A stretch of DNA of 64,000 nucleotides from Dromiciops gliroides. Lineage: Eukaryota; Chordata; Mammalia; Microbiotheria; Microbiotheriidae. Below the pieces are notes generated by a model. It saw only the letters and a list, made by a program, of their open reading frames with translations, was not told the DNA's origin and made no database searches. A program made the position numbers and the translations under genes. Within the stretch, counting starts at the first letter, position 1; each line of letters starts with the position of its first letter. This document shows positions 1 through 64,000 of this stretch, piece after piece. The stretch spans positions 52,940,643 through 53,004,642 of the forward strand of contig NC_057867.1 in assembly GCF_019393635.1 (NCBI RefSeq), read 5' to 3'.

Positions 1-1146
1 GCCTCATCTCTAAAATATATAGGGAATTAAATCAAATTTATAAGAATCCAAGTCATTCCCCAATTGAGAAATGTTCAAAGGATATGAACAGGCAGTTTTC
101 TGATGAAGAAACCAAAGCTATCTATTCCCATATGAAAAAATGCTCTAAATCTCTAATGATTAGAGAGATGCAAATTAAAACAACTCTGAGGTACCACCTG
201 ACACCTATCAGATTGGCTAAAATGACAAAAAAGAAAGATAATAAATGTTGGAGAGGCTGTGGGAAAATTGGAACACTAATGCATTGTTGGTGGAGCTGTG
301 AGCTGATCCAACCATTCTGGAGAGCGATTTGGAATTATACCCAAAGGGCGATAAAGCTGTGCATACCCTTTGACCCAGCAATTCCACTTTTAGGTCTTTT
401 GCCCAAAGAAATCATGGAAGGGGGAAAGGGACCCACATGTACAAAAATATTTATAGCTGCTCTTTACGTGGTAGCAAGGAATTGGAAGTTGAGGGGGTGC
501 CCATCCATTGGGAAATGGCTGGACAAGTTGTGGTATATGAATACAATGGAATACTATTGTGCTGTAAGAAATGATGAGCAGGAAGAGTTCAGAGAAACCT
601 GGAGGGTCTTACGTGAGCTGATGATGAGTGAGATGAGCAGAACCAGAAGAACGTTGTACACAGTATCATGAACATTGAGTGTTGACCTACTGTGATGGAC
701 TAGATTCTTCTCACCAATGCAATGGTACAGAAGAGTTCCAGGGAACTCATGATAGAAGAGGATCTCCAAATCCAAGAAAAAAAAAAGAAAGAAAAAACTG
801 TGGAATGTAGATGCTGATTGAACCATATTATTTCTTTTGTTTTGGGTGCTGTTGGTTTTTTTTCTATTTTGAGGTTTTGCATCACTGCTCTGATTTTTTC
901 TCTTGTAGCAGGATTAATGCAGAAATAGGATTAATGTTATTATGTGTATATATATGTGTGTGTATATATCTATATCTATATGTATAGAGATATATAGATA
1001 TAACCTATATCAGATTACCTGCTGTCTAGGGGAGGGGGGAGGGAGGGAGAAAAATCTGAAATTGTAAAGCTTGTATAAACAAAAGTTGAGAACTATCTTT
1101 ACATGTAACGGAAAAAATAAAATACCTTATACATAAAAAAAAAAGA
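1..1146 (+). mobile_element. Young L1 3' end (copy A)
   Basis: This is the 3' part of a LINE-1: the C-terminal part of ORF2 (to 672), a 3' UTR with a TA/TG-rich stretch (about 940-1005) and a purine-rich block (1029-1050), and an A-tract at about 1131-1145. It matches the reverse complement of the L1 at 30755-31920 with few differences, so both come from the same recently active subfamily. The element continues beyond the window start, so its 5' end and first target duplication cannot be seen. The A-tract runs straight into an older minus-strand L1 at 1147, so copy A probably inserted into that element. Confidence 0.9.
84..671 (+). pseudogene. L1 ORF2 C-terminal fragment (copy A)
   Basis: This open frame of 195 codons is the C-terminal end of L1 ORF2p. 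It holds the zinc-knuckle-like region (CWRGCGKIGTLMHCWWSC, residues about 55-72) and the typical ending with KLWYMNTMEYY and RRTLY. The equivalent frame at 31218-32641 reads SSTLSVDLL after TVS. Here one base change turns the second serine TCA into TGA, so the protein stops eight residues early. The ATG given is internal: the frame is a 5'-cut fragment with no reverse-transcriptase or endonuclease domain in the window. It is a relic with no independent function. Confidence 0.85.
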
Positions 1147-2362
1147 AATGAGGCCTTTATCAGAAGTACTGGCTGTAAAAATTGTTTCTCAGCTTTCTGC
1201 CTCCCTCCTAATTTTTGCTGCATTGCTTCTCTTTGTACAAAACCTTTATAATTTAATGTAATCAAAGTCATCCATTGTGCATTTCATAATATTCTCTATC
1301 TCTTGTTTGGTCATAAATTCTCCTCCTCTCCATAGATCTGAGAGGCAAACTATTCCTTTCTCTCCTAATTTACCTATGGCATCACCCTTTATGTCTAAAT
1401 CATGTACCCATTTTGACCTTATTTTGGTATATGGTGTAAGATGTTGGTCTATGACTAGTTTCTGCCATACTATCTTCCAGTTTTCCCAGCAGTTTTTGTC
1501 ACATAGTGAGTTTCTATCTCAGAAGCTGGAGTCTTTGGTTTTATCAAACAGTATTTTACTAAAGTCATTTACTACCTTGTCTCCTATTCCATTGATCTAC
1601 CACTCAATTTCTTATCCAGTACCAAATAGCTTTGATGACTGCTGATTTCTAGTATAGCTTCAGATTTAATATGGCTTATCCCACCTTCCTGTGTAGTCTT
1701 TTTCATTAGTTCCTTGATATTCTTGACCTTTTGGTCTTCCAGATGAATGTTGTTATTATTTTTTCTAGCTCTATAAAATAATTTTTCCATAGTCTGATTG
1801 GTATGGCACTGAATAAGTAGATTAATTGGGGTAGAATTGTCATTTTTATTACATTAGCTCAGCCTATCTGTGAACAATAGTTTTCCAGTTGTTTAGATCT
1901 GATTTTATTTGTGTGAAGTGTTTTGTAATTCTGTTCATAGAGACCCAGGATTTGCCTTGGCAGGTAGACTCCCAAATATTTTATATTGGCTACTGTTAAT
2001 TTAAATGGAATTTCTCTTTCTATCTTTTGCTGCTGAGCTTTGTTGGTCATATATAAAAATGCTGATGATTTATGTGGATTTATTTTATATCCTGCAACTT
2101 TGCTAAAATTGTTAATTGTTTCAAGGAGTTTTTTACTTGATTCTCTAGGGTTTTCTAGGTATACCTACATATCATCTGCAGAGAGTGATAGTTTTGTTTC
2201 CTCCTTGCCTATTCTTATTCCTTTAATTCCCTTTTCTTCTCTTATTGCTAAAGCTAACATTTCTAGTACAATATTAAATAATAGAGGTATAATGGACATC
2301 CCTGTTTCACCCCGATCTTATTGGGAATGCCTCTAGCTTATCCCCATTACATATAATGTTTG
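1147..2362 (-). mobile_element. Old L1 ORF2 fragment (copy B)
   Basis: This is antisense L1 ORF2 sequence equivalent to 3378-4420 in copy C. It has no 3' UTR of its own; its 3' side is cut off by copy A and its 5' side stops near 2362, where the 3' UTR of copy C begins. From 1147 to about 1750 it is almost identical to 3378-3975 (one clear substitution and one short indel), although both are riddled with stops. Beyond that point it drops to about 90% identity. It keeps about 180 bp (about 1750-1935) that copy C has lost. Confidence 0.85.
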
Positions 2363-2739
2363 ATGAACTGCTTTTATTATTTTCCAGTTACATGTAAAGA
2401 TAGTTTTTAATATTTATTTTCATAAGATTTTTAGTTCCAAATTTTTCTCCCTCCCTCCCTTTTCTTCCCCCTCCTCAAGACAGCAAGCATTCTGATATAG
2501 GTTATATATGTACAATCACATTAAACATATTTCTGCATTAGTCATATTGTGAAAGAAGAATCAGAGCACAAGGGGAAAACCTCAAAAAAGAAAAACAGCC
2601 AAAAAGTAGAAACAGTGTGGTTCAATCTGCATTCAGAATCCACAGTTCTTTTTTCTGGATGTGGAGAACATTTTCTATCATGAGCTCTTTCAAATTGTCT
2701 TGTGTCATTGCACTGCTGAGAAGATCCAAGTCTATCACA

Positions 2740-5700
2740 GCTGATGATCTCACAATGTTGCTGTTACTGTGTATAATGTTCTCCAGGTTCTTCTCACTTC
2801 ACTCAGCATCAGTCCACTTAAGTCTTTCCAGGTTTTTCTGAAATCTGCCTGCTCACCATTTCTTACAGCACAACTTACTCAGCCATTCCCCAATTGATAG
2901 GCATTTACTCAATTTCCAATTCTTTGCTACCACAAAGAGAGGTGCTAGAACTATTTTGTACATGTGGGTCCTTTTCCATTTTCTATGATCTCTTTGGGAT
3001 ACAGACCTAATAGTGGTACTACTGGGTCAAAGAGTATGCACAATCCCATAGCCCTTTGCGTATAGTTCCAAATTGCTCTCCAGAATGGTTGAATCACATC
3101 ACAGCTCCACCAACAATGCATTAGTGTTCTAGTTTTCCCACAGCTTCTCCAACATTTATTATTTTCCTTTTTTGTCATATTAGCCAATCTGATACCTGAG
3201 AGTTGTTTTAATTTGCATTTCTCTGATCAATAGTGATTTAGAGCATTTTTTCATATGACAATAGATAGTTTTGATTTCTTCATCTGAAAACTGCCTGTTC
3301 ATATCCTTTGACCATTTCTCAATTGGGGAATGACTTGCATTCTTATAAATTTGATTTAGTTCCCTATATATTTTAGAAATGAGGCCTTTATCAGAAGTAC
3401 TGGCTGTAAAAATTGTTTCTCAGCTTTCTGCCTCCCTCCTAATTTTTGCTGCATTGCTTCTCTTTGTACAAAACCTTTATAATTTAATGTAATCAAAGTC
3501 ATCCATTGTGCATTTCATAATATTCTCTATCTCTTGTTTGGTCATAAATTCTCCTCCTCTCCATAGATCTGAGAGGCAAACTATTCCTTTCTCTCCTAAT
3601 TTACCTATGGCATCACCCTTTATGTCTAAATCATGTACCCATTTTGACCTTATTTTGGAATATGGTGTAAGATGTTGGTCTATGACTAGTTTCTGCCATA
3701 CTATCTTCCAGTTTTCCCAGCAGTTTTTGTCACATAGTGAGTTTCTATCTCAGAAGCTGGAGTCTTTGGTTTTATCAAACAGTATTTTACTAAAGTCATT
3801 TACTACCTTGTCTCCTATTCCATTGATCTACCACTCAATTTCTTATCCAGTACCAAATAGCTTTGATGACTGCTGATTTCTAGTATAGCTTCAGATTTAA
3901 TATGGCTTATCCCACCTTCCTGTGTAGTTTTTTCATTAGTTCCTTGATATTCTTGACCTTTTGGTCTTCCAGATGAATTTTGTAATTGTGTTCATAGAGT
4001 TCCTGGGTTTGTCTTGGCAGGTAGACTCCCAAGTATTTTATATTGCCTACTTTAAATGGAATTTCTTTTTCTATCTCTTGCTGCTGAGCTTTGTTGGTCA
4101 TGTATAGAAATGCTGATGATTTCTGTGGGTTTATTTTATATCCTACAACTTTGCTAAAATTGTTAATTGTTTCAAGGAGTTTTTTAGTTGATTCTCTAGG
4201 ATTCTGTAAGTATACCATCATAACATCTGCAGAGTGATAGTTTTGTTTCTTCCTTGCCTATTCTAACTCTTTTAATTCCTTTTTCTTCTCTTATTGCTAA
4301 AGCTAACATTTCTAGTACAATATGAAATAATAGAGGTGATAATGGACATCCCTGTTTCACCCCTGATCTTATTGGGAATGCCTCTAACTTATCCCCATTA
4401 CATATAATGTTTGCTGATGGTTTTAGATACATACTGCTTATTGTTTTAAAGAAAGTTCCACCTATTCCTTTGCTCTCTAGTGCTTTTAATTGGAATGAGT
4501 GTTGCATTTTTGTCAATCTTTCTCTGCATCTATTGCGATAATCATATGATTTTGGTTAGTTTTCTTACTGATGTGGTTGATTATGTTGATAGTTTTCCTA
4601 ATGTTGAAGCAGCCCTGCATTCCTGGTATAAATCCCACGTTTTCATTGTGTATTATCCTGGTGATGAATTGCTATAATTTCCTTGTTAACATTTTCTTTC
4701 AGATTTTTGCATTGATATTGATTAAGGAAATTGGTCTGTAATTTTCTTAATGTTTTGGCTCTACCTGTTTTAGGTATCAACACCGTATTGTGTCATAAAA
4801 GGAATTTGGTAGAACCCCTTCTTCACCTGTATTTCTAAATAATTTTATAGTATTGGTATTAATTGTTCTTTAAATGTTTGGTAGAATTCACTTGTAAACC
4901 CATCTGGCCCTAACGATTTTTTCTTAGGGATTTCATTGATGGCTTGTTCAATTTCTTTTTCTGAAATGGGCTTATTTAACAATTTTATTTCCCCTTCTGT
5001 TAATCTGGGCAGTTAATATTTTTGTAAATATTCATCCATTTCATCTAGCTTGTCACATTTATTGCCAGACAGTTGAGTCAAATAGTTCCTAATTATTGAT
5101 TTATTTTCCACTTCATTGGTGGTGAATTCACCCCTTTCATTTTTGATACTGGTAATTTCGTTTTCTGCTTTCTTTTTTTTTTTAAATCAAATTAACCAAA
5201 GGTTATCTATTTTATTCCTTTTTTTCATAAAACTAGATCTTAGTTTTATTGATTAATTCTATAGCTTTCTTACTTTCAGTTTTCTTAATTTCTCCTTTGA
5301 CTTTAAGAGTTTCTAATTTAGTATTTAATTGGGGATGTTTAATTTGTTCTTTTTATAGTTTTTTTAGTTGCATGCCCAATTTACTGATCTCCTCTTTCTC
5401 TATTTTATTCATGTAAGCATTTAGAGACATAAAATTTTCCCTAAGAACTGCTTTGGCTGCATCCCATAAGTTTTGGTGTGTTGTCTCATTGTTGTCATTG
5501 TCTTGGGTGAGGTCAATGATTGTTTCTGTGATTTGTTGTTTGGCCCACTCATTCTTTAGGATAAGGTTATTTAGTTTCCACTGAATTTTCAGTCTGTCAT
5601 TCCATGGTTCTTTATTACATATAATTTTTATTGTATCATGATCTGAAAAGGATGCATTTACTATTTCTGCCTTGCTACATTTGACTGTGAGGTTTTTGTG

Positions 5701-6260
5701 CCTGTGCTATGTACCATTGAGAAAAAGATACATTCCTTTCTATCCCCATTTAGTATTCTCCAGATATCTATCATATATAAATTTTCAAAAATTCTATTCA
5801 CCTCTTTAACTTCTTTCTTATTTATTTTGTGCTTAAATTTATCTAGTTCTGAGAGGGGAAGGTTCAGATCCCCCACTAGTATAGTTTTGCTGCCTGTTTC
5901 CTCTTGTAACTCATTCAACTTCTCTAAGAATTTGGATGCTATGCCACTTGGTACATATATATGTTTAGTATTCATATTGCTTCATTGTCTATGGTACCTT
6001 TTAGCAAGATGTAGTTTCCTTCCTTATCTCTTTTAATTAGATCTATTTTTGCCTTTGCTTTGTCTAAGATAAGGATTGCTGACCCTGCTTTTTTTACTTT
6101 GGCTGAATCATAATATACTCTGTGTATATCTCTCTGCTTCAAATGTGGTTCTTGTAAACAATATATTGTAGGATTCTGGTTTTTAATCCACTCTGCTATT
6201 CACTTCAGTTTTATGGCAGAGTTTATCCAATTCACAGTTATTATTACTATTTCCCTCCAT
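2740..6260 (-). pseudogene. Broken L1 ORF2 (endonuclease-reverse transcriptase)
   Basis: This is the remains of the L1 ORF2 protein. The N-terminal apurinic endonuclease is readable at 5975-5661 (ILVGDLNLPLSELD, in the place of the usual GDFN block). A reverse-transcriptase piece is readable at 4516-4196 ([20 protein letters not shown] followed by L-rich sequence). The C-terminal cysteine region is readable at 3187-2951 (CWRSCGKTRTLMHCWWSCD). The YADD-type catalytic stretch lies near 4235-4220 and is damaged (CRCYDGIL). About 180 bp are deleted near 3977. At least several frameshifts separate the readable pieces, so no enzyme can be made. Confidence 0.85.
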
Positions 6261-6640
6261 CCTATTTTCCCCTTTTGTTTGTACTTTTTTTCTTTTTTCA
6301 CCCTATTCCTCCTCACCAGCATTTTGCTTCTAATGTCTGCCCTCCCTTCTGTCAGTGACACCCCTTTCTCCTTGCCCTTTTTATTTCCCTAAAGGGTAAG
6401 CTAAATTTCTTTATTCACATAAGTGTATATGTTATTCCCTCTTTGAACCAAATCTGATGAGAGTAAGGTTGAAACAATGCTCACCCCTCCCTTCTTTCCC
6501 TCTATTGTAATAGTTTTTTTGCATCTCTTCATAAGATGTAATTAACCCCATTCCACCTCCCCTTTTCTCTTGGCCCCATATACTCCTTTTTCACCCCTTA
6601 TTTTTCTTTATATCATCACATCAAAGACAATTTCTACCTA

Positions 6641-6734
6641 TAGAAAGAGGAGAAACAGAAAGGAAGAAGAGTTAGTGAATAGAGAGGAGTCAACAGAAAC
6701 AGGAGTGACAGTGAAGAGAGGTAGGGATTGGAGT
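6641..6734. repeat. Satellite-derived 94-bp patch inside L1 copy C
   Basis: This block is identical, base for base and in the same orientation, to 10430-10523 in the purine minisatellite 3.8 kb away. The flanks on both sides are ordinary L1 spacer sequence (for example ATCTGCCCAAATACAG downstream) and do not match the satellite. The patch is purine-rich while the surrounding L1 plus strand is pyrimidine-rich, so it stands out by composition too. No duplicated flanks or A-tract are visible, so it does not look like a retrotransposition. Confidence 0.9.
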
Positions 6735-7077
6735 GTATACCCCTATCTGCCCAAATACAGTTTTCAAGAGTTATAAGTATTCTCTTCCCTTGTAGGGATG
6801 TAAACAGTTTAACCTTATTGAATAACTTTTTTCCTGTTTACCTTTTTATACTTCTCTTGAGTCTTGTATTTGAAGATCTTTTTTTTTTTCTGTTTAGTTC
6901 TGGTCTTTTAATCAGGAAACCTTGGAAGTCCCCTATTTCATTGAATGTCCATCTTTTCCCCTGAAAGAGAATGCTCAGTTTGGCTGGGTAGTTGATTCTT
7001 AGTTGCACTCCAAGCTCCTTTGCCAGGTTCTGTGCAGTCCTGACTGTGGCTCTGTGATATATATATATATATATTTT

Positions 7078-7218
7078 TTTTTGCGGGGCAATGAAGGTTA
7101 AGTGACTTGTCCGGGGTCACACAGCTAGTAAGTGTCAAGTGTCTGAGGCCAGATTTGAATTCAGGTCCTCCTGAATCCAGGGCTGGTGCTTTATCCATTG
7201 TGCCACCTAGCTGCCCCC
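7078..7218 (-). mobile_element. tRNA-derived SINE (WSINE1-like)
   Basis: A full-length SINE on the minus strand: the head (CAGCTAGGTGGC type) is at 7218 and the T-rich tail is at 7074-7082. It sits in ORF1 of L1 copy C, so it is younger than that L1. The flanks TGTGATAT (7053-7060 region) and CATGATAT (7221-7230) may be a decayed target duplication. Confidence 0.88.
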
Positions 7219-7587
7219 TCCATGATATTTTAATTGTTCCTTCATGGCTGCTTGCAGTATTTTTTTTCCTTCACCTGATAATTCTGGAACTTGGTTATAT
7301 TATTCCTTGGAGTTTTTCCTTTTGGGATCCCTTTCAGGATGTGATTGGTGGGTTCTTTAATGACTATTTTATCATCTTATTCTGCACTATCATCTTTCAG
7401 GTAGTGCAATAATTTTCAAATTATCTCTCCTGGGTCTACTTTTCAGGTCAGTTTTCTTTCCAATGAGTCATTTTACAGTTTCTTCTCTTCTTTCATTCTT
7501 TTGATTCATTCCTGGTGTCTCATGGAATCATTAGCTTGCATCTGCCTAATTCTTAAGGTATTGGTTTTTTTTTTTTCAGTAAGCTTT

Positions 7588-7653
7588 GGTTTGTTTGTGG
7601 GGCAATGAGGGTTAAGTGACTTGCCCAGAGTCACACAGCCAGTAAGTGTCAAG
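7588..7653 (-). mobile_element. 5'-truncated SINE with target duplication
   Basis: Only the 3' half of the SINE (GGTTAAGTGACTTGCCC type, here antisense) is present. It is bounded by a perfect 13-bp repeat, TTCAGTAAGCTTT, at 7575-7587 and 7654-7666. This is a second SINE in ORF1 of L1 copy C. Confidence 0.88.
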
Positions 7654-8250
7654 TTCAGTAAGCTTTTAAAGCATTTCGTTTTCCATTTGGCCAACTGCAT
7701 TTTTTAAAGAATTGTTTTCTTCAGTCAATTTTTGTGCTTCCTTTCCCAAGCTATTGATTCTTTTTCATAACTTTATGTGTAGCTCTCACTTCTTTTACCG
7801 TTTTTTTCTTCTACTACTCTCATTTGATTTTTAAAATCTTTTTTGAGCTCTTCTAAGAAGGCTTTTTGGTCTTGGGACAAATTCATCTTCCCCCTTGAGG
7901 CTTCACATGTAGACATTTTGAGAGTATTTTCCTCATCTGATTTTGTGTTTCGGTCTTCCCTGTGGATACAGAGGCCACAGTGGCTTGTGGATTCCTCAAT
8001 GCTCTGGGCAGTTCTCCAGCTGGCAGATCTCACAACCAGTCTGCTGCGCTCCCCTTTCACCGAAGTGAGACAAACTTTTCATGAGGTCTTCAAAATTATC
8101 TCAAGTTTGATGATTTTGGCTATGTCTTTCTGTAGGTTCTATAGCTCTAGAGTCCATTAAGAGGCTTGATTTAATGTTGTTTTTGAGGAAAACACAGGGG
8201 ATCTCAGGCAACTTTCTGGCTTATCTCCAACATCTTGACTCTGCTCGCTA

Positions 8251-8920
8251 TCCTAAGTTTTCACAGTGCCTCATATAATTATGCATTGGTGTGACCCTGC
8301 GTAATTAAACTCAGATGGAATAAATGGGCTCATAGGCAGAGGTGTTACACAGCATTGCTGCCCAACGCGGATTAACAGGTAACTGAAAAATAAATTTAAA
8401 TCATGTTAGTATATAGTTTTCAAGGTCAATATATAGCCAGCAGGGATCCTTCTGTACAATGTGGTGGCATGCTTATGTTATCTAGCCCCGGGTCAAAGAT
8501 AACATCTCCTTGCTTTTCCTCACCCAGGCTACCATGGCAGGATTTGCTCACTCGGTAACACTCCCCAAGAACAAAAAGACTCTTTTTTTTAGAGACAAAA
8601 TAGAGGTTTGACTAGGGGCATACTTTGCTGTGGCCTCCTTCTTTCCTCCCAGTTTCTTAAACTTCACTATTTAGCCAAAGTAAAACACATAGTAACACAC
8701 TTAAGTCCACAAACATATCCTAACTGAAGCCCTATTTTCCTCTCCCATAGAAATGTCACTAGCATCTACAAAGGGAAGTGAGGTATCCTGTCTAGTCTCA
8801 CTAGTGGAGTAGTTGTGCCAGTGGGATCATGGTGAAGCCTCCAAAGGACTGAGTGAGCCGTCTTTGGATGCAGAGTCAAGGTAAGTAATGGGTTCAAATT
8901 TCACCCCTAACATTTAGTGG
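8251..8920. other. Unique sequence between L1 and satellite
   Basis: No repeat family, open frame or RNA gene is recognisable here. Base composition is mixed and unlike the pyrimidine-rich L1 spacer on one side and the purine satellite on the other. The stretch 8930-8945 marks the start of the GAGAGA-rich sequence. Confidence 0.5.
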
Positions 8921-9235
8921 CTTTTGGGCAAGTGAGAGAGAGATAAGGAGACAGATAAATAGGTAGATGCAGATATAGAGAAACAGAGAGGAAGAGAGGG
9001 AGTACAGTTAGCAAATAGAGAGAGGAGTGACAGGGATTGGAGTCAGAGGAGAGTGTTAGAAAGGAGAGAGAAGAAGAGTTAGTTAATAGACATGTAGAAA
9101 TAGGAGAGACAGAGAGTAGAAATAGGAGAGTTAGAGAAGGGATTGGAGTCAGAGAGCAGAAACAGGAGTGAGGGAGGAGAGCAAGAAGACTCAGAGGAGT
9201 CACAGGAGAGAGGAGTTAGAGTGAAGTGGAGGAGA

Positions 9236-9383
9236 GGGGCAGCTAGGTGGCGCAGTGGATAGAGCGCCGGCCCTGGAGTCAGGAGTACCTGAGTTCAAAT
9301 CCAGCCTCAGACATTTAACACTTACTAGCTGTGTGACCCTGGGCAAGTCACTTAACCCCAGTTGCCTCCCAAAAAAAAAAAAA
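9236..9383 (+). mobile_element. Full-length SINE inside the minisatellite
   Basis: A clear WSINE1-like copy with A box TGGCGCAGTGG (9248-9258), B box GTTCAAATC (9293-9301) and an A-tract at 9371-9383. GAGGAGAG occurs on both sides and may be the target duplication, but the same motif is common in the satellite. It is the only non-satellite insertion in the array. Confidence 0.95.
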
Positions 9384-10557
9384 GAAATAGAGGAGAGACA
9401 GAAAGGGCAGAAACAGGAGTCACAGTGAAGACAGAGATAGAGATGTATAGGAGTCAGTGGATTGTTAGTGAATAGAGTGAGTATTGAGTCTAGAGAGTTA
9501 GATTGAGGACAGACAGAGAGGAGGCACAGAGGAGTCAGAGGAGGGTTTTAGAAAGAGGAGATATAGAGGGAGGAGAGGGAAGAGTTAGGGAAGAGAGGTA
9601 GAAATAGGAGAGTTAGAGAAGGGATTGGAGTCAGAAAGAGGAGATATAGAGGGAGGAGAGAGAGGAGAGTGTTAGAAATAGAAGAGAGAGGAGTCAGAGT
9701 GAAGACAGTTAGAAATAGAGATGTATGGGAGTCAGTGAGCAGAAACAGGAGTGAAAGTAAAGAGAGAAAGGAGTCACAGAAGAGAGGTAGAAAGTGGGGA
9801 GACAGAGAGGGCAAAGTGTGAAAGGATATAGTGAAAAGAGGCATTAGAGTCAGTGTAGAGAGTTAGAAATAGAAGAGAGAGGAGTCAGTGGATTGTTAGT
9901 GAATAGGGTGAGTATTGAGTGGAAAGAGTTAGATTGAGGACAAACAGTGAGGAGGGAGAGGACTCACATTGAAGAGAGAGTGGAGGTAGAAATAAGAGAG
10001 TTAGAGAAGGGATTGGAGTCAGGAAGAAAAAGAGAGACAGGACAAAGTGTGAGAGGATAGAGTGAAGACAGAAATAGAGATAGAAATGTATAAGAGTCAG
10101 TGGATTGAATAGGGTGAGTATTGAGTGTAGAGAGTTAGTAAAGAGAGAGAGAGAAAGTGGAAAGAAAGAGCACAAAGAGAGAGTAGAGTCGGAGAGCAGA
10201 AACAGGAGTGAGTGCAGAGAGGAATTTTAGTCAGAGGAGTTAGAGGAGGGGGTGGAAATAGAGACAGAGAGGATAGAGTGGAGAGAGTTGGAGTCAGAGA
10301 GCAGAAACAGGAGTGAGAGTGAAGAGAGGTAGAAGAGGAGAGGCATGAGAGTTAGATTGAGGACAGACAGAGGGGGATAAGAGTGAAGAGGAGAGACGGA
10401 GAGGAGTTAGAGTGGAGAGAGAGAAGAGTTAGAAAGAGGAGAAACAGAAAGGAAGAAGAGTTAGTGAATAGAGAGGAGTCAACAGAAACAGGAGTGACAG
10501 TGAAGAGAGGTAGGGATTGGAGTTAGAGGAGAGACACAGGGAGAAGAGTAAAAGGAG

Positions 10558-10580
10558 TTTGAATCCAATCCCTCTCTACT
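10558..10580 (-). repeat. Strand-switched satellite block 1
   Basis: TTTGAATCCAATCCCTCTCT is the reverse complement of the common module AGAGAGGGATTGGATTCAAA, set into an otherwise purine-only strand. It is followed directly by CTGAGTGTAGAG in the normal orientation. Confidence 0.8.
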
Positions 10581-11109
10581 CTGAGTGTAGAGAGTTGGAA
10601 AGAAGGGAGAGAGGGAGATGTTAGTGAAGAGAGAGAGAGGAGTCACAGGAGAGAGGTAGTAAGTGGAGAGACGTAGAGAGTTAGATTGAGGACAAACAGG
10701 AGTCAGAGAGCAGAAACAGGAGTGAGAGTGAAGAGAGAAAGGAGTCACAGGACTCAGAACAGAGAGGCGAAAGAGGAGAGACAGAGAGGACAAAGACAGA
10801 AGAGTTAGAGGACTCAGTGGAGAGACAGGAGTCAGAGAGCAGAAACAGGACTGAGAGTGTAGAGAGTGAGAGTGAAGGGAGAAAGGAGTCGCAGGAGACA
10901 GGACTCAGAACAGAGAGGTAGAAAGAGGGGAGTCAGAGTGAAGACAGATAGAGATGGATAGGAGTCAGTGGATTGTTAGTGAATTGGGTGAACATTGCGT
11001 GTTAGGGAGTTAGAGTGAAGTCAGGAGAGGCAGAGAGGAGTTAGAGGAGAGTGGTAGAAATAGGAGAGTTAGAGAGGGATTGGAATTAGAAAGAGGAGAG
11101 AAAGAGAGG

Positions 11110-11700
11110 GCAAAGTGTGAAAGGATAGAGTGTAGAGAGTTAGATTGAGGACAAACAGAGGGGGATAAGAGTGAAGAGGAGAGACGGAGAGGGATTGGAT
11201 TCAGAGTGTAGAGAGTTGGAAAGAAGAGGGAGAGGAGAGGTAGAAAGAGGAGATATAGAAGGATAAGAGAGAGAAGAGACAGAGGGAGAAGTGGGAGAGA
11301 GAGAGGTAGAAGAGTCACAGGAGAGTTAGAAATTGGAAAGAAAGAGCACAAAGAGAGAGTGGAGTGGAGAGAGGGGAATTGGTGTGAGAGCAGAGGCAGA
11401 GAGAGATTAGAGTTAGTGAAGAGAGAGGAGTCACAGGAGAAAGTTAGAGGACAGAGGAGAGACAGAATGTAGAGAGGGAGAAGAGTTAGTAAAGAGAGGA
11501 CTCAGAGGAGAGTGGTAGAGAGTTGGGAAGATGAGTGAGTGGAGAGAGGTAGAAATGGGAGAGTTAGAAAGTAGAGAGACAGAGAGGGCAAAAAGAGAGG
11601 AGTTAGTGAAGAAAGGTAGAAATAGGAGAGAGAGAGGGAGAAGAGTCACAGGAGCGAGTTAGAGGAGTGAGAGTGAAGAGAGAAAGGAATCATAGAAGTG
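11110..11700. repeat. Higher-order repeat unit, first copy
   Basis: The succession of modules from ACAAACAGAGGGGGATAAG (11151) through GAGGGGAATTGGTGTGAGAG (11371) to GAGTTGGGAAGATGAGTGAG (11529) recurs in the same order at 13648, 13951 and 14077. The spacing between matches is about 2,500-2,580 bp, varying with internal indels. Confidence 0.85.
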
Positions 11701-12254
11701 AGTTATAGAGAGGGATTGGAGTCAGAAAGAGCAGAGACACATAGGAGTCAGAGGAGAGTGTTAGAAATAGAAGAGACAGAGGGAGAAGATCGAGAGGACT
11801 CAGAGGAGTGAGGGGAGAGAGTTAGAAAGTGGAGAGACAGAGAGGGCAAAGAGAGAGTGAAGAGAAGTAGAAATAGGAGAGAGAGAAAGGAGTCATAGGA
11901 GCAAGTTAGAAAGTGGGGAGACAGGGAGAAGAGTTAGTAAAGAGAGGAATCACAGGAGTGAGGGAGAAGTCAGGGGAGAGAGAAAGAAGAGAGACACAGA
12001 GGGCAAAGTGTGAGAGGATAGAGTGAAGAGAGTTAGAAATAGAGATAGAGATGTATAGGAATCAGTGGATTGGTAGTGAATAGGGTGAGTATTGGGTGTA
12101 GAGAGGTAGAAAGAGGGTGAAGAGTGAGAGGAGTCACAGGAGAGAGTTAGAAAGTGGAAAGAAGGAGCGCAAAGAGAGGGAGAAATAGGAGAGTTAGAGA
12201 GGGATTGGAGTCAGAGGAGAGACACAGGGATGAGAGGGAGAAGAGTGAAAGGAG

Positions 12255-12277
12255 TTTGAATCCAATCCCTCTCTACT
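12255..12277 (-). repeat. Strand-switched satellite block 2
   Basis: Same inverted block as 10558-10580, in the same module context (GAGACACAGGG upstream, GAGTTGGAAAGAAGGGAGAG downstream). The inversion therefore happened once and was copied with a larger unit. Confidence 0.8.
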
Positions 12278-12537
12278 CTGAATGTAGAGAGTTGGAAAGA
12301 AGGGAGAGAGGGAGATGAGTTAGTGAGGACTCAGAGGAGAGACAGAGAAGGCAAAAAGAGAGAGAGGAGTCAGAGAGCAGAAACAGGAGTGAGAGTGAAG
12401 AGAGGTAGAAATAGGAGTCTAAGGAGAGAGTTAGAGGACTCAGAGCGATTAGAATCAGAAAGAGTAGCAACAGTGTGGGAGAAGTGTTAGTGAAGGAACA
12501 GGAGTGAGAGGAGTCACAGGAGAGAGTCAGAAAGAGG

Positions 12538-13010
12538 AGAGATAGAAAGGAAAAAAAGAGTTAGTGAATAGACAGAAGTAGAAATAGTAGAGTTAGAGGA
12601 GTGACAGAGAGTGGGAGGAGTCACAGGAGAGATGGATAGGAGTCAGTGGAGTGTTAGTGAATAGGGTGAGTATTGAGTGTAGAGAGTTAGATTGAGGAGA
12701 CAGAGGGAGAAGAGTTAGTAAAGAGAGGAGTCAGAGGACTCAGAGCAGAGAGGTAGAAAGAAGAGACACAGAAAGGAAAAAGAGTTAGTGAATAGAAAGA
12801 AGTAGAAATAGTAGAGTTAGAGGAGTGACAGAGAGTGGGAGGAGTCACAGGAGAGATGGATAGGAGTCAGTGGAGTGTTAGTGAATAGGGTGAGTATTGA
12901 GTGTAGAGAGTTAGATTGAGGAGACAGAGGGAGAAGAGTTAGTAAAGAGAGGAGTCAGAGGACTCAGAGCAGAGAGGTAGAAAGAAGAGACACAGAAAGG
13001 AAAAGAGTTA
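12538..13010. repeat. Recent 224-bp tandem duplication in the satellite
   Basis: GATGGATAGGAGTCAGTGGA begins at 12631 and again at 12855, exactly 224 bp apart, and the surrounding sequence matches with very few differences. A third partial unit (AAAGGAAAAGAGTTAG) starts near 12986. This is the most homogeneous part of the array, suggesting recent unequal exchange or slippage. Confidence 0.88.
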
Positions 13011-13599
13011 GGGAATAGAGAGAAGTAGAAATAGGAGAGACAGAGGGAGAGGGAGAAGAGTTAGTAAAGAGAGGAGTGAGAGTGAAGGGATTGGAGTAAG
13101 AGGAGTCAGAGGAGAGAGGGAAAAATAAGAGAGAGACAGAGAGGGCAAAGTGTGAAAGGATAGAGTGTAGAGAGTTAGAGGAGAGACAGAGAGCAGAAAC
13201 AGGAGAGAGAGAGAAGGATTAGAGTCAGAAAGAGTAGAGACACATAGGAGTCAGAGGAGAGTGGTAGAAATAGAGGAGTCAGAGCAGAAACAGGAGTGAA
13301 AGTGAAGAGAGGTAGGGAGAAGAGTTAGTAAAGAGAGGAATCACAGGAGAGATTTAGAGAGGAGTCAGAGAGCAGAAACAAGAGAGGTAGAGTTAGAAAT
13401 AGAGATAGAGATGTATAGGAGTCAGTGGATTGTTAGTGAATAGGGTGAACATTGCATGTTAGGGAGTTAGAGTGAAGTCAGGAGAGACAGAAAGGAAGAA
13501 GAGGTAGTGAAGAGAGAGGAGTCACAGGAGAGAATTAGAGGGCTCCGATTCAGAGTGTAGAGAGTTAGAAATAGGAGAGAGATGGATAGGAGTCAGCAG

Positions 13600-14250
13600 A
13601 TTGGTAGTGAATAGGGTGAGTATTGAGTGTAGAGAGTTAGATTGAGGACAAACAGAGGGGGATAAGAGTGAAGAGGAGAGACGGAGAGGGATTGGATTCA
13701 GAGTGTAGAGAGTTGGAGAGGAGTCAGAGGAGAGACAGGGAGGGCAAAGAGAGAGAAGAGTCACAGGAGAGAGAAAGAGAAGAGATAGAGAGGTAGAAAT
13801 AGGAGTTAGAGAAGGGATTGGAGTCAGAAAGAGGAGATATAGAAGGATAAGAGAGAGAGGTAGAAGAGTCACAGGAGAGTTAGAAATTGGAAAGAAAGAG
13901 CACAAAGAGAGAGTGGAGTCGGAGAGCAGAAATAGGGGAGTTAGAGGAGAGAGGGGAATTGGTGTGAGAGCAGAGGCAGAGAGAGATTAGAGTTAGTGAA
14001 GAGAGAGGAGTCACAGGAGAAAGTATGTAGAGAGGGAGAAGAGTTAGTAAAGAGAGGACTCAGAGGAGAGTGGTAGAGAGTTGGGAAGATGAGTGAGTGG
14101 AGAGAGTTAGAAAGTAGAGAGACAGAGAGGGCAAAAAGAGAGGAGTTAGTGAAGAAAGGTAGAAATAGGAGAGAGAGAGGGAGAAGAGTCACAGGAGCGA
14201 GTTAGAGGAGTGAGAGTGAAGAGAGAAAGGAATCATAGAAGTGAGTTATA
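13600..14250. repeat. Higher-order repeat unit, second copy
   Basis: Same order of modules as 11110-11700. The later stretch AATAGGAGTCTAAGGAGAG at 14787 likewise repeats 12410 (offset about 2,377 bp). The duplicated segment was therefore probably at least 2.4 kb and has since gained and lost short modules. Confidence 0.85.
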
Positions 14251-15161
14251 GAGAGGTAGAGATAGAAGAGTTAGAGAGGGATTGGAGTCAGGAGCAAGTT
14301 AGAAAGTGGGGAGACAGGGAGAAGAGTTAGTAAAGAGAGGAATCACAGGAGAGATTTAGAGAGGAGTCAGAGAGCAGAAACAGGAGTGAGGGAGAAGAGT
14401 GAGGGAAGTCAGGGGAGAGAGAAAGAAGAGAGACACAGAGGGCAAAGTGTGAGAGGATAGAGTGAAGAGAGTTAGAAATAGAGATAGAGAGGTGGAAAGA
14501 AAGCGCAAAGAGCAAGAGAAGTTTTAGTGAAGAGAGGGAGAAATAGGAGAGAGAGAGGGATTGGAGTTAGAAAGAGGAGAGACAGAAGGCAGAAACAGGA
14601 GAGTGAGGGAGAGAGGAATTGGAGTCAGAGGAGAGACACAGAGGGATAAGAGAGAGGAGTCACAGGAGAGTTAGAAAGTGAAAAGAGAGAGTGGAGTCAG
14701 AGAGCAGAAACAGGGGGATTGGATTCAGAGTGTAGAGGAGAGAGTTAGAAAGAAGAGAGAGAGGAGTGAGAGTGAAGAGAGGTAGAAATAGGAGTCTAAG
14801 GAGAGAGTTAGAGGAGTCAGAGCGATTAGAATCAGAAAGAGTAGCAACAGTGTGGGAGAAGTGTTAGTGAAGGGAGAGACGGAGAAGAGTCAGAGTGAAG
14901 GAACAGGAGTGAGAGGAGTCACAGGAGAGATGGATAGGAGTCAGTGGATTGTTAGTGAATAGGGTGAGTATTGAGTGTAGAGAGTTGGAAAGAAGAGTGG
15001 TAGAAAGAGGAGAGTTAGAGAGGGATTGGAGTTAGAGAACTCTGAGGAGAGAGTTAGAGGACTCAGAGCAGAGAGGTAGAAAGAGGAGAGACAGAAAAGA
15101 AGAAGAGTTAGTAAATAGGAGGAGAGAGTTAGAAAGAGGAGAGACAGAGAGGGCAAAGACT

Positions 15162-15182
15162 GAGTCCTCTAACTCTCCTCTA
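15162..15182 (-). repeat. Strand-switched satellite block 3
   Basis: TCCTCTAACTCTCCTCTA interrupts the purine strand. Its reverse complement (TAGAGGAGAGTTAGAGGA) is a normal satellite module, so this is an independent small inversion. Confidence 0.75.
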
Positions 15183-15639
15183 TGGAGAGTGGTAGAAATA
15201 GGAGAGACAGAGGGAGAAGAGTGACAGGAGAGAGTTAGAAAGAGGAGAGACAGGAAGGAAGAAGAGGTAGAAATAGGAGAGTTAGAGGAGTCATAGGAGC
15301 AAGTTAGAAAGTGGGGAGATAGAGGAGTCGGATTCAGAGTGTAGAGAGGAGAGTGAGAGTGGGAGAAGTTAGGAAAGGGAGAGAGGGAGAAGTCACAGGA
15401 GAGAGTTAGAAATAGAAGAGACAGAGAGGGATTGGATTCAGAGTGTAGAGAGAGGGAGATGAGTTAGTGAAGAGAGAGAGGAGAAAGAGCGAAGAGAGTT
15501 AGAGATGTATAGGAGTCAGTGGATTGTTAGTGAATAGGGTGAGTATTGAGTGTAGAGAGTTAGATTGAGGACAAACAGAGAGTGAGTAGAGTGAAGAGTC
15601 TTAGAAAGAGGACCGGCAGAGGGATGAGAGTCAGAAGGA

Positions 15640-16292
15640 AGAATCAAAGAGGAAGAGAAGACTCTCTGAGTATAGAGAGGAGTCAGAGAGTGATGTGAGT
15701 CAAAAAGGAGAATCACATTGGGAGAGAAGTCAGAGGGAGAAGACGTGATGAGAGTGAGAGGAGTCACAGTGGAATGATACACATAAATTGAGGGAGATAG
15801 AAATGGAAGGAAGTAGAGATAGATAGAGACGGAGGGAGCTGGGGATAGAAAGATCTAGAGATCGAGATATATAAAGGTATAGAGAGGGAGATAGAGATAG
15901 AGACAAACTACTTCTTTCAAGAAAACCCCAAGATGAGCCACAAAGAGTGAGACGACTGAAAAATGAGTGAACAATAACAAAAATTCTTACCACTCGCCAT
16001 GGGCAAAGCAGTCACTTACTGGGCTGGAGGTGGTTAACCCTTCCTTCTTTTCTTCCCTGTAGTGGTAGAACAACCACTTTTCTTTGTTGTATTTTACCAA
16101 ATGATGTTTTGTTGCTATCACTGAGGGAAAGTTAACATACCTGAGGGAACAATCACCAGTAGTCGGTCACATTCTGATTATAAAGTCACCAAAATGGAGC
16201 TCCTCACTATCTCTGTTCATGGCCTTTCTGTTTGTACTTCTGTGTATTTGTATTTTCAAAACAATTAAAATTTCAAGGGCAAAAGCATCTTG
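15640..16292. repeat. 0.65-kb tandem duplication, left copy
   Basis: This copy begins in satellite-like sequence and runs through a SINE-tail relic (about 15905-15975, CAAGAAAACCCCAAGATGAG) into unique sequence ending near AAAAGCATCTTGG (16281-16293). It matches 16293-16941 at about 652 bp offset, in direct orientation. It has about 30-40 bp (about 16026-16063, GAGGTGGTTAACCCTTCC onward) that are missing from the right copy, and lacks a piece of the SINE tail present at 16577-16590. Confidence 0.88.
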
Positions 16293-16941
16293 GAAAGACG
16301 GAGGGACAAGAGTGGGAGAAGACAGCATGAAGAAAGTGAGAGGAATGAGAGTCAGAAAGAAGAATCACATTGGGAGAGACAAGTCAGAGTGAGAAGACTT
16401 GTGATGAGAATGAGAGGAGTCACAGTGGAATGATACACATAAATTGAGGGAGATAGAAAGATGTATACCATTAGATAGAGAGATGGAAAGAAGTAGAGAT
16501 AGAGATGTATGTATGTATATGTATCTAGATAAGGAGATATATAAAGGTAGAGACTGAGATAGAGATAGAGACAAACCACTGCAGTGTCTTTGCCAAGAAA
16601 ACCCCAAGATGAGCCACAAAGAGTGAGACGACTGAAAAATGAGTGAACAATAACAAAAATTCTTACCACTCGCCATGGGCAAATCAGTCGCTTACTGGGC
16701 TGTAGTGGTAGAAAAACCACTTTTCTTTGTTGTATTTTACCAAATGATGTTTGGTTGCTATCAGTGGGGGAAAGTTAACATACCTGAGGGAACAATCACC
16801 AGTAGTCAGTCACATTCTGATTATAAAGTCACCAAACAAAATGGAGCTCTTCACTATCTCTGTTCGTGGCCTTACTATTTGTACTTCTGTGTATTTGTAT
16901 TTTCAAAACTGAATTAAAATTCCAATGGCAAAAGCATCTTT
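16293..16941. repeat. 0.65-kb tandem duplication, right copy
   Basis: Direct repeat of the preceding unit, with differing ATG/TA-rich microsatellite (about 16460-16560), a fuller SINE-tail relic (16577-16650) and several point differences. Together the two copies make the transition from satellite to ordinary sequence. Confidence 0.88.
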
Positions 16942-17197
16942 GAGTCATAAGACCCTGGTTCCAATCCCAGCTCTTTGCTAGCTCTGTGACCACATTTTAG
17001 TCAGACCCATTTTCTGGTCCTTTCCATCCTCCAACTCTATGCTCTTAAAACTATTCCTCTAATAGCTCCCAGACCAAATTCCCAACCTGCACACCCCCCT
17101 CTGAACAGCTATCCACCCCTATGCATAAATCCATCCGCCTATATGGAATTGGGCTATTGATGGGGCCACTAAGTAGAAATAGAGCTTTCAGGTTGAG
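16942..17197 (+). repeat. Probable MIR remnant and unique sequence
   Basis: GGTTCCAATCCCAGCTCT followed by AGCTCTGTGACC (16968-16992) resembles the core of a plus-strand MIR. The rest (17050-17197) holds nothing recognisable. Confidence 0.45.
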
Positions 17198-17350
17198 AAT
17201 GCCCCCGTGCAGTGGATAAAGCACTGGCTTTGGATTCAGGAGGACCTGAGTTCAAATCTGGCTTCAGACACTTGACACTTATTAGCTGTGTGACCCCAGG
17301 CAAGTCACTTAACCCTCATTGCCCAGCCAGAAACAAACAAACAAAAAATA
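17198..17350 (+). mobile_element. WSINE1-like SINE, 5' end damaged
   Basis: The sequence from GTGCAGTGGATAAAGCAC (17205) to CTCATTGCCC (17313) is the SINE body. It is followed by an A-rich (CAAA)n tail at 17325-17350. The first ~12 bases of the head are altered. Confidence 0.9.
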
Positions 17351-18913
17351 AATGGAGCCCCTGTATTAATGAGAAAATGCTTTCCTCTGACAAATGGACC
17401 AGGCTCATTCTTGGGGATCACCATGGTTCAGATAAGCCCCGACTCAATGATCTCTCAGGAACATCTGGTTCCTTTCTAGCTTTGCTATTCCCCAGATCTT
17501 TCCCAAACAAACACATGGTAACCAGCATCTCCATAGAGTATATTCACTGAAAAGTAGATCCTTCAAAGACATGGGGCTCACATGTGAATGTACTTGGAGA
17601 GGGACCCATGCCCCCCTCCCGGCCCCCAATATAATGCTCCATGTGTCACCGCTCACCCTGCCATCCATCCCCTTGATCCCAGGTTCTAGGGTGTCCTTGG
17701 TCCTGTACGTGCTGGCTGCCATGCAGCCTCTAGTTTTGGAGTTAGAGCTACAAGGGCCCGTGGAGGCCATCTCACCCAACCCCCCCCACATCATTTTACA
17801 GAGGGGAAAACTGATGCTTCAAAAAGTTAAGTGACTTGCCTAAAGTCATACAGGAGGGAAGGGAACAGAGCCAGCATTGCCCCATATCTTCTCTCTCTGT
17901 GACGTGGCCCTAGGGAAGATTCCTGCTTGAACTTCTAGCTATTTGCAAGCAAATTAAATAAGCCCTTGGCATTTTGGGAAGGCCAGTCTTTCCCTCTCTT
18001 CTCACATCCTCTACAGACCAACCATTGGCTTCTTATTGGAAAAGTACTGGTTGTACAGAGGACAGCTCTGCTCTCCCATTCATCAACCTGTGACAAGCTG
18101 CAGTGGTGACCTTTAGGCTCCTGGAGCAGGCCGAGCAGCACCCCCCCCCCCAGCATAGTGTTCATGAATCCATTGAAAAGACTGGCATTCCCGGAGACTC
18201 AGCCTTAAGGTGTAGATTGCCAGGCAGGAGTCTAGAAGCCAGGCGAGCACCTGAAGTGGTTTGGCCTCTCCTTCCCCTCACCCAACAGCAAACAAATATC
18301 AAAGGCAAGGCAGCCATTGAGAGAGAGAGAGAAAGAGAGAGAGAGAGAATCTGCCCTAGCTCCCTCCCAGTCTAGTCAGTGATGTTCCCTACAGCTCCCA
18401 CTAAGTAGATAATGAGGCTCCACTTTTCAAAGGGTCTGCCTGAGCCTTTTATCCCTGACAGCACCTAATCCCTGTCAAACATTTGACATTAAAATGAGTG
18501 TGGAGAAGTCAGCCTCCCTCTCTGCTCCACTCCACCAGCTGGGGCTGAACTGGGACTCATCTGCAGAGCTCTTCCCTCACAGGACTCCTCCACCATAGAT
18601 GCTACAGGTCTGAGTGTGCTTCTACCCATTTGAGAGATAGGGAAGCCAAGTTCCTGCCAGCTGAAGGGACTTGCCCATGGTCACTTGGCCTCCACATGCA
18701 GGCTCAATGGTGTTTCCATATTAGATCATCATTTATTAAGCACACACCATGTGCCAACTTCCACACACAGTGGCATATGCTTTCTAGGCACATTGTATTA
18801 ATTAAGACTTTAGTCTTTATAGCACTATCATTTGAAACTGCCCCTCCCCCAGAATTTTTCCCTGGAACTAAGAAAACCAGTGAGGCATAAACAGCTCACA
18901 TTCACATCTCATA
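17351..18913. other. Mostly unique sequence
   Basis: A minus-strand MIR-type fragment lies at about 17760-17870 (CATTTTACAGAGGGGAAAAC, then TTAAGTGACTTGCCTAAAGT). There is a C-run at 18139-18150 and a (GA)n tract at about 18318-18349. The open frames in this stretch (for example 17571-17834 and 18103-18375) cross these repeats and match no family known to me. Confidence 0.5.
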
Positions 18914-19170
18914 GGTAGCCAGGTGGCTCGGTGGATAGAACTTTGGATACCTGGAGTCAGGAAGACCTAAGTTCAAATCTGGCCTCAGACCCTGACTAGC
19001 TGTGTGTGACCCTGGGCAAGTCACTTCACCTTATTTGCCTCACTTTCCCCATCTGCAAATTGAGCTGGAGACAGAAATGGCAAACCACTCTAGTACCTTT
19101 GCCAAGAACACCCCAAATGGCCTCAAAAAGAGCCATATCCACAATTAAACTGCTGAACAATGACGACAAA
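18914..19170 (+). mobile_element. Longer tRNA-derived SINE (MAR1-like tail)
   Basis: A SINE head (GTAGCCAGGTGGCTCGGTGG, 18914-18933) is joined to a longer tail: CCCCATCTGCAAATTGAGCTGG, GGCAAACCACTC, TTGCCAAGAACACCCCAAAT, ending CTGAACAATGACGACAA. The same tail type occurs at 60692-60942 and as relics at 15905 and 16577, so it belongs to a different SINE subfamily from the short ones. Confidence 0.82.
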
Positions 19171-19429
19171 TGACACATAACATTGTGACTTAGTAGGGCG
19201 GCCCACCACCCCTCTGCCATAGGGGCAAGGCATACTGCAATGTCTGTTTCCCCATACCATCACTAGATACTCAGTGAGCTTTCTGGGGTTCACCTTAGTT
19301 GCCTCATATGACCTTGAGGGTCCCATGACATCCATGATGCCGTCCCAGTCTCTCGAGCCACTGCCTCTGCCACTCTACTCCAGAAGCACACATTGTGCCA
19401 AGGAGACTCATATGCAACAGCCCTGCTTG

Positions 19430-19985
19430 AGACTCAGGGCACCCAAGCTGACCAGTTGGGCCTGGTGAGTTTCCTCAAGTGCAGGCTTGATTATGTCACT
19501 CGCCTTCTCAAAAAATACTGTAATGACTATCTTTTCCTTAGATACAAATTGGAGCTCCTTTGGCTCCCTTTTCAAACCTTTCACAACCTACTTTCAGCCT
19601 ATCTTTGTACCTTTGTCATACGTTATTCCCCTTCCTATTATTTTCTCCAGTCCAGCCACTGACATTTTTGACTGTCGCAACACTGTCTCCCGCCTCCATG
19701 CCTTTGTACTGGCCGGGTCCTCCACCTTCCCAGAATGGACTGCCTCTTCACTCAGCTCAAGTACCACATTCCACAAGAGGCCTTTCATGAGGGCCTCAGC
19801 CACATTCCTGCCTCCTCCCCACCAAAAAAGAACCTTATATTTTGTTTTCATGCATATTTTTATATCCTCAGATGTGCTATCTCCCCTAATCACATCTGTC
19901 AGTTCCTCAAAGGCAGGGGCTATTTCCATTGTTTTTTGAATTGCAGTCCCTGCACATAGTTTGGTGCTTAACCCCCACACACTAA
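19430..19985 (+). mobile_element. L2 LINE 3' part
   Basis: The order of blocks fits L2: TTGATTATGTCACTC, AAACCTTTCACAACCTA, CCATGCCTTTGTACTGGC, CCCAGAATGGACTGCC, CAGTTCCTCAAAGGCAGG and GCACATAGTTTGGTGCTTA. Frames are broken. Open frames on both strands here (19487-19939, 19594-19980) are translations of this element. Confidence 0.8.
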
Positions 19986-21534
19986 TTGAGTACTTGCTTC
20001 ACATCAAGGTACTTCACATCAAGGCCTACTACTGAGCTGTAATGAGTTAAAGCCCCTCCCTGCCTCCCCAGGACCTCAGAATTAGAGTCGTCTGGTGCTG
20101 CTGCTGGGGGATCAGGAATTGAATGGAATTCCTTCCATTCAAGAACATTTTCAAACATCTAATAAGTGTTGGATGGAGACACAAAGACAAAACCCAAATG
20201 AACCTCTGGCCTCCAGGAGAGTATATTCTATGGTGATGGGGGGTGGTGGTGGCGCAGGGTGGAGTACTAGTTGTAGACAGGTATGAGGCTCATGAGCTGA
20301 ACTGTGAGGGGGTCCAAGAAGGAAGACAATCATTCTAGGTAGAGGGGCAGGAGGGGGGGTAGGACAGAGTAAGTGAGCTCACTTGACTGGATCAGAGTAT
20401 GGGAAAGGCCACAGCATGAACTTTGGCTAGAATAAATAGAGGAGTGTGCATTCGATCTTAGAAGAAATGGGGACCTGTCCTGTCAGAATAACAATTTGGC
20501 AGCTCTGTGGAAGCTGGATCTGAGAGAGTAGAGTCTAGGGGCACAAAGGTTTTTCAGGAGACTTCTTGGAGAGTCCAGGTCAAAGGAGATGAAGACTTGG
20601 ATATGAAGGCTTGTGGGGTGAGGAGAGGAAAAAAAGGGGGTAGATGGAAGGAAAGAAGCACATGCTAGCCTTTCCCTCTGGTGCATTCCAGGTGGAAATC
20701 AGCAGGTGGGGGGGAGAGACAGACAGAGCAAGGAAGGGAGAGGGGACCGTATTGAGCCACACAGATTGGGGGGAGGGCTGTGCCGCAGCTATTGACTGCA
20801 GATGTAGATACAGGCCTTCTCTTCAAGGAACGATGGTGCTGGGGATTGGGGGCAGGCTGCTGCAGAGCCGGAAATTAGGAGGAATGTGTCCAGAGGCCAC
20901 TTGTCTAGTAATCCAGTTTAGCCCCAAAGCCTTCCCTGGCCTCCAGCCAGAGCTTTGCTGCTTAATGCAGACCTCACTCTGCTGATGATCGGGAAGTCTG
21001 GAACAGCATCCGTGCAGCCCTAGCAAAGGGGAGCAGCCTGAAATGAATTCATTCCATCAATTTCGAATCTGTGTAATTGAACTGAAGCAAATCCTTTGAT
21101 AATGAGACAGTTTTATGTTCCGTAAGAAAACAAATCTCATCTAATTGGATTCTTCTTGTTGTCGGTATGCTTTAAGGGTACCAATAGCTGGGCCTGGGCA
21201 GATTGCTAAAGGAGCTGCCCCTGCCCCCCCCCAGTCAAACTGACCAGTCAGGAGACCATCCCTTTGGGACCCTATCCTCCTCTTGGGGAGCCCATATGGT
21301 AAATGGAGCTGAGGTATACTAGAAGTGGCTGATAATTGCTTAATTGTGACCCCTCGAGAATAGCACTGGCAATATCACCAGTGCTTGTAATGTCAGGAAT
21401 TGAGCAAGTTGGAGGAGGGTTCCTGCACTGTGGCTGGTGAGAGAGTTCACTTAAAGGAAGAGAGGGAGGCAAGCAAGGAGGGTCAGGTTCCTTACATATC
21501 ACATCACATCAAAGACATGCTAGACTTGAAGTCA
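19986..21534. other. Unique sequence with one weak L2 piece
   Basis: A short minus-strand L2-like stretch is seen at about 20140-20250. The remainder, including 20390-20770 (purine-rich) and 21030-21200 (A/T-rich, no repeat match), is not recognised. No open frame resembles a known protein. Confidence 0.45.
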
Positions 21535-21735
21535 GTAACATCTGGAAAGGAAATCCCATTCTGACTCTAGGGCCCTGCTATCTGTCCAAGGTAAAGCACT
21601 TCCCCTTTGCCTCAGTTTCCTAAAATGCAAAATGAGGATAATTACAACCCCCCTTCCCAGAGTAGCTGTGCCCATCAAATGAGACAGTGTATGCTTGCAT
21701 TTGCACACTTTAAAGCACCCACCTCCCAGGCCTGA
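21535..21735 (+). repeat. MIR fragment
   Basis: CCTTTGCCTCAGTTTCCTAA followed by ATGCAAAATGAGGATAAT is the diagnostic centre of a plus-strand MIR; GCACACTTTAAAGCACCC fits its 3' part. Confidence 0.7.
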
Positions 21736-21864
21736 ATATGATCTATAACCTACTTGCCCACCCATCCAGTCATCTTTGAGCTCATCCAGAGAACTGACAG
21801 CAAACACCATTCAGGGGAGGGGTTGAAGAGGATTAAGAAGAGGGGGTGTAACAGTGATGGCCAA

Positions 21865-22535
21865 CATTAGTATAAAACTACTTCAGCTAAGATAAGATGG
21901 GAAGCATTTGAGTGTTTGAATCAAATACCTGATATGGGGCTGATGGTCAAGGCACCTGACATCCAAAGGAACTGGCATAGGGAGATAAAGCCAAGAGCTG
22001 GTCTTCACTAGATATGTGGTCAAAGGATAAAACACCCCAATTCCCATAAAAAGGACTGTACACTTATTAACAACTTTGCCCCAAGTCACTAATAATGAGA
22101 GCTATGCAAATCAAAGTCCTCAAAGTTACTATCCCTCTTCCCCCCTGCCCCCCCCCCACCACTGAGTGGCCTAAGTGACAGAAGATGGGAACCATCAGGG
22201 TTAGAGGGGCTGAGGGGAGCTGGAATATAGAATGATCCTCTACCCTCTGACCCAGAGATTCCACTGCTAGGCATGAACCCCCATCCATAGGGGGCCACAG
22301 AAATAAAGGTCCAGGATACCCCCAGTCTTTACAACACTGTTCCATGTTTGCTACCATGGACTGGGAACAAAGTAGATGATAGCTGTCATTTGGGGAATGA
22401 TGAGATAATACTGAGCTGTCACAAATGATGAATAGGAGAAACACACCAAGAAATGGGGGAGGACATGTGTGAACTGATGCAAAGTTAAATAAACAGAACC
22501 AGCCAAACAGTATACAGCATGACTCCAAGAATACA
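21865..22535 (+). mobile_element. Old L1 ORF2 3' remnant
   Basis: Strongly diverged L1: GTGGTCAAAGGATAAAACAC (22017), AGAGCTATGCAAATCAAAGT (22099), CTGACCCAGAGATTCCACTG (22248), GAACTGATGCAAAGTTAAAT (22471). The gap-rich middle contains a C-run (about 22141-22160). It ends where the RWDD4 retrocopy begins. Confidence 0.75.
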
Positions 22536-22539
22536 GAGA

Positions 22540-23300
<761 letters not shown>

Positions 23301-24980
23301 AAAAAATAATACGGGGAGAAAGAACGACAATGAAACAACACACTCTGGTGAGGATGAGGAGTCTTCCTGGATTTGAAACATCACATACTATCACACTCAG
23401 TTGCCTGGTTCTTTCTGCTGAACCAGTGGGTTTTCTTTTTTCTCTCTGGCGGTGGGAGGACAGAGGTGTGTATTTGGAAAGGAAGGAGATCTAAAAGTGG
23501 GAGATAGCAATTCTGTATTATATTTACATAATATGCATGTACATATACATATATTTATATGTAGCTAAGCACAGAAATCTTAGGAGATTCTCCAGCAGAC
23601 AGAAGTTGGGGTCCTTCCTCCCAGTTTTAACAGATACAAGCTGAGAGGAAAGCATATTTGACAATACCTACTGCTCAGCTTGATTTTCTATTTGGCTTTT
23701 TCCTAATTAGAAAATAAGTCCTATCTGCAAATCTAGCCACTGGAACCCTGCCTAGAGTTGTTGAGAAAGATTTCTTTAACAGGGGAAATAAACAAACAAA
23801 AGCCAACAGAACATTCACTTTAGTTCACTACTCTGACCATTAATGCAGTCTCAAGGTATCCAAGTCAACCAGCCATGTGCTTCCAAGCTGGATGCTGGTG
23901 CCCAGCCTAAGAGGATGCTGTGCATACCAGGATTCAATTCACTCCTTTGCACAGGGCCATTACTACTGGTACTGATATTTCTGGAGTACTTGGAAAGTCA
24001 GTTTCTTCCCAAATTGGTTAAAAAACTCAGGGCCTGCCCTGGGTGAGATGTGAAAATTTTCTTCCTCTGTGTGATATTACCCCAATATCCTAACAGATCT
24101 CATGTTCTCATCTTCCCCAAAGTTTAACTTCTCTTGTCTTCCATTCCCTTGGAAGAACTCTGAAAATACTAAAGTAAAGATGTTATCCTTGCCAGGAAAC
24201 ATACTGGCACTGTAATAAAAGCCTTCCTCACAAGCAGTGATTCTAATGTTGGGAATTTCAGGCACTTTGGGAGGCCAACAGGAGGACATAGGGTGGCTTT
24301 CAAGTATTGCTCAAATTATACCATACGTGTAGTTACTTTATACATTGGGCCAGTTCTGATTGGACCTGTAAGTAGTCCAACATATCTATCTACCATCTAC
24401 CTATTATCTATCACCTTGCTATAGCAAGGGAATGACATGTATCATCTCTAAGTTGATGATGTCATTTCTAAGCATTTATTCCTAAAATGATGATGGTTCA
24501 TGTTACTTGGAAGGGAATGGAACCTCTCCCTTAACAATCAGGCTTTGGTCACACAAACGTGACAAATTGGGCCTATGAACCTGAGCTAATGAGCTAATTG
24601 TGGAGTTAGATACATATGCAATCCCACTCCCACCACCAGAGGACTTGGATCTTGACTGCCCCTCCCCTGGCTAGGCTACTGCTGTATCCTTGTCCGACTC
24701 TCCCCAGAGGTGGAAATCACCACTGCACTTTGGAGACCCGGGATGAAGCTTTGCCCATCTGAGATCAGATCTCTCTCTACCCCATGCCATTTTATGCTAA
24801 ACACGTTCACTTCTATATAACATGTGGGTTAGGAGGCCAGAGTCTGGTTACAGATAAATTGAAGAGCTAACCACATTGCTTCAGGGACCCAGGATGGAGT
24901 TTTGGAACTAAAGTTAAACACTTTGGTCATTCTCTGAAAAAAAATTAATCTCAGCCAAGCCAACTGAGGCAGAGTTAGAG
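23301..24980. other. Unique or RWDD4 3' UTR-derived sequence
   Basis: Part of this may be the 3' UTR of the RWDD4 retrocopy; a candidate end is the A-rich (AAAC)n stretch at 23784-23800. There is a TA/CA-rich tract at 23520-23565. 24380-24440 contains short TATC repeats. No other repeat or gene is recognised. Confidence 0.4.
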
Positions 24981-24984
24981 AGAT

Positions 24985-25230
24985 GAAAGGGAACTAGCTT
25001 TAGAGGGAGAGGACATGGGTTCAAATGCCAGCTTTGTCAATTTACTACCTGAGGGACCTTGGGCAAGTTACTTAATAGTGAGCATTGATGTATCAATTTT
25101 ACGTTTGCAGAATACTTTCCATGTGTTCTCACTTGATCGTCACAACAACCATGTGAGGTAGGTGCTATTATTACCTCCATTTTACAGATGAGGAAACTAA
25201 GGCAAAACAGTAGTCACATGACTACCTACT
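24985..25230. repeat. Two MIR fragments in opposite orientation
   Basis: The first (plus, about 24990-25076) has GGGTTCAAATGCCAGCTTTG and GACCTTGGGCAAGTTACTTA. The second (minus, about 25080-25230) has CGTCACAACAACCATGTGAG and TTTTACAGATGAGGAAACTA. Confidence 0.75.
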
Positions 25231-25819
25231 CTGAACTCATTATTTCCCTCCACCCCCATGCCAAAGTCACCAGTGTGACTAGTTGGCTTGTGGAGAGGAA
25301 GGCTCATGGTCCTTACATGCTTTGCCCCTCCTGTTGCCAGTTTCAGGATACTTTTCACCCACATCCTCCATTACAGAGGAAGATGAGTGATTAGGCCCGA
25401 CCTTCCTTTGCCTGTAATGCCTGGTTTCCATCTAGAACCTTCGCGGTGACTCTTGGAGACACTTTTCTATGAGCCTTCCCTAGGTAACGGGGACAGCTGC
25501 TCACCAGCTTACATTTGTTCCTTCCATCTCAGAGCGATAAAGGACCTCTGAGGCTAGCTGATCCAAGCTGTACGCAGGCAGGAATGGCCTCTACAACACA
25601 GCCCACATAAATTCCAGCTGGGGCAGGCTGGGCATGGAGAAAGCACAATGGCTCCAGTTACTTCTACTTTGGGACTGCACAAAATCATCAGTTGTTATTT
25701 TTTCCTACTTTCAGGCCAAAATCTGTTTTGCTGCAACTTACATCCTACTTCTACCACTTAGAGGCCACATAGAAAGAACTAAATCCTTCCCATAAAATAG
25801 TTTTTCAAAGACACAAAAG
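25231..25819. other. Unique sequence
   Basis: No repeat family or coding exon is recognised between the MIR pair and the L1 5' end at 25820. Confidence 0.4.
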
Positions 25820-28425
25820 GGACAAGGGTGAAGCCAAGATGGCAGATCAGAGGCAACCCCGCTGCACTCTCACAACAGTTCCTTCCCAAACAACACCTCA
25901 AATGAAATTTTGGTACAGCACGGCCAATAAAAGGTCAGGGTGAAACATTTTTCCAGCCTAAGGACACTTTGGGGGTTTGTGACACAAAGGTGGAAGCCAG
26001 TCCGCAGCCCATACACGCAGTGGGCAGCAATAGCAGGTACAGTAGCAGTAGCTTTCGGAGCTCTCAGCCCATATATGGTAAGGGGGCGCTTGACAACTGG
26101 TCAGAAAGAGGTTACAGGGGACCTTTTGCTGGCACTGGGTACAGGTAGTACAGACTGCCAACTCTACTGCAGCTCTGGATCACAGTTCCAGGGTGGAGAG
26201 GTGCACAAGGGAGCAGGGTCCCTAGTCACAGTTCCAAGGCAAAGAGAACTCTAGTGCTTGAGGAACCAGGGGCCCTTCCTGGTTAAAGACCAGAGGGCAC
26301 AGCAGCAGAGCAGTGACCACACCTTTCCCAGAATCACACCAGCTTGGAAGCACCACAACCTTGCAAACCCAAAGAACTAGCTCTGCAAACAGTAGCACTA
26401 AAAACCCTGAAGCTTGGGAACTAGTAGTGTGATTGGTATTCCCAAATGAAAGCTTCCAGGCAAAAGATAAAGTACTTCGAACAGCCAGAAAGAACCAATT
26501 CCAATAGTAGAGAGCCAGTAAGGATCACACAAGAAGATTTAGCAGCTTCCATGTTAAAGGAGTAGAGGACCTGGCATATATCACATAAGTTACATGTAAT
26601 ACATGTAACTCGTAAGAACATTGTGATTATTAGGACAGTTAAAATGAGTTTACATAGACAGAGGGCATAGGTGTGAGTCAATTATGTTGAAATGAAGGGG
26701 TGAAAAAGAGGGATTCACTGGGGAAAGGGGGGAGGGAGCGATAGAAGGGAAAAGTTTTTCTCACATAAAAGAGATAGGCAAGGAAGAGCTTTTACAGTGG
26801 ATGGGAGGAAATGGGGGAGAGGGTTAGCGGTTAATACTTGAACCTCAATCTCATTAGAATTGGTTCAAAGAAGGAAGAATACACACATATACATCCACTC
26901 CATTACACAATGGATATATGTATATACACATAATTTACTCAATAGAGAGAAAAGAGAGGAAAGGGAGAAGAGAGGTGGGGGGTGATAAAAGGTATAACAG
27001 ATCAAGGGAGGCAGAAGCAAAATTAACTTTTGAGGTGGGCCAGGATAAAAAGAGAGAAAAGAAGAAGAAACAAAATGGGATAGAGAGAAATCCACAGTGG
27101 TCATAACTGTGAATGGGATGAACTCACCCCAAAACAGAATCAGATAGAACAATGGATTAAGAACCAGGAATCCAAAAATATATAGTTTATAAAAGATACA
27201 CTTGAAACAGGACAAACACAGAGTTGAAATAAAGGGCTGGAGCAAAAGTTAAAAAAAAAAGGCAGGGGTAGCAGTCATGGTCTTGAACAAAGCAAAAGCA
27301 AAAGCAAAAAGACCTAATTACAGGAGATAATCAGAGAAACTACATTTTGCTAAAAGGTACCATAGACAATGAAGTAATATTAAAAAATTTTAAATCAACT
27401 TTCTCTGATAAAGGCATCATTTCTCAAATACATACTGAATATAAAACTGAAACAAATTTATAAAAAATAAGAGCCATTTCCCAACTGATAAATTGTCAAA
27501 GGATATAAACAGGAAGTTTTCAGAAGAAGAAATCAAATCTATCTATAGTCATATGAAAAAAATGCTCTAAATCACTATTGATTAGATAAAGGCAAATAAA
27601 AACAAGTCTAAGGTACCACCTCATACCTATCAAAAATGACAAATGCTGAAGGGGATGAGAGAAAATAGGTACACTAATGAACTGCTGGTAGAGTAGTGAA
27701 CTGATCCAACCATTTTGGAGAACAATTTGAAAGTATGCCCAAAGTATGCCCTATAAAACTGTGCATAGCCTTTGACCCAACAATACCACTACTAGGTCTG
27801 TATCCCAAAGAGATCAAAGAAAAGAGAAAAGGACCCACATGTACAAAAATATTTATAGCAGCTCTTTTTGTGATGGCAAAGAATTCGAATTTGAGGGGAT
27901 GCCCATCAATTAGGGAAAGGATGAACAAGTTGTGGTATATGACTGTGATGAAATACTATTGTGCTATGGGAAATGGTGTGTGTGGTTGGGGGCGTGGGGT
28001 TCAGAAAAAACATAGAAGGACCTATTGAAGTGAAGCAAAGTGAAGTGAGAACCAGGAGATGATTGTACACGTTAACAGTATGCTGTAATGACGCACAACT
28101 ATGAAGACTTCACTACTCTGATAGACAATGATCCAAAAAAACTCTTAAGGACTCCTGATGAAAAAACCCTGTCCACCTCCAGAGAGAGAAGTGATGAACT
28201 CCAAGTGCAAATTGAAGTTTAGCTTTCTCACTTTCTTTATTTTTCATGTTTGGAAATATGGCTAATACGGAAATGTGTTTCTAGTGATTTCACATATATA
28301 ATCACTATCGGACTGTTTGCCTTCTCGGTGGGTGGGGGAGGGGTTGGAGAGAATTTGGAACTCAACATGTAAAAGGAAAGAATGCAAAAGATAAATAAAT
28401 AATAGATTTGAAAATATTTTAAAAA
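25820..28425 (+). mobile_element. Old internally deleted L1 (or HAL1-like)
   Basis: Starts with an L1-type 5' UTR (GTGAAGCCAAGATGGCAGAT, 25828). An ORF1-like piece follows near 26480-26580 (AGTAAGGATCACACAAGAAG onward), then a purine-rich spacer (26700-27110) and an endonuclease-region piece (about 27260-27380, matching the reverse complement of about 5980-6110). It then jumps to the ORF2 C-terminus (27400-28020) and an old-style 3' UTR (28180-28425). Most of ORF2 is missing. The open frame 27735-28028 is the ORF2 tail. The mosaic order could also reflect several nested elements. Confidence 0.7.
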
Positions 28426-28599
28426 TAGACACAAAGACACATATGTTCCCCCAAACCTCTTTTCCAGGCTTCCTCCCACCAATCCTCGGATGGCATGGGC
28501 CTCCGTGCTTTCACTATGCCCACTTAACCCACTTCATCTTGTCTTTCCTAAGATGGTGATAATGATGGTCATGGCGACAGATAGACAGATAGACTATTT

Positions 28600-28795
28600 C
28601 TGTAAAACACTAAACAAATTTTATTTCATTTAATCCCCCACAGCAACCCTGTGCCGTTATTTATCTCCACTATACAGATGAGGAAACTGACACAGAGGTT
28701 AATGCCACATGCATATGGTAAGGAAGTGTCTGAAGCTGGATTTGAACTCAGATCTTCCTGTTTCCAAATCCAGCAGTCCACCAAACTGCCTCATG
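28600..28795 (-). repeat. MIR fragment
   Basis: Antisense MIR: TTTAATCCCCCACAGCAACC, ATACAGATGAGGAAACTGAC and CTGGATTTGAACTCAGATCT in order. Confidence 0.78.
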
Positions 28796-28799
28796 GAAC

Positions 28800-29575
28800 C
28801 CCAAACTGAAAAGATGGTATCCAGAACTGAACACAGGACCCTAGATGTAGCCCAACAAAGTTATACCGTAGTAAAACCTGCATTTGATGCAACCTCAGAT
28901 AGCTTTAGCTTTTGGGGGAAAGTGAAGATTGCCATATCACATCATTGATTGATTGAACCTGCAATTCAATAAAACCTCTAGATCTTTTTTTCCAGAAACT
29001 GTCATTACACCATACTTCCCACATCCTATATTGGTGAAGCTGACTTTTGGAACCCAAATATCGACTGTGACATAGTATTCCTGTTACATTTAATCAAATT
29101 TGATTTTGTCCCATTATCCTAGCCCGTCAAGATCTTTATGGATCCTGATTCAGCCATTCACTCTGTAAACCCTCCTTCCAAGCTTTGTGCCACATGCAAA
29201 TTTGACGAGTAGGCCATCTATGCCTTCAGCCAAGGCACCGATAACAATGCAGGGCAACACTGGGCACAGAATTCTGGGGTGTGCAGTTAGAAACCTTTTT
29301 TCCAAGTTGTCATCAAACTGTTAATGGGTTCAGCCATTCAGTGGGCTCAGAATCAATGTGTGAGCTAGTCCATCTGTCTCTAAATAGCCTGAGAGATTTT
29401 GTTAGAAGCCTTGGGCAGTGTTTCCTTGATCTAATAACCCTGCCCCAAAAGAGCAGTGAGATTTTTGTGCCATGGCTTGTTCTTGAGAACAGCATCCTTA
29501 TCTTTCTATTTCCCGATGTACAGTCCCCTTGATTATAAACTCTAGACATTTGCCAGGAATAAAAAGTTGGCATTC
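28800..29575 (-). mobile_element. L3/CR1-type LINE fragment
   Basis: The blocks AGAACTGAACACAGGACCCT, GCCATATCACATCATTGATT, AAGATCTTTATGGATCCTGA, TTGTGCCACATGCAAATTTG and TTCTGGGGTGTGCAGTTAGA follow the order of antisense L3/CR1 reverse-transcriptase sequence known from other amniotes. The reading frame is destroyed. Confidence 0.78.
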
Positions 29576-30739
29576 ACCCACTTGTCAGGGATTAATGACG
29601 CTGGTGCCAGGCCCCAACTATAGGCTCATCTTTGCATTAATGGTAATCCTGATAGCCTCGGGTTGAGACTGCAGATGCTAAAGCACAAGGAGATAAGATT
29701 CTGGAGCTAGCTGTACTGCAATGCCCAACTCCCTCTTGTCTACCCAGGGACCATCTAACCTCCTTCAAGGCCCAAGCTTCCCTAACTCACAATGACTTAA
29801 GGGACTTAGCATTTCCATATAGACACAAGTCTACAGAGGATACAGCCAAACTGCATACATCCTTTAAGTGCCACGTATGATGGGTAAAGACCTGACCACT
29901 ACACAAGGCAGTTGGCTGGGGATTTCAAGATGTCACAAAGGAATTATGCTGCTTGTCAGAATGTCCTTGGACCAAGCTGAATGCTTCTCAGAGATCACTA
30001 ATGCTTGACAGATTAAGTAATTAACAATCACCAAACCCTGGGGAGATAGAAATGCAGTGACAAGGCAGCACACACCCTCTGGGGTTGTCATTCCTACCTG
30101 ACAGGTCCATTACAAAGATGCCAAGGAAGGCAATCCAGCTGCACTTGGGGTGGAGGCTCACCTGGAAGGCTAGGGGCAGAGAATGCTAGAATGAATCAAA
30201 GACTGAAAATGTGTGTGTGAGCATGTAGGATTAAAAAACACTACAAGGCTAAGTCCTTACCAAATTCAGTGCTGGGAAAGGGGGAGCCAGGCTGCACTGA
30301 TTTGGTCTACATCTCCAAAAGGCTGATGTGACTGAGCATGTCAGGCTGAAATCAATCATATTTTAGAAATCCACCAGACCAGTTCTTGGATGTTGTGTGA
30401 GCATCCCAAAGCGTTCTGTTAGTTGACTTTTCCCCCTTTTCCATCCTATTATGGCGATTTGCATAGAGACAACCTTCAGAGGGAGACTATGTAGCCAACC
30501 TGTTACTTCTGCAAAGCCACGCCACATTGACGACGGGTGGAAAGCAACGAATCTCTGCTGTTCCTCATTCCAGCTTCCTTGGTTCCTTACCAGGCATGTA
30601 TTCAAACTCTCCTACTGACGGGCAGGGAAGGTGGCCACCTCTGTAGCATAAGGCCCTAAAACCAAAACAAGTGTTCTCCTAGTCTGCCAAGAGCCCCAAA
30701 CACATCGGATTCTCCATTTGCAAAGGCCTTTTGAGAAGC
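29576..30739. other. Unique sequence
   Basis: I see no repeat family, RNA gene or convincing exon. The frame 30363-30605 (minus) has no recognisable domain. Confidence 0.45.
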
Positions 30740-30754
30740 TTTGCTTGCTTTCTT
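30740..30754. repeat. Target-site duplication, left (L1 copy E)
   Basis: TTTGCTTGCTTTCTT, identical to 32642-32656. Confidence 0.95.
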
Positions 30755-32641
30755 CTTTTTTTTTTTTTTAATGTATGAGGTATTTTATTTTTTCCATTAC
30801 ATGTAAAGATAGTTCTCTACTTTTGTTTATACAAGCTTTACAATTTCAGATTTTTCTCCCTCCCTCCCCCCTCCCCTAGACAGCAGGTAATCTGATATAG
30901 GTTATATCTATATATCTCTATACATATACATATAGATATATATATACACACACACATATATATATACACATAATAACATTAATCCTATTTCTGCATTAAT
31001 CCTGTTACAAGAGAAAGAATCAGAGCAGTGATGCAAAACCTCAAAATAGAAAAAAAAAACAACAGCACCCAAAACAAAAGAAATAATATGGTTCAATCAG
31101 CATCTATACTCCACAGTTCTTTCTTTCTTTTTTTTTCTTGGATTTGGAGATCCTCTTCTATCATGAGTTCCCTGGAACTCTTCTGTACCATTGCATTGGT
31201 GAGAAGAATATAGTCCATCACAGTAGGTCAACACTCAATGTTGATGATACTGTGTACAATGTTCTTCTGGTTCTGCTCATCTCACTCATCATCAGCTCAC
31301 GTAAGACCCTCCAGGTTTCTCTGAACTCTTCCTGCTCATCATTTCTTACAGCACAATAGTATTCCATTGTATTCATATACCACAACTTGTCCAGCCATTC
31401 CCCAATTGATGGGCACCCCCTCAACTTCAAATTCCTTGCTACCACGTAAAGAGCAGCTATAAATATTTTTGTACATGTGGGTCCCTTTCCCCCTTCCATG
31501 ATTTCTTTGGGCAAAAGACCTAAAAGTGGGATTGCTGGGTCAAAGGGTATGCACAGCTTTATCGCCCTTTGGGCATAATTCCAAATTGCTCTCCAGAATG
31601 GTTGGATCAGCTCACAGCTCCACCAACAATGCATTAGTGTTCCAATTTTCCCACAGCCTCTCCAACATTTATTATCTTCCTTTTTTGTCATTTTAGCCAA
31701 TCTGATAGGTGTCAGGTGGTACCTCAGAGTTGTTTTAATTTGCAACTCTCTAATCATTAGAGATTTAGAGCATTTTTTCATATGGGAATAGATAGCTTTG
31801 GTTTCTTCATCAGAAAACTGCCTGTTCATATCCTTTGACCATTTCTCAATTGGGGAATGACTTGGATTCTTATAGATTTGATTTAATTCCCTATATATTT
31901 TAGAGATGAGGCCTTTATCAGAAGCACTGGCCTCAAAAATTGTTTCCCAGCTTTCTGCCTCCCTTCCAATTTTGGATGCATTGCTTCTGTTTGTACAAAA
32001 ATTTTTTAATTTAATATAATCAAAATCATCCATTTTGCATTTTATAATATACTCTATCTCTTGTTTGGTCAAAAACTGTTTTCCTTTCCAAAGATCTGAT
32101 AGGTACACTATTCCTTTCTCTCCTAATTTACCTATGGTATCACCTCTTCTGTCTAAATCATGTATCCATTTTGACCTTATTTTAGTATAAGGTGTAAGAT
32201 GTTGGTCTATGCCTAATTTCTGCCATACTATCTTCCAGTTTTCCCAGCAGTTTTTGTCAAATACTGAGTTCCTATTCCAGAAGCTGGAGTCTTTGGGTTT
32301 ATCAAACACTACATTACTAGTGTCATTTACTACTGCATTTCCTGAGCCTAGGCTATTCCATTGATCTACCACTCTATTTTTTAGCCAGTACCAGATAGTT
32401 TTGATGACTGCCGCTTTATAGTAAAGCTCCAGGTTTGGTACCGCTAACCCACCTTCCTGTGAATTTTTTTTCATTATTTCCCTGGATATTCTTGATTTTT
32501 TGTTTTTCCAGATGAATTTTGTTATTATTTTTTCTAGCTGTATAAAATAATTTTTAGGTAGTCTGATTGGTATGGCACTGAATAAGTAAATTAATTTAGG
32601 CAGTATTGTCATTTTTACTATATTAGCTCTGCCTATCCATG
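30755..32641 (-). mobile_element. Young 5'-truncated L1 (copy E)
   Basis: A 1.9-kb L1 on the minus strand, from ORF2 codons WIGRANIV (32640) to the stop (31218), a 3' UTR and an A-tract (T-run at 30756-30769). The perfect 15-bp duplications at 30740-30754 and 32642-32656, the unbroken ORF2 frame and near identity with copy A all indicate a recent insertion. On the minus strand the nick site reads CTAAAGAAAG, near the TT/AAAA preference of L1 endonuclease. Confidence 0.95.
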
Positions 32642-32666
32642 TTTGCTTGCTTTCTTTAGCCAGCAC
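31218..32666 (-). pseudogene. Open ORF2 C-terminal fragment of L1 copy E
   Basis: The frame is open for 482 codons. The first ~8 codons (MLAKESKQ) come from the flanking DNA and the right-hand target duplication; L1 coding begins at about TWIGRANIVKM. It covers the part of ORF2p downstream of the catalytic reverse-transcriptase motifs: the thumb-like region (KLIYLFSAIPIRLP), the middle region (SWETIFEASASDKGLISKIY) and the C-terminal cysteine region (CWRGCGKIGTLMHCWWSC). There is no endonuclease and no YADD motif, so it cannot act as a retrotransposon enzyme. The in-frame ATG in flanking DNA is accidental. It shows what an active source copy of this subfamily encodes. Confidence 0.88.
32642..32656. 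repeat. Target-site duplication, right (L1 copy E)
   Basis: TTTGCTTGCTTTCTT, identical to 30740-30754. Confidence 0.95.
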
Positions 32667-32719
32667 TTGAGCAATTCAGTTTACATATGAGGGAAAAGCA
32701 AAAGGCTCAGGGGAGGGTT

Positions 32720-33118
32720 TGAGTGTGGCATGGTGGAAAGCAGCCTGGCATAGACTTGGCTGCCCACTGTCTAGGGCACCAAGACAAAGTCACATCGCCT
32801 CCCTGACCTATGATTTCCTCATGTGTAAAATGAAGGGTAACGGTGTGTTCCATGCACTCAGATGTGCCTTTCAGCCCTGGTCCTATGAGCTGGTACCCAG
32901 TTAAGTTCCACAGCCCCCTTCCACTCGCTACCATCCTTGGCAAGGCTGCAGCATGGATATGACAGAAGGAATACTGGGCTCATTGTCAGAAGACTCGGGG
33001 CTTAAACCTTGGCTTAGCCACTAAGAAGCTGTACTGCCTCCCCTTCTCCGGGCCTCAGTTACTTCACCTGCAAAAAGACTGCCAAGGTCCCTTGCAGCTC
33101 AAACTGTTTATGATTCCC
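32720..33118 (+). repeat. Two MIR fragments in tandem
   Basis: First (about 32725-32890): GGCATGGTGGAAAGCAGCCT, GATTTCCTCATGTGTAAAAT. Second (about 32950-33118): CTTAAACCTTGGCTTAGCCA, GGGCCTCAGTTACTTCACCT. Both are in plus orientation. Confidence 0.65.
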
Positions 33119-33936
33119 ATGTTTATTCAGCAGTAGAAAAACTGGAAAATAATTCAACAGTTTTCTATCTAACAAAGGAAAGACAGGAGCCTGAAGGTAA
33201 TGATTCCCTATTCCCCTCTCTTCCCCTGGTTACTCCATACTGTCCATCTGACACATGCTCCAATTAAGACTGGGAGGGAAAAAAGGATTTTCACCTGAAA
33301 GGGTATAAAAATGTTCGAAATTGTACAAATTATTACTACAGGCTAATGCAAAGCGATTTTTTCCCTGAGCAAACAATATAATGGTCCTTCTATCTGAATG
33401 CACTTCTTACTATACAGTGAAATGGTCCACGAGTCTGGGATTTTTCTCTGTTTGGTCCCTGTATTTACTGTAATTCTATACCCTGAGCTTTACAGTCACT
33501 CATTATAAATCACATTTTTAATGCTATATAGCGGGTACGTGTTGGGCCATCGCCTAGATTACTTAATAGCTTATACTCCAATAATCTTGCTACAACCTTA
33601 TTTGATAATGGCAGTTTTTACAATTCAGCTCAAGGGTGGCGGTGGTTTGTTTTTTTTAAATAAATCATTGGGTGTATGTATTCCCACCATGCGTACTCCA
33701 CTTAATGCCACACTCAAGAAGTCAGCTTATGGCTGCAATCACTGGCACATCATTGTTAAAGCCCCATCCAAATTTATCAGCTGCCAACAGACTCATCCTC
33801 TCAAAATGCATTGTTAATATGTGAAAATGCACATATGTACAAGCCTGGTGAGCAAAGGGAATTTACCAGCTTAAAAAAAACAGGACCCTGGGAAACAGAT
33901 GACCAACTCTGGACAAAGCAGCTCTGCTCCCATTGT
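33119..33936. other. Repeat-free A/T-rich block
   Basis: No transposable element is recognised from about 33120 to 33936. The composition is even and the sequence carries no low-complexity runs apart from a T-run near 33650. Such blocks between repeats can be conserved non-coding elements; conservation cannot be judged here. Confidence 0.4.
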
Positions 33937-34018
33937 CAAGTGTCTGAGGCCGGATTTGAACTCAAGTACTCCTGACTCCAGGGCCGGTGCTTTATCCACG
34001 GCGCCACCTAGCTGCCCC
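33937..34018 (-). mobile_element. Truncated WSINE1-like SINE
   Basis: Only the 5' half of the SINE (head at 34018, B box antisense near 33957) is present. It lacks the 3' tail, which is unusual since SINEs are normally truncated at the 5' end; a later deletion is likely. Confidence 0.88.
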
Positions 34019-34584
34019 TGGGTGTAATTCTTTAAAGAGGAATTCCTAAGAATCTCTATCTCAAACCCCCACCCAATTTTCCCATAACAGAATGAAGGAA
34101 ATAATGTATGTGATTACTACAGTGATGTCAATGAAAAGACCATTAAGGAGAAGCAAAGCTCTCTCTCAAATTAAAAATAAAACCCTTTAAAAAAGCGATT
34201 GTGATCAGTAGTAGGGGCTCTCTCTCATCTGCCAGCCTGCTCCTGGGCCTGTCACCTGACACTGTTGATCACCTTCTCCTGCTGCCCTACTCCCCACCTA
34301 TCTGTGCGACCTCTCCTCCATCTCCTTTGCTGCATCCTCATCCAAATCACATCCTGCTGACCCTATCCTTGGCCACCTTCTCTTTTCAAATTCTAGGTGG
34401 CTCTTGGGAGTAGTGGAGAGAAGGCTGGGCCTGGAATCAAGGAAAACCTCAGCTCAAATCAAGCCTCAGACTCTTAGCAACTGTAGGTCATGTCACCAGT
34501 CTGCCTCAGTTTCCTCCACTGTAAAGTGGGGGTAAGAATAGCACCTACCTCCCAGGGTTGTTCTAAGAATCAAATCTGCCTGCT
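34019..34584 (+). repeat. L2 piece and MIR
   Basis: About 34245-34400 (ACACTGTTGATCACCTTCTC) looks like a plus-strand L2 reverse-transcriptase piece. About 34395-34580 is a MIR (TGCCTCAGTTTCCTCCACTG, CACCTACCTCCCAGGGTTGT). 34019-34200 holds nothing recognisable. Confidence 0.6.
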
Positions 34585-35641
34585 ATGTATGACATTCTTT
34601 TGGTTGGTTCTTTATTTTGGATCACTTCAAACACATATTCTCATATTTCTTTGAATTCTTCGTGTTTGTTGTTCATTATGGTGAAGTCATATTTCATTAC
34701 ATTCATGAATTGCAATTTAATTAGCTATTTCCCAATTGGTGGGCACAATTTATTTCAATATTTTACTATGTCAAATCATGCTGCAATGAATATTTTCATA
34801 AAGATTCATCTTTTCAAGCAATAATGTCTTGGGGCACTGACTTAGAAATGGGATCACTGGATCAAAGCACAAGAACCACTTCTCTTTCCTATAAGGTAGA
34901 ATCAATTCCTGGCTCCCTCAACAGTGAATTACAATTCCTGTTGTTGTTGTTTTCCTAGACACTCTATTATTCAATTGAATAGCATAGACTATTCACTTTG
35001 AGAGAGCTAATTTGCTTTAATTTGCATTTCTCTGATTCTTAATGGTTTTCAACAGCTTTTAGATAGCTGCTGTTGGGTTATGTTTCTTCTTTTCCCAACT
35101 GTCTGTACATATCTATTGACCCTTTTTCGATTAGTAAATGGCTTGATTTTATAGCTGGGCTAATCCCTATAGATTTGGGGTATCAGATCTTTAATGCAAA
35201 ATTTTCCTAAAGACCAGGTCTTTTTGTTCACTCACTAGGTGCTCCCGTACCTACCCCTCCCCAAATAAACCATTCTATTCACTTTGGTTCTGTTCACTCT
35301 GTCTATGCTGAGTTGTGCTCTCCCCCCCAAATACTGATTTGGGCCTTGTTCACAGTTTTTATTTCCAAGTGTTATTACTTTTGCCTCTTCTCATACTGCC
35401 TATATGCTATGGCTGGTTAAAGATTCTTCCCCACCCACAGCTGGGTAGATTTCTGATCTAGCTCATCAATCCATTTCAGTAGCATTGTTGCTCTAAGCTC
35501 CTTTTCTACCAGAGTGGCTGGTATTCAGTAACTCCGGTTATTTTTATTGAATGGAGAGTTCCTTCCTCAGTAGTTTCTGTTTTGCTGTTGTATAACTTTT
35601 TTAAAACAAATGTTTATTGCCTCACTTTGTAGTAAGAACAA

Positions 35642-35784
35642 TTTTGGGGGGGCAGGGCAACGAGGGTTGTGACTTGCCCAGGGTCACACAGCTAGTAAGT
35701 GTCAAGTGTCTGAGGTGAGATTTGAACTCAGGTCCTCCTGAATCCAGGGTTGGAGCTTTATCCACTTGGCCACCTAGCTGCCCT
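35642..35784 (-). mobile_element. WSINE1-like SINE in L1 copy F
   Basis: Full SINE with its tail at 35642 and head at 35784. GAGGTGAGATTTGAACTCAG and GTTGGAGCTTTATCCACTTG show several private changes, so it is among the older copies. The target duplication is not evident. Confidence 0.9.
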
Positions 35785-35839
35785 TGTTGTATACATTTGC
35801 CTCTAAAGTCTTACATTTATATAAAAACTCCTGTTCATC

Positions 35840-36065
35840 TATAGGCTTGTAAAGGCTTTGCATTCCTTAGCTTTTTGGATCTTCACAGTCATCTGAAGAA
35901 GCATCATTATCCTCATTTTACCAAAGAAACTGGGGCCCAAAGAGGATGGCTTGTCCAGGGTCTCCCAGTTAGTATAGATTTGAGGCCAGATTTGAACCAT
36001 GGCCTTCCTAACACCAAGCCCCATGGACTGTTTCAGTCTACTTAACTGATACATATTGCCATTTT
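35840..36065 (-). repeat. MIR in L1 copy F
   Basis: Antisense MIR: CATTATCCTCATTTTACCAA, GAAACTGGGGCCCAAAGAGG, GATTTGAGGCCAGATTTGAA. Confidence 0.7.
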
Positions 36066-36250
36066 TATCAGGTACCAACGAACTGTTATAATTATTGCTT
36101 GAGAATATACTTATTATGATGGATCAATACAGTAATGCCAGATCTTATTTCCTATCTTTTTCATCATTTCCCTTGCTATTCTTGACCTTTGGCTCCACAT
36201 ATGAATTTTGCCATTACCATTTTAATTGATATAGGATTGTATTTCTTTCC

Positions 36251-36519
36251 CTTCTCAGCTGTAACTCTGACTCTCTCCAGATTTTGTCACCATGACACTC
36301 GGCTGCCTTCTCGCCTAGAAAAATCTTTTCACCATGTCAGCCCCTTATCCATTGGCGAGTTCCTTCCTGGGACCTCCATTCTGGGAATGGCCCCAGGCTG
36401 ACCATGCTTCGGTCTCCTCCCAGCTATGATTCGCACTCTGAACTTCACCATGTGCCTACATGAGACCTTCTCCTCCCCATCACTTATGTGGTATCTTCCT
36501 TCTTTAGAAGGTTAGCTGC
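36251..36519 (+). mobile_element. L2 fragment, left of the TMEM126A insertion
   Basis: CACCATGTCAGCCCCTTATC and TTCCTTCTTTAGAAGGTTAGCTGC, less CCTGGGACCTCCATTCTGGGA (read as blocks), follow the order of L2 3' sequence. The element resumes at 37297 with TTCAAAGAGG and runs to the L2-typical CATAGTAAGCACTTAATAAA, so the retrocopy split it. Confidence 0.65.
36508..36519. repeat. Target-site duplication, left (TMEM126A retrocopy)
   Basis: AAGGTTAGCTGC, identical to 37285-37296. Removing 36520-37296 joins the two halves of one L2, which independently supports the boundary. Confidence 0.85.
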
Positions 36520-36592
36520 AGGAGCACCAAAGATAACATTTCCCACCTCCTGAGGACAGCTTTAGCTGCATCCCCCACATTTTGGCCTCAAG

Positions 36593-37219
36593 ATGGAACA
36601 TAATCAAGAAAATACAGACAGAAGATTAACAATCCATGAAATCATAGCCAGAAAAGTCAAACAACATCCAGAGCTGGATTCGAATTTACTTATAACTGGA
36701 TCAGCATATGCTGGACAAAATGCAGGTTTTTCTGGCCTAATAGTGGACAGTTTTTTCCAAAACATCTTAAATGTGACACATGCTCACATAGCATCAGCTT
36801 TACCAATGGCTGTTCTCCCATTTTCATCAACCCACATAACTTACAAAAGTGTCATAAGTTTACCTCTGAGCACAGGTGATCTAAGCTGTGAAGTCTGTGC
36901 TGTTATAAGAGGTGGAAAGGTTGGTCTGATAATTGGAGGTCTGTACCTTGCTGTTTTGGCCATGCCCATAAATGATACTCTGGCAGCCAAGTACAGCTTG
37001 GCTCCACTGCAAGAGAAAGGAAATCTTTGGACCTACTGGATCAGCGTCTCTCAACCTGTCTTTAGAAAGATGGTCTTTCCCATAGTGCTGCAGACTATGT
37101 TTGCAGCATACCTTGGTACTAAGCAGTATGAAGTGCTCATAAAAGCACTTGAATTACCTGAACCTGGCTTTCAATTCCAGGACATTCAAAATAAATCAAG
37201 TGCACAGCTAAAAGAATAA
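36593..37219 (+). CDS. TMEM126A: TMEM126A-like retrogene, intact frame
   Basis: This encodes 208 residues with no frameshift or stop, against about 195 in known TMEM126A, a mitochondrial inner-membrane protein that helps assemble respiratory complex I; human mutations cause optic atrophy. Recognisable blocks are ILNVTHAHIASALPMAVLPF (residues about 58-77), TGDLSCEVC (93-101), GLIIGGLYLAVLAMP (111-125), LAAKYSLAPLQEKGN (131-145), WISVSQPVFRKM (149-160) and the membrane stretch VFPIVLQTMFAAYLG (161-175), then YEVLIKALELPEPG. The best membrane segments are about 45-60, 65-85, 107-127 and 160-175. The ATG has A at -3 and G at +4. The C-terminus is about 12 residues longer than usual (FQFQDIQNKSSAQLKE). 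TMEM126B fits less well. Expression is unknown; with no promoter visible, it may be silent, but a frame this long has survived decay that killed the neighbouring RWDD4 copy. Confidence 0.85.
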   Translation: MEHNQENTDRRLTIHEIIARKVKQHPELDSNLLITGSAYAGQNAGFSGLIVDSFFQNILNVTHAHIASALPMAVLPFSSTHITYKSVISLPLSTGDLSCEVCAVIRGGKVGLIIGGLYLAVLAMPINDTLAAKYSLAPLQEKGNLWTYWISVSQPVFRKMVFPIVLQTMFAAYLGTKQYEVLIKALELPEPGFQFQDIQNKSSAQLKE

Positions 37220-37259
37220 CATTATATAAAAATAAGAAACTAATACCCCAAAATATACC

Positions 37260-37265
37260 AATAAA
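37260..37265 (+). promoter_or_regulatory. Polyadenylation signal of the TMEM126A retrocopy
   Basis: AATAAA, 41 bp after the stop codon and 14 bp before the A-tract. It is carried over from the parent mRNA. Confidence 0.85.
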
Positions 37266-37284
37266 ATTGTACTTATTGCAAAAA

Positions 37285-37296
37285 AAGGTTAGCTGC
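37285..37296. repeat. Target-site duplication, right (TMEM126A retrocopy)
   Basis: AAGGTTAGCTGC, identical to 36508-36519; its first two A residues overlap the A-tract. Confidence 0.85.
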
Positions 37297-37399
37297 TTCA
37301 AAGAGGTGACCCACTTTTTGCTTGTATTTTTTGTATTCCCAACACAAAGCATGTGCCTGGCATATAGTAAGCACTTAATAAATGTTTTTTGCCTGCTTA
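37297..37399 (+). mobile_element. L2 3' end, right of the insertion
   Basis: TTTGTATTCCCAACACAAAG, GTGCCTGGCATATAGTAAGC and ACTTAATAAATGTTT are the typical L2 3' terminus. It is continuous with 36251-36519 once the retrocopy is removed. Confidence 0.8.
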
Positions 37400-39150
37400 T
37401 ATTATTTGAAGGGTAATAAGTCATATCTAATACTGGATACCTCTGTAATAATCTAAGTGTTCCTTTATTACTATACAAATTATTTTATAGTTGCATTTGC
37501 ATAGGTTTGTGATGCCATCAGCATTGGTATATTGATTCCCAGATAAATAATGCAGTTTCGCATTTTTGTTTGTTTGTTGTTGTTTTTTAGTGAGGCAATT
37601 GGGGTTAAGTGACTTGCCCAGGGTCACACAGCTAGTAAGTGTTAAGTGTCTGAGGCCAGATTTGAACTCAGGTCCTCCTGACTCCAGGGCCAGTGCTCTA
37701 TCTAACGCGCCACCTAGCTGCCCCAGTTTCTCATTTAAAAAAATTTTTTTTTGCTTTCTGGGTTTTTTTTGTAATATGTTGATGACTTTTGTAGATTTTT
37801 ATACTGATGCAATTTAATACCTCAGTTAGTTTTTCTGGATTCTCCAGGGTTTTCTAAGTAAATAATACTATACTCTACTAGAAATAGTTTTGCTTCCATT
37901 TTCCAATATTTCTTCTCCTATTTTTCCCTTGTCTTACTGTTATAGCTAGCATTTCTAAGATTATGTTGAATTATAAGCAGTAGGAAAGCTTTCATTGTTT
38001 TCTTCAGTACAAATAACTACTTGTTTTTAGATAAAGGCTTTCAATCATAATGGGGAATGTTCCTTTCATTATTATGTTTTTCAGTGTCTTTTAAACATAA
38101 ACAAGTACTGAATTTTATTGAATTATTTTCCTGCATGTTTTGATATAAGCAAATGGTTTTTGCTTTTTTAATTAATTTGATTTATTATGCTAATTGCCTT
38201 CAAAATGTTGAACCATCCTTGCATTACTTGTATAAATCTAACTTGCTCATAATGAATATTTTTGACATACTGCTGTAGTCTCTTTGCCACGTTTTTATTC
38301 TGAATTTATTATCAATATTCATTAGTGATATTGGTTTGGATTTTTCTTTTCTTTAATCTTTGTTTATGTATTAGCTCCTGTTTGCCTCATAGCAAGAGTT
38401 GGCTAAATTGTTCCCCACCACCGTCTCCCCCAAACACCTCCCCCCATAACACTTTTGTGAAGAGTTTATGTAAGGAGACCCTCTGTGGAAGATTTATTGG
38501 AGGGAATGAACAAGAACCATATAAGATGAGGTGAGGAAAAGTTGAGATCAGCCCAAAGTGATGGTTTTAGCTACATCCGTGTTTTCTTTAATATAATGTT
38601 TATTATTTCTATGATTTAGTCATTGACCTCATTCTTTAAGATATGATTTTAGTGTCTATTTTTTACCTGCATCTTTTGTTCATATTTCCTTTATCGATTT
38701 ATATGCTGTGATATAGTTATTAAAGCACATTTAAACCTTTCCAAATTTATGTGATCTTTGTGCCTTACTGTAAGATCAAATTTGGTATAAGTCCCATGTG
38801 AGCCTGAAAATGAAGTATTCTCTAATACTCTTTCAGTATTCTCTATTGGTCTGTCAAATGCACCTTCACTAACATTTCTTCTTGTTTGGATGTTAGATTC
38901 AATATGCATCCAAAGAGAAACATTAGCATTTCCTACTATTAATTCTTGATCATCTAAGGTTGTTTTTTTCCATTTTGGATCATCTTTCCTTTAAGTATTT
39001 GCTATGCCATATTTGTTCCACTTAGATTTCATATTAATATTTCTATACCAAATATGGTAGCTGTGCATTGATTATTGAGGTTTTCCAATTGTCTGTGATA
39101 CCTTTTAAGAATAACATATCTTCCCTGTTTTCCTCCCTCCATGACCTTTA
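37400..39150 (-). mobile_element. Old L1 ORF2, 5' segment (copy F)
   Basis: Continues the L1 of 34585-36250. Recognisable points are ATAGTTGCATTTGCATAGGT (37485; compare 3979-3997), TTATGCTAATTGCCTTCAAA (38185; compare 4575), the ATGGTTTTAGCTACATCC block (38562; compare 5448) and the endonuclease region (about 38700-39110; compare 5640-6010). A SINE interrupts it at 37588-37723. All frames are broken. Confidence 0.75.
37588..37723 (-). mobile_element. WSINE1-like SINE in L1 copy F
   Basis: Complete copy of the GCAATTGGGGTTAAG subtype, head at 37723. CAGTTTCGCATTT (37553-37565) and CAGTTTCTCATTT (37724-37736) form a 13-bp target duplication with one mismatch. Confidence 0.92.
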
Positions 39151-39589
39151 AGATTCCTTCCAGTTCTAACTTTCTGACCTGACAAAAGATGTTACATCTC
39201 TAATAAACATGAACCTCTTATTGAGTTTTCTAAAGAATCGCAAAGTTCTTGTTCTAGAACTATTGTCTCCTCTGGGCATTTAGTTGTTTTTCTAGCATCC
39301 TTTTCTTCTTGAGATTCCTCAAGGAGGAAAAGATAATCACTGTATTCAAAGGATAAAGGATTCTTGTATTAAGGTCTCCTATTCTGCTAATTCCTTCTCT
39401 TAGTTTCTTCTCAGGTTTTCCCCTTTGAAGACATTTTCTATCCCCTTCCTCTTTTTATAGTTTTATATCAACTAGCACATACTTTGTTCTCTTTGTCTCT
39501 TCAATCCAGCTCCCTCACAGTTGCCAAATAAGTATTTAGGAGACATAGGTAATTCCAACTGTTTCTCTAGGCCCCTAAAATTCCAAACA
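39151..39589. other. Unassigned sequence
   Basis: A/T-rich, possibly the 5' end of L1 copy F, but no block is clear enough to say so. Confidence 0.35.
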
Positions 39590-40085
39590 AAGTCCTCAGC
39601 CTAGCATTTAAAGCCTTTAACAACCTGGCATCTACCCCCCTTCTTCCATATGGCCTTCCATGGACTTCTTCCATATTACTTTCCATCATGCTATCTAGAT
39701 TCCAGCCAAGCTGGCCTAACTGACTGTTCTCCAATTGGGCGTTCAGTCTTCCCATTTTGAGTCTTGGCCTAGGTTCTCCACCATGCCTTCAAAGTGCTCC
39801 CCTTCCTCATTTCTGTCTCTTAGAATCCTTAACTTCCTTCAAAGCAAGGGTCAGGTGCTACCCTCCATGGGGCCCTTCTCTTATCCCCACTCTTTAGTGA
39901 GGCTCTTTCCTAAAATGATCTTGTATTTACTTGTCTGTGTAATTATATTCCTCTGCCTCCCTCACCCCGTCAAACCCAAGTCATGAAATGCCAAGGTATT
40001 GTTCCCTTTCTATAACTAATATCTCATATCCCTACACATAGCATCACAACTGCCACCCTAGAAGCATATTTTGTTGAACGGATTT
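39590..40085 (+). mobile_element. L2 LINE 3' part
   Basis: GCATTTAAAGCCTTTAACAA, CAAAGTGCTCCCCTTCCTCA, CTTAACTTCCTTCAAAGCAA and TACCCTCCATGGGGCCCTTC follow the L2 order; frames are broken. Confidence 0.75.
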
Positions 40086-40261
40086 GAAAGAAGGGAAGAT
40101 GGTCTTAATCCTGACCCTGTGTTCAACTCTCCTGAAGCATTCCCCCAATGAAGCAATTTTTCCATGGGTAGGTGGGTGCATCAGATTGGCACACACATAT
40201 CTTTGCAGTGATCATAAAAATGGTCTTTAGTGCCCTTTGCTATGTCAGAAATGGAAAGTTT

Positions 40262-40407
40262 TGTTTTTTTGGCAGGGCAGTGAGGGTTAGGTGACTTGCC
40301 CAGGGTCACATAGCTAGTAAGTGTCAAGTTTCTGAGGCCGGATTTGAACTCAGGTCCTCCTGAATCCAGGGCCAGTGCATTATCTACTGTGCCACCTAGC
40401 TGCCCCC
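40262..40407 (-). mobile_element. WSINE1-like SINE
   Basis: Full copy of the GGGCAGTGAGGGTTAGGTGA subtype with its head at 40407. AGAAATGGAAAGTTTTG (40247-40263) and AGCAATGGAAAGGTTTT (40409-40425) are the likely, slightly diverged target duplications. Confidence 0.92.
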
Positions 40408-40425
40408 AGCAATGGAAAGGTTTTA

Positions 40426-41141
40426 GGGGAAAATGTTAGATTCCCTGGTCCCACCTCGCTCCATCTGAGTAAGTTGGAAAACAAAGGGAGTGGCCTGGGC
40501 AATGGCCATGGAATCACAACAGATGGCTATGCATAATAAATGGACTAAGGTTGGGTTTGGGTTTACATTTAATTAATTTTAAAATCTATTAATGAAAATC
40601 ATTTCCAGATGCTTTTTGGTTTGCTATGGTTATAGGCTAGATTCTCAACTATTGCAAAATCCCAAATGGGCTAATGGTTATGACGAAGCCTGCTTTCTGA
40701 GAATGGAAGAGTATCGGACTCTGAGTTCTGTCATAAATGCATAACAATACACACTATACTATACACACTAGAAGTCCGTGAACCCTCCAGGCTCTTTAAT
40801 ACCAATATTCCCCGGCGATGCTATTGTGGTCAACCCCGTCTCCATAATCCAGAGAACAATAAAAAAAGCCAAAATGAAGGCAAGCAGAACTTCTTACCAA
40901 GGACGACTTGCATGTGCAAAGTGGGATAAAAATGCCATCAAGAACACATATGACCAGAATAGAGGAGAATAGATGGATGGCTGTGTTCTACTGGTTACTG
41001 TGCTAGAGTCAAACAATGAGAGGAAGCCCGCCCCTCCCCCTCCCCCATATTAAAAAGAACCTCTATGGTAGATCTATGGTAGTACACGGAATAGAATTAC
41101 ACAGGAGGAACAAAGAATGAAGGAATTGTCTACATAAGTGT
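40426..41141. other. Unique sequence
   Basis: No family recognised. The frame 40778-40972 has no known domain. Confidence 0.4.
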
Positions 41142-41156
41142 CAGTAACCCACTCTT

Positions 41157-41253
41157 TTTTTTGCTGAGGCAACTGGGGTTAAATGACTTGCCCAGGGTCA
41201 CACAGCTAGTAAGTATTAAGTGTCTGAGGCCAGATTTGAACTCAGGTCCGCCC
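41157..41253 (-). mobile_element. 5'-truncated SINE with perfect target duplication
   Basis: Lacks the head of the SINE. CAGTAACCCACTCTT is present at 41142-41156 and 41254-41268 without mismatch. Subtype GCAACTGGGGTTAAA. Confidence 0.93.
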
Positions 41254-41523
41254 CAGTAACCCACTCTTGCCTATACAAACACATCAAAAACTGGTGTTTG
41301 GCCCTTGAAGCCCTTTGCAATATGGACCTGGACTCTGTTTCCAGATATTTCCAGAGGTATCCCTCTCTTGTATTCCACATTTCAGCCTAACTGTTCCACT
41401 TGCTGTTCACTGTATGAAATATCCTATCTCCCACATCCTTGCCTTTCTATAGGCTGATGCCCATGCCCCCTCCTCATCTCTGCCTCTTAGAAGCCTGGGA
41501 TCCCTTTAAGACTCAGCTAATAT

Positions 41524-41666
41524 AAGGGGGCAGCTAGGTGGCGCAGTGGATAAAGCACCGGCCCTGGAGTCAGGAGGACCTGAGTTCAAATCCAGCCTCA
41601 GACACTTGATACTTACTACCTGTGCGACCCTGGGCAAGTCACTTAACCCTCATTGCCCCACAAAAA
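41524..41666 (+). mobile_element. Full-length WSINE1-like SINE in L2
   Basis: Complete copy with A and B boxes and a short A-tail. AAGACTCAGCTAATAT is repeated perfectly at 41508-41523 and 41667-41682 (16 bp). Confidence 0.95.
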
Positions 41667-41748
41667 AAGACTCAGCTAATATGCCACTTCCAACAGGAGA
41701 TCCTTCTCAAATATCACCTTCCTCATCTCAAAATTACTAGGTATTTCC

Positions 41749-41812
41749 TTTGTGTGTGTGTGTGTGTGTGTGTGTCTGTCCCTCTGTCCGTCCGTCCGTC
41801 TGTCTGTACATC
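41749..41812. repeat. (TG)n and (TCCG/TCTG)n microsatellite
   Basis: About 13 TG units followed by CCTCTGTCCGTCCGTCCGTC and related tetranucleotides. Confidence 0.9.
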
Positions 41813-42299
41813 TATCATATCCCCCAGTAGAATGGAGGTGCCTTGGAGGCAGGGACTGCTTCACTTTCTTGTCATGCTCAGTGCCTAGCACTGGGCTGGG
41901 CACACAGCAGGCACAAATGAGCACCCACATCGAAGTTATCAGGGCTCTATTAAAATGTTGTTGTCCTTTTTGCCAAAGGGGGCCTGGAATGGGGGAAATC
42001 ATGTATTCTCCATTATTCCAGGACTCTATTGGTCCAGTTCCAGTCAATGACTAAGTTTCAGCACCTGTACCTAGTTGGTCCAGATCTTGCCTGGTTCATG
42101 CTGTCAGGCCATTGGGTAGATGTGAATGGAATAAAGCCTCTGGGGATTGATTCTTTTCCACATGAAAGTGCTAGAGCATGGGACACAGTCTGGCCCCAGG
42201 AGACCTCTACAACCTCCTCTCCTACCGTTTGTCTTTATCTGGGCTTTAGAAATTCTCATGATTCTGCCCATGCCGTTGCACTGTGCAAAGGTCCTTCCT

Positions 42300-42460
42300 C
42301 CTCTCATGACACATGTAGAGATGGAAGGGTCCATAGAGGCCAGCTTGCCCAACCCCCTCATTTTACAATTGAAGAAACTAAGGCCCAGGAAGGTAAAGTG
42401 ACTTATGATCGATCACAGGATCACAGATCGAGAGTTGGAAAGGCTGTTGGTCAAATAATT
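42300..42460 (-). repeat. MIR-type fragment
   Basis: CCCTCATTTTACAATTGAAG, AAACTAAGGCCCAGGAAGGT and AAAGTGACTTATGATC in antisense order. 41931-42300 holds no recognised element. Confidence 0.6.
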
Positions 42461-42479
42461 CACTAGGAAACTTACCTCT

Positions 42480-42620
42480 TTTTAGCGGGGCATTGAGGGT
42501 TAAGTGACTTGCCCAGGGTCACACAGCTAGTAAGTGTCAAGTGTCTGAGGCCAAATTTGAACTCAGGTCCTCCTGAATCCAGGGCACGTGCTTTATCCTC
42601 TGCACCATCTAGCTGCCCCC
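42480..42620 (-). mobile_element. WSINE1-like SINE
   Basis: Complete; AGGAAACTTACCTCT (42465-42479) and AGGAAACTTATCTCT (42621-42635) are the target duplication with one mismatch. Confidence 0.94.
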
Positions 42621-42635
42621 AGGAAACTTATCTCT

Positions 42636-43512
42636 GAACATGACCTAAGTAACTTCAGAGAAAATGTACTACTCTTTCTCCACCTAAAAAAGACACCTAA
42701 ACCACTTCCTGAAAACCTTATATGCCAAGAGAAGGAGGCACTTCTGTCATGGATTGGGAATGGGTGAGAGACAGGAAATAAAGGGCATCACTAAAACCAG
42801 CCACTGCACTGATGTGGAAAAGTGCAAATTGTTCTCCTGGAGAGACTGACATTGTGGCTGGCCTTGTTTATCGTCTTTATAAATGTTCTAAGCATTGGAG
42901 TTTGAAGTCCTGGAGAACCCCAAGTGTCCTAAAACATATCCCTTGGCATCGCTGTCAGAGATAGAATCCAAGGATGGATGAATGACAAGTCATGGGTCTG
43001 ACCTAGCACGGCCCTTGTAATGTGAGGTTCTCTTGTGTTCACCTCATTCTAGGGCCATGGAATGAAGTTTCTGGGGCTCAGAAAGAAGAGCTTTCTGGCC
43101 TTTTACCAGTCTCCAATGTCTCAAAACAAAAACCCCTGGCCTTTGGAAAGGGGATTCTCTGTATTACTGGTGTTTGAATTGGAAGACGCTCAAGTTAATG
43201 GGCATTATTTTGAAGGATAAGCTCAGGCTCATGAGTAAAAGGCCAAGGGCAACATACAGAGAGTTCTAAATCTGCTGAGACTGTGAATATGCAAAGCTGA
43301 AATCAGATGTTCTCAGAGTTTGGGAAGGATGCTGCAACCTGGGTTGCCATCCACACAAGCAGGTTTGGCCCAGTAGGCTGCATTCCCTATAGTCCTTCCA
43401 GGGTGTAAGTAGAAGATTACAATTCATGAGCAACACATCGTCAAGACTGGCATAAAATAAGTGGAAATATTTTTGTGTTCAAAGTAAATAATACAACAAA
43501 GTGAATCTGTGG
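42636..43512. other. Unique sequence
   Basis: No repeat or gene recognised in nearly 0.9 kb. Confidence 0.45.
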
Positions 43513-43695
43513 GCAGCTAGGGGTGCAGTGGGGAAAGTGTTGAACCTGACTTCAAATACGGTCTCAAACACTTATGAACTGTGTGACCCTGGCAAGTCAC
43601 TTAACCTCTGCCAGCCTCAGTTTACTCATCTGTAAAATCAGAAGATTGAACTCACTGGTCTCCCTTAGTCCCTTCCAAATCAAAATCCATGGTTC
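43513..43695 (+). mobile_element. SINE head with MIR-like tail
   Basis: GGGCAGCTAGGGGTGCAGTG begins a diverged SINE; the tail CAGTTTACTCATCTGTAAAA is MIR-like rather than the short WSINE1 tail, so this belongs to an older tRNA-derived family. Confidence 0.75.
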
Positions 43696-43699
43696 TATG

Positions 43700-44870
43700 A
43701 AACTGACATGCCATTCAAGTTGAGCATTAGCATTCCATGTTCTTCACAGACAAGAAGGATAGTTCATGTTGGTGCAACCATATTAAATTTGGCGTTTACT
43801 TTCAAAATCTCCCAGAAGACTCAACATGGTAGATTTACAGTTGGATACGCAATCTTTTTCCTGTCCTTTGCATGTGAAAAATATTCGCATTTGTTAACAA
43901 CTCTCCAATTCATAACAAAAATGCTTTTAAAAACCTGACATGTCCTTGTCTGCTTTCCCCAGTCCACTACACCATCTCCATTCCCAAGGCTAATGTATCA
44001 CTTCCGTGCTTTGCCTTGCTGTTTTCAGAACATTGTATAAGCACTTTATATCCATTGTCTAATTTAAGCTTCAAATTTGTGAGACAGGTATTATGAGTAT
44101 TATCACCCCTGTCTTACAAATAAGAAAAATGGAGGCTGAAAAAGGTTAAATGGTTTGTCTAGGGTCACACGGCCGCTGATAACACAGATGACAGTTGAAC
44201 TTGTTCTGCTTCCCCAAGCATGTCTCTTAGACCTGGACTCTTAGAGCCACCCTGAACTCTTATTTCTCCTGATCCTGTTACTTCATCAGGGAAGAGAAGT
44301 CCTTGGGTGTAAACTCCACTGATGCAGAAAGGCTTCTCCTCTGTAACTTGGTTTTATTAGAAATTTGTGGGTCGAGTGATTTGCCCATGGTCACATCACT
44401 AGGAAGAGTCAGAAGAAAGACTTGATCCCAGGTCTTCCTAACCTTGACCTTGAGGACAACTCTCAATCCATTATGCGAGGCTTTCTCAAACTCCCAATAT
44501 CACTCCAAAATACTCATTCACTATCTTGAGATTATCCTTCAGGGAAGGATATTGCAAAACTGGATGCCGGGAAAAGAAATGAAAGATTGAAAAGGAGATA
44601 GAGACCACCTGTGCTGTCAAGGAATTGAAATTACCATGTTTTTCTCATTTCAGGGTGCTGGAAAAAAATCCAACAGATATTATCATCACTGGAAAGTGAG
44701 AGAATAACGATAATAAATAATGGGAGTTAGTATTTATATGGTGCTATAAGGTTTGCAAAGTGCTTTACCAATATTATGTTATTTGATCATCACAACACTG
44801 AGAGGTAGGTGTCATTTTCATCTCCACATTTACAGATGAGGAAATTAAGGCAGACCGAGGTTTAGAATGG
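43700..44870 (-). repeat. Unique sequence with three antisense MIR-type fragments
   Basis: Fragments at about 44060-44240 (GTCTTACAAATAAGAAAAAT, GGTTAAATGGTTTGTCTAGG), about 44360-44485 (GAGTGATTTGCCCATGGTCA) and about 44715-44870 (TTTGATCATCACAACACTGA, TTTACAGATGAGGAAATTAA). 43700-44055 and 44490-44700 are unassigned. Confidence 0.6.
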
Positions 44871-44889
44871 AGAGGTAGCATGGGAATGG

Positions 44890-45710
44890 GAACACACAAA
44901 TGTCCCAATTGTTAACAAAGAGAATGGACTCTATACACTAGCCTGTTTACTCTGTTTTCAATTCCCTTCAATATTCTAGAGCAGGTTATTAAAGGGATTG
45001 TTTGGGGGCAGATTTTGGAAAGGGAAATGGTGATGACAACTAGCCAATATGGTAACAATGAGAATAGCTCATGCCAGACTAACCTCCTTTCCTTTTTGGA
45101 CAAGATTACTAAATCGATATCTCAGAGCAGCGCTTTAACATAGTGTATCTGCACTTCAGCAAAGTATTTGACAAAGTATCTCATGCTCTCCTTGCTAATA
45201 AGATGGGAAGATAGAGAAAATAGTAGAGAAATAGGTGGATTTGGCATAGGTTGAAGGACTAGACACAAAGAACAACCCTTACAACCACAATTCTTAACCT
45301 GAGGTCCATGTGCCCTGAGGGGGTCAATGGGTGTGGTTTTTAGGCAATCTCTAAATTTGCATGAGAAAAAAATGAAGTCTTACTTTTCACTAACTTCTAA
45401 GTGAAATTTAGGATCCCCTTTAATTATGGAGGTATTTGCAGAGGAGATTCATAACACAAACACTGACTTGAAGGGAGGTCTCCAGTGAAGTGTCCCAGGC
45501 ATCTGTCTCAGTCTCTGTGCTGTTTTCATATTTGTATATTTTCACATTTCTAGTTTGATGATAGTAGAGCAAATCTGCATATGACCCAGTAGGGAGGGAG
45601 AGCTAGCAAGGTGGAGGACAGAGTCAATATGCAAAATGGTCTCAGGAGATCAAGTTGGAAAAGATTCATGCAGCCTCACCCTCAGATTCTTCGTTTAAAA
45701 AAATCCATTT
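44890..45710 (+). mobile_element. L3/CR1-type LINE fragment
   Basis: ATAGCTCATGCCAGACTAAC, TAGTGTATCTGCACTTCAGC, AAAGTATTTGACAAAGTATC and GGGAGGTCTCCAGTGAAGTG follow the sense order of L3/CR1 reverse transcriptase (the F-SKAFDKVSH block). Stops break the frame. Confidence 0.78.
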
Positions 45711-45769
45711 CATTAAGTTCAGGATGTTAGAGACACAATTCTAGTAAAAAACCAAATGATGTGGGGCAA

Positions 45770-46060
45770 TCTCAGAATGAGTCCAGAATGGGGCAGCAGC
45801 CAGTACTGTATTGGCCAGACCTGGCGCAGCGTCCACTCGGTTCTCAGCTCCCGCCAAAGTGGCCTTGCACCTCTTCTTCCCACATGACATCTCCCATCAC
45901 CATTCCTGGGCACTCCCTGTTTCCCATGCTTCGAATGCTCTCCTTCCTCATGTCTACCCTTCAGAATCCCTTGTCTTCTGCTGGTCTGGAAATGCCATAT
46001 CACAGGACCAGAAACCTTGCCAGAAGCACCTAAGCACTTTCTCCTGAGCTGGCACCTATT
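45770..46060 (+). mobile_element. L2 fragment
   Basis: TCGAATGCTCTCCTTCCTCA and CAGAATCCCTTGTCTTCTGC fit L2. The ORFs on both strands here (45719-46099 minus, 45761-46033 plus) are incidental. Confidence 0.6.
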
Positions 46061-46224
46061 ACCAGCATGTGGATTTGGGTTAATATATGATTTGCACAAG
46101 CTTGCAGGTTCCCCTTCACAATCTTACTCCCTGCTCTTTTATACTAGCTACCTAGAAAATTCAATCTACTGATTAGAATGGGGGAGCTATTAGGGAGACG
46201 CGATTGTAACCCAGGCCATTCCTT

Positions 46225-46345
46225 ATCTTGCATATTTCCTTCCAAAAACATAGCAGCCAGAACTGAACACAGTGTTCTAGATGTGCTCTGACCAGAACCT
46301 GCAAAGCTACTCCTGAGTCTGAGAAGGTTTGCTCATGTTAATGAA
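46225..46345 (-). mobile_element. L3/CR1-type fragment
   Basis: GCCAGAACTGAACACAGTGT followed by TCTAGATGTGCTCTGACCAG is the same antisense L3/CR1 block as at 28820. 46345-46867 holds nothing recognisable. Confidence 0.6.
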
Positions 46346-46882
46346 CTAACTCCCAGGTGACACACACAGGAGTTGCTCTGTTCCCTACCAGCAAAAAAAA
46401 TCCTGTAAAAATGAGACCTCAAACTCCTTCCCAGGTGCCACATCCAGGCCTTCTTCTATCTCCATGGGGCCCATGAGACTTTGAATAGTTCCATGGGTGC
46501 TTAACTTAAGTGACTCAGCCTCTCTTTAGATCCCTCTTCTTCATGCTGCCTATCTGCCTTCACCAGCCCATTCCGTCTCATCCTCTCATCTGCCTCTGTG
46601 CCCCTACTTTCTGGTGCTTGTATTTCATGTGCTGTTCACGTACATACTTTGTGGCTATTAAAGTGTGATTGCTGCCCCGTTTCCCACTGCTAGTCATGGT
46701 CTTTCCTGGTAAGGACCCAAAGAACTGGGCATGCCTGCCCCTATTTCATAATTTCATAAATTATCGATTCATATCCCAAAGTGGGTGTCCAAGGTGGTCA
46801 TGGGCTTTGGGTCCATGCCATGTGGCCTGAAGAAGAGACTCAGGGAGGCTGTGATAGGTGACTTTAAGAATGTGAAGGACTG

Positions 46883-47038
46883 GGGGCGGCTAGGTGGCAC
46901 AGTGGATAGAACACCGGCCTTGGATTCAGGAGTACCTGAGTTCAAATCTGGCCTCAGACACTTAACACTTACTAGCTGTGTGACCCTGGGCAAGTCACTT
47001 AACCCCCATTGCCCCACAAAAAAACAAACAAACAAACA
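46883..47038 (+). mobile_element. Full-length WSINE1-like SINE
   Basis: Complete copy with (CAAA)n tail. GAATGTGAAGGACTG occurs at 46868-46882 and 47039-47053 without mismatch. Confidence 0.95.
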
Positions 47039-47099
47039 GAATGTGAAGGACTGTCACCAGAACGGATTTCACTTTTTGTTCTTGGAAGGAAAGAGCAAA

Positions 47100-47340
47100 A
47101 GGAGTAATAATAATAGTTACAACAATTACCATTTATATAGAATTTTAAGGTTTGTTCTATATAGATATTATCTCATTTTATCCTTACACCAACCCTGGGA
47201 GGTAGGCACTATTACTATCCCCATTTTCCAGATGAGGAAACTGAGGCAAACAGGGTGAAGTGACTTGCTCAGAGTCACATACCTAGTAAGTGTCTCAGGT
47301 GAGATTTGAATTGAGGTCTTCCTAACTCTAGGCCCCAAGG
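47100..47340 (-). repeat. MIR
   Basis: TTATCCTTACACCAACCCTG, CAGATGAGGAAACTGAGGCA, AAGTGACTTGCTCAGAGTCA and TGAGATTTGAATTGAGGTCT: a nearly complete antisense copy. Confidence 0.82.
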
Positions 47341-48340
47341 CTACCTAGCCAACAGGCAGGAGCTAGAGAAGGGCAGAAAAACAATGTGAACAATGAGGGC
47401 GATCCAGGAAGGGGGTAGGCTGCTGTCCGAGGTTCTCCCTCACCAGTAGGCTTCCTGGGTGCTTGCTGGTGGCTCCAGGGTAAACTGGATGAGCTCAGGG
47501 GTCCCTTCCTTCCAACTCAGAGAGTTTGGGATTCTCCTGACACCCCAACTGGGCATGCAAGTTGTTCCTTCTTCCCCAAGAAAAGCAGGAGGGAGCTGTC
47601 TCGGGCAGCCCATTCAGGGGCTAATTAGAAGAGGGAGGTGGCAGATGAGACCTCCTGCTGATAAGAGGAGCAGCAAGAAAGGGGGGAAATGAGCCTGTTG
47701 GGTTTTTTTTTCAATTTGGATGAGTTAGCGACAAAGCTGAAATCTGAGGAGGGGGAAAGGGAGGAGGGGTCAGATATAAAACCAGCTCCATTTTCAGGGC
47801 AACATAATAATGTAATTTGTCAGATTGCTTTCTTAACACCAAGCACTAAGGGAAGAGGCATTTTGATGGATGAAGGGGAGAAAGGAGGGATGCTGAGAAA
47901 TCATTTTGGAACAGGGAGCACAGAGGGGGAGAGGGAAAGCCTGGATGTGGCACTTGGGAAGGGCAAGGAGTGGCTACATGGGCAGAGTTCCCGGTGGGGG
48001 CAATGAAGCTTCTGGGGTGGGGTGGGGCAGGGGAGGCAGACCAAGGCAGCTGCCCTGGGAGTCTGAGGCCAAGGGCTTCTTCACCTAGGCCCCCGGCCCC
48101 AGAATATGCTTTTTAAATACATGCTTTGCAAGCTATATGTTGATAGAATGGGTTTCCTTTGTTATTTTCTATGTATTTTATTTTATGCATTTAAAAGCAG
48201 GTTTATAAATCTTCATAGACTTCATCAGACTTCTGAAGGTGTCCAGGACATAACAACCCTTAATTCAGAGTGATGCTTACATAATAATAGCTGCTTTGGC
48301 CTGGGTTCAAGTCCTGCCTGAGACAATAATTAATAATAAT
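47341..48340. other. Unique sequence, partly G-rich
   Basis: 47690-48090 is G/A-rich with an A/T-rich centre at 47790-47860 that matches no repeat. Open frames at 47459-47692 and 47689-48006 have no recognisable domain. 48100-48300 is A/T-rich and unassigned. Confidence 0.45.
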
Positions 48341-48358
48341 AACTTTAAGGTTTTTAAA
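48341..48358. repeat. Target-site duplication, left (SINE pair)
   Basis: AACTTTAAGGTTTTTAAA, identical to 48685-48702. Confidence 0.92.
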
Positions 48359-48499
48359 TTTAAATTTCTTTTGGTGAGGTAAGTGGGGTTAAGTGACTTG
48401 CCCAAGGTCACAAGCTAGTAAGTGTCAAGTGTCAGAGGTCAGATTTGAACTCAGGTTCTCGGGGCCAGTGCTTTATCCACTGTGCCACCTAGCTGCCCC
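48359..48499 (-). mobile_element. WSINE1-like SINE, first of a pair
   Basis: Antisense SINE with head at 48499 (CACCTAGCTGCCCCC). Shows private deletions (CACAAGCTAGTAAG lacks CAC; about 8 bp missing near 48460). Confidence 0.92.
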
Positions 48500-48541
48500 C
48501 AACATACCCATTTTCTTTTTGTTTGTTTGTTTTGGTTTGGA

Positions 48542-48684
48542 TTTTGTGGGGCAATGAGGGTTAAGTGACTTGCCCAGGATCACACAGCTACTAAGTGTCA
48601 AGTGGCTGAGGCTGGATTTGAACTCGGTTCCTCCTGAATCCAGGGCCAGTGCTCTATCCATTGTGCCACCTAGTTGCCCCCCAG
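48542..48684 (-). mobile_element. WSINE1-like SINE, second of a pair
   Basis: Antisense SINE with head at 48681, separated from the first by 42 bp of T/G-rich sequence (48500-48541) that is probably its own A-tail on the minus strand. Both SINEs lie between one pair of 18-bp duplications. Confidence 0.92.
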
Positions 48685-48702
48685 AACTTTAAGGTTTTTA
48701 AA
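48685..48702. repeat. Target-site duplication, right (SINE pair)
   Basis: AACTTTAAGGTTTTTAAA, identical to 48341-48358. Confidence 0.92.
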
Positions 48703-49310
48703 GTATTGTACATACATGGGCTCATTTGAGCCTCACAACACTCCTGTAAAGTTGTTAGGTATACTTGTTTCCATTTTGCAGGTGAGGAAACAGAGGCACA
48801 GAGAAATGAATTGATCTGCCCATGGTCACACAGTGAGTAAATGTCTGAATTCAGGTCTTCCTGCCTCGAAGCCCAACGCTTCACTTCCTATAAAACAGGC
48901 CGACATCCAGCTCTGCACATGAAACCAGAAGGAGACTGAGGCCCAGCAAGGTATCATCACTTGCCCAGGGACATGGCGGGGATGGGATTCCAACCTGAGG
49001 GTCCCTAATTCCTAGGCCAGTGCCCTGTCCATGACAGAACCCAATCCTCATGGTCACCAGCTCCTTCCTTTCCCCTCTTCACACACGGAGGCCAAACCCC
49101 AGAGGCCCCATAAATGGTGTCACTCTCACTCTCCCCATTCCTAGCATCAGAGGATCACAGGTTTAGAGGCAGGAAGAACCTTAGAGTCCACTAAGGCCAC
49201 GCTGACCTTTCTGAGGAACAAAATGAGACGCAGAGAGGTTGAGTACAAGTGCTCAGTCTCAGGCCAGGTCACCTACCTGCAAATCCAGTCTGCTTTCCCT
49301 GAACCATGCT
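48703..49310 (-). repeat. MIR and MIR-type fragments
   Basis: 48710-48890 is a clear antisense MIR (CCATTTTGCAGGTGAGGAAA, CATGGTCACACAGTGAGTAA). 48925-49030 and 49150-49310 show weaker MIR-type blocks (GAGACTGAGGCCCAGCAAGG; GGTTTAGAGGCAGGAAGAAC). Confidence 0.65.
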
Positions 49311-49661
49311 GCCTCCTTTCTGGGCCCGGACAGAGTCTGGAGTCTGGACTTTTAATCCCCACCCTTCTCCTCTGAAGCCATCGACACTGACACCCTATTC
49401 TCCTGGAAACACTCTCTATGAGATGTTTTCATGACCCCCCCCCCCCAACTGTGTGAATTTCTTTGTAAGGTCTTCATCTAGGCTGCTCCACCTACCCATG
49501 AATGGGCCCCCACAGTTCTGTCCTGGGCCACTTTCTCTTCTTCCTCTGTCCTCTCACACTCCAGGAGCTCAACAGCTTGCCTGGGTTTACTTATCATCTC
49601 TATGGGCATGATTCTGTATCTAGCCCCAGTCTTTCTCCTGAGCTTCCCCACTTGCCTTTTG

Positions 49662-49812
49662 ATGAATTTTCTTTTTGCAGGGCTATGAGGGTTAAGTGAC
49701 TTGCCCAGGGTCACACAGCTAGTAAGTGTCAAGTGTCTGAGGCCGGATTTGAACTCAGGTACTCCTGAATCCAGGGCCAGTGCTTTATCCACTGCGCCAC
49801 CTAGCTGCCCCC
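49662..49812 (-). mobile_element. WSINE1-like SINE in L2
   Basis: Complete; CCACTTGCCTTTTG flanks it (within 49646-49661 and 49811-49826; the first C residues may belong to the SINE). Confidence 0.94.
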
Positions 49813-50640
49813 CCACTTGCCTTTTGGATATCTCAATGGGGTGTCCCCATGGCATCTCAAAATCAACATGTCCAGAAACAGAACTCCTTGTCTTTGTCCC
49901 TGTGCCCTCCTCTCACCTGTTACTGTGGCTCTGGCAACCCCCCATTCACCCAGTATCTCCCCGCCTCAGTGTCACATTTGACTCCTCACTCTTTGACCAG
50001 CTCTCCTCCACCTAATATGTGGTTAAGATTTCTTGTTTCTACCTTCACGGCATCTCTCCCATTCTGTCCCCTTCTCCATACTCACACAGCTGTCACCCTG
50101 GTACAGGCCCTGATCACCTCTTGCTTAGGCTTTTGCAATAACCTTGCAGTTGCTCTTCTCAAGTGTCTTCCCATGCCAATCCATTCTCCACTTAGCTGCC
50201 AAAATGACCTTCCTAAATAGCAGCTCTGACTATCTCACTCCCCTCCTCACTATCCTCCAGTGGCTCCCTAATACCTTTGCTATCAAATACAAATTCATTT
50301 GTTGGGCATTTAAAGCCCTGGACAAGCTGCCCCCTCCCTACTTTTCAAGTCTTTGCTCACATATTCTGCGATCTGTACCATGACACAGGCTTGGCCCACA
50401 AGTCTGAAAGGCCAGTCTTTCTCACTTCTGCCTCTTAGCTTCCATGGCCTCCTTCAAGATCCAACTCAAAGCCAACCTTCTGTAGGAGGCCTTTTCCACC
50501 TTCGCTCATACTGCCCCCTCCCCCTCCCCCTCCCCCTCCCTTCAGTCTGAGATTATATTCCACTCACACTGTGTAGATATAATTAAAATGAATGATTTAC
50601 ATGTCGTATCATATACCCTTTGATCAGAGGGTCCATTTTT

Positions 50641-50781
50641 TTTTTAGTGAGGCAATTGGGGTTAAGTGACTTGCCCAGGGTCACACAGCTAGTAAGTGTT
50701 AAGTGTCTAAGGCCAGATTTGGACTCAGGTACTCCTGACTCCAGGGCCGGTGCTCTATCCACTGCGCCATCTAGCTGCCCC
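50641..50781 (-). mobile_element. WSINE1-like SINE in L2
   Basis: Complete copy of the GCAATTGGGGTTAAG subtype. CAGAGGGTCCATTTTT is repeated perfectly at 50625-50640 and 50782-50797 (16 bp). Confidence 0.95.
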
Positions 50782-50880
50782 CAGAGGGTCCATTTTTAAA
50801 ATCTTTCTTTGTATCCGCAGTGATGAGCATAGTGTCTGGTGTACAGTTTATATGTTTAATGACTTACAGAGAGCTTAGAG

Positions 50881-51215
50881 TATCCAGATGCATGATCTAA
50901 CTATTCCTTTACATTCTGAGGTCATATGTTCAGTCGAATAGTTCTTTCCCAACACTCTTGTGCTAAGCTTATGGCATAGGACCATGAGGATTGCTTTAAC
51001 CCTGGCCTCATCTAGCCAGATTTCTGCCTCCTTCAGGCCCAGTTATTGTGAGAGGCAGGGTTAAGGGAAGGCAAGCACATGCTCCCCCAGTGTGCAGATG
51101 TTCCCTTCTAGGGAGTACAAGGCACCTTTTGCCAACTTGGCCAATGTTCACAGTTCTTATCATACTATGTCACAACTGGCATAAGCATCCTCTCATGCCT
51201 TCTACCCATGACTAC
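50881..51215. other. Unique sequence
   Basis: Nothing recognised. Confidence 0.4.
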
Positions 51216-51224
51216 CACTGAATC

Positions 51225-51373
51225 TTTTTTTTTTTTGTGGGGCAGTGGGGGTTAAGTGACTTGCTCAGGGTCACACAGCTAGTAAGTGTCAAGTGTCTGA
51301 GGCTGGATTTGAACTCAGGTGCTCCTGAATCCAGGGCTGGCGCTTTATCCACTGCACCACCTAGCTGCCCCCT
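51225..51373 (-). mobile_element. WSINE1-like SINE
   Basis: Complete, with a T-run (51225-51236) as its antisense A-tail. CCACTGAATCTT (51217-51228) and CCACTGAAGCTCTT (51375-51388) are the probable target duplication. Confidence 0.92.
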
Positions 51374-53480
51374 CCCACTGAAGCTCTTAAGAATAAAATG
51401 AGGCAAGAGACAGATGCAAGTCATATCATTGATGCAATCTGGATAAACAGCGTCATGGAAGCACAAGATGCAGTTCAGCCAACCATTTTAGTGTGGGATG
51501 GGAGGGGAAAGTCTGCATTCCCAGTGGGTTCCTGATACACAGTTGGGACACGGTCCTTAGGTTGCAACCATAGGCCATATCATACCTGGTGGAACATACT
51601 GACGCCAGGCAGCCAGCATGCCCCAGTCCTGTGCCCCAACCACAACAGCATCACAGACTTCAGTGCCCCAGACTGGGCCCAAACATGTCCCAGCCTTCTA
51701 CACTCCCACTTCAGGGAGTAGGCCTCTCTTTCCTTGTTCAGGGCCATGTTCCTTGATTCTCGGCAACTAATATTGAGTTCAACTTTAAATACTAGAACAC
51801 AGCCAGGGAGATTAAAGCAGAGCAGCTGGATCATCTTGTTTTCTTGACTCTCTCGAGAGTCTATTGAGCCAGGCATGGATTTTTTTTGGCGCCATCTGGG
51901 CTGCTCCTGTGCTAATACACTTTGTCCCCATGCTGAGAAATTGTCATTTAAAATCCATGATCTGGGTGGCCAATTGTTCTCTCCTCCCCTCTCCAGCCTC
52001 GGGTTTTCTCTGCACCACTTCCCAAGGCACGCACTTTTTGGGCCCTCAGTGTGGCTGACTCCCTTTGAGGCACTCCCATGGAGGTGAACGGCTAATTGAT
52101 GCAATGCTGTCATCTGTCTAGAAAATCACTCTAATTGTGCTTTATTGAGACTGCACTGGTGTCTGCGCTTTGGAGGCACCCAAATGAATAGTGCTGTGGG
52201 AAGCAGCTGCTCCACTGGAGCTTTTGTTGATCACTATGTTAGCCCTACACTTGAATTCATTGGGTCTATTCTGGTAGCCACGCGATGGTTGGGGAGAGGC
52301 CCCCATGGAGCCCTCAGACCCACAGCAGGGTCTCACACATTTGCAGTGAGCATGCAGGCACTGCACAGTCGGAGCCCCCATGTGGCCCTGACCTGCATGA
52401 CCTTCCAGCTGGGAAGGGTGCCTCTCCCCAAGCCTTTTGGCTTCTAGGAAGCCTCACCGGTGGGGGTGGGGCTGGGCGTGGGCTGGGGACAGGAGGACTC
52501 AGACAGGCAATTCTAGGCTTCCTGACCATTATACCTCTCTCTATCTTCCTTCCTTTAATGACATGAACATTGGCTGTGTCCGGCAATGCCATTTTACCAG
52601 GGGAACATTTTTCCGCATGTCCCTGCTCATTAGACCAGCTGCGAGTGTGCAGATCAGAGCAGACTGTCCACACCCACTAAGCGAAAATGTCAGCTAATGT
52701 TGTTGTTGTTGCTGCTTTATGATGTGCTGGATAGGAACTCCTGAGAGAGTTCTGCCTAGGAGGCCAGCAGGAGGATAATTAAACTGGGGAAGAATTTTCT
52801 TCTTCCTAGGAAAAGACTTTCACAAGTCGAGAGAGGTCGTGGGGTCAGACAATATCCCTCACGAAGCATTAACTCATTATTCGAGTTCGTTTTGAAGACT
52901 TAGAGATGTTTGCAAAAGAGTCAGCTTAATGCTAAGAAGCCACAGGCCTTCTATAGGGCCTGTTTTCATCTCAAGCAAGGGAAGGCTTGGGACTTAGGGG
53001 AGGGAGGGCAGCAAAGGGACACAGCCAGAGAGGGGGCAGGGGGTTTGGACCTGTGGATGGAGGAGCAGAGGGGGTTCAGGGAGAGGCCGGCCCTCGGCCC
53101 TGGCCCTTCCAGCTTAGCCTCCCAATCCTGGACCTCACGATTTGGACTGCTGGGGTCTCATCCCCACCAGAGCAGTACACCAAAGGTACCTCCAAGACAG
53201 GGCTGCAAACCAGCCCCCCCACTCCATAAGCAAGGGGGCTCAGGGCAATTCTCTTCTTGGGCCAACAGGGAAACAGGTGGGAGGTGTCACGGAGGAAGTG
53301 GAGTCTTACCGTCCCACATCTCATGTCCAGGTAAGAAGCTCATGGGCAACATGTACATTTTTAGGTGGAAAGATCTCAGAGAAAAGGGAGGGGTTACTCT
53401 GCTGGGCTAGATCACACCTAGCCTGCCCATCACAAGCAAGGATAGCACTGAAAGCAGAGGTCTGAGGGCACCTGTCGCCC
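51374..53480. other. Longest repeat-free block, 2.1 kb
   Basis: I recognise no transposable element here except a short C-rich and purine-rich stretch near 52440-53080. Segments at about 51840-51980, 52085-52230 and 52545-52730 are balanced in composition and contain TAAT/ATTA-type motifs (CTAATTGATGCAATG, TCTAATTGTGCTTTATTG, GGATAATTAAACTGG). The open frames (51580-52113 minus, 52910-53410 plus) show no known domain and no codon-like pattern, so I do not call genes. Confidence 0.45.
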
Positions 53481-53840
53481 ACACTGCCTCACCCCCCCAC
53501 CACCACCACTGCAGCAGCTTTCTGATTGGTCAGCCCACCTCAGGCTGTACCCTGTATACCACATGGTAATAATGCCTCTTTTGGTCCCTTTGTGCTGGCT
53601 GTCCCCTAGCTTAGAAGGCTCCCCCCCAACCCCAGTCTGCCCCCTTTTAGAATTCCTGGCTTCCTTCAAACAGCAGTTCAAGTGCCACTGGCTACACAAG
53701 GCCTGTCCTCATCCCCCTAATTGCTAATCAGTCAATAAGCATGTTTTAGCACCTACTATGTGCCAAGCACTGTTCTAAGCACTGAGAATTCAAAGAAAGG
53801 CCAAAGACAGTCCCTGCCTTTAAGGGCTCATGGTCTCCTG
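53481..53840. mobile_element. Two L2 3' fragments in opposite orientation
   Basis: Plus (about 53600-53710): GAATTCCTGGCTTCCTTCAA, CAGTTCAAGTGCCACTGGCT. Minus (about 53725-53835): AGCACCTACTATGTGCCAAG, AAAGACAGTCCCTGCCTTTA. Confidence 0.72.
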
Positions 53841-53859
53841 GTCCCCCAAACTCACCACC

Positions 53860-54010
53860 ATGGACTTTGTATCCTGTGACCTTGTATACCTGGGTTCAAA
53901 GCCCACCCATAGCACATAGTGGCTGTGTGACCCTGGTCAAGTCACTTAAGCCATTCTCTAGAGTATCAGCTGTAGAGAAGGGGACAAAGCTGCCTCATTC
54001 TAGAGATCGC
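53860..54010 (+). repeat. Diverged SINE/MIR fragment
   Basis: CTGGGTTCAAAGCCCACCCA and GTGTGACCCTGGTCAAGTCA are the conserved SINE core. Confidence 0.6.
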
Positions 54011-54935
54011 TATCACAGATTCAGACTCCATCCCTTATCTGCGGACCTGACTGATGGTCTCTGTAGCCCATCACTGCAGCCCAGTGCCTGGCACACAGTA
54101 GGTGCCTAACAAACATCCAGGCACAGCAGCAGCTTTCAGCTTTGGGAGTAGACAGCTTCACCTGGAGGACAGGGCAAACAGACCAACAGAATGAGAGGCC
54201 ATTTAGGAGCTGGGGTGCTGGGGGATGGGGGACTGCATGTAGGCCAGAATGAGTGAGGCTGGCTGTGTGGCCCAGGCCCTGGCAGGCTAGGCAATCAGGC
54301 CCGAAGAGAGGAAGCTTGTTATTTCAGATGACGTGACACATTTACCTTTCTGTCCATCCTGCAGAAAGCACTTCTCAAAGATGCGAGGCCCAGAAACTAC
54401 GACTGCCTCTCAAGCCGCCTGCTGCAGTGTGTTCCTCTCATTAGGCTGGCCTCTGGGATGCGAAGGGTTGTGGGAGCAATGGGGAGGGGTAAGAGAAATG
54501 AGCAGCAGTGGCAAATCATATTCGCATTGCATCCTGCCCTGCTCCAGCTTCTCCCAAGGTCTGGCCCAAAGGGATCCTGGGCTCTGCCCTGCCATGGCTC
54601 ATGCTCACAAGCCTTAGGCTAATTCCAAACAGAGGCTTGGCAGAAAGGAAATTCTCTGGGCACTGGGCAGCCTCCCCTGACTTCCCTAATCTGGGCTGTT
54701 CTCTTCCCATGTTTGCTGGCTGCCTGCTGATGCTTCCAGGGTTAGGCCAGGACACGAGGGGGAGGATGGCTCTGCGGCAGGCTGCAGTTCTCTATGGCTG
54801 CTCAGGAGGGGGCATCAGCTCCCTGACAGGGACAACAGCTCCAGGAGCCCCAGTTTCTCCCCTGCTCCATAAAATGAGGGAGCTGGGACTGGGGGGGGGG
54901 TTAAGGCCCCTCCCAGCTCTGACTCTATGGAAGAA
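54011..54935. other. Unique GC-rich sequence
   Basis: No repeat recognised apart from an L2-type tail near 54075-54115 (CAGTGCCTGGCACACAGTAG). Overlapping frames (54333-54617, 54508-55041, 54516-54755) reflect GC richness; none resembles a known protein. Confidence 0.45.
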
Positions 54936-55460
54936 CACAGAGCAAGACTCTAGCCAAGAGACTCAAATCCCAACTTTGCCAAAACTGCCAGGATGGGCCA
55001 AGTCACTTCCTGTCTCTGGGCCTCAGTTTGTTGCTTTGTAAAATGAAGGGGTTGGACAAGGGCCCATAGGACCAGGGATGCAGGGCTGGAAGGGACCTCC
55101 AGGGTAATTTAGTCCAACCCCCCCCCCCCCCGCCTTAACAGATGAGAAAAGTGAAGTCCAGGGTGATTGATTGCCATGGCCAAGGTCAAATAGGCATTAG
55201 GTAACTTCAAAATGCAGTGACTCTTCCATGACAACATCTGCCTCCGGTTGTAAACCCCCCCACCCAGCCCCAACCCAAGGCCCTCCCTAGCTCTAAATTT
55301 GTGACTGTGGCAAAAAGGAACGTTTGCTTGGTGGGAGGACACAGCCCCTTGATTCAAATCCCAGCTCTCCCACTTAACTCTTGTGTGACCTTGGGTAAAG
55401 TAGACCAATTTAGTCCATGAGGTCCAACAAGGTCTCTTCTGTATCTAAACCTGTGTACCT
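54936..55460. repeat. Several MIR-type fragments around a C-run
   Basis: Plus at about 54940-55075 (AAGTCACTTCCTGTCTCTGG, CCTCAGTTTGTTGCTTTGTA), minus at about 55080-55210 (AGGGCTGGAAGGGACCTCCA, AACAGATGAGAAAAGTGAAG) and plus at about 55335-55460 (GATTCAAATCCCAGCTCTCC, TTGTGTGACCTTGGGTAAAG). A run of 13 C lies at about 55120-55132. Confidence 0.65.
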
Positions 55461-56414
55461 ATGGACAAGGGGTATGTCTACCATTGTGGCCTCAGGCCAA
55501 CAGCTAGCTCTACATGTGATAGCAGATCTCCTAGCTCCTTGACCCCAGGGACCCCACTCCCCAACTTCCTAAGATTTCCAGTGGGGTACAAAACAGAACT
55601 GACTGGGGTGCTCTTCTCCCCACCCCCTCAGGCTCTACTCTATCTTGTCTCCGCTTCCCTTACCCAAGGCCTCTGACTATATTCCTTCCTCTCTACCCTC
55701 ACTCCAGCTCCCAAAACTTCAGGGAAGCCATAAGCATCTTCTCCTTAAGAAGTTGGGGACCCCTCTCCTGCTTAGTGGTGCTTAGGGAGACAGTCAGCTC
55801 CTTGCTGGCTTTATCCGGCTGCAGAGTATTTGAGAGTCAGGTATGGGGAGCCTTTAATACCAAAAGGTGGCACCAGACCTCGGGCTATCACAGTACCAAG
55901 CTTTCTTAGCCTGTGCACTCACCCAGGCCAAGTTCTTTGAGACGATCAGAGCTGAAGAAGACCATCCCCTCCTCCAAGGGCTCTGCTTCCTTAGTCCCAA
56001 ACCCACTCTCATCCCCACTTTCCCCTGCCCAGCAGAACTCAAGAGAGAACTCAGCTCCGAAAATATTCTGTCTCTGGCCCTAGACATGAGGTGCTGGCGT
56101 TTGTAAGAGCCCAGTGGCGCTTTCTTCCCAAGAAACAAGGCAGGAGCAAAGGAGGGCTGGGCAGAGGCAGGGGCTGATTTCCTAGGGATAGGGTGAGATT
56201 TTGCTCTCCCACTTCTGATGTCACTTGCAGACATTTGGATAAACAAGGTTGCGTGGGGCATGGACATTTCAACCATAAAATAATCTGGGTACCTGCCTGG
56301 TGCCGGCCCAACAAATGCCGCTTGAGGAGGGAGGGTGATGAGGTGGGGGGCATGCTTGATAGCCTGGCTGAAGTTAAACTAACAGAACAAGGTATATGTG
56401 TATGTACTAGCCTC
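55461..56414. other. Unique sequence
   Basis: No repeat or known exon. The 140-codon frame at 55854-56276 (minus) has no domain that I know. Confidence 0.45.
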
Positions 56415-56426
56415 AATTTCCTCTCT

Positions 56427-56573
56427 CTCTTTCTTGGTGAGGCAATTGGGGTTAAGTGAGTTGCCCAGGGTCACACAGCTAGTAAGTGTCAAGTGTCTGA
56501 GGCCGGATTTGAATTCAGGTCCTTCTGATTCCAGGGCCGGTGCTCTATCCACTGTGCCACCTAGCTGCTCCTG
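56427..56573 (-). mobile_element. WSINE1-like SINE
   Basis: Complete copy of the GCAATTGGGG subtype. ATTTCCTCTCT at 56416-56426 and 56574-56584 is the target duplication (11 bp). Confidence 0.94.
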
Positions 56574-56599
56574 ATTTCCTCTCTTTTTAACTTGGGGCT

Positions 56600-56740
56600 G
56601 AAAGAAGCTAGTGAAAGGAGTCTTGGATTTGGAAGTCAGAGGACCCAAGTTAAAACGTGTATTCTTCCACTTATTTATGTAACTTTGGACAAGTCACTGA
56701 CTTCTCTGAGCTCTGAGGTTCTTTCCAGCTCAGGATGAGC
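56600..56740 (+). repeat. MIR
   Basis: TTTGGAAGTCAGAGGACCCA, TAACTTTGGACAAGTCACTG and GAGGTTCTTTCCAGCTCAGG in sense order. Confidence 0.7.
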
Positions 56741-57500
56741 ATTGCTAAAATACTAGGAGTTCAGTCATGCCACCTCATACCCCTTTCTTGGTCTCATTTG
56801 TTAGTGTTGTTGCGGTTCTGTCCACAAACTGTATTTTCCCCAAGAATCATTCTTTTTTTTTTTTTTTTTTTTTACCACAACCCGGAGAAAGGTGGGACCG
56901 ACTGCCTTGGTTTTACAAATGAGAAAACTAAAAAGGTCAGACGCCTTGGTCAAGGTCAAATAGCAAGTCAGTGTCTGAGCCCAGAGTGGAGTCCCCAGCC
57001 TCTCCATATCTATTTGGCTATATAAGCCCACAGAGACATCAACTTCAGCCTGCAAGATGGGACTCTCACACATAAATAAGTTTAAGGCTTCAAGGGGAGC
57101 TCAATCAATCAACAAGCCATTCATTTTATGTGGCTTACAATGGTTCCCTCTTCAGTTCTGTGACAAGACAAAATAAATCAATTACTCAATTGCACGGAGC
57201 CACCTGGTTAAATCTCTACAATGCCAAGACAAGTAGTTGAAAAGGAAAGGGTCCGGTCAGAGGTGACTATTTGGAGCTGATGGAGTCTCCTACTTTGGGG
57301 TCAGGGGAGTCCCAGGGTCTCAGGACATCATTCAAGCCCAGAGCCCCTGCCTTACTATCCATGTGCCACAACAAGACAACCTAAAACTACCAAAGGATCT
57401 TTCTGGCCTAGGCCTGACACGGGTAAGCGTGGAAGCTTGAGGCTTTGATTATCTTTTCCTGGCTAATCAAACACTTATCTGATGACATACTTCATATTGT
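56741..57500. other. Mostly unique sequence
   Basis: A T-run (about 56850-56873) precedes a MIR-type piece (TTTACAAATGAGAAAACTAA, minus, about 56910-56985). 57070-57480 is repeat-free and A/T-rich. Confidence 0.45.
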
Positions 57501-57770
57501 TTCTCCTAGGCTCATAGCTCTCAGAGGTCCTCTAGTCCAACCACCTTACTTACAGAGGAGGAAGCTCGGGCCTAGGAGGGGAAGGGACTTGCCCAAGGTC
57601 TCACATAGGATCTGAGGTTTGGAGCTGGAAGGGATATCAGAAGCCACCTAGTCTAAGCTTCCTCATTTTCCAAAACAGGAAACTGAGGCCGAGAGAGGGC
57701 AAAGGACTTGCCTAAGGTCACACAGACATCATCAGCCATGAGATTTGCAAACCAACTCCCCTGACATTCA
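57501..57770 (-). repeat. Two MIR-type fragments in tandem
   Basis: AGGTCCTCTAGTCCAACCAC with GGGACTTGCCCAAGGTCTCA, then GGAGCTGGAAGGGATATCAG with CAGGAAACTGAGGCCGAGAG and GGACTTGCCTAAGGTCACAC. Confidence 0.72.
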
Positions 57771-57834
57771 AAGCCAGTGTTGAAAAGAAGGAAAAAAGCA
57801 GAAGTGATTTTGTCATCACAGTATGCTTTAGACC

Positions 57835-58085
57835 AGCTAGGCAACTCTGTGGCACAGTGGATAAAGCACTGGACCTGGAATCTGGAAGACCCGAATTCAA
57901 ATTCTGCCTCAAACATTTCTTAGCTGTGTGACCCTGGCAAAGTTACTTCACTTCAGCTTTCCTCAGTTTCCTCAACTGTAAAATGGAGGTCATGATGGCA
58001 CTTACTGCACAAGGTTATTGTGGGAATCAAATGACATAATATTTGTAAACTACTTAGCATAGTGCCTGGCACATAGTAGGTCTTT
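57835..58085 (+). mobile_element. SINE head with full MIR-type tail
   Basis: Starts CAGCTAGGCAACTCTGTGGC, has GCACAGTGGATAAAGCACTG and B-box-like AATTCAAATTC. It continues through CCTCAGTTTCCTCAACTGTA and ends in AGTGCCTGGCACATAGTAGG. A (CCTT)n tract follows at about 58083-58110. Confidence 0.78.
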
Positions 58086-58500
58086 CCTTCCTTTCTTCCA
58101 TCCTTCCTTCCTGAAATGTCGATCATGAAATTGAATGCAATCTTGTGCCTAGTGTAATAGCCTAGCAAGATAGTCACAGGGTACTCTACCCCAGCTAGAC
58201 AATGATCAGAGAGGCAACCTGGCTGGTGACAAGCCTGGCACTCCATATAAGGATCAGGTGAAGAAACTAAGGATGTTTAACCTAGAGAAGATGACCAGGA
58301 AAAGCACAAGGCACAGAATGGAGAAATGAGAGGAAGTAGATGGCAATGGCAAAGGTGGAGATTCAGGTCTGATGGTAGAGGGAGGAACACATCTGCGATC
58401 ACTGTTACCCAAACAGAAATGGCCTCCCTGGGCGGGTGCGGGGCGGGGGGGGGGGGGTGTGCGGTTTTCACTCAGCTTCATCAAGCTCATGAACAAATGG
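58086..58500. other. Unique sequence with a short L3/CR1 piece
   Basis: AACTAAGGATGTTTAACCTA then GAGAAGATGACCAGG (58264-58299) resembles the 3' region of L3/CR1. A G-run lies at about 58441-58457. Confidence 0.5.
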
Positions 58501-58660
58501 CTATTTCTTAAGTGCTTTCTATGTGTCAAGTCCTGGGCTAAGTGTTAGGGGGACAAGTAGAAAAAGCAAGGCAGTCTGTGCTCTTACAGAGCTCTAACTG
58601 GGGGAGGCAACTTACACAAACAAATTCAGCTGCAGTGTGCACAAGGCCCAGCAGGCCTGA
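58501..58660 (-). mobile_element. L2 3' fragment
   Basis: TTAAGTGCTTTCTATGTGTC, GGCTAAGTGTTAGGGGGACA and GCAGTCTGTGCTCTTACAGA are antisense L2 3' sequence. Confidence 0.7.
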
Positions 58661-59755
58661 GGGTAGAGTGGTAGGTCCGATGGCAAGGCCCAGGGACTCT
58701 TCCATTACACAGGGAAGTAAGATAACTCTGACAGGAGACTGTGAGGCATAGAAGCAAGGCAAATGAGAAGTTCTGGAGGCTCCTGGGAGCCAGTGGCAGG
58801 GCAGATGGCAAATTCTGGTGGTCCTCATTCTCACCAAAAGAAAAGTGAACATCCAGGCAGTCTAGGGGAAGGGAGAAGGTGAGTTGAGAGCCATCCTCCT
58901 GCCTTGCCTCTAGGATGGGTTCTGGGAGAGCTAGGGTGGAAAGGGAATGGGAAAGGCCCCCACCACTAGGATGGAAGACCATTTGTTGGGGCTAGGGGAG
59001 AGAGAATTCTTATTTGTTACAGGCTGGACTCATTGGCCCCTGGGGGTCTCTGTGGTCCTGGCCTCATGAATGTCCCTGACTTCCCTCTTGTTTCTGTACC
59101 TTCTCCTTGTCCTCTCTTCAGACTCCTTTCTCCCAAGATCCTTTCTCCTCTTCTCCCCCTGCCCAGTCCAGACACACTCATCATCATCTTTTGCGAGACA
59201 GCTCCCTCCAGATTATCTTTCAAGTAACTCTATTCTTTCCACAGCAGAATCAAGTCCAGAAAAGATACTTAGAGACGCTGGGTTTACTTTCTCAGGCAGA
59301 AAGCTAAGGGGCCCACCCAGAGGGCAAGTGACTTGCTTAAGGTCATTCTGAGAATAAATGACAGAAGTGGCACAGAAGCCTCTTGGTTACCATAGTCTCT
59401 TCCCTATACTCAATCAGCCTCTCTGACATCTTGCTCCCTCCACAAAGCTTTTCCTGGTGAAGTGGAATATGGGAACAGATTGCCATCTCCCTCAATTAGA
59501 ATGCCTTCATCCCCCACCAGGAGAGAGCTCACTAAATAACACATAAAAAGGGGCTCATCATTACCTGTCCATTTTGCCTACTTATTCTGTAAGCGTAAGA
59601 CTCTCTTTGTACTTTGAAGCTGGCTGGTATTATTACAGCTGTCAGGAGCTTGGGGGGGGGTGGCAACAAGGATGTGTATTTAATATCCAACCCTGAAATG
59701 GATGACTTGGGTACTTAGAGAATAGACTCACCCTTTCACAAACTGTCAGAGTTTC
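58661..59755. other. Unique sequence
   Basis: A MIR-type piece may lie near 59280-59400 (GGGCAAGTGACTTGCTTAAG). The rest is unassigned; no exon recognised. Confidence 0.4.
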
Positions 59756-60160
59756 CCTTTATGCTTAGTTAGGCAACAGGCATTTACAAGGCAAGGAGTT
59801 GGTGTTTGGTGAGATGAGAGAATTCAGAAGAATTAAAAAGCACAAGTCTTGACTTTGAAGGAGCTAAGAGAATCTAGTGAGGGAACCAGCTACATACATA
59901 CAAAGGACTCGAGAAAAAATTACAGATGTGGTGTCAACAAGAACACAGGAAGACACAAGGGTCCAGTTCCCCCCCCCCCCCCCGCAAAAGGAGGCCCTTT
60001 CGTTCCCCCCTCTCCCCAATGCTTGGCTTGGCCCAGTATTGGCTTTGTCCTTGTCCTCATCAACATACATTCCCAGAACAAGTCAGGCACTCTCAGTGGT
60101 GCTAAGGATACATGCAAGGACAAGGGGCCACGCCCTTGAAGGGCTGATGATCCAATCCAG
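59756..60160 (-). mobile_element. Diverged L2-type fragments around a C-run
   Basis: 59765-59890 (AGGCATTTACAAGGCAAGGA, CTTGACTTTGAAGGAGCTAA) and 60080-60150 (GGTGCTAAGGATACATGCAA, CCTTGAAGGGCTGATGATCC) resemble antisense L2 tails. A run of about 16 C lies at 59969-59984. Confidence 0.55.
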
Positions 60161-60289
60161 ACCACAGGACAGATAGGAAGGCCAATGAGAATACGACTCA
60201 ATATGTACTAAGATTCCAATGAGCACTTTAGGCCAGACAGGTAGGCTACTCATCAATTCCAGTGGACTGTCAGAGGCACCAGAATTCAG

Positions 60290-60540
60290 ATTGTTAGGTA
60301 GACCCTACCTTTGTGACCCTAGGCAAGCCACTCTGTCAGTCTCAGCTTCAATATCTATGAAACTAGAATAGCAGCAAGCTCTAAAGGTTGTTGGGGGAAT
60401 GAATGATAGCCTATACAGAAGGCATTTTGTAAACCTTTATTATTATTGTGATCATTTTTTCCATTTTGTAAACCTTAAAGAGCCATATAAATACTAGGAA
60501 GTATCATTATTATTATTATCGCTACCACTACAATTTTAGA
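60290..60540 (+). repeat. MIR
   Basis: TTGTGACCCTAGGCAAGCCA, TCAGCTTCAATATCTATGAA, GGTTGTTGGGGGAATGAATG and CATTTTGTAAACCTTTATTA in sense order. Confidence 0.65.
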
Positions 60541-60691
60541 GTTGGAAGGGACTTCAGTGGCCAGATAGATGAACCTGAATCCCTACAATAAACAGGCCCC
60601 AAAAGTGGGCATCTAGTCTCTGCTTGAAGACTTCTGCTGAAGGGGAGCTTACTATCTCCCTTTCTACTTTGGGGAGAGCCCTCATTGTCAT

Positions 60692-60942
60692 GGGCAGCTA
60701 GGGGGTACAGTAGATAGAGCTTTTGGCCTGGAGTCAGAAAGACTCCTCTTTCTGAGTTCAAATCCGGCCCCAGACACTTACTAGCTGTGTGACCCTGGGC
60801 AAGTCACTTTACCCTGTTTGCCTGTTTCCTCATCTGTAAAATGATCTGGAGAAGGAAATGGCAAACTGCTCCAGGATCTTTACCAAGAAAATCCCAAATG
60901 GGGTCATGAAGAGTCAGACACAACTGAAACACTTGAAAAACA
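60692..60942 (+). mobile_element. Longer tRNA-derived SINE (MAR1-like tail)
   Basis: Head GGGCAGCTAGGGGGTACAGT, B box GTTCAAATC, then TTCCTCATCTGTAAAATGAT, GGCAAACTGCTCCAGGATCT, AAATCCCAAATGGGGTCATG and CACAACTGAAACACTTGA. It is the most complete copy of the long-tail subfamily in the window. A ~15-bp insertion-like stretch lies near 60745. Confidence 0.88.
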
Positions 60943-60999
60943 ACTCATTGACATCAAGTTTTTCTTGACATAAAGGCTCTTAGCAAAGGCACCGAATGC

Positions 61000-61180
61000 A
61001 TTTAATTCATCCTTCTGGGGCCTAAATATAACCTGGATTACTACCCTTCAAGTACTTTAAGACACCTATCATCTCTCCTCTCTCAATCTTCTCTTCTCCA
61101 AGCTGAACATTCCCAATTCATTCGACTGATCCTCCTACAGTGTGAACTTGGGGCTCCTTCACATGCTACTTCATGCCTTT
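61000..61180 (-). mobile_element. L3/CR1-type fragment
   Basis: CACCTATCATCTCTCCTCTC, CTCTTCTCCAAGCTGAACAT and TCCCAATTCATTCGACTGAT match the antisense 3' region of L3/CR1. Confidence 0.72.
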
Positions 61181-61429
61181 TCTACAACGACCAACCTACT
61201 CTTGTAACAGAGAAAGGAGCTGAGACTCAAGGAGGGGTGTGATCAGGGTGAAATATTCAAAGGGCTGCCTTGGGGCAGAAGGATGAGGCTTACTGTGCCT
61301 GGCTCTGTAGGGCAGAACCAGAAGTGGGGGAATGGCATGGACATGCTGAGCTGTCTTGAGAAAGCTTTCCGGCATTTAGGGAGGCATCTTAGAGTGGCAC
61401 GGGAATGGCTTTTCTTTGTTAGCTTCTTC

Positions 61430-62345
61430 TGTGACCTCTTGGTAGCATTTGACACTGAATCAAAGCCTCCCAAATAACCTTTGCTTTCTTTACTTCTCAG
61501 ATCCTGCTCTTATGGTTCTTCATCTTGTCTGGCCTATATTGCTGCTTCTCTACCTCCTCCTCCGAAGAAAGTGCTATGTTCCAGCTATTTGTCCTTAATC
61601 CTGTTTTATTCTCTTGCTATCTGTCCTCTCCCTTGGCACTCTTACCCACTACCATGGGCTCTATGCAGATGATGCCCAGATCTCCCAGGTATTTTGTCCC
61701 AATCTCTCCTCTGTGTTCCAGTCCTGCATCTACAACTGCCTGCTGATCCTCTTTACCTTGATATTCCACTGGCACCTCATATGCAACAAGTCTGACCATG
61801 TTAGTCCCCTCCTCAAGAATTTTCAGTGACTCCCTATTGCCCTAAAAGAAATCAAAAACTCCATAGCTGAGCATTTACATTCTTCCATAATGATCTCACA
61901 AACCTTATTCCCCTTCTTGTAAGTAGAATAACTAGACTAGACTAGTTATTCTCCAACCTTAGCATCTTCTTTCTGTTATCGTTTATTCACCTGGGCCATC
62001 CTGTGCATCAAACACATTCCTTCATCTCCACTTGTTGAAGACCAATTTCTTTAAGGCGCAACTTAGGTGACTCCTCCTTTGTGAGGTTCTCCTTAATTCT
62101 TCCCTCCTCAAAGTCTCTCTGGGCACATCTATGTTATTCCCCCAATTTCCTGCCATATCATCCCTCCCCTCCCCCTCCATTGGACTGGAAGCTCCCTGAA
62201 GGCAAGAGCTGGGCTGTTTTTCATTTTTACATCCTTGGTGCCTTTTCCCAGGATCCTCTATCCTCTTCTCTCACCTTCCCCCATCCCGCTTATCCCAGAC
62301 ACACTCAGGCTGGGGCTTACTAAATGCTTATATAATTAAAGTGAA
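61430..62345 (+). mobile_element. L2 LINE 3' part
   Basis: CTCTTGGTAGCATTTGACAC (the reverse-transcriptase D-FDTV-type stretch), ATGGGCTCTATGCAGATGAT (YADD region), then a jump to GAAGACCAATTTCTTTAAGG and the L2 3' end TGGAAGCTCCCTGAAGGCAA with TAAATGCTTATATAATTAAA. A large part between 61790 and 62040 is rearranged or lost. Confidence 0.8.
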
Positions 62346-63300
62346 CAGCATTTGGAGGTATCCACTTTGTTCCCATCATGGGAGATCCCTAAGCAGGTAT
62401 GGTTTGGACTAGATGGCAGCAGCTCAGATCCCTCCCTAACTCCCGGATTCTAGGTTTCTGAGGTTGGCTAGATGGAGAAGACCTCAGTCTTGCATCAAAG
62501 GATGTTGGCCTCTCTCCTAAGGAGCAGAGAGCCTTTGGAGAGACATTTACAACTTGGCCCTGGGGATACAGGGAAGGACATGGGGGTGGTATATGCATTC
62601 AGAAAATTTATCTGATGGCACTGTCTTAGATGGATCCAAGCAGGAGATAAAATGAAAACAAAAACAACAACAAAAAACCTCAGCCTTGTAAATGTATATA
62701 TGCAACCAGAGGCCCAAGGATGTGAACTTTATGAACAGAAAATGACTAAAATTCTAGCAACTGGCTGAAGAGGGGTTTTAGTGGAAAAACAAAAATGCTA
62801 CATCTAACAACAAAGATCAAAGGACAGAGTTTATTCAAAATCAATAGTCAAGTCTGCAATGATTTGGCATATTTGACCTCTTCCTCCAATTTCATGTTTT
62901 CAAGGAAATAAAAGAACAAGGTGAGCATTGATTGCTTCCCTTTAATTATGCATGAGCAAGAACCAGCAAGTATCTGGCATGTTTTAAGTCTATTCTTGAA
63001 GTGGCTAGCCCACAGTGGTCAGAGCAAAGAGCTAGGAACGGTTTCAAAACAAAACAAAACAAAAAAAGAAAGGAAAGGAAAAGGAAGATGTGGGGCTCGT
63101 CCGACACTGAAATAGCCACATATAAAAGTGTCAGATTCAATCACTCGTGTATTTGGCCTACAGTACATAACAGCTGGCCACTTGAAAACATCTGGATCCT
63201 CAATCCTCTAGACAATACAGCTGTACGACCTTCTGATTTCTCCTCTACAGATGTATGTGTGCATGTATGTATGTATATGTCAGTTCATGTCACTGGAGCT
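62346..63300. other. Unique sequence
   Basis: No repeat recognised apart from A-rich (AAAAC)n and AAAGGAA stretches at 63048-63085. 62800-63000 contains an octamer-like TTAATTATGCATGAG (62942-62956). Confidence 0.4.
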
Positions 63301-63304
63301 CCTT

Positions 63305-63510
63305 AGGGTTAATAATATACTTTAATTTTATCATCTTGTTTGATCCTCATAACAACCCTGTGGAGTAGGTGCTATTATTATGCCTGTTTCACAGATGAGG
63401 AAACTGAGGCTCAGAGATGTGAAGGGGCTTGTCTGTGATTGCACAGCTACAATGAATCAGAGTAAGGACTTGAATTCAGGTTTTCCAATCCTCAAATCCA
63501 ATGCACCACA
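63305..63510 (-). repeat. MIR
   Basis: TTTGATCCTCATAACAACCC, CACAGATGAGGAAACTGAGG, CTTGTCTGTGATTGCACAGC and ACTTGAATTCAGGTTTTCC. Confidence 0.82.
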
Positions 63511-63599
63511 CACAAGATGATTTGACCCTTTTCTGACATTTATACTGAAAATCAGGACAATATGTACAAGGTATCAAGGATCAAAAAGTATCTCAAGAA

Positions 63600-63870
63600 G
63601 TTGTATGGCTGAGTTGGCCTTGGCTTTAGAGTCAGAAAGACCTGGGTTCAAGTCTTACTTCTACCATATCAGATGTATGACCCTGGGTAAGTCACTTAAC
63701 TTCTGTCTCTCTCAGTTTCCTCATCTGTAAAATGAGGAAAATAATAGCACCTCCCTCCCACAGTTGTGAGGCTCAAATAAAATAATATTTATAAAGTGTT
63801 TTGCAAATTTCACAGCACTATACAAATGCTAGGTGCTGGTGGTACTACTACTACTATTACCAGCATCAGT
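63600..63870 (+). repeat. MIR, nearly complete
   Basis: TTTAGAGTCAGAAAGACCTG, GGGTTCAAGTCTTACTTCTA, GTAAGTCACTTAACTTCTGT, TTTCCTCATCTGTAAAATGA, TATTTATAAAGTGTTTTGCA and an ACTACT-type tail. Confidence 0.85.
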
Positions 63871-64000
63871 TCAATTTCTCAATATCTCAGGCAACTCTAA
63901 GACTAAATTGGGAATGAGTTGCCAATCTGTATCAGAGCTCTCTGTCCCTTCCCTCCCCTCCCCTCTTCTTCCAAAAAAGTCCTTAAAACCTCCCCTATAA

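Follow-up and report, generated by a model that had tools for sequence, protein, structure and literature searches.

A 94-bp piece of a purine-rich repeat array inside a neighbouring decayed L1, probably placed there by proximal repair-mediated duplication

The window analyzed here, a 64-kb stretch of the Dromiciops gliroides genome (64,000 nucleotides), contains a decayed L1 on the minus strand that carries a short purine-rich patch, followed by a purine-rich repeat array (Table 1). Eight stop-to-stop pieces from the patched L1 were searched against Pfam. The piece at 4199-4555 (minus strand) matches reverse transcriptase above the Pfam cut-off (E 2.8e-7), and the piece at 3910-4257 matches the same domain below it (E 6.5e-6). 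Two weak endonuclease pieces lie at 5664-6199 (E 0.003-0.05, below cut-off), and a match to the L1 ORF1 dsRBD, just below cut-off, spans 6841-7116 (E 0.0003). The remaining pieces gave no match in one case of the eight and weak matches to unrelated families in two. Because ORF2 pieces lie on one side of the patch and the ORF1 dsRBD on the other, the patch sits in the inter-ORF spacer, in agreement with an earlier note on this DNA that had called both of its flanks L1 spacer. SINE-like stretches are found within the patched L1 at 7074-7221 and 7590-7654. Scanned against Rfam, the full window returned 0 matches at gathering scores, and a search for copies of the L1 spacer elsewhere gave 0 hits in both viral_contigs and genome_contigs, as expected for collections of virus and prokaryote sequence.

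Table 1. Coordinates of the patch, its donor and the surrounding elements in the window
Feature	Position	Strand	Remarks
Decayed L1 with patch	2372..8240	-	Ends approximate; right end estimated by reading
L1 inter-ORF spacer, ORF2 side of patch	6235..6640	-	29% purine on + strand; 6268-6603 matches second L1, E 8.6e-18
Acceptor patch, 94 bp	6641..6734	+	Identical to array; 82% purine on + strand
L1 inter-ORF spacer, ORF1 side of patch	6735..6840	-	41% purine on + strand; homology to second L1 moderate
Purine-rich repeat array	8930..15900	+	Ends approximate; short degenerate units and internal duplications
Donor block in purine-rich array, still present	10430..10523	+	Exact match
Second L1 spacer without block (comparison site)	26577..26749	+	Alignment to patched L1 flanks

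The patched L1 bears a second scar of a kind that resembles repair. The L1 segments 1144-1757 and 3375-3987, which are 2.2 kb apart, agree in 602 of 603 MAFFT-aligned columns, plus one one-base gap, and their continuations agree in 414 of 446 (93%; Fisher p 1.3e-11). With gaps counted, BLAST gives 99.3% over 614 positions and then 90.4% over 458. The shift in identity coincides with ~163 bp (1758-1920) that are missing from the patched L1. Since a third L1 copy retains the first ~111 bp of this interval (aligned to 1868), the difference is a loss in the patched L1. This arrangement has the look of an ectopic conversion tract, between L1 copies that lie close together, which stopped at the deletion, and it shows that the patched L1 underwent local exchange, but with a homologous partner, unlike the patch. 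Elsewhere in the window, the L1 3' ends at 1-1151 and 30754-31912 lie in opposite orientation and are 96.8% identical (positions 1-9000 compared with the window).

Internal duplications of the array occur at offsets of 228, 1688 and 2377-2447 bp. The array is broken at 9231-9379 by a SINE-like element, a unit that recurs across the window (32 hits) and that we take to be a SINE. Of 688 starts sampled in the array, 35 have a 94-mer that recurs exactly within it; such copies are not rare, and the array therefore turns over by duplication. Duplications at an offset of ~2.4 kb (10827-11713 against 13274-14256, and 12385-12496 against 14762-14873) suggest internal conversion or unequal exchange: their identity is patchy, 77% overall with one stretch in which 111 of 112 positions are identical. 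At the right edge, a tandem duplication of ~650 bp (15686-16291 and 16338-16940, 82% identity) runs into less purine-rich sequence. Inside the array, 18 bases of its motif also occur inverted, at 10560-10577, which is 37 bp past the donor block, and at 12257-12274, and a further inverted array piece lies at 15159-15177.

The patch at 6641-6734 and the array block at 10430-10523 are identical in 94 of 94 letters and in the same orientation, as the earlier note had claimed, and on neither side does the identity continue for even one further base. The two are separated by 3789 bp from start to start (~3.7 kb), and the array block is the sole exact other copy within the 64-kb window. Immediately outside the match, the surroundings of patch and donor agree at 5 of 30 positions on the left and 3 of 30 on the right. 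Chance is excluded as the source of this match by three comparisons. The longest exact match to the array is 20 bases among 1000 dinucleotide shuffles of the patch, and 28 bases among 500 simulated 94-mers drawn from an order-5 Markov model that describes the array. The 94-mer is also the longest of 10 exact matches of at least 18 bases, with a runner-up of 21; this list keeps pairs from unlike classes or unclassified sequence and excludes low-complexity, SINE-SINE, L1-L1 and array-array pairs.

The block is native to the array. Its best other array copies, in a comparison that skipped window starts up to 150 bp from the donor, have at most 81 of 94 letters alike. The donor is therefore the block at 10430-10523 itself, one of its alleles or a paralogue that escaped view.

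A second L1, on the plus strand at 26.5-28.0 kb, provides a comparison for the acceptor site, and its ORF2-side spacer is 62% identical to that of the patched L1, a firm homology (E 8.6e-18). When the flanks are joined without the patch, they align to the second L1 across the position of the patch with a z of 4.7 (300 shuffles); the patch alone gives no alignment (z -1.4). Single 100-bp flanks do not rise above shuffles (z 1.3 and 1.9). The joined score is reached by 16 of 1000 alignments when the ORF1 flank is shuffled and the ORF2 flank kept, and by 10 of 1000 in the reverse case. With longer flanks, the joined score of 127.2 lies 2.5 standard deviations over the mean of 200 shuffles, yet below their maximum of 129.8. 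As judged on this one diverged copy, with moderate evidence on the ORF1 side, the block is very probably additional to the L1. The earlier note had considered that the purine block might belong to the L1 itself; sought in one other spacer copy, it is absent there. The direction from array to L1 is well supported.

How much spacer was lost depends on the alignment. With the one diverged L1 copy as reference, a loss of 0 bp ranks first at all four gap settings, and at one of them it scores 17.3 versus 12.9 for a loss of 13 bp. A marsupial L1 spacer consensus would, we presume, favour a loss of ~13 bp. We dropped a single fixed size for the lost spacer: 0 bp is best-scoring and ~13 bp is possible.

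Inspection of the junction letters revealed no poly-A or A-tract and no target-site duplication (TSD) or flank repeat, which bears out the earlier note on both points, and on these grounds we reject L1-mediated retrotransposition (class 1). At either choice of loss (0 or 13 bp), the junctions share no more than 1 base of microhomology, as judged from one diverged L1 copy. The orientation of the patch also carries information. Purines prevail on the minus strand in the L1 spacer and on the plus strand in the patch (Table 1), and the matches of the flanks inside 8931-15900 are inverted in 17 of 17 cases, all of them weak (E up to 10). An L1 end that invaded the array through shared purine-richness would thus have produced a copy in the orientation opposite to the one seen, so priming by purine homeology is unlikely. 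Our inference favours a capture of the end-joining type, or else copying that began at minimal microhomology.

The patch is identical to a donor that is still intact 3.7 kb away, its ends are sharp and share no homology outside the block, and it has no marks of retrotransposition (no TSD, no A-tract). Together with the second L1 that lacks the block, these observations sustain the earlier note's proposal of a templated insertion during break repair. Because the donor is intact, the event was copy-and-paste. We therefore regard the patch as most likely a proximal repair-mediated duplication of the type that Pace et al. (2009) described. The event would have begun with a double-strand break, in the germline, in the inter-ORF spacer of the old L1. 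Some 92-94 bases would then have been copied from the purine-rich array 3.7 kb off, or a copy captured from it, before the ends were rejoined at a cost of 0 to ~13 bp of spacer. The likeliest pathway would be synthesis-dependent strand annealing or template switching with almost no microhomology; a close second would be that a stray piece of the array, for example a replication flap, was ligated in. That the array served as donor probably reflects its proximity and the proneness of repetitive, purine-rich DNA to replication trouble.

The comparison with the duplications of Pace et al. (PMC2671141; figures from the available part of the paper) shows close likeness in several respects. In their cases a transposable element is split by 50 bp or more of inserted sequence (median 147 bp, maximum 619 bp); here the L1 is interrupted by 94 bp, with support from the empty second L1 that is moderate on one side. 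Their donors lie less than 5 kb and more than 50 bp away, and ours lies at 3789 bp. Both are copy-and-paste events without a poly-A/T tract, and poly-A was lacking in 39 of 39 proximal cases inspected by Pace et al. The comparison is less decisive on three further points. The interrupted fragments are to be collinear on the consensus within 30 bp; here 0-13 bp are lost relative to one diverged L1 copy rather than a consensus. The inserted sequence is to occur at one other genomic place, and the patch has one exact copy in the 64 kb, alongside many diverged array copies. As for the marks of end joining (microhomology, deletion or filler), the patch shows microhomology of at most 1 base and a deletion of 0-13 bp depending on the alignment. 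The possible small deletion (0 to ~13 bp) resembles the 1-15 nt reported by Pace et al. (PMC2671141).

There are also differences. According to Table 1 of Pace et al., microhomology of 2-9 bases was found in 31 of 39 proximal cases, and the other 8 all had filler (PMC2671141); microhomology of that length, common there, is not seen here. By the distances given in the same source, 824 of 1,136 duplicons were within 5 kb of the donor and 753 of 1,136 under 3 kb, which places our donor in a less common distance class, 3-5 kb. A further difference is that the donor here is a repeat array, a type of donor that the filters of Pace et al. would probably have dropped. The counts of proximal duplications in the available text are 824 in human and 179-266 each in mouse, rat, dog and cow, and the words marsupial and opossum are absent from the text in a term search (PMC2671141).

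Other known systems share parts of this picture. In yeast, templated insertions at breaks are short copies from fragile or repetitive loci, as here, and the 94-bp patch comes close in size to the inserts of rad27 mutants, whose median is 88 bp in the accessible part of that study; the yeast system differs in its use of mutants and an induced break, and in its distant donor loci (PMC11724301). Interstitial telomeric repeats likewise represent tandem repeats put at former breaks in evolution; as described in the available portions of these papers, they differ in being hexamers, with telomerase proposed in some cases and no copying from a neighbouring array (PMC7215372, PMC8537989, PMC2246262). 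Among the titles listed in a literature search, three concern telomeric repeats at breaks, and none names a non-telomeric satellite array as the source of a patch in the germline.

Class 2 templated sequence insertion polymorphisms (Onozawa and Aplan 2016, PMC5110952) deserve closer comparison, as they too are break-repair patches without TSD or poly-A. In the part of that paper available, their source loci are distant and an RNA template is favoured, unlike the 3.7-kb donor here, and the screen discarded alpha satellite (PMC5110952). The patch has both of the absences by which class 2 is recognized, and as regards end-joining marks (microdeletion, microhomology, added bases), microhomology is at most 1 base and the loss is 0-13 bp depending on the alignment. 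An array transcript might have been reverse transcribed at the break in an endonuclease-independent way. In the available accounts, insertions in a cell assay fell more than 3-fold under reverse-transcriptase inhibitors, and reverse transcriptase for class 2 insertions is suggested to come possibly from L1 ORF2. However, the inserts in that assay derived from distant loci and not from nearby sequence, and the only exact copy of the patch in the window is 3.7 kb away instead of at the distant template typical of class 2. We consider an RNA-templated origin improbable.

An assembly artefact, in which a mis-join or consensus error put array sequence into the L1, strikes us as somewhat more improbable again. 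Repeat arrays are in general hard to assemble. However, a mis-join does not usually take the form of a 94-bp insert flanked on either side by L1 sequence that keeps the order found in another L1 copy.

The perfect identity between patch and array might also be read as continuing gene conversion between the array and the L1, and the patched L1 does have a likely conversion tract with another L1 (602/603, versus 414/446 beyond it). However, L1 and array lack homology outside the block (only 5/30 and 3/30 positions agree in the flanks), so conversion could not have placed the block, and we reject it as the origin of the patch. The earlier note's alternative that the two are still exchanging sequence is thus not supported, and we hold continuing conversion to be very unlikely. 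Later conversion of the patch is possible but not needed. It would blur an estimate of the patch's age: 0 differences in 94 positions give an upper bound on divergence of 3.1% (95%), or ~7 million years at 2.2e-9 per site per year, a rate taken from Pace et al. that may not be the host's.

The least probable reading, which we think should be given hardly any weight, is that the array arose from an L1 spacer that already held the block: the L1 spacer is indeed purine-rich on its sense strand, but the one other spacer copy has no such block, and on the sense strand of the focal L1 the block is pyrimidine-rich, contrary to the trend of the spacer.

The patch provides a clean example of short-range templated repair in which donor and acceptor are both visible. 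Taken alone, it is a single case of a class already documented, with the repeat-array donor as a modest twist. It points to repeat arrays as local donors, which would probably have been filtered from the published survey of such duplications, although repetitive loci are already known as insertion donors in yeast and humans, to go by the available parts of the literature. A more general, and in our view unlikely, extension is that the array is a standing source of patches for its neighbourhood, one that often breaks or sheds fragments, with nearby DNA being repeatedly patched. If that were true, the filters of the published survey would probably have hidden this class of donor. If arrays seed many of their neighbours in this way, tandem repeats would spread in small pieces without transposition.
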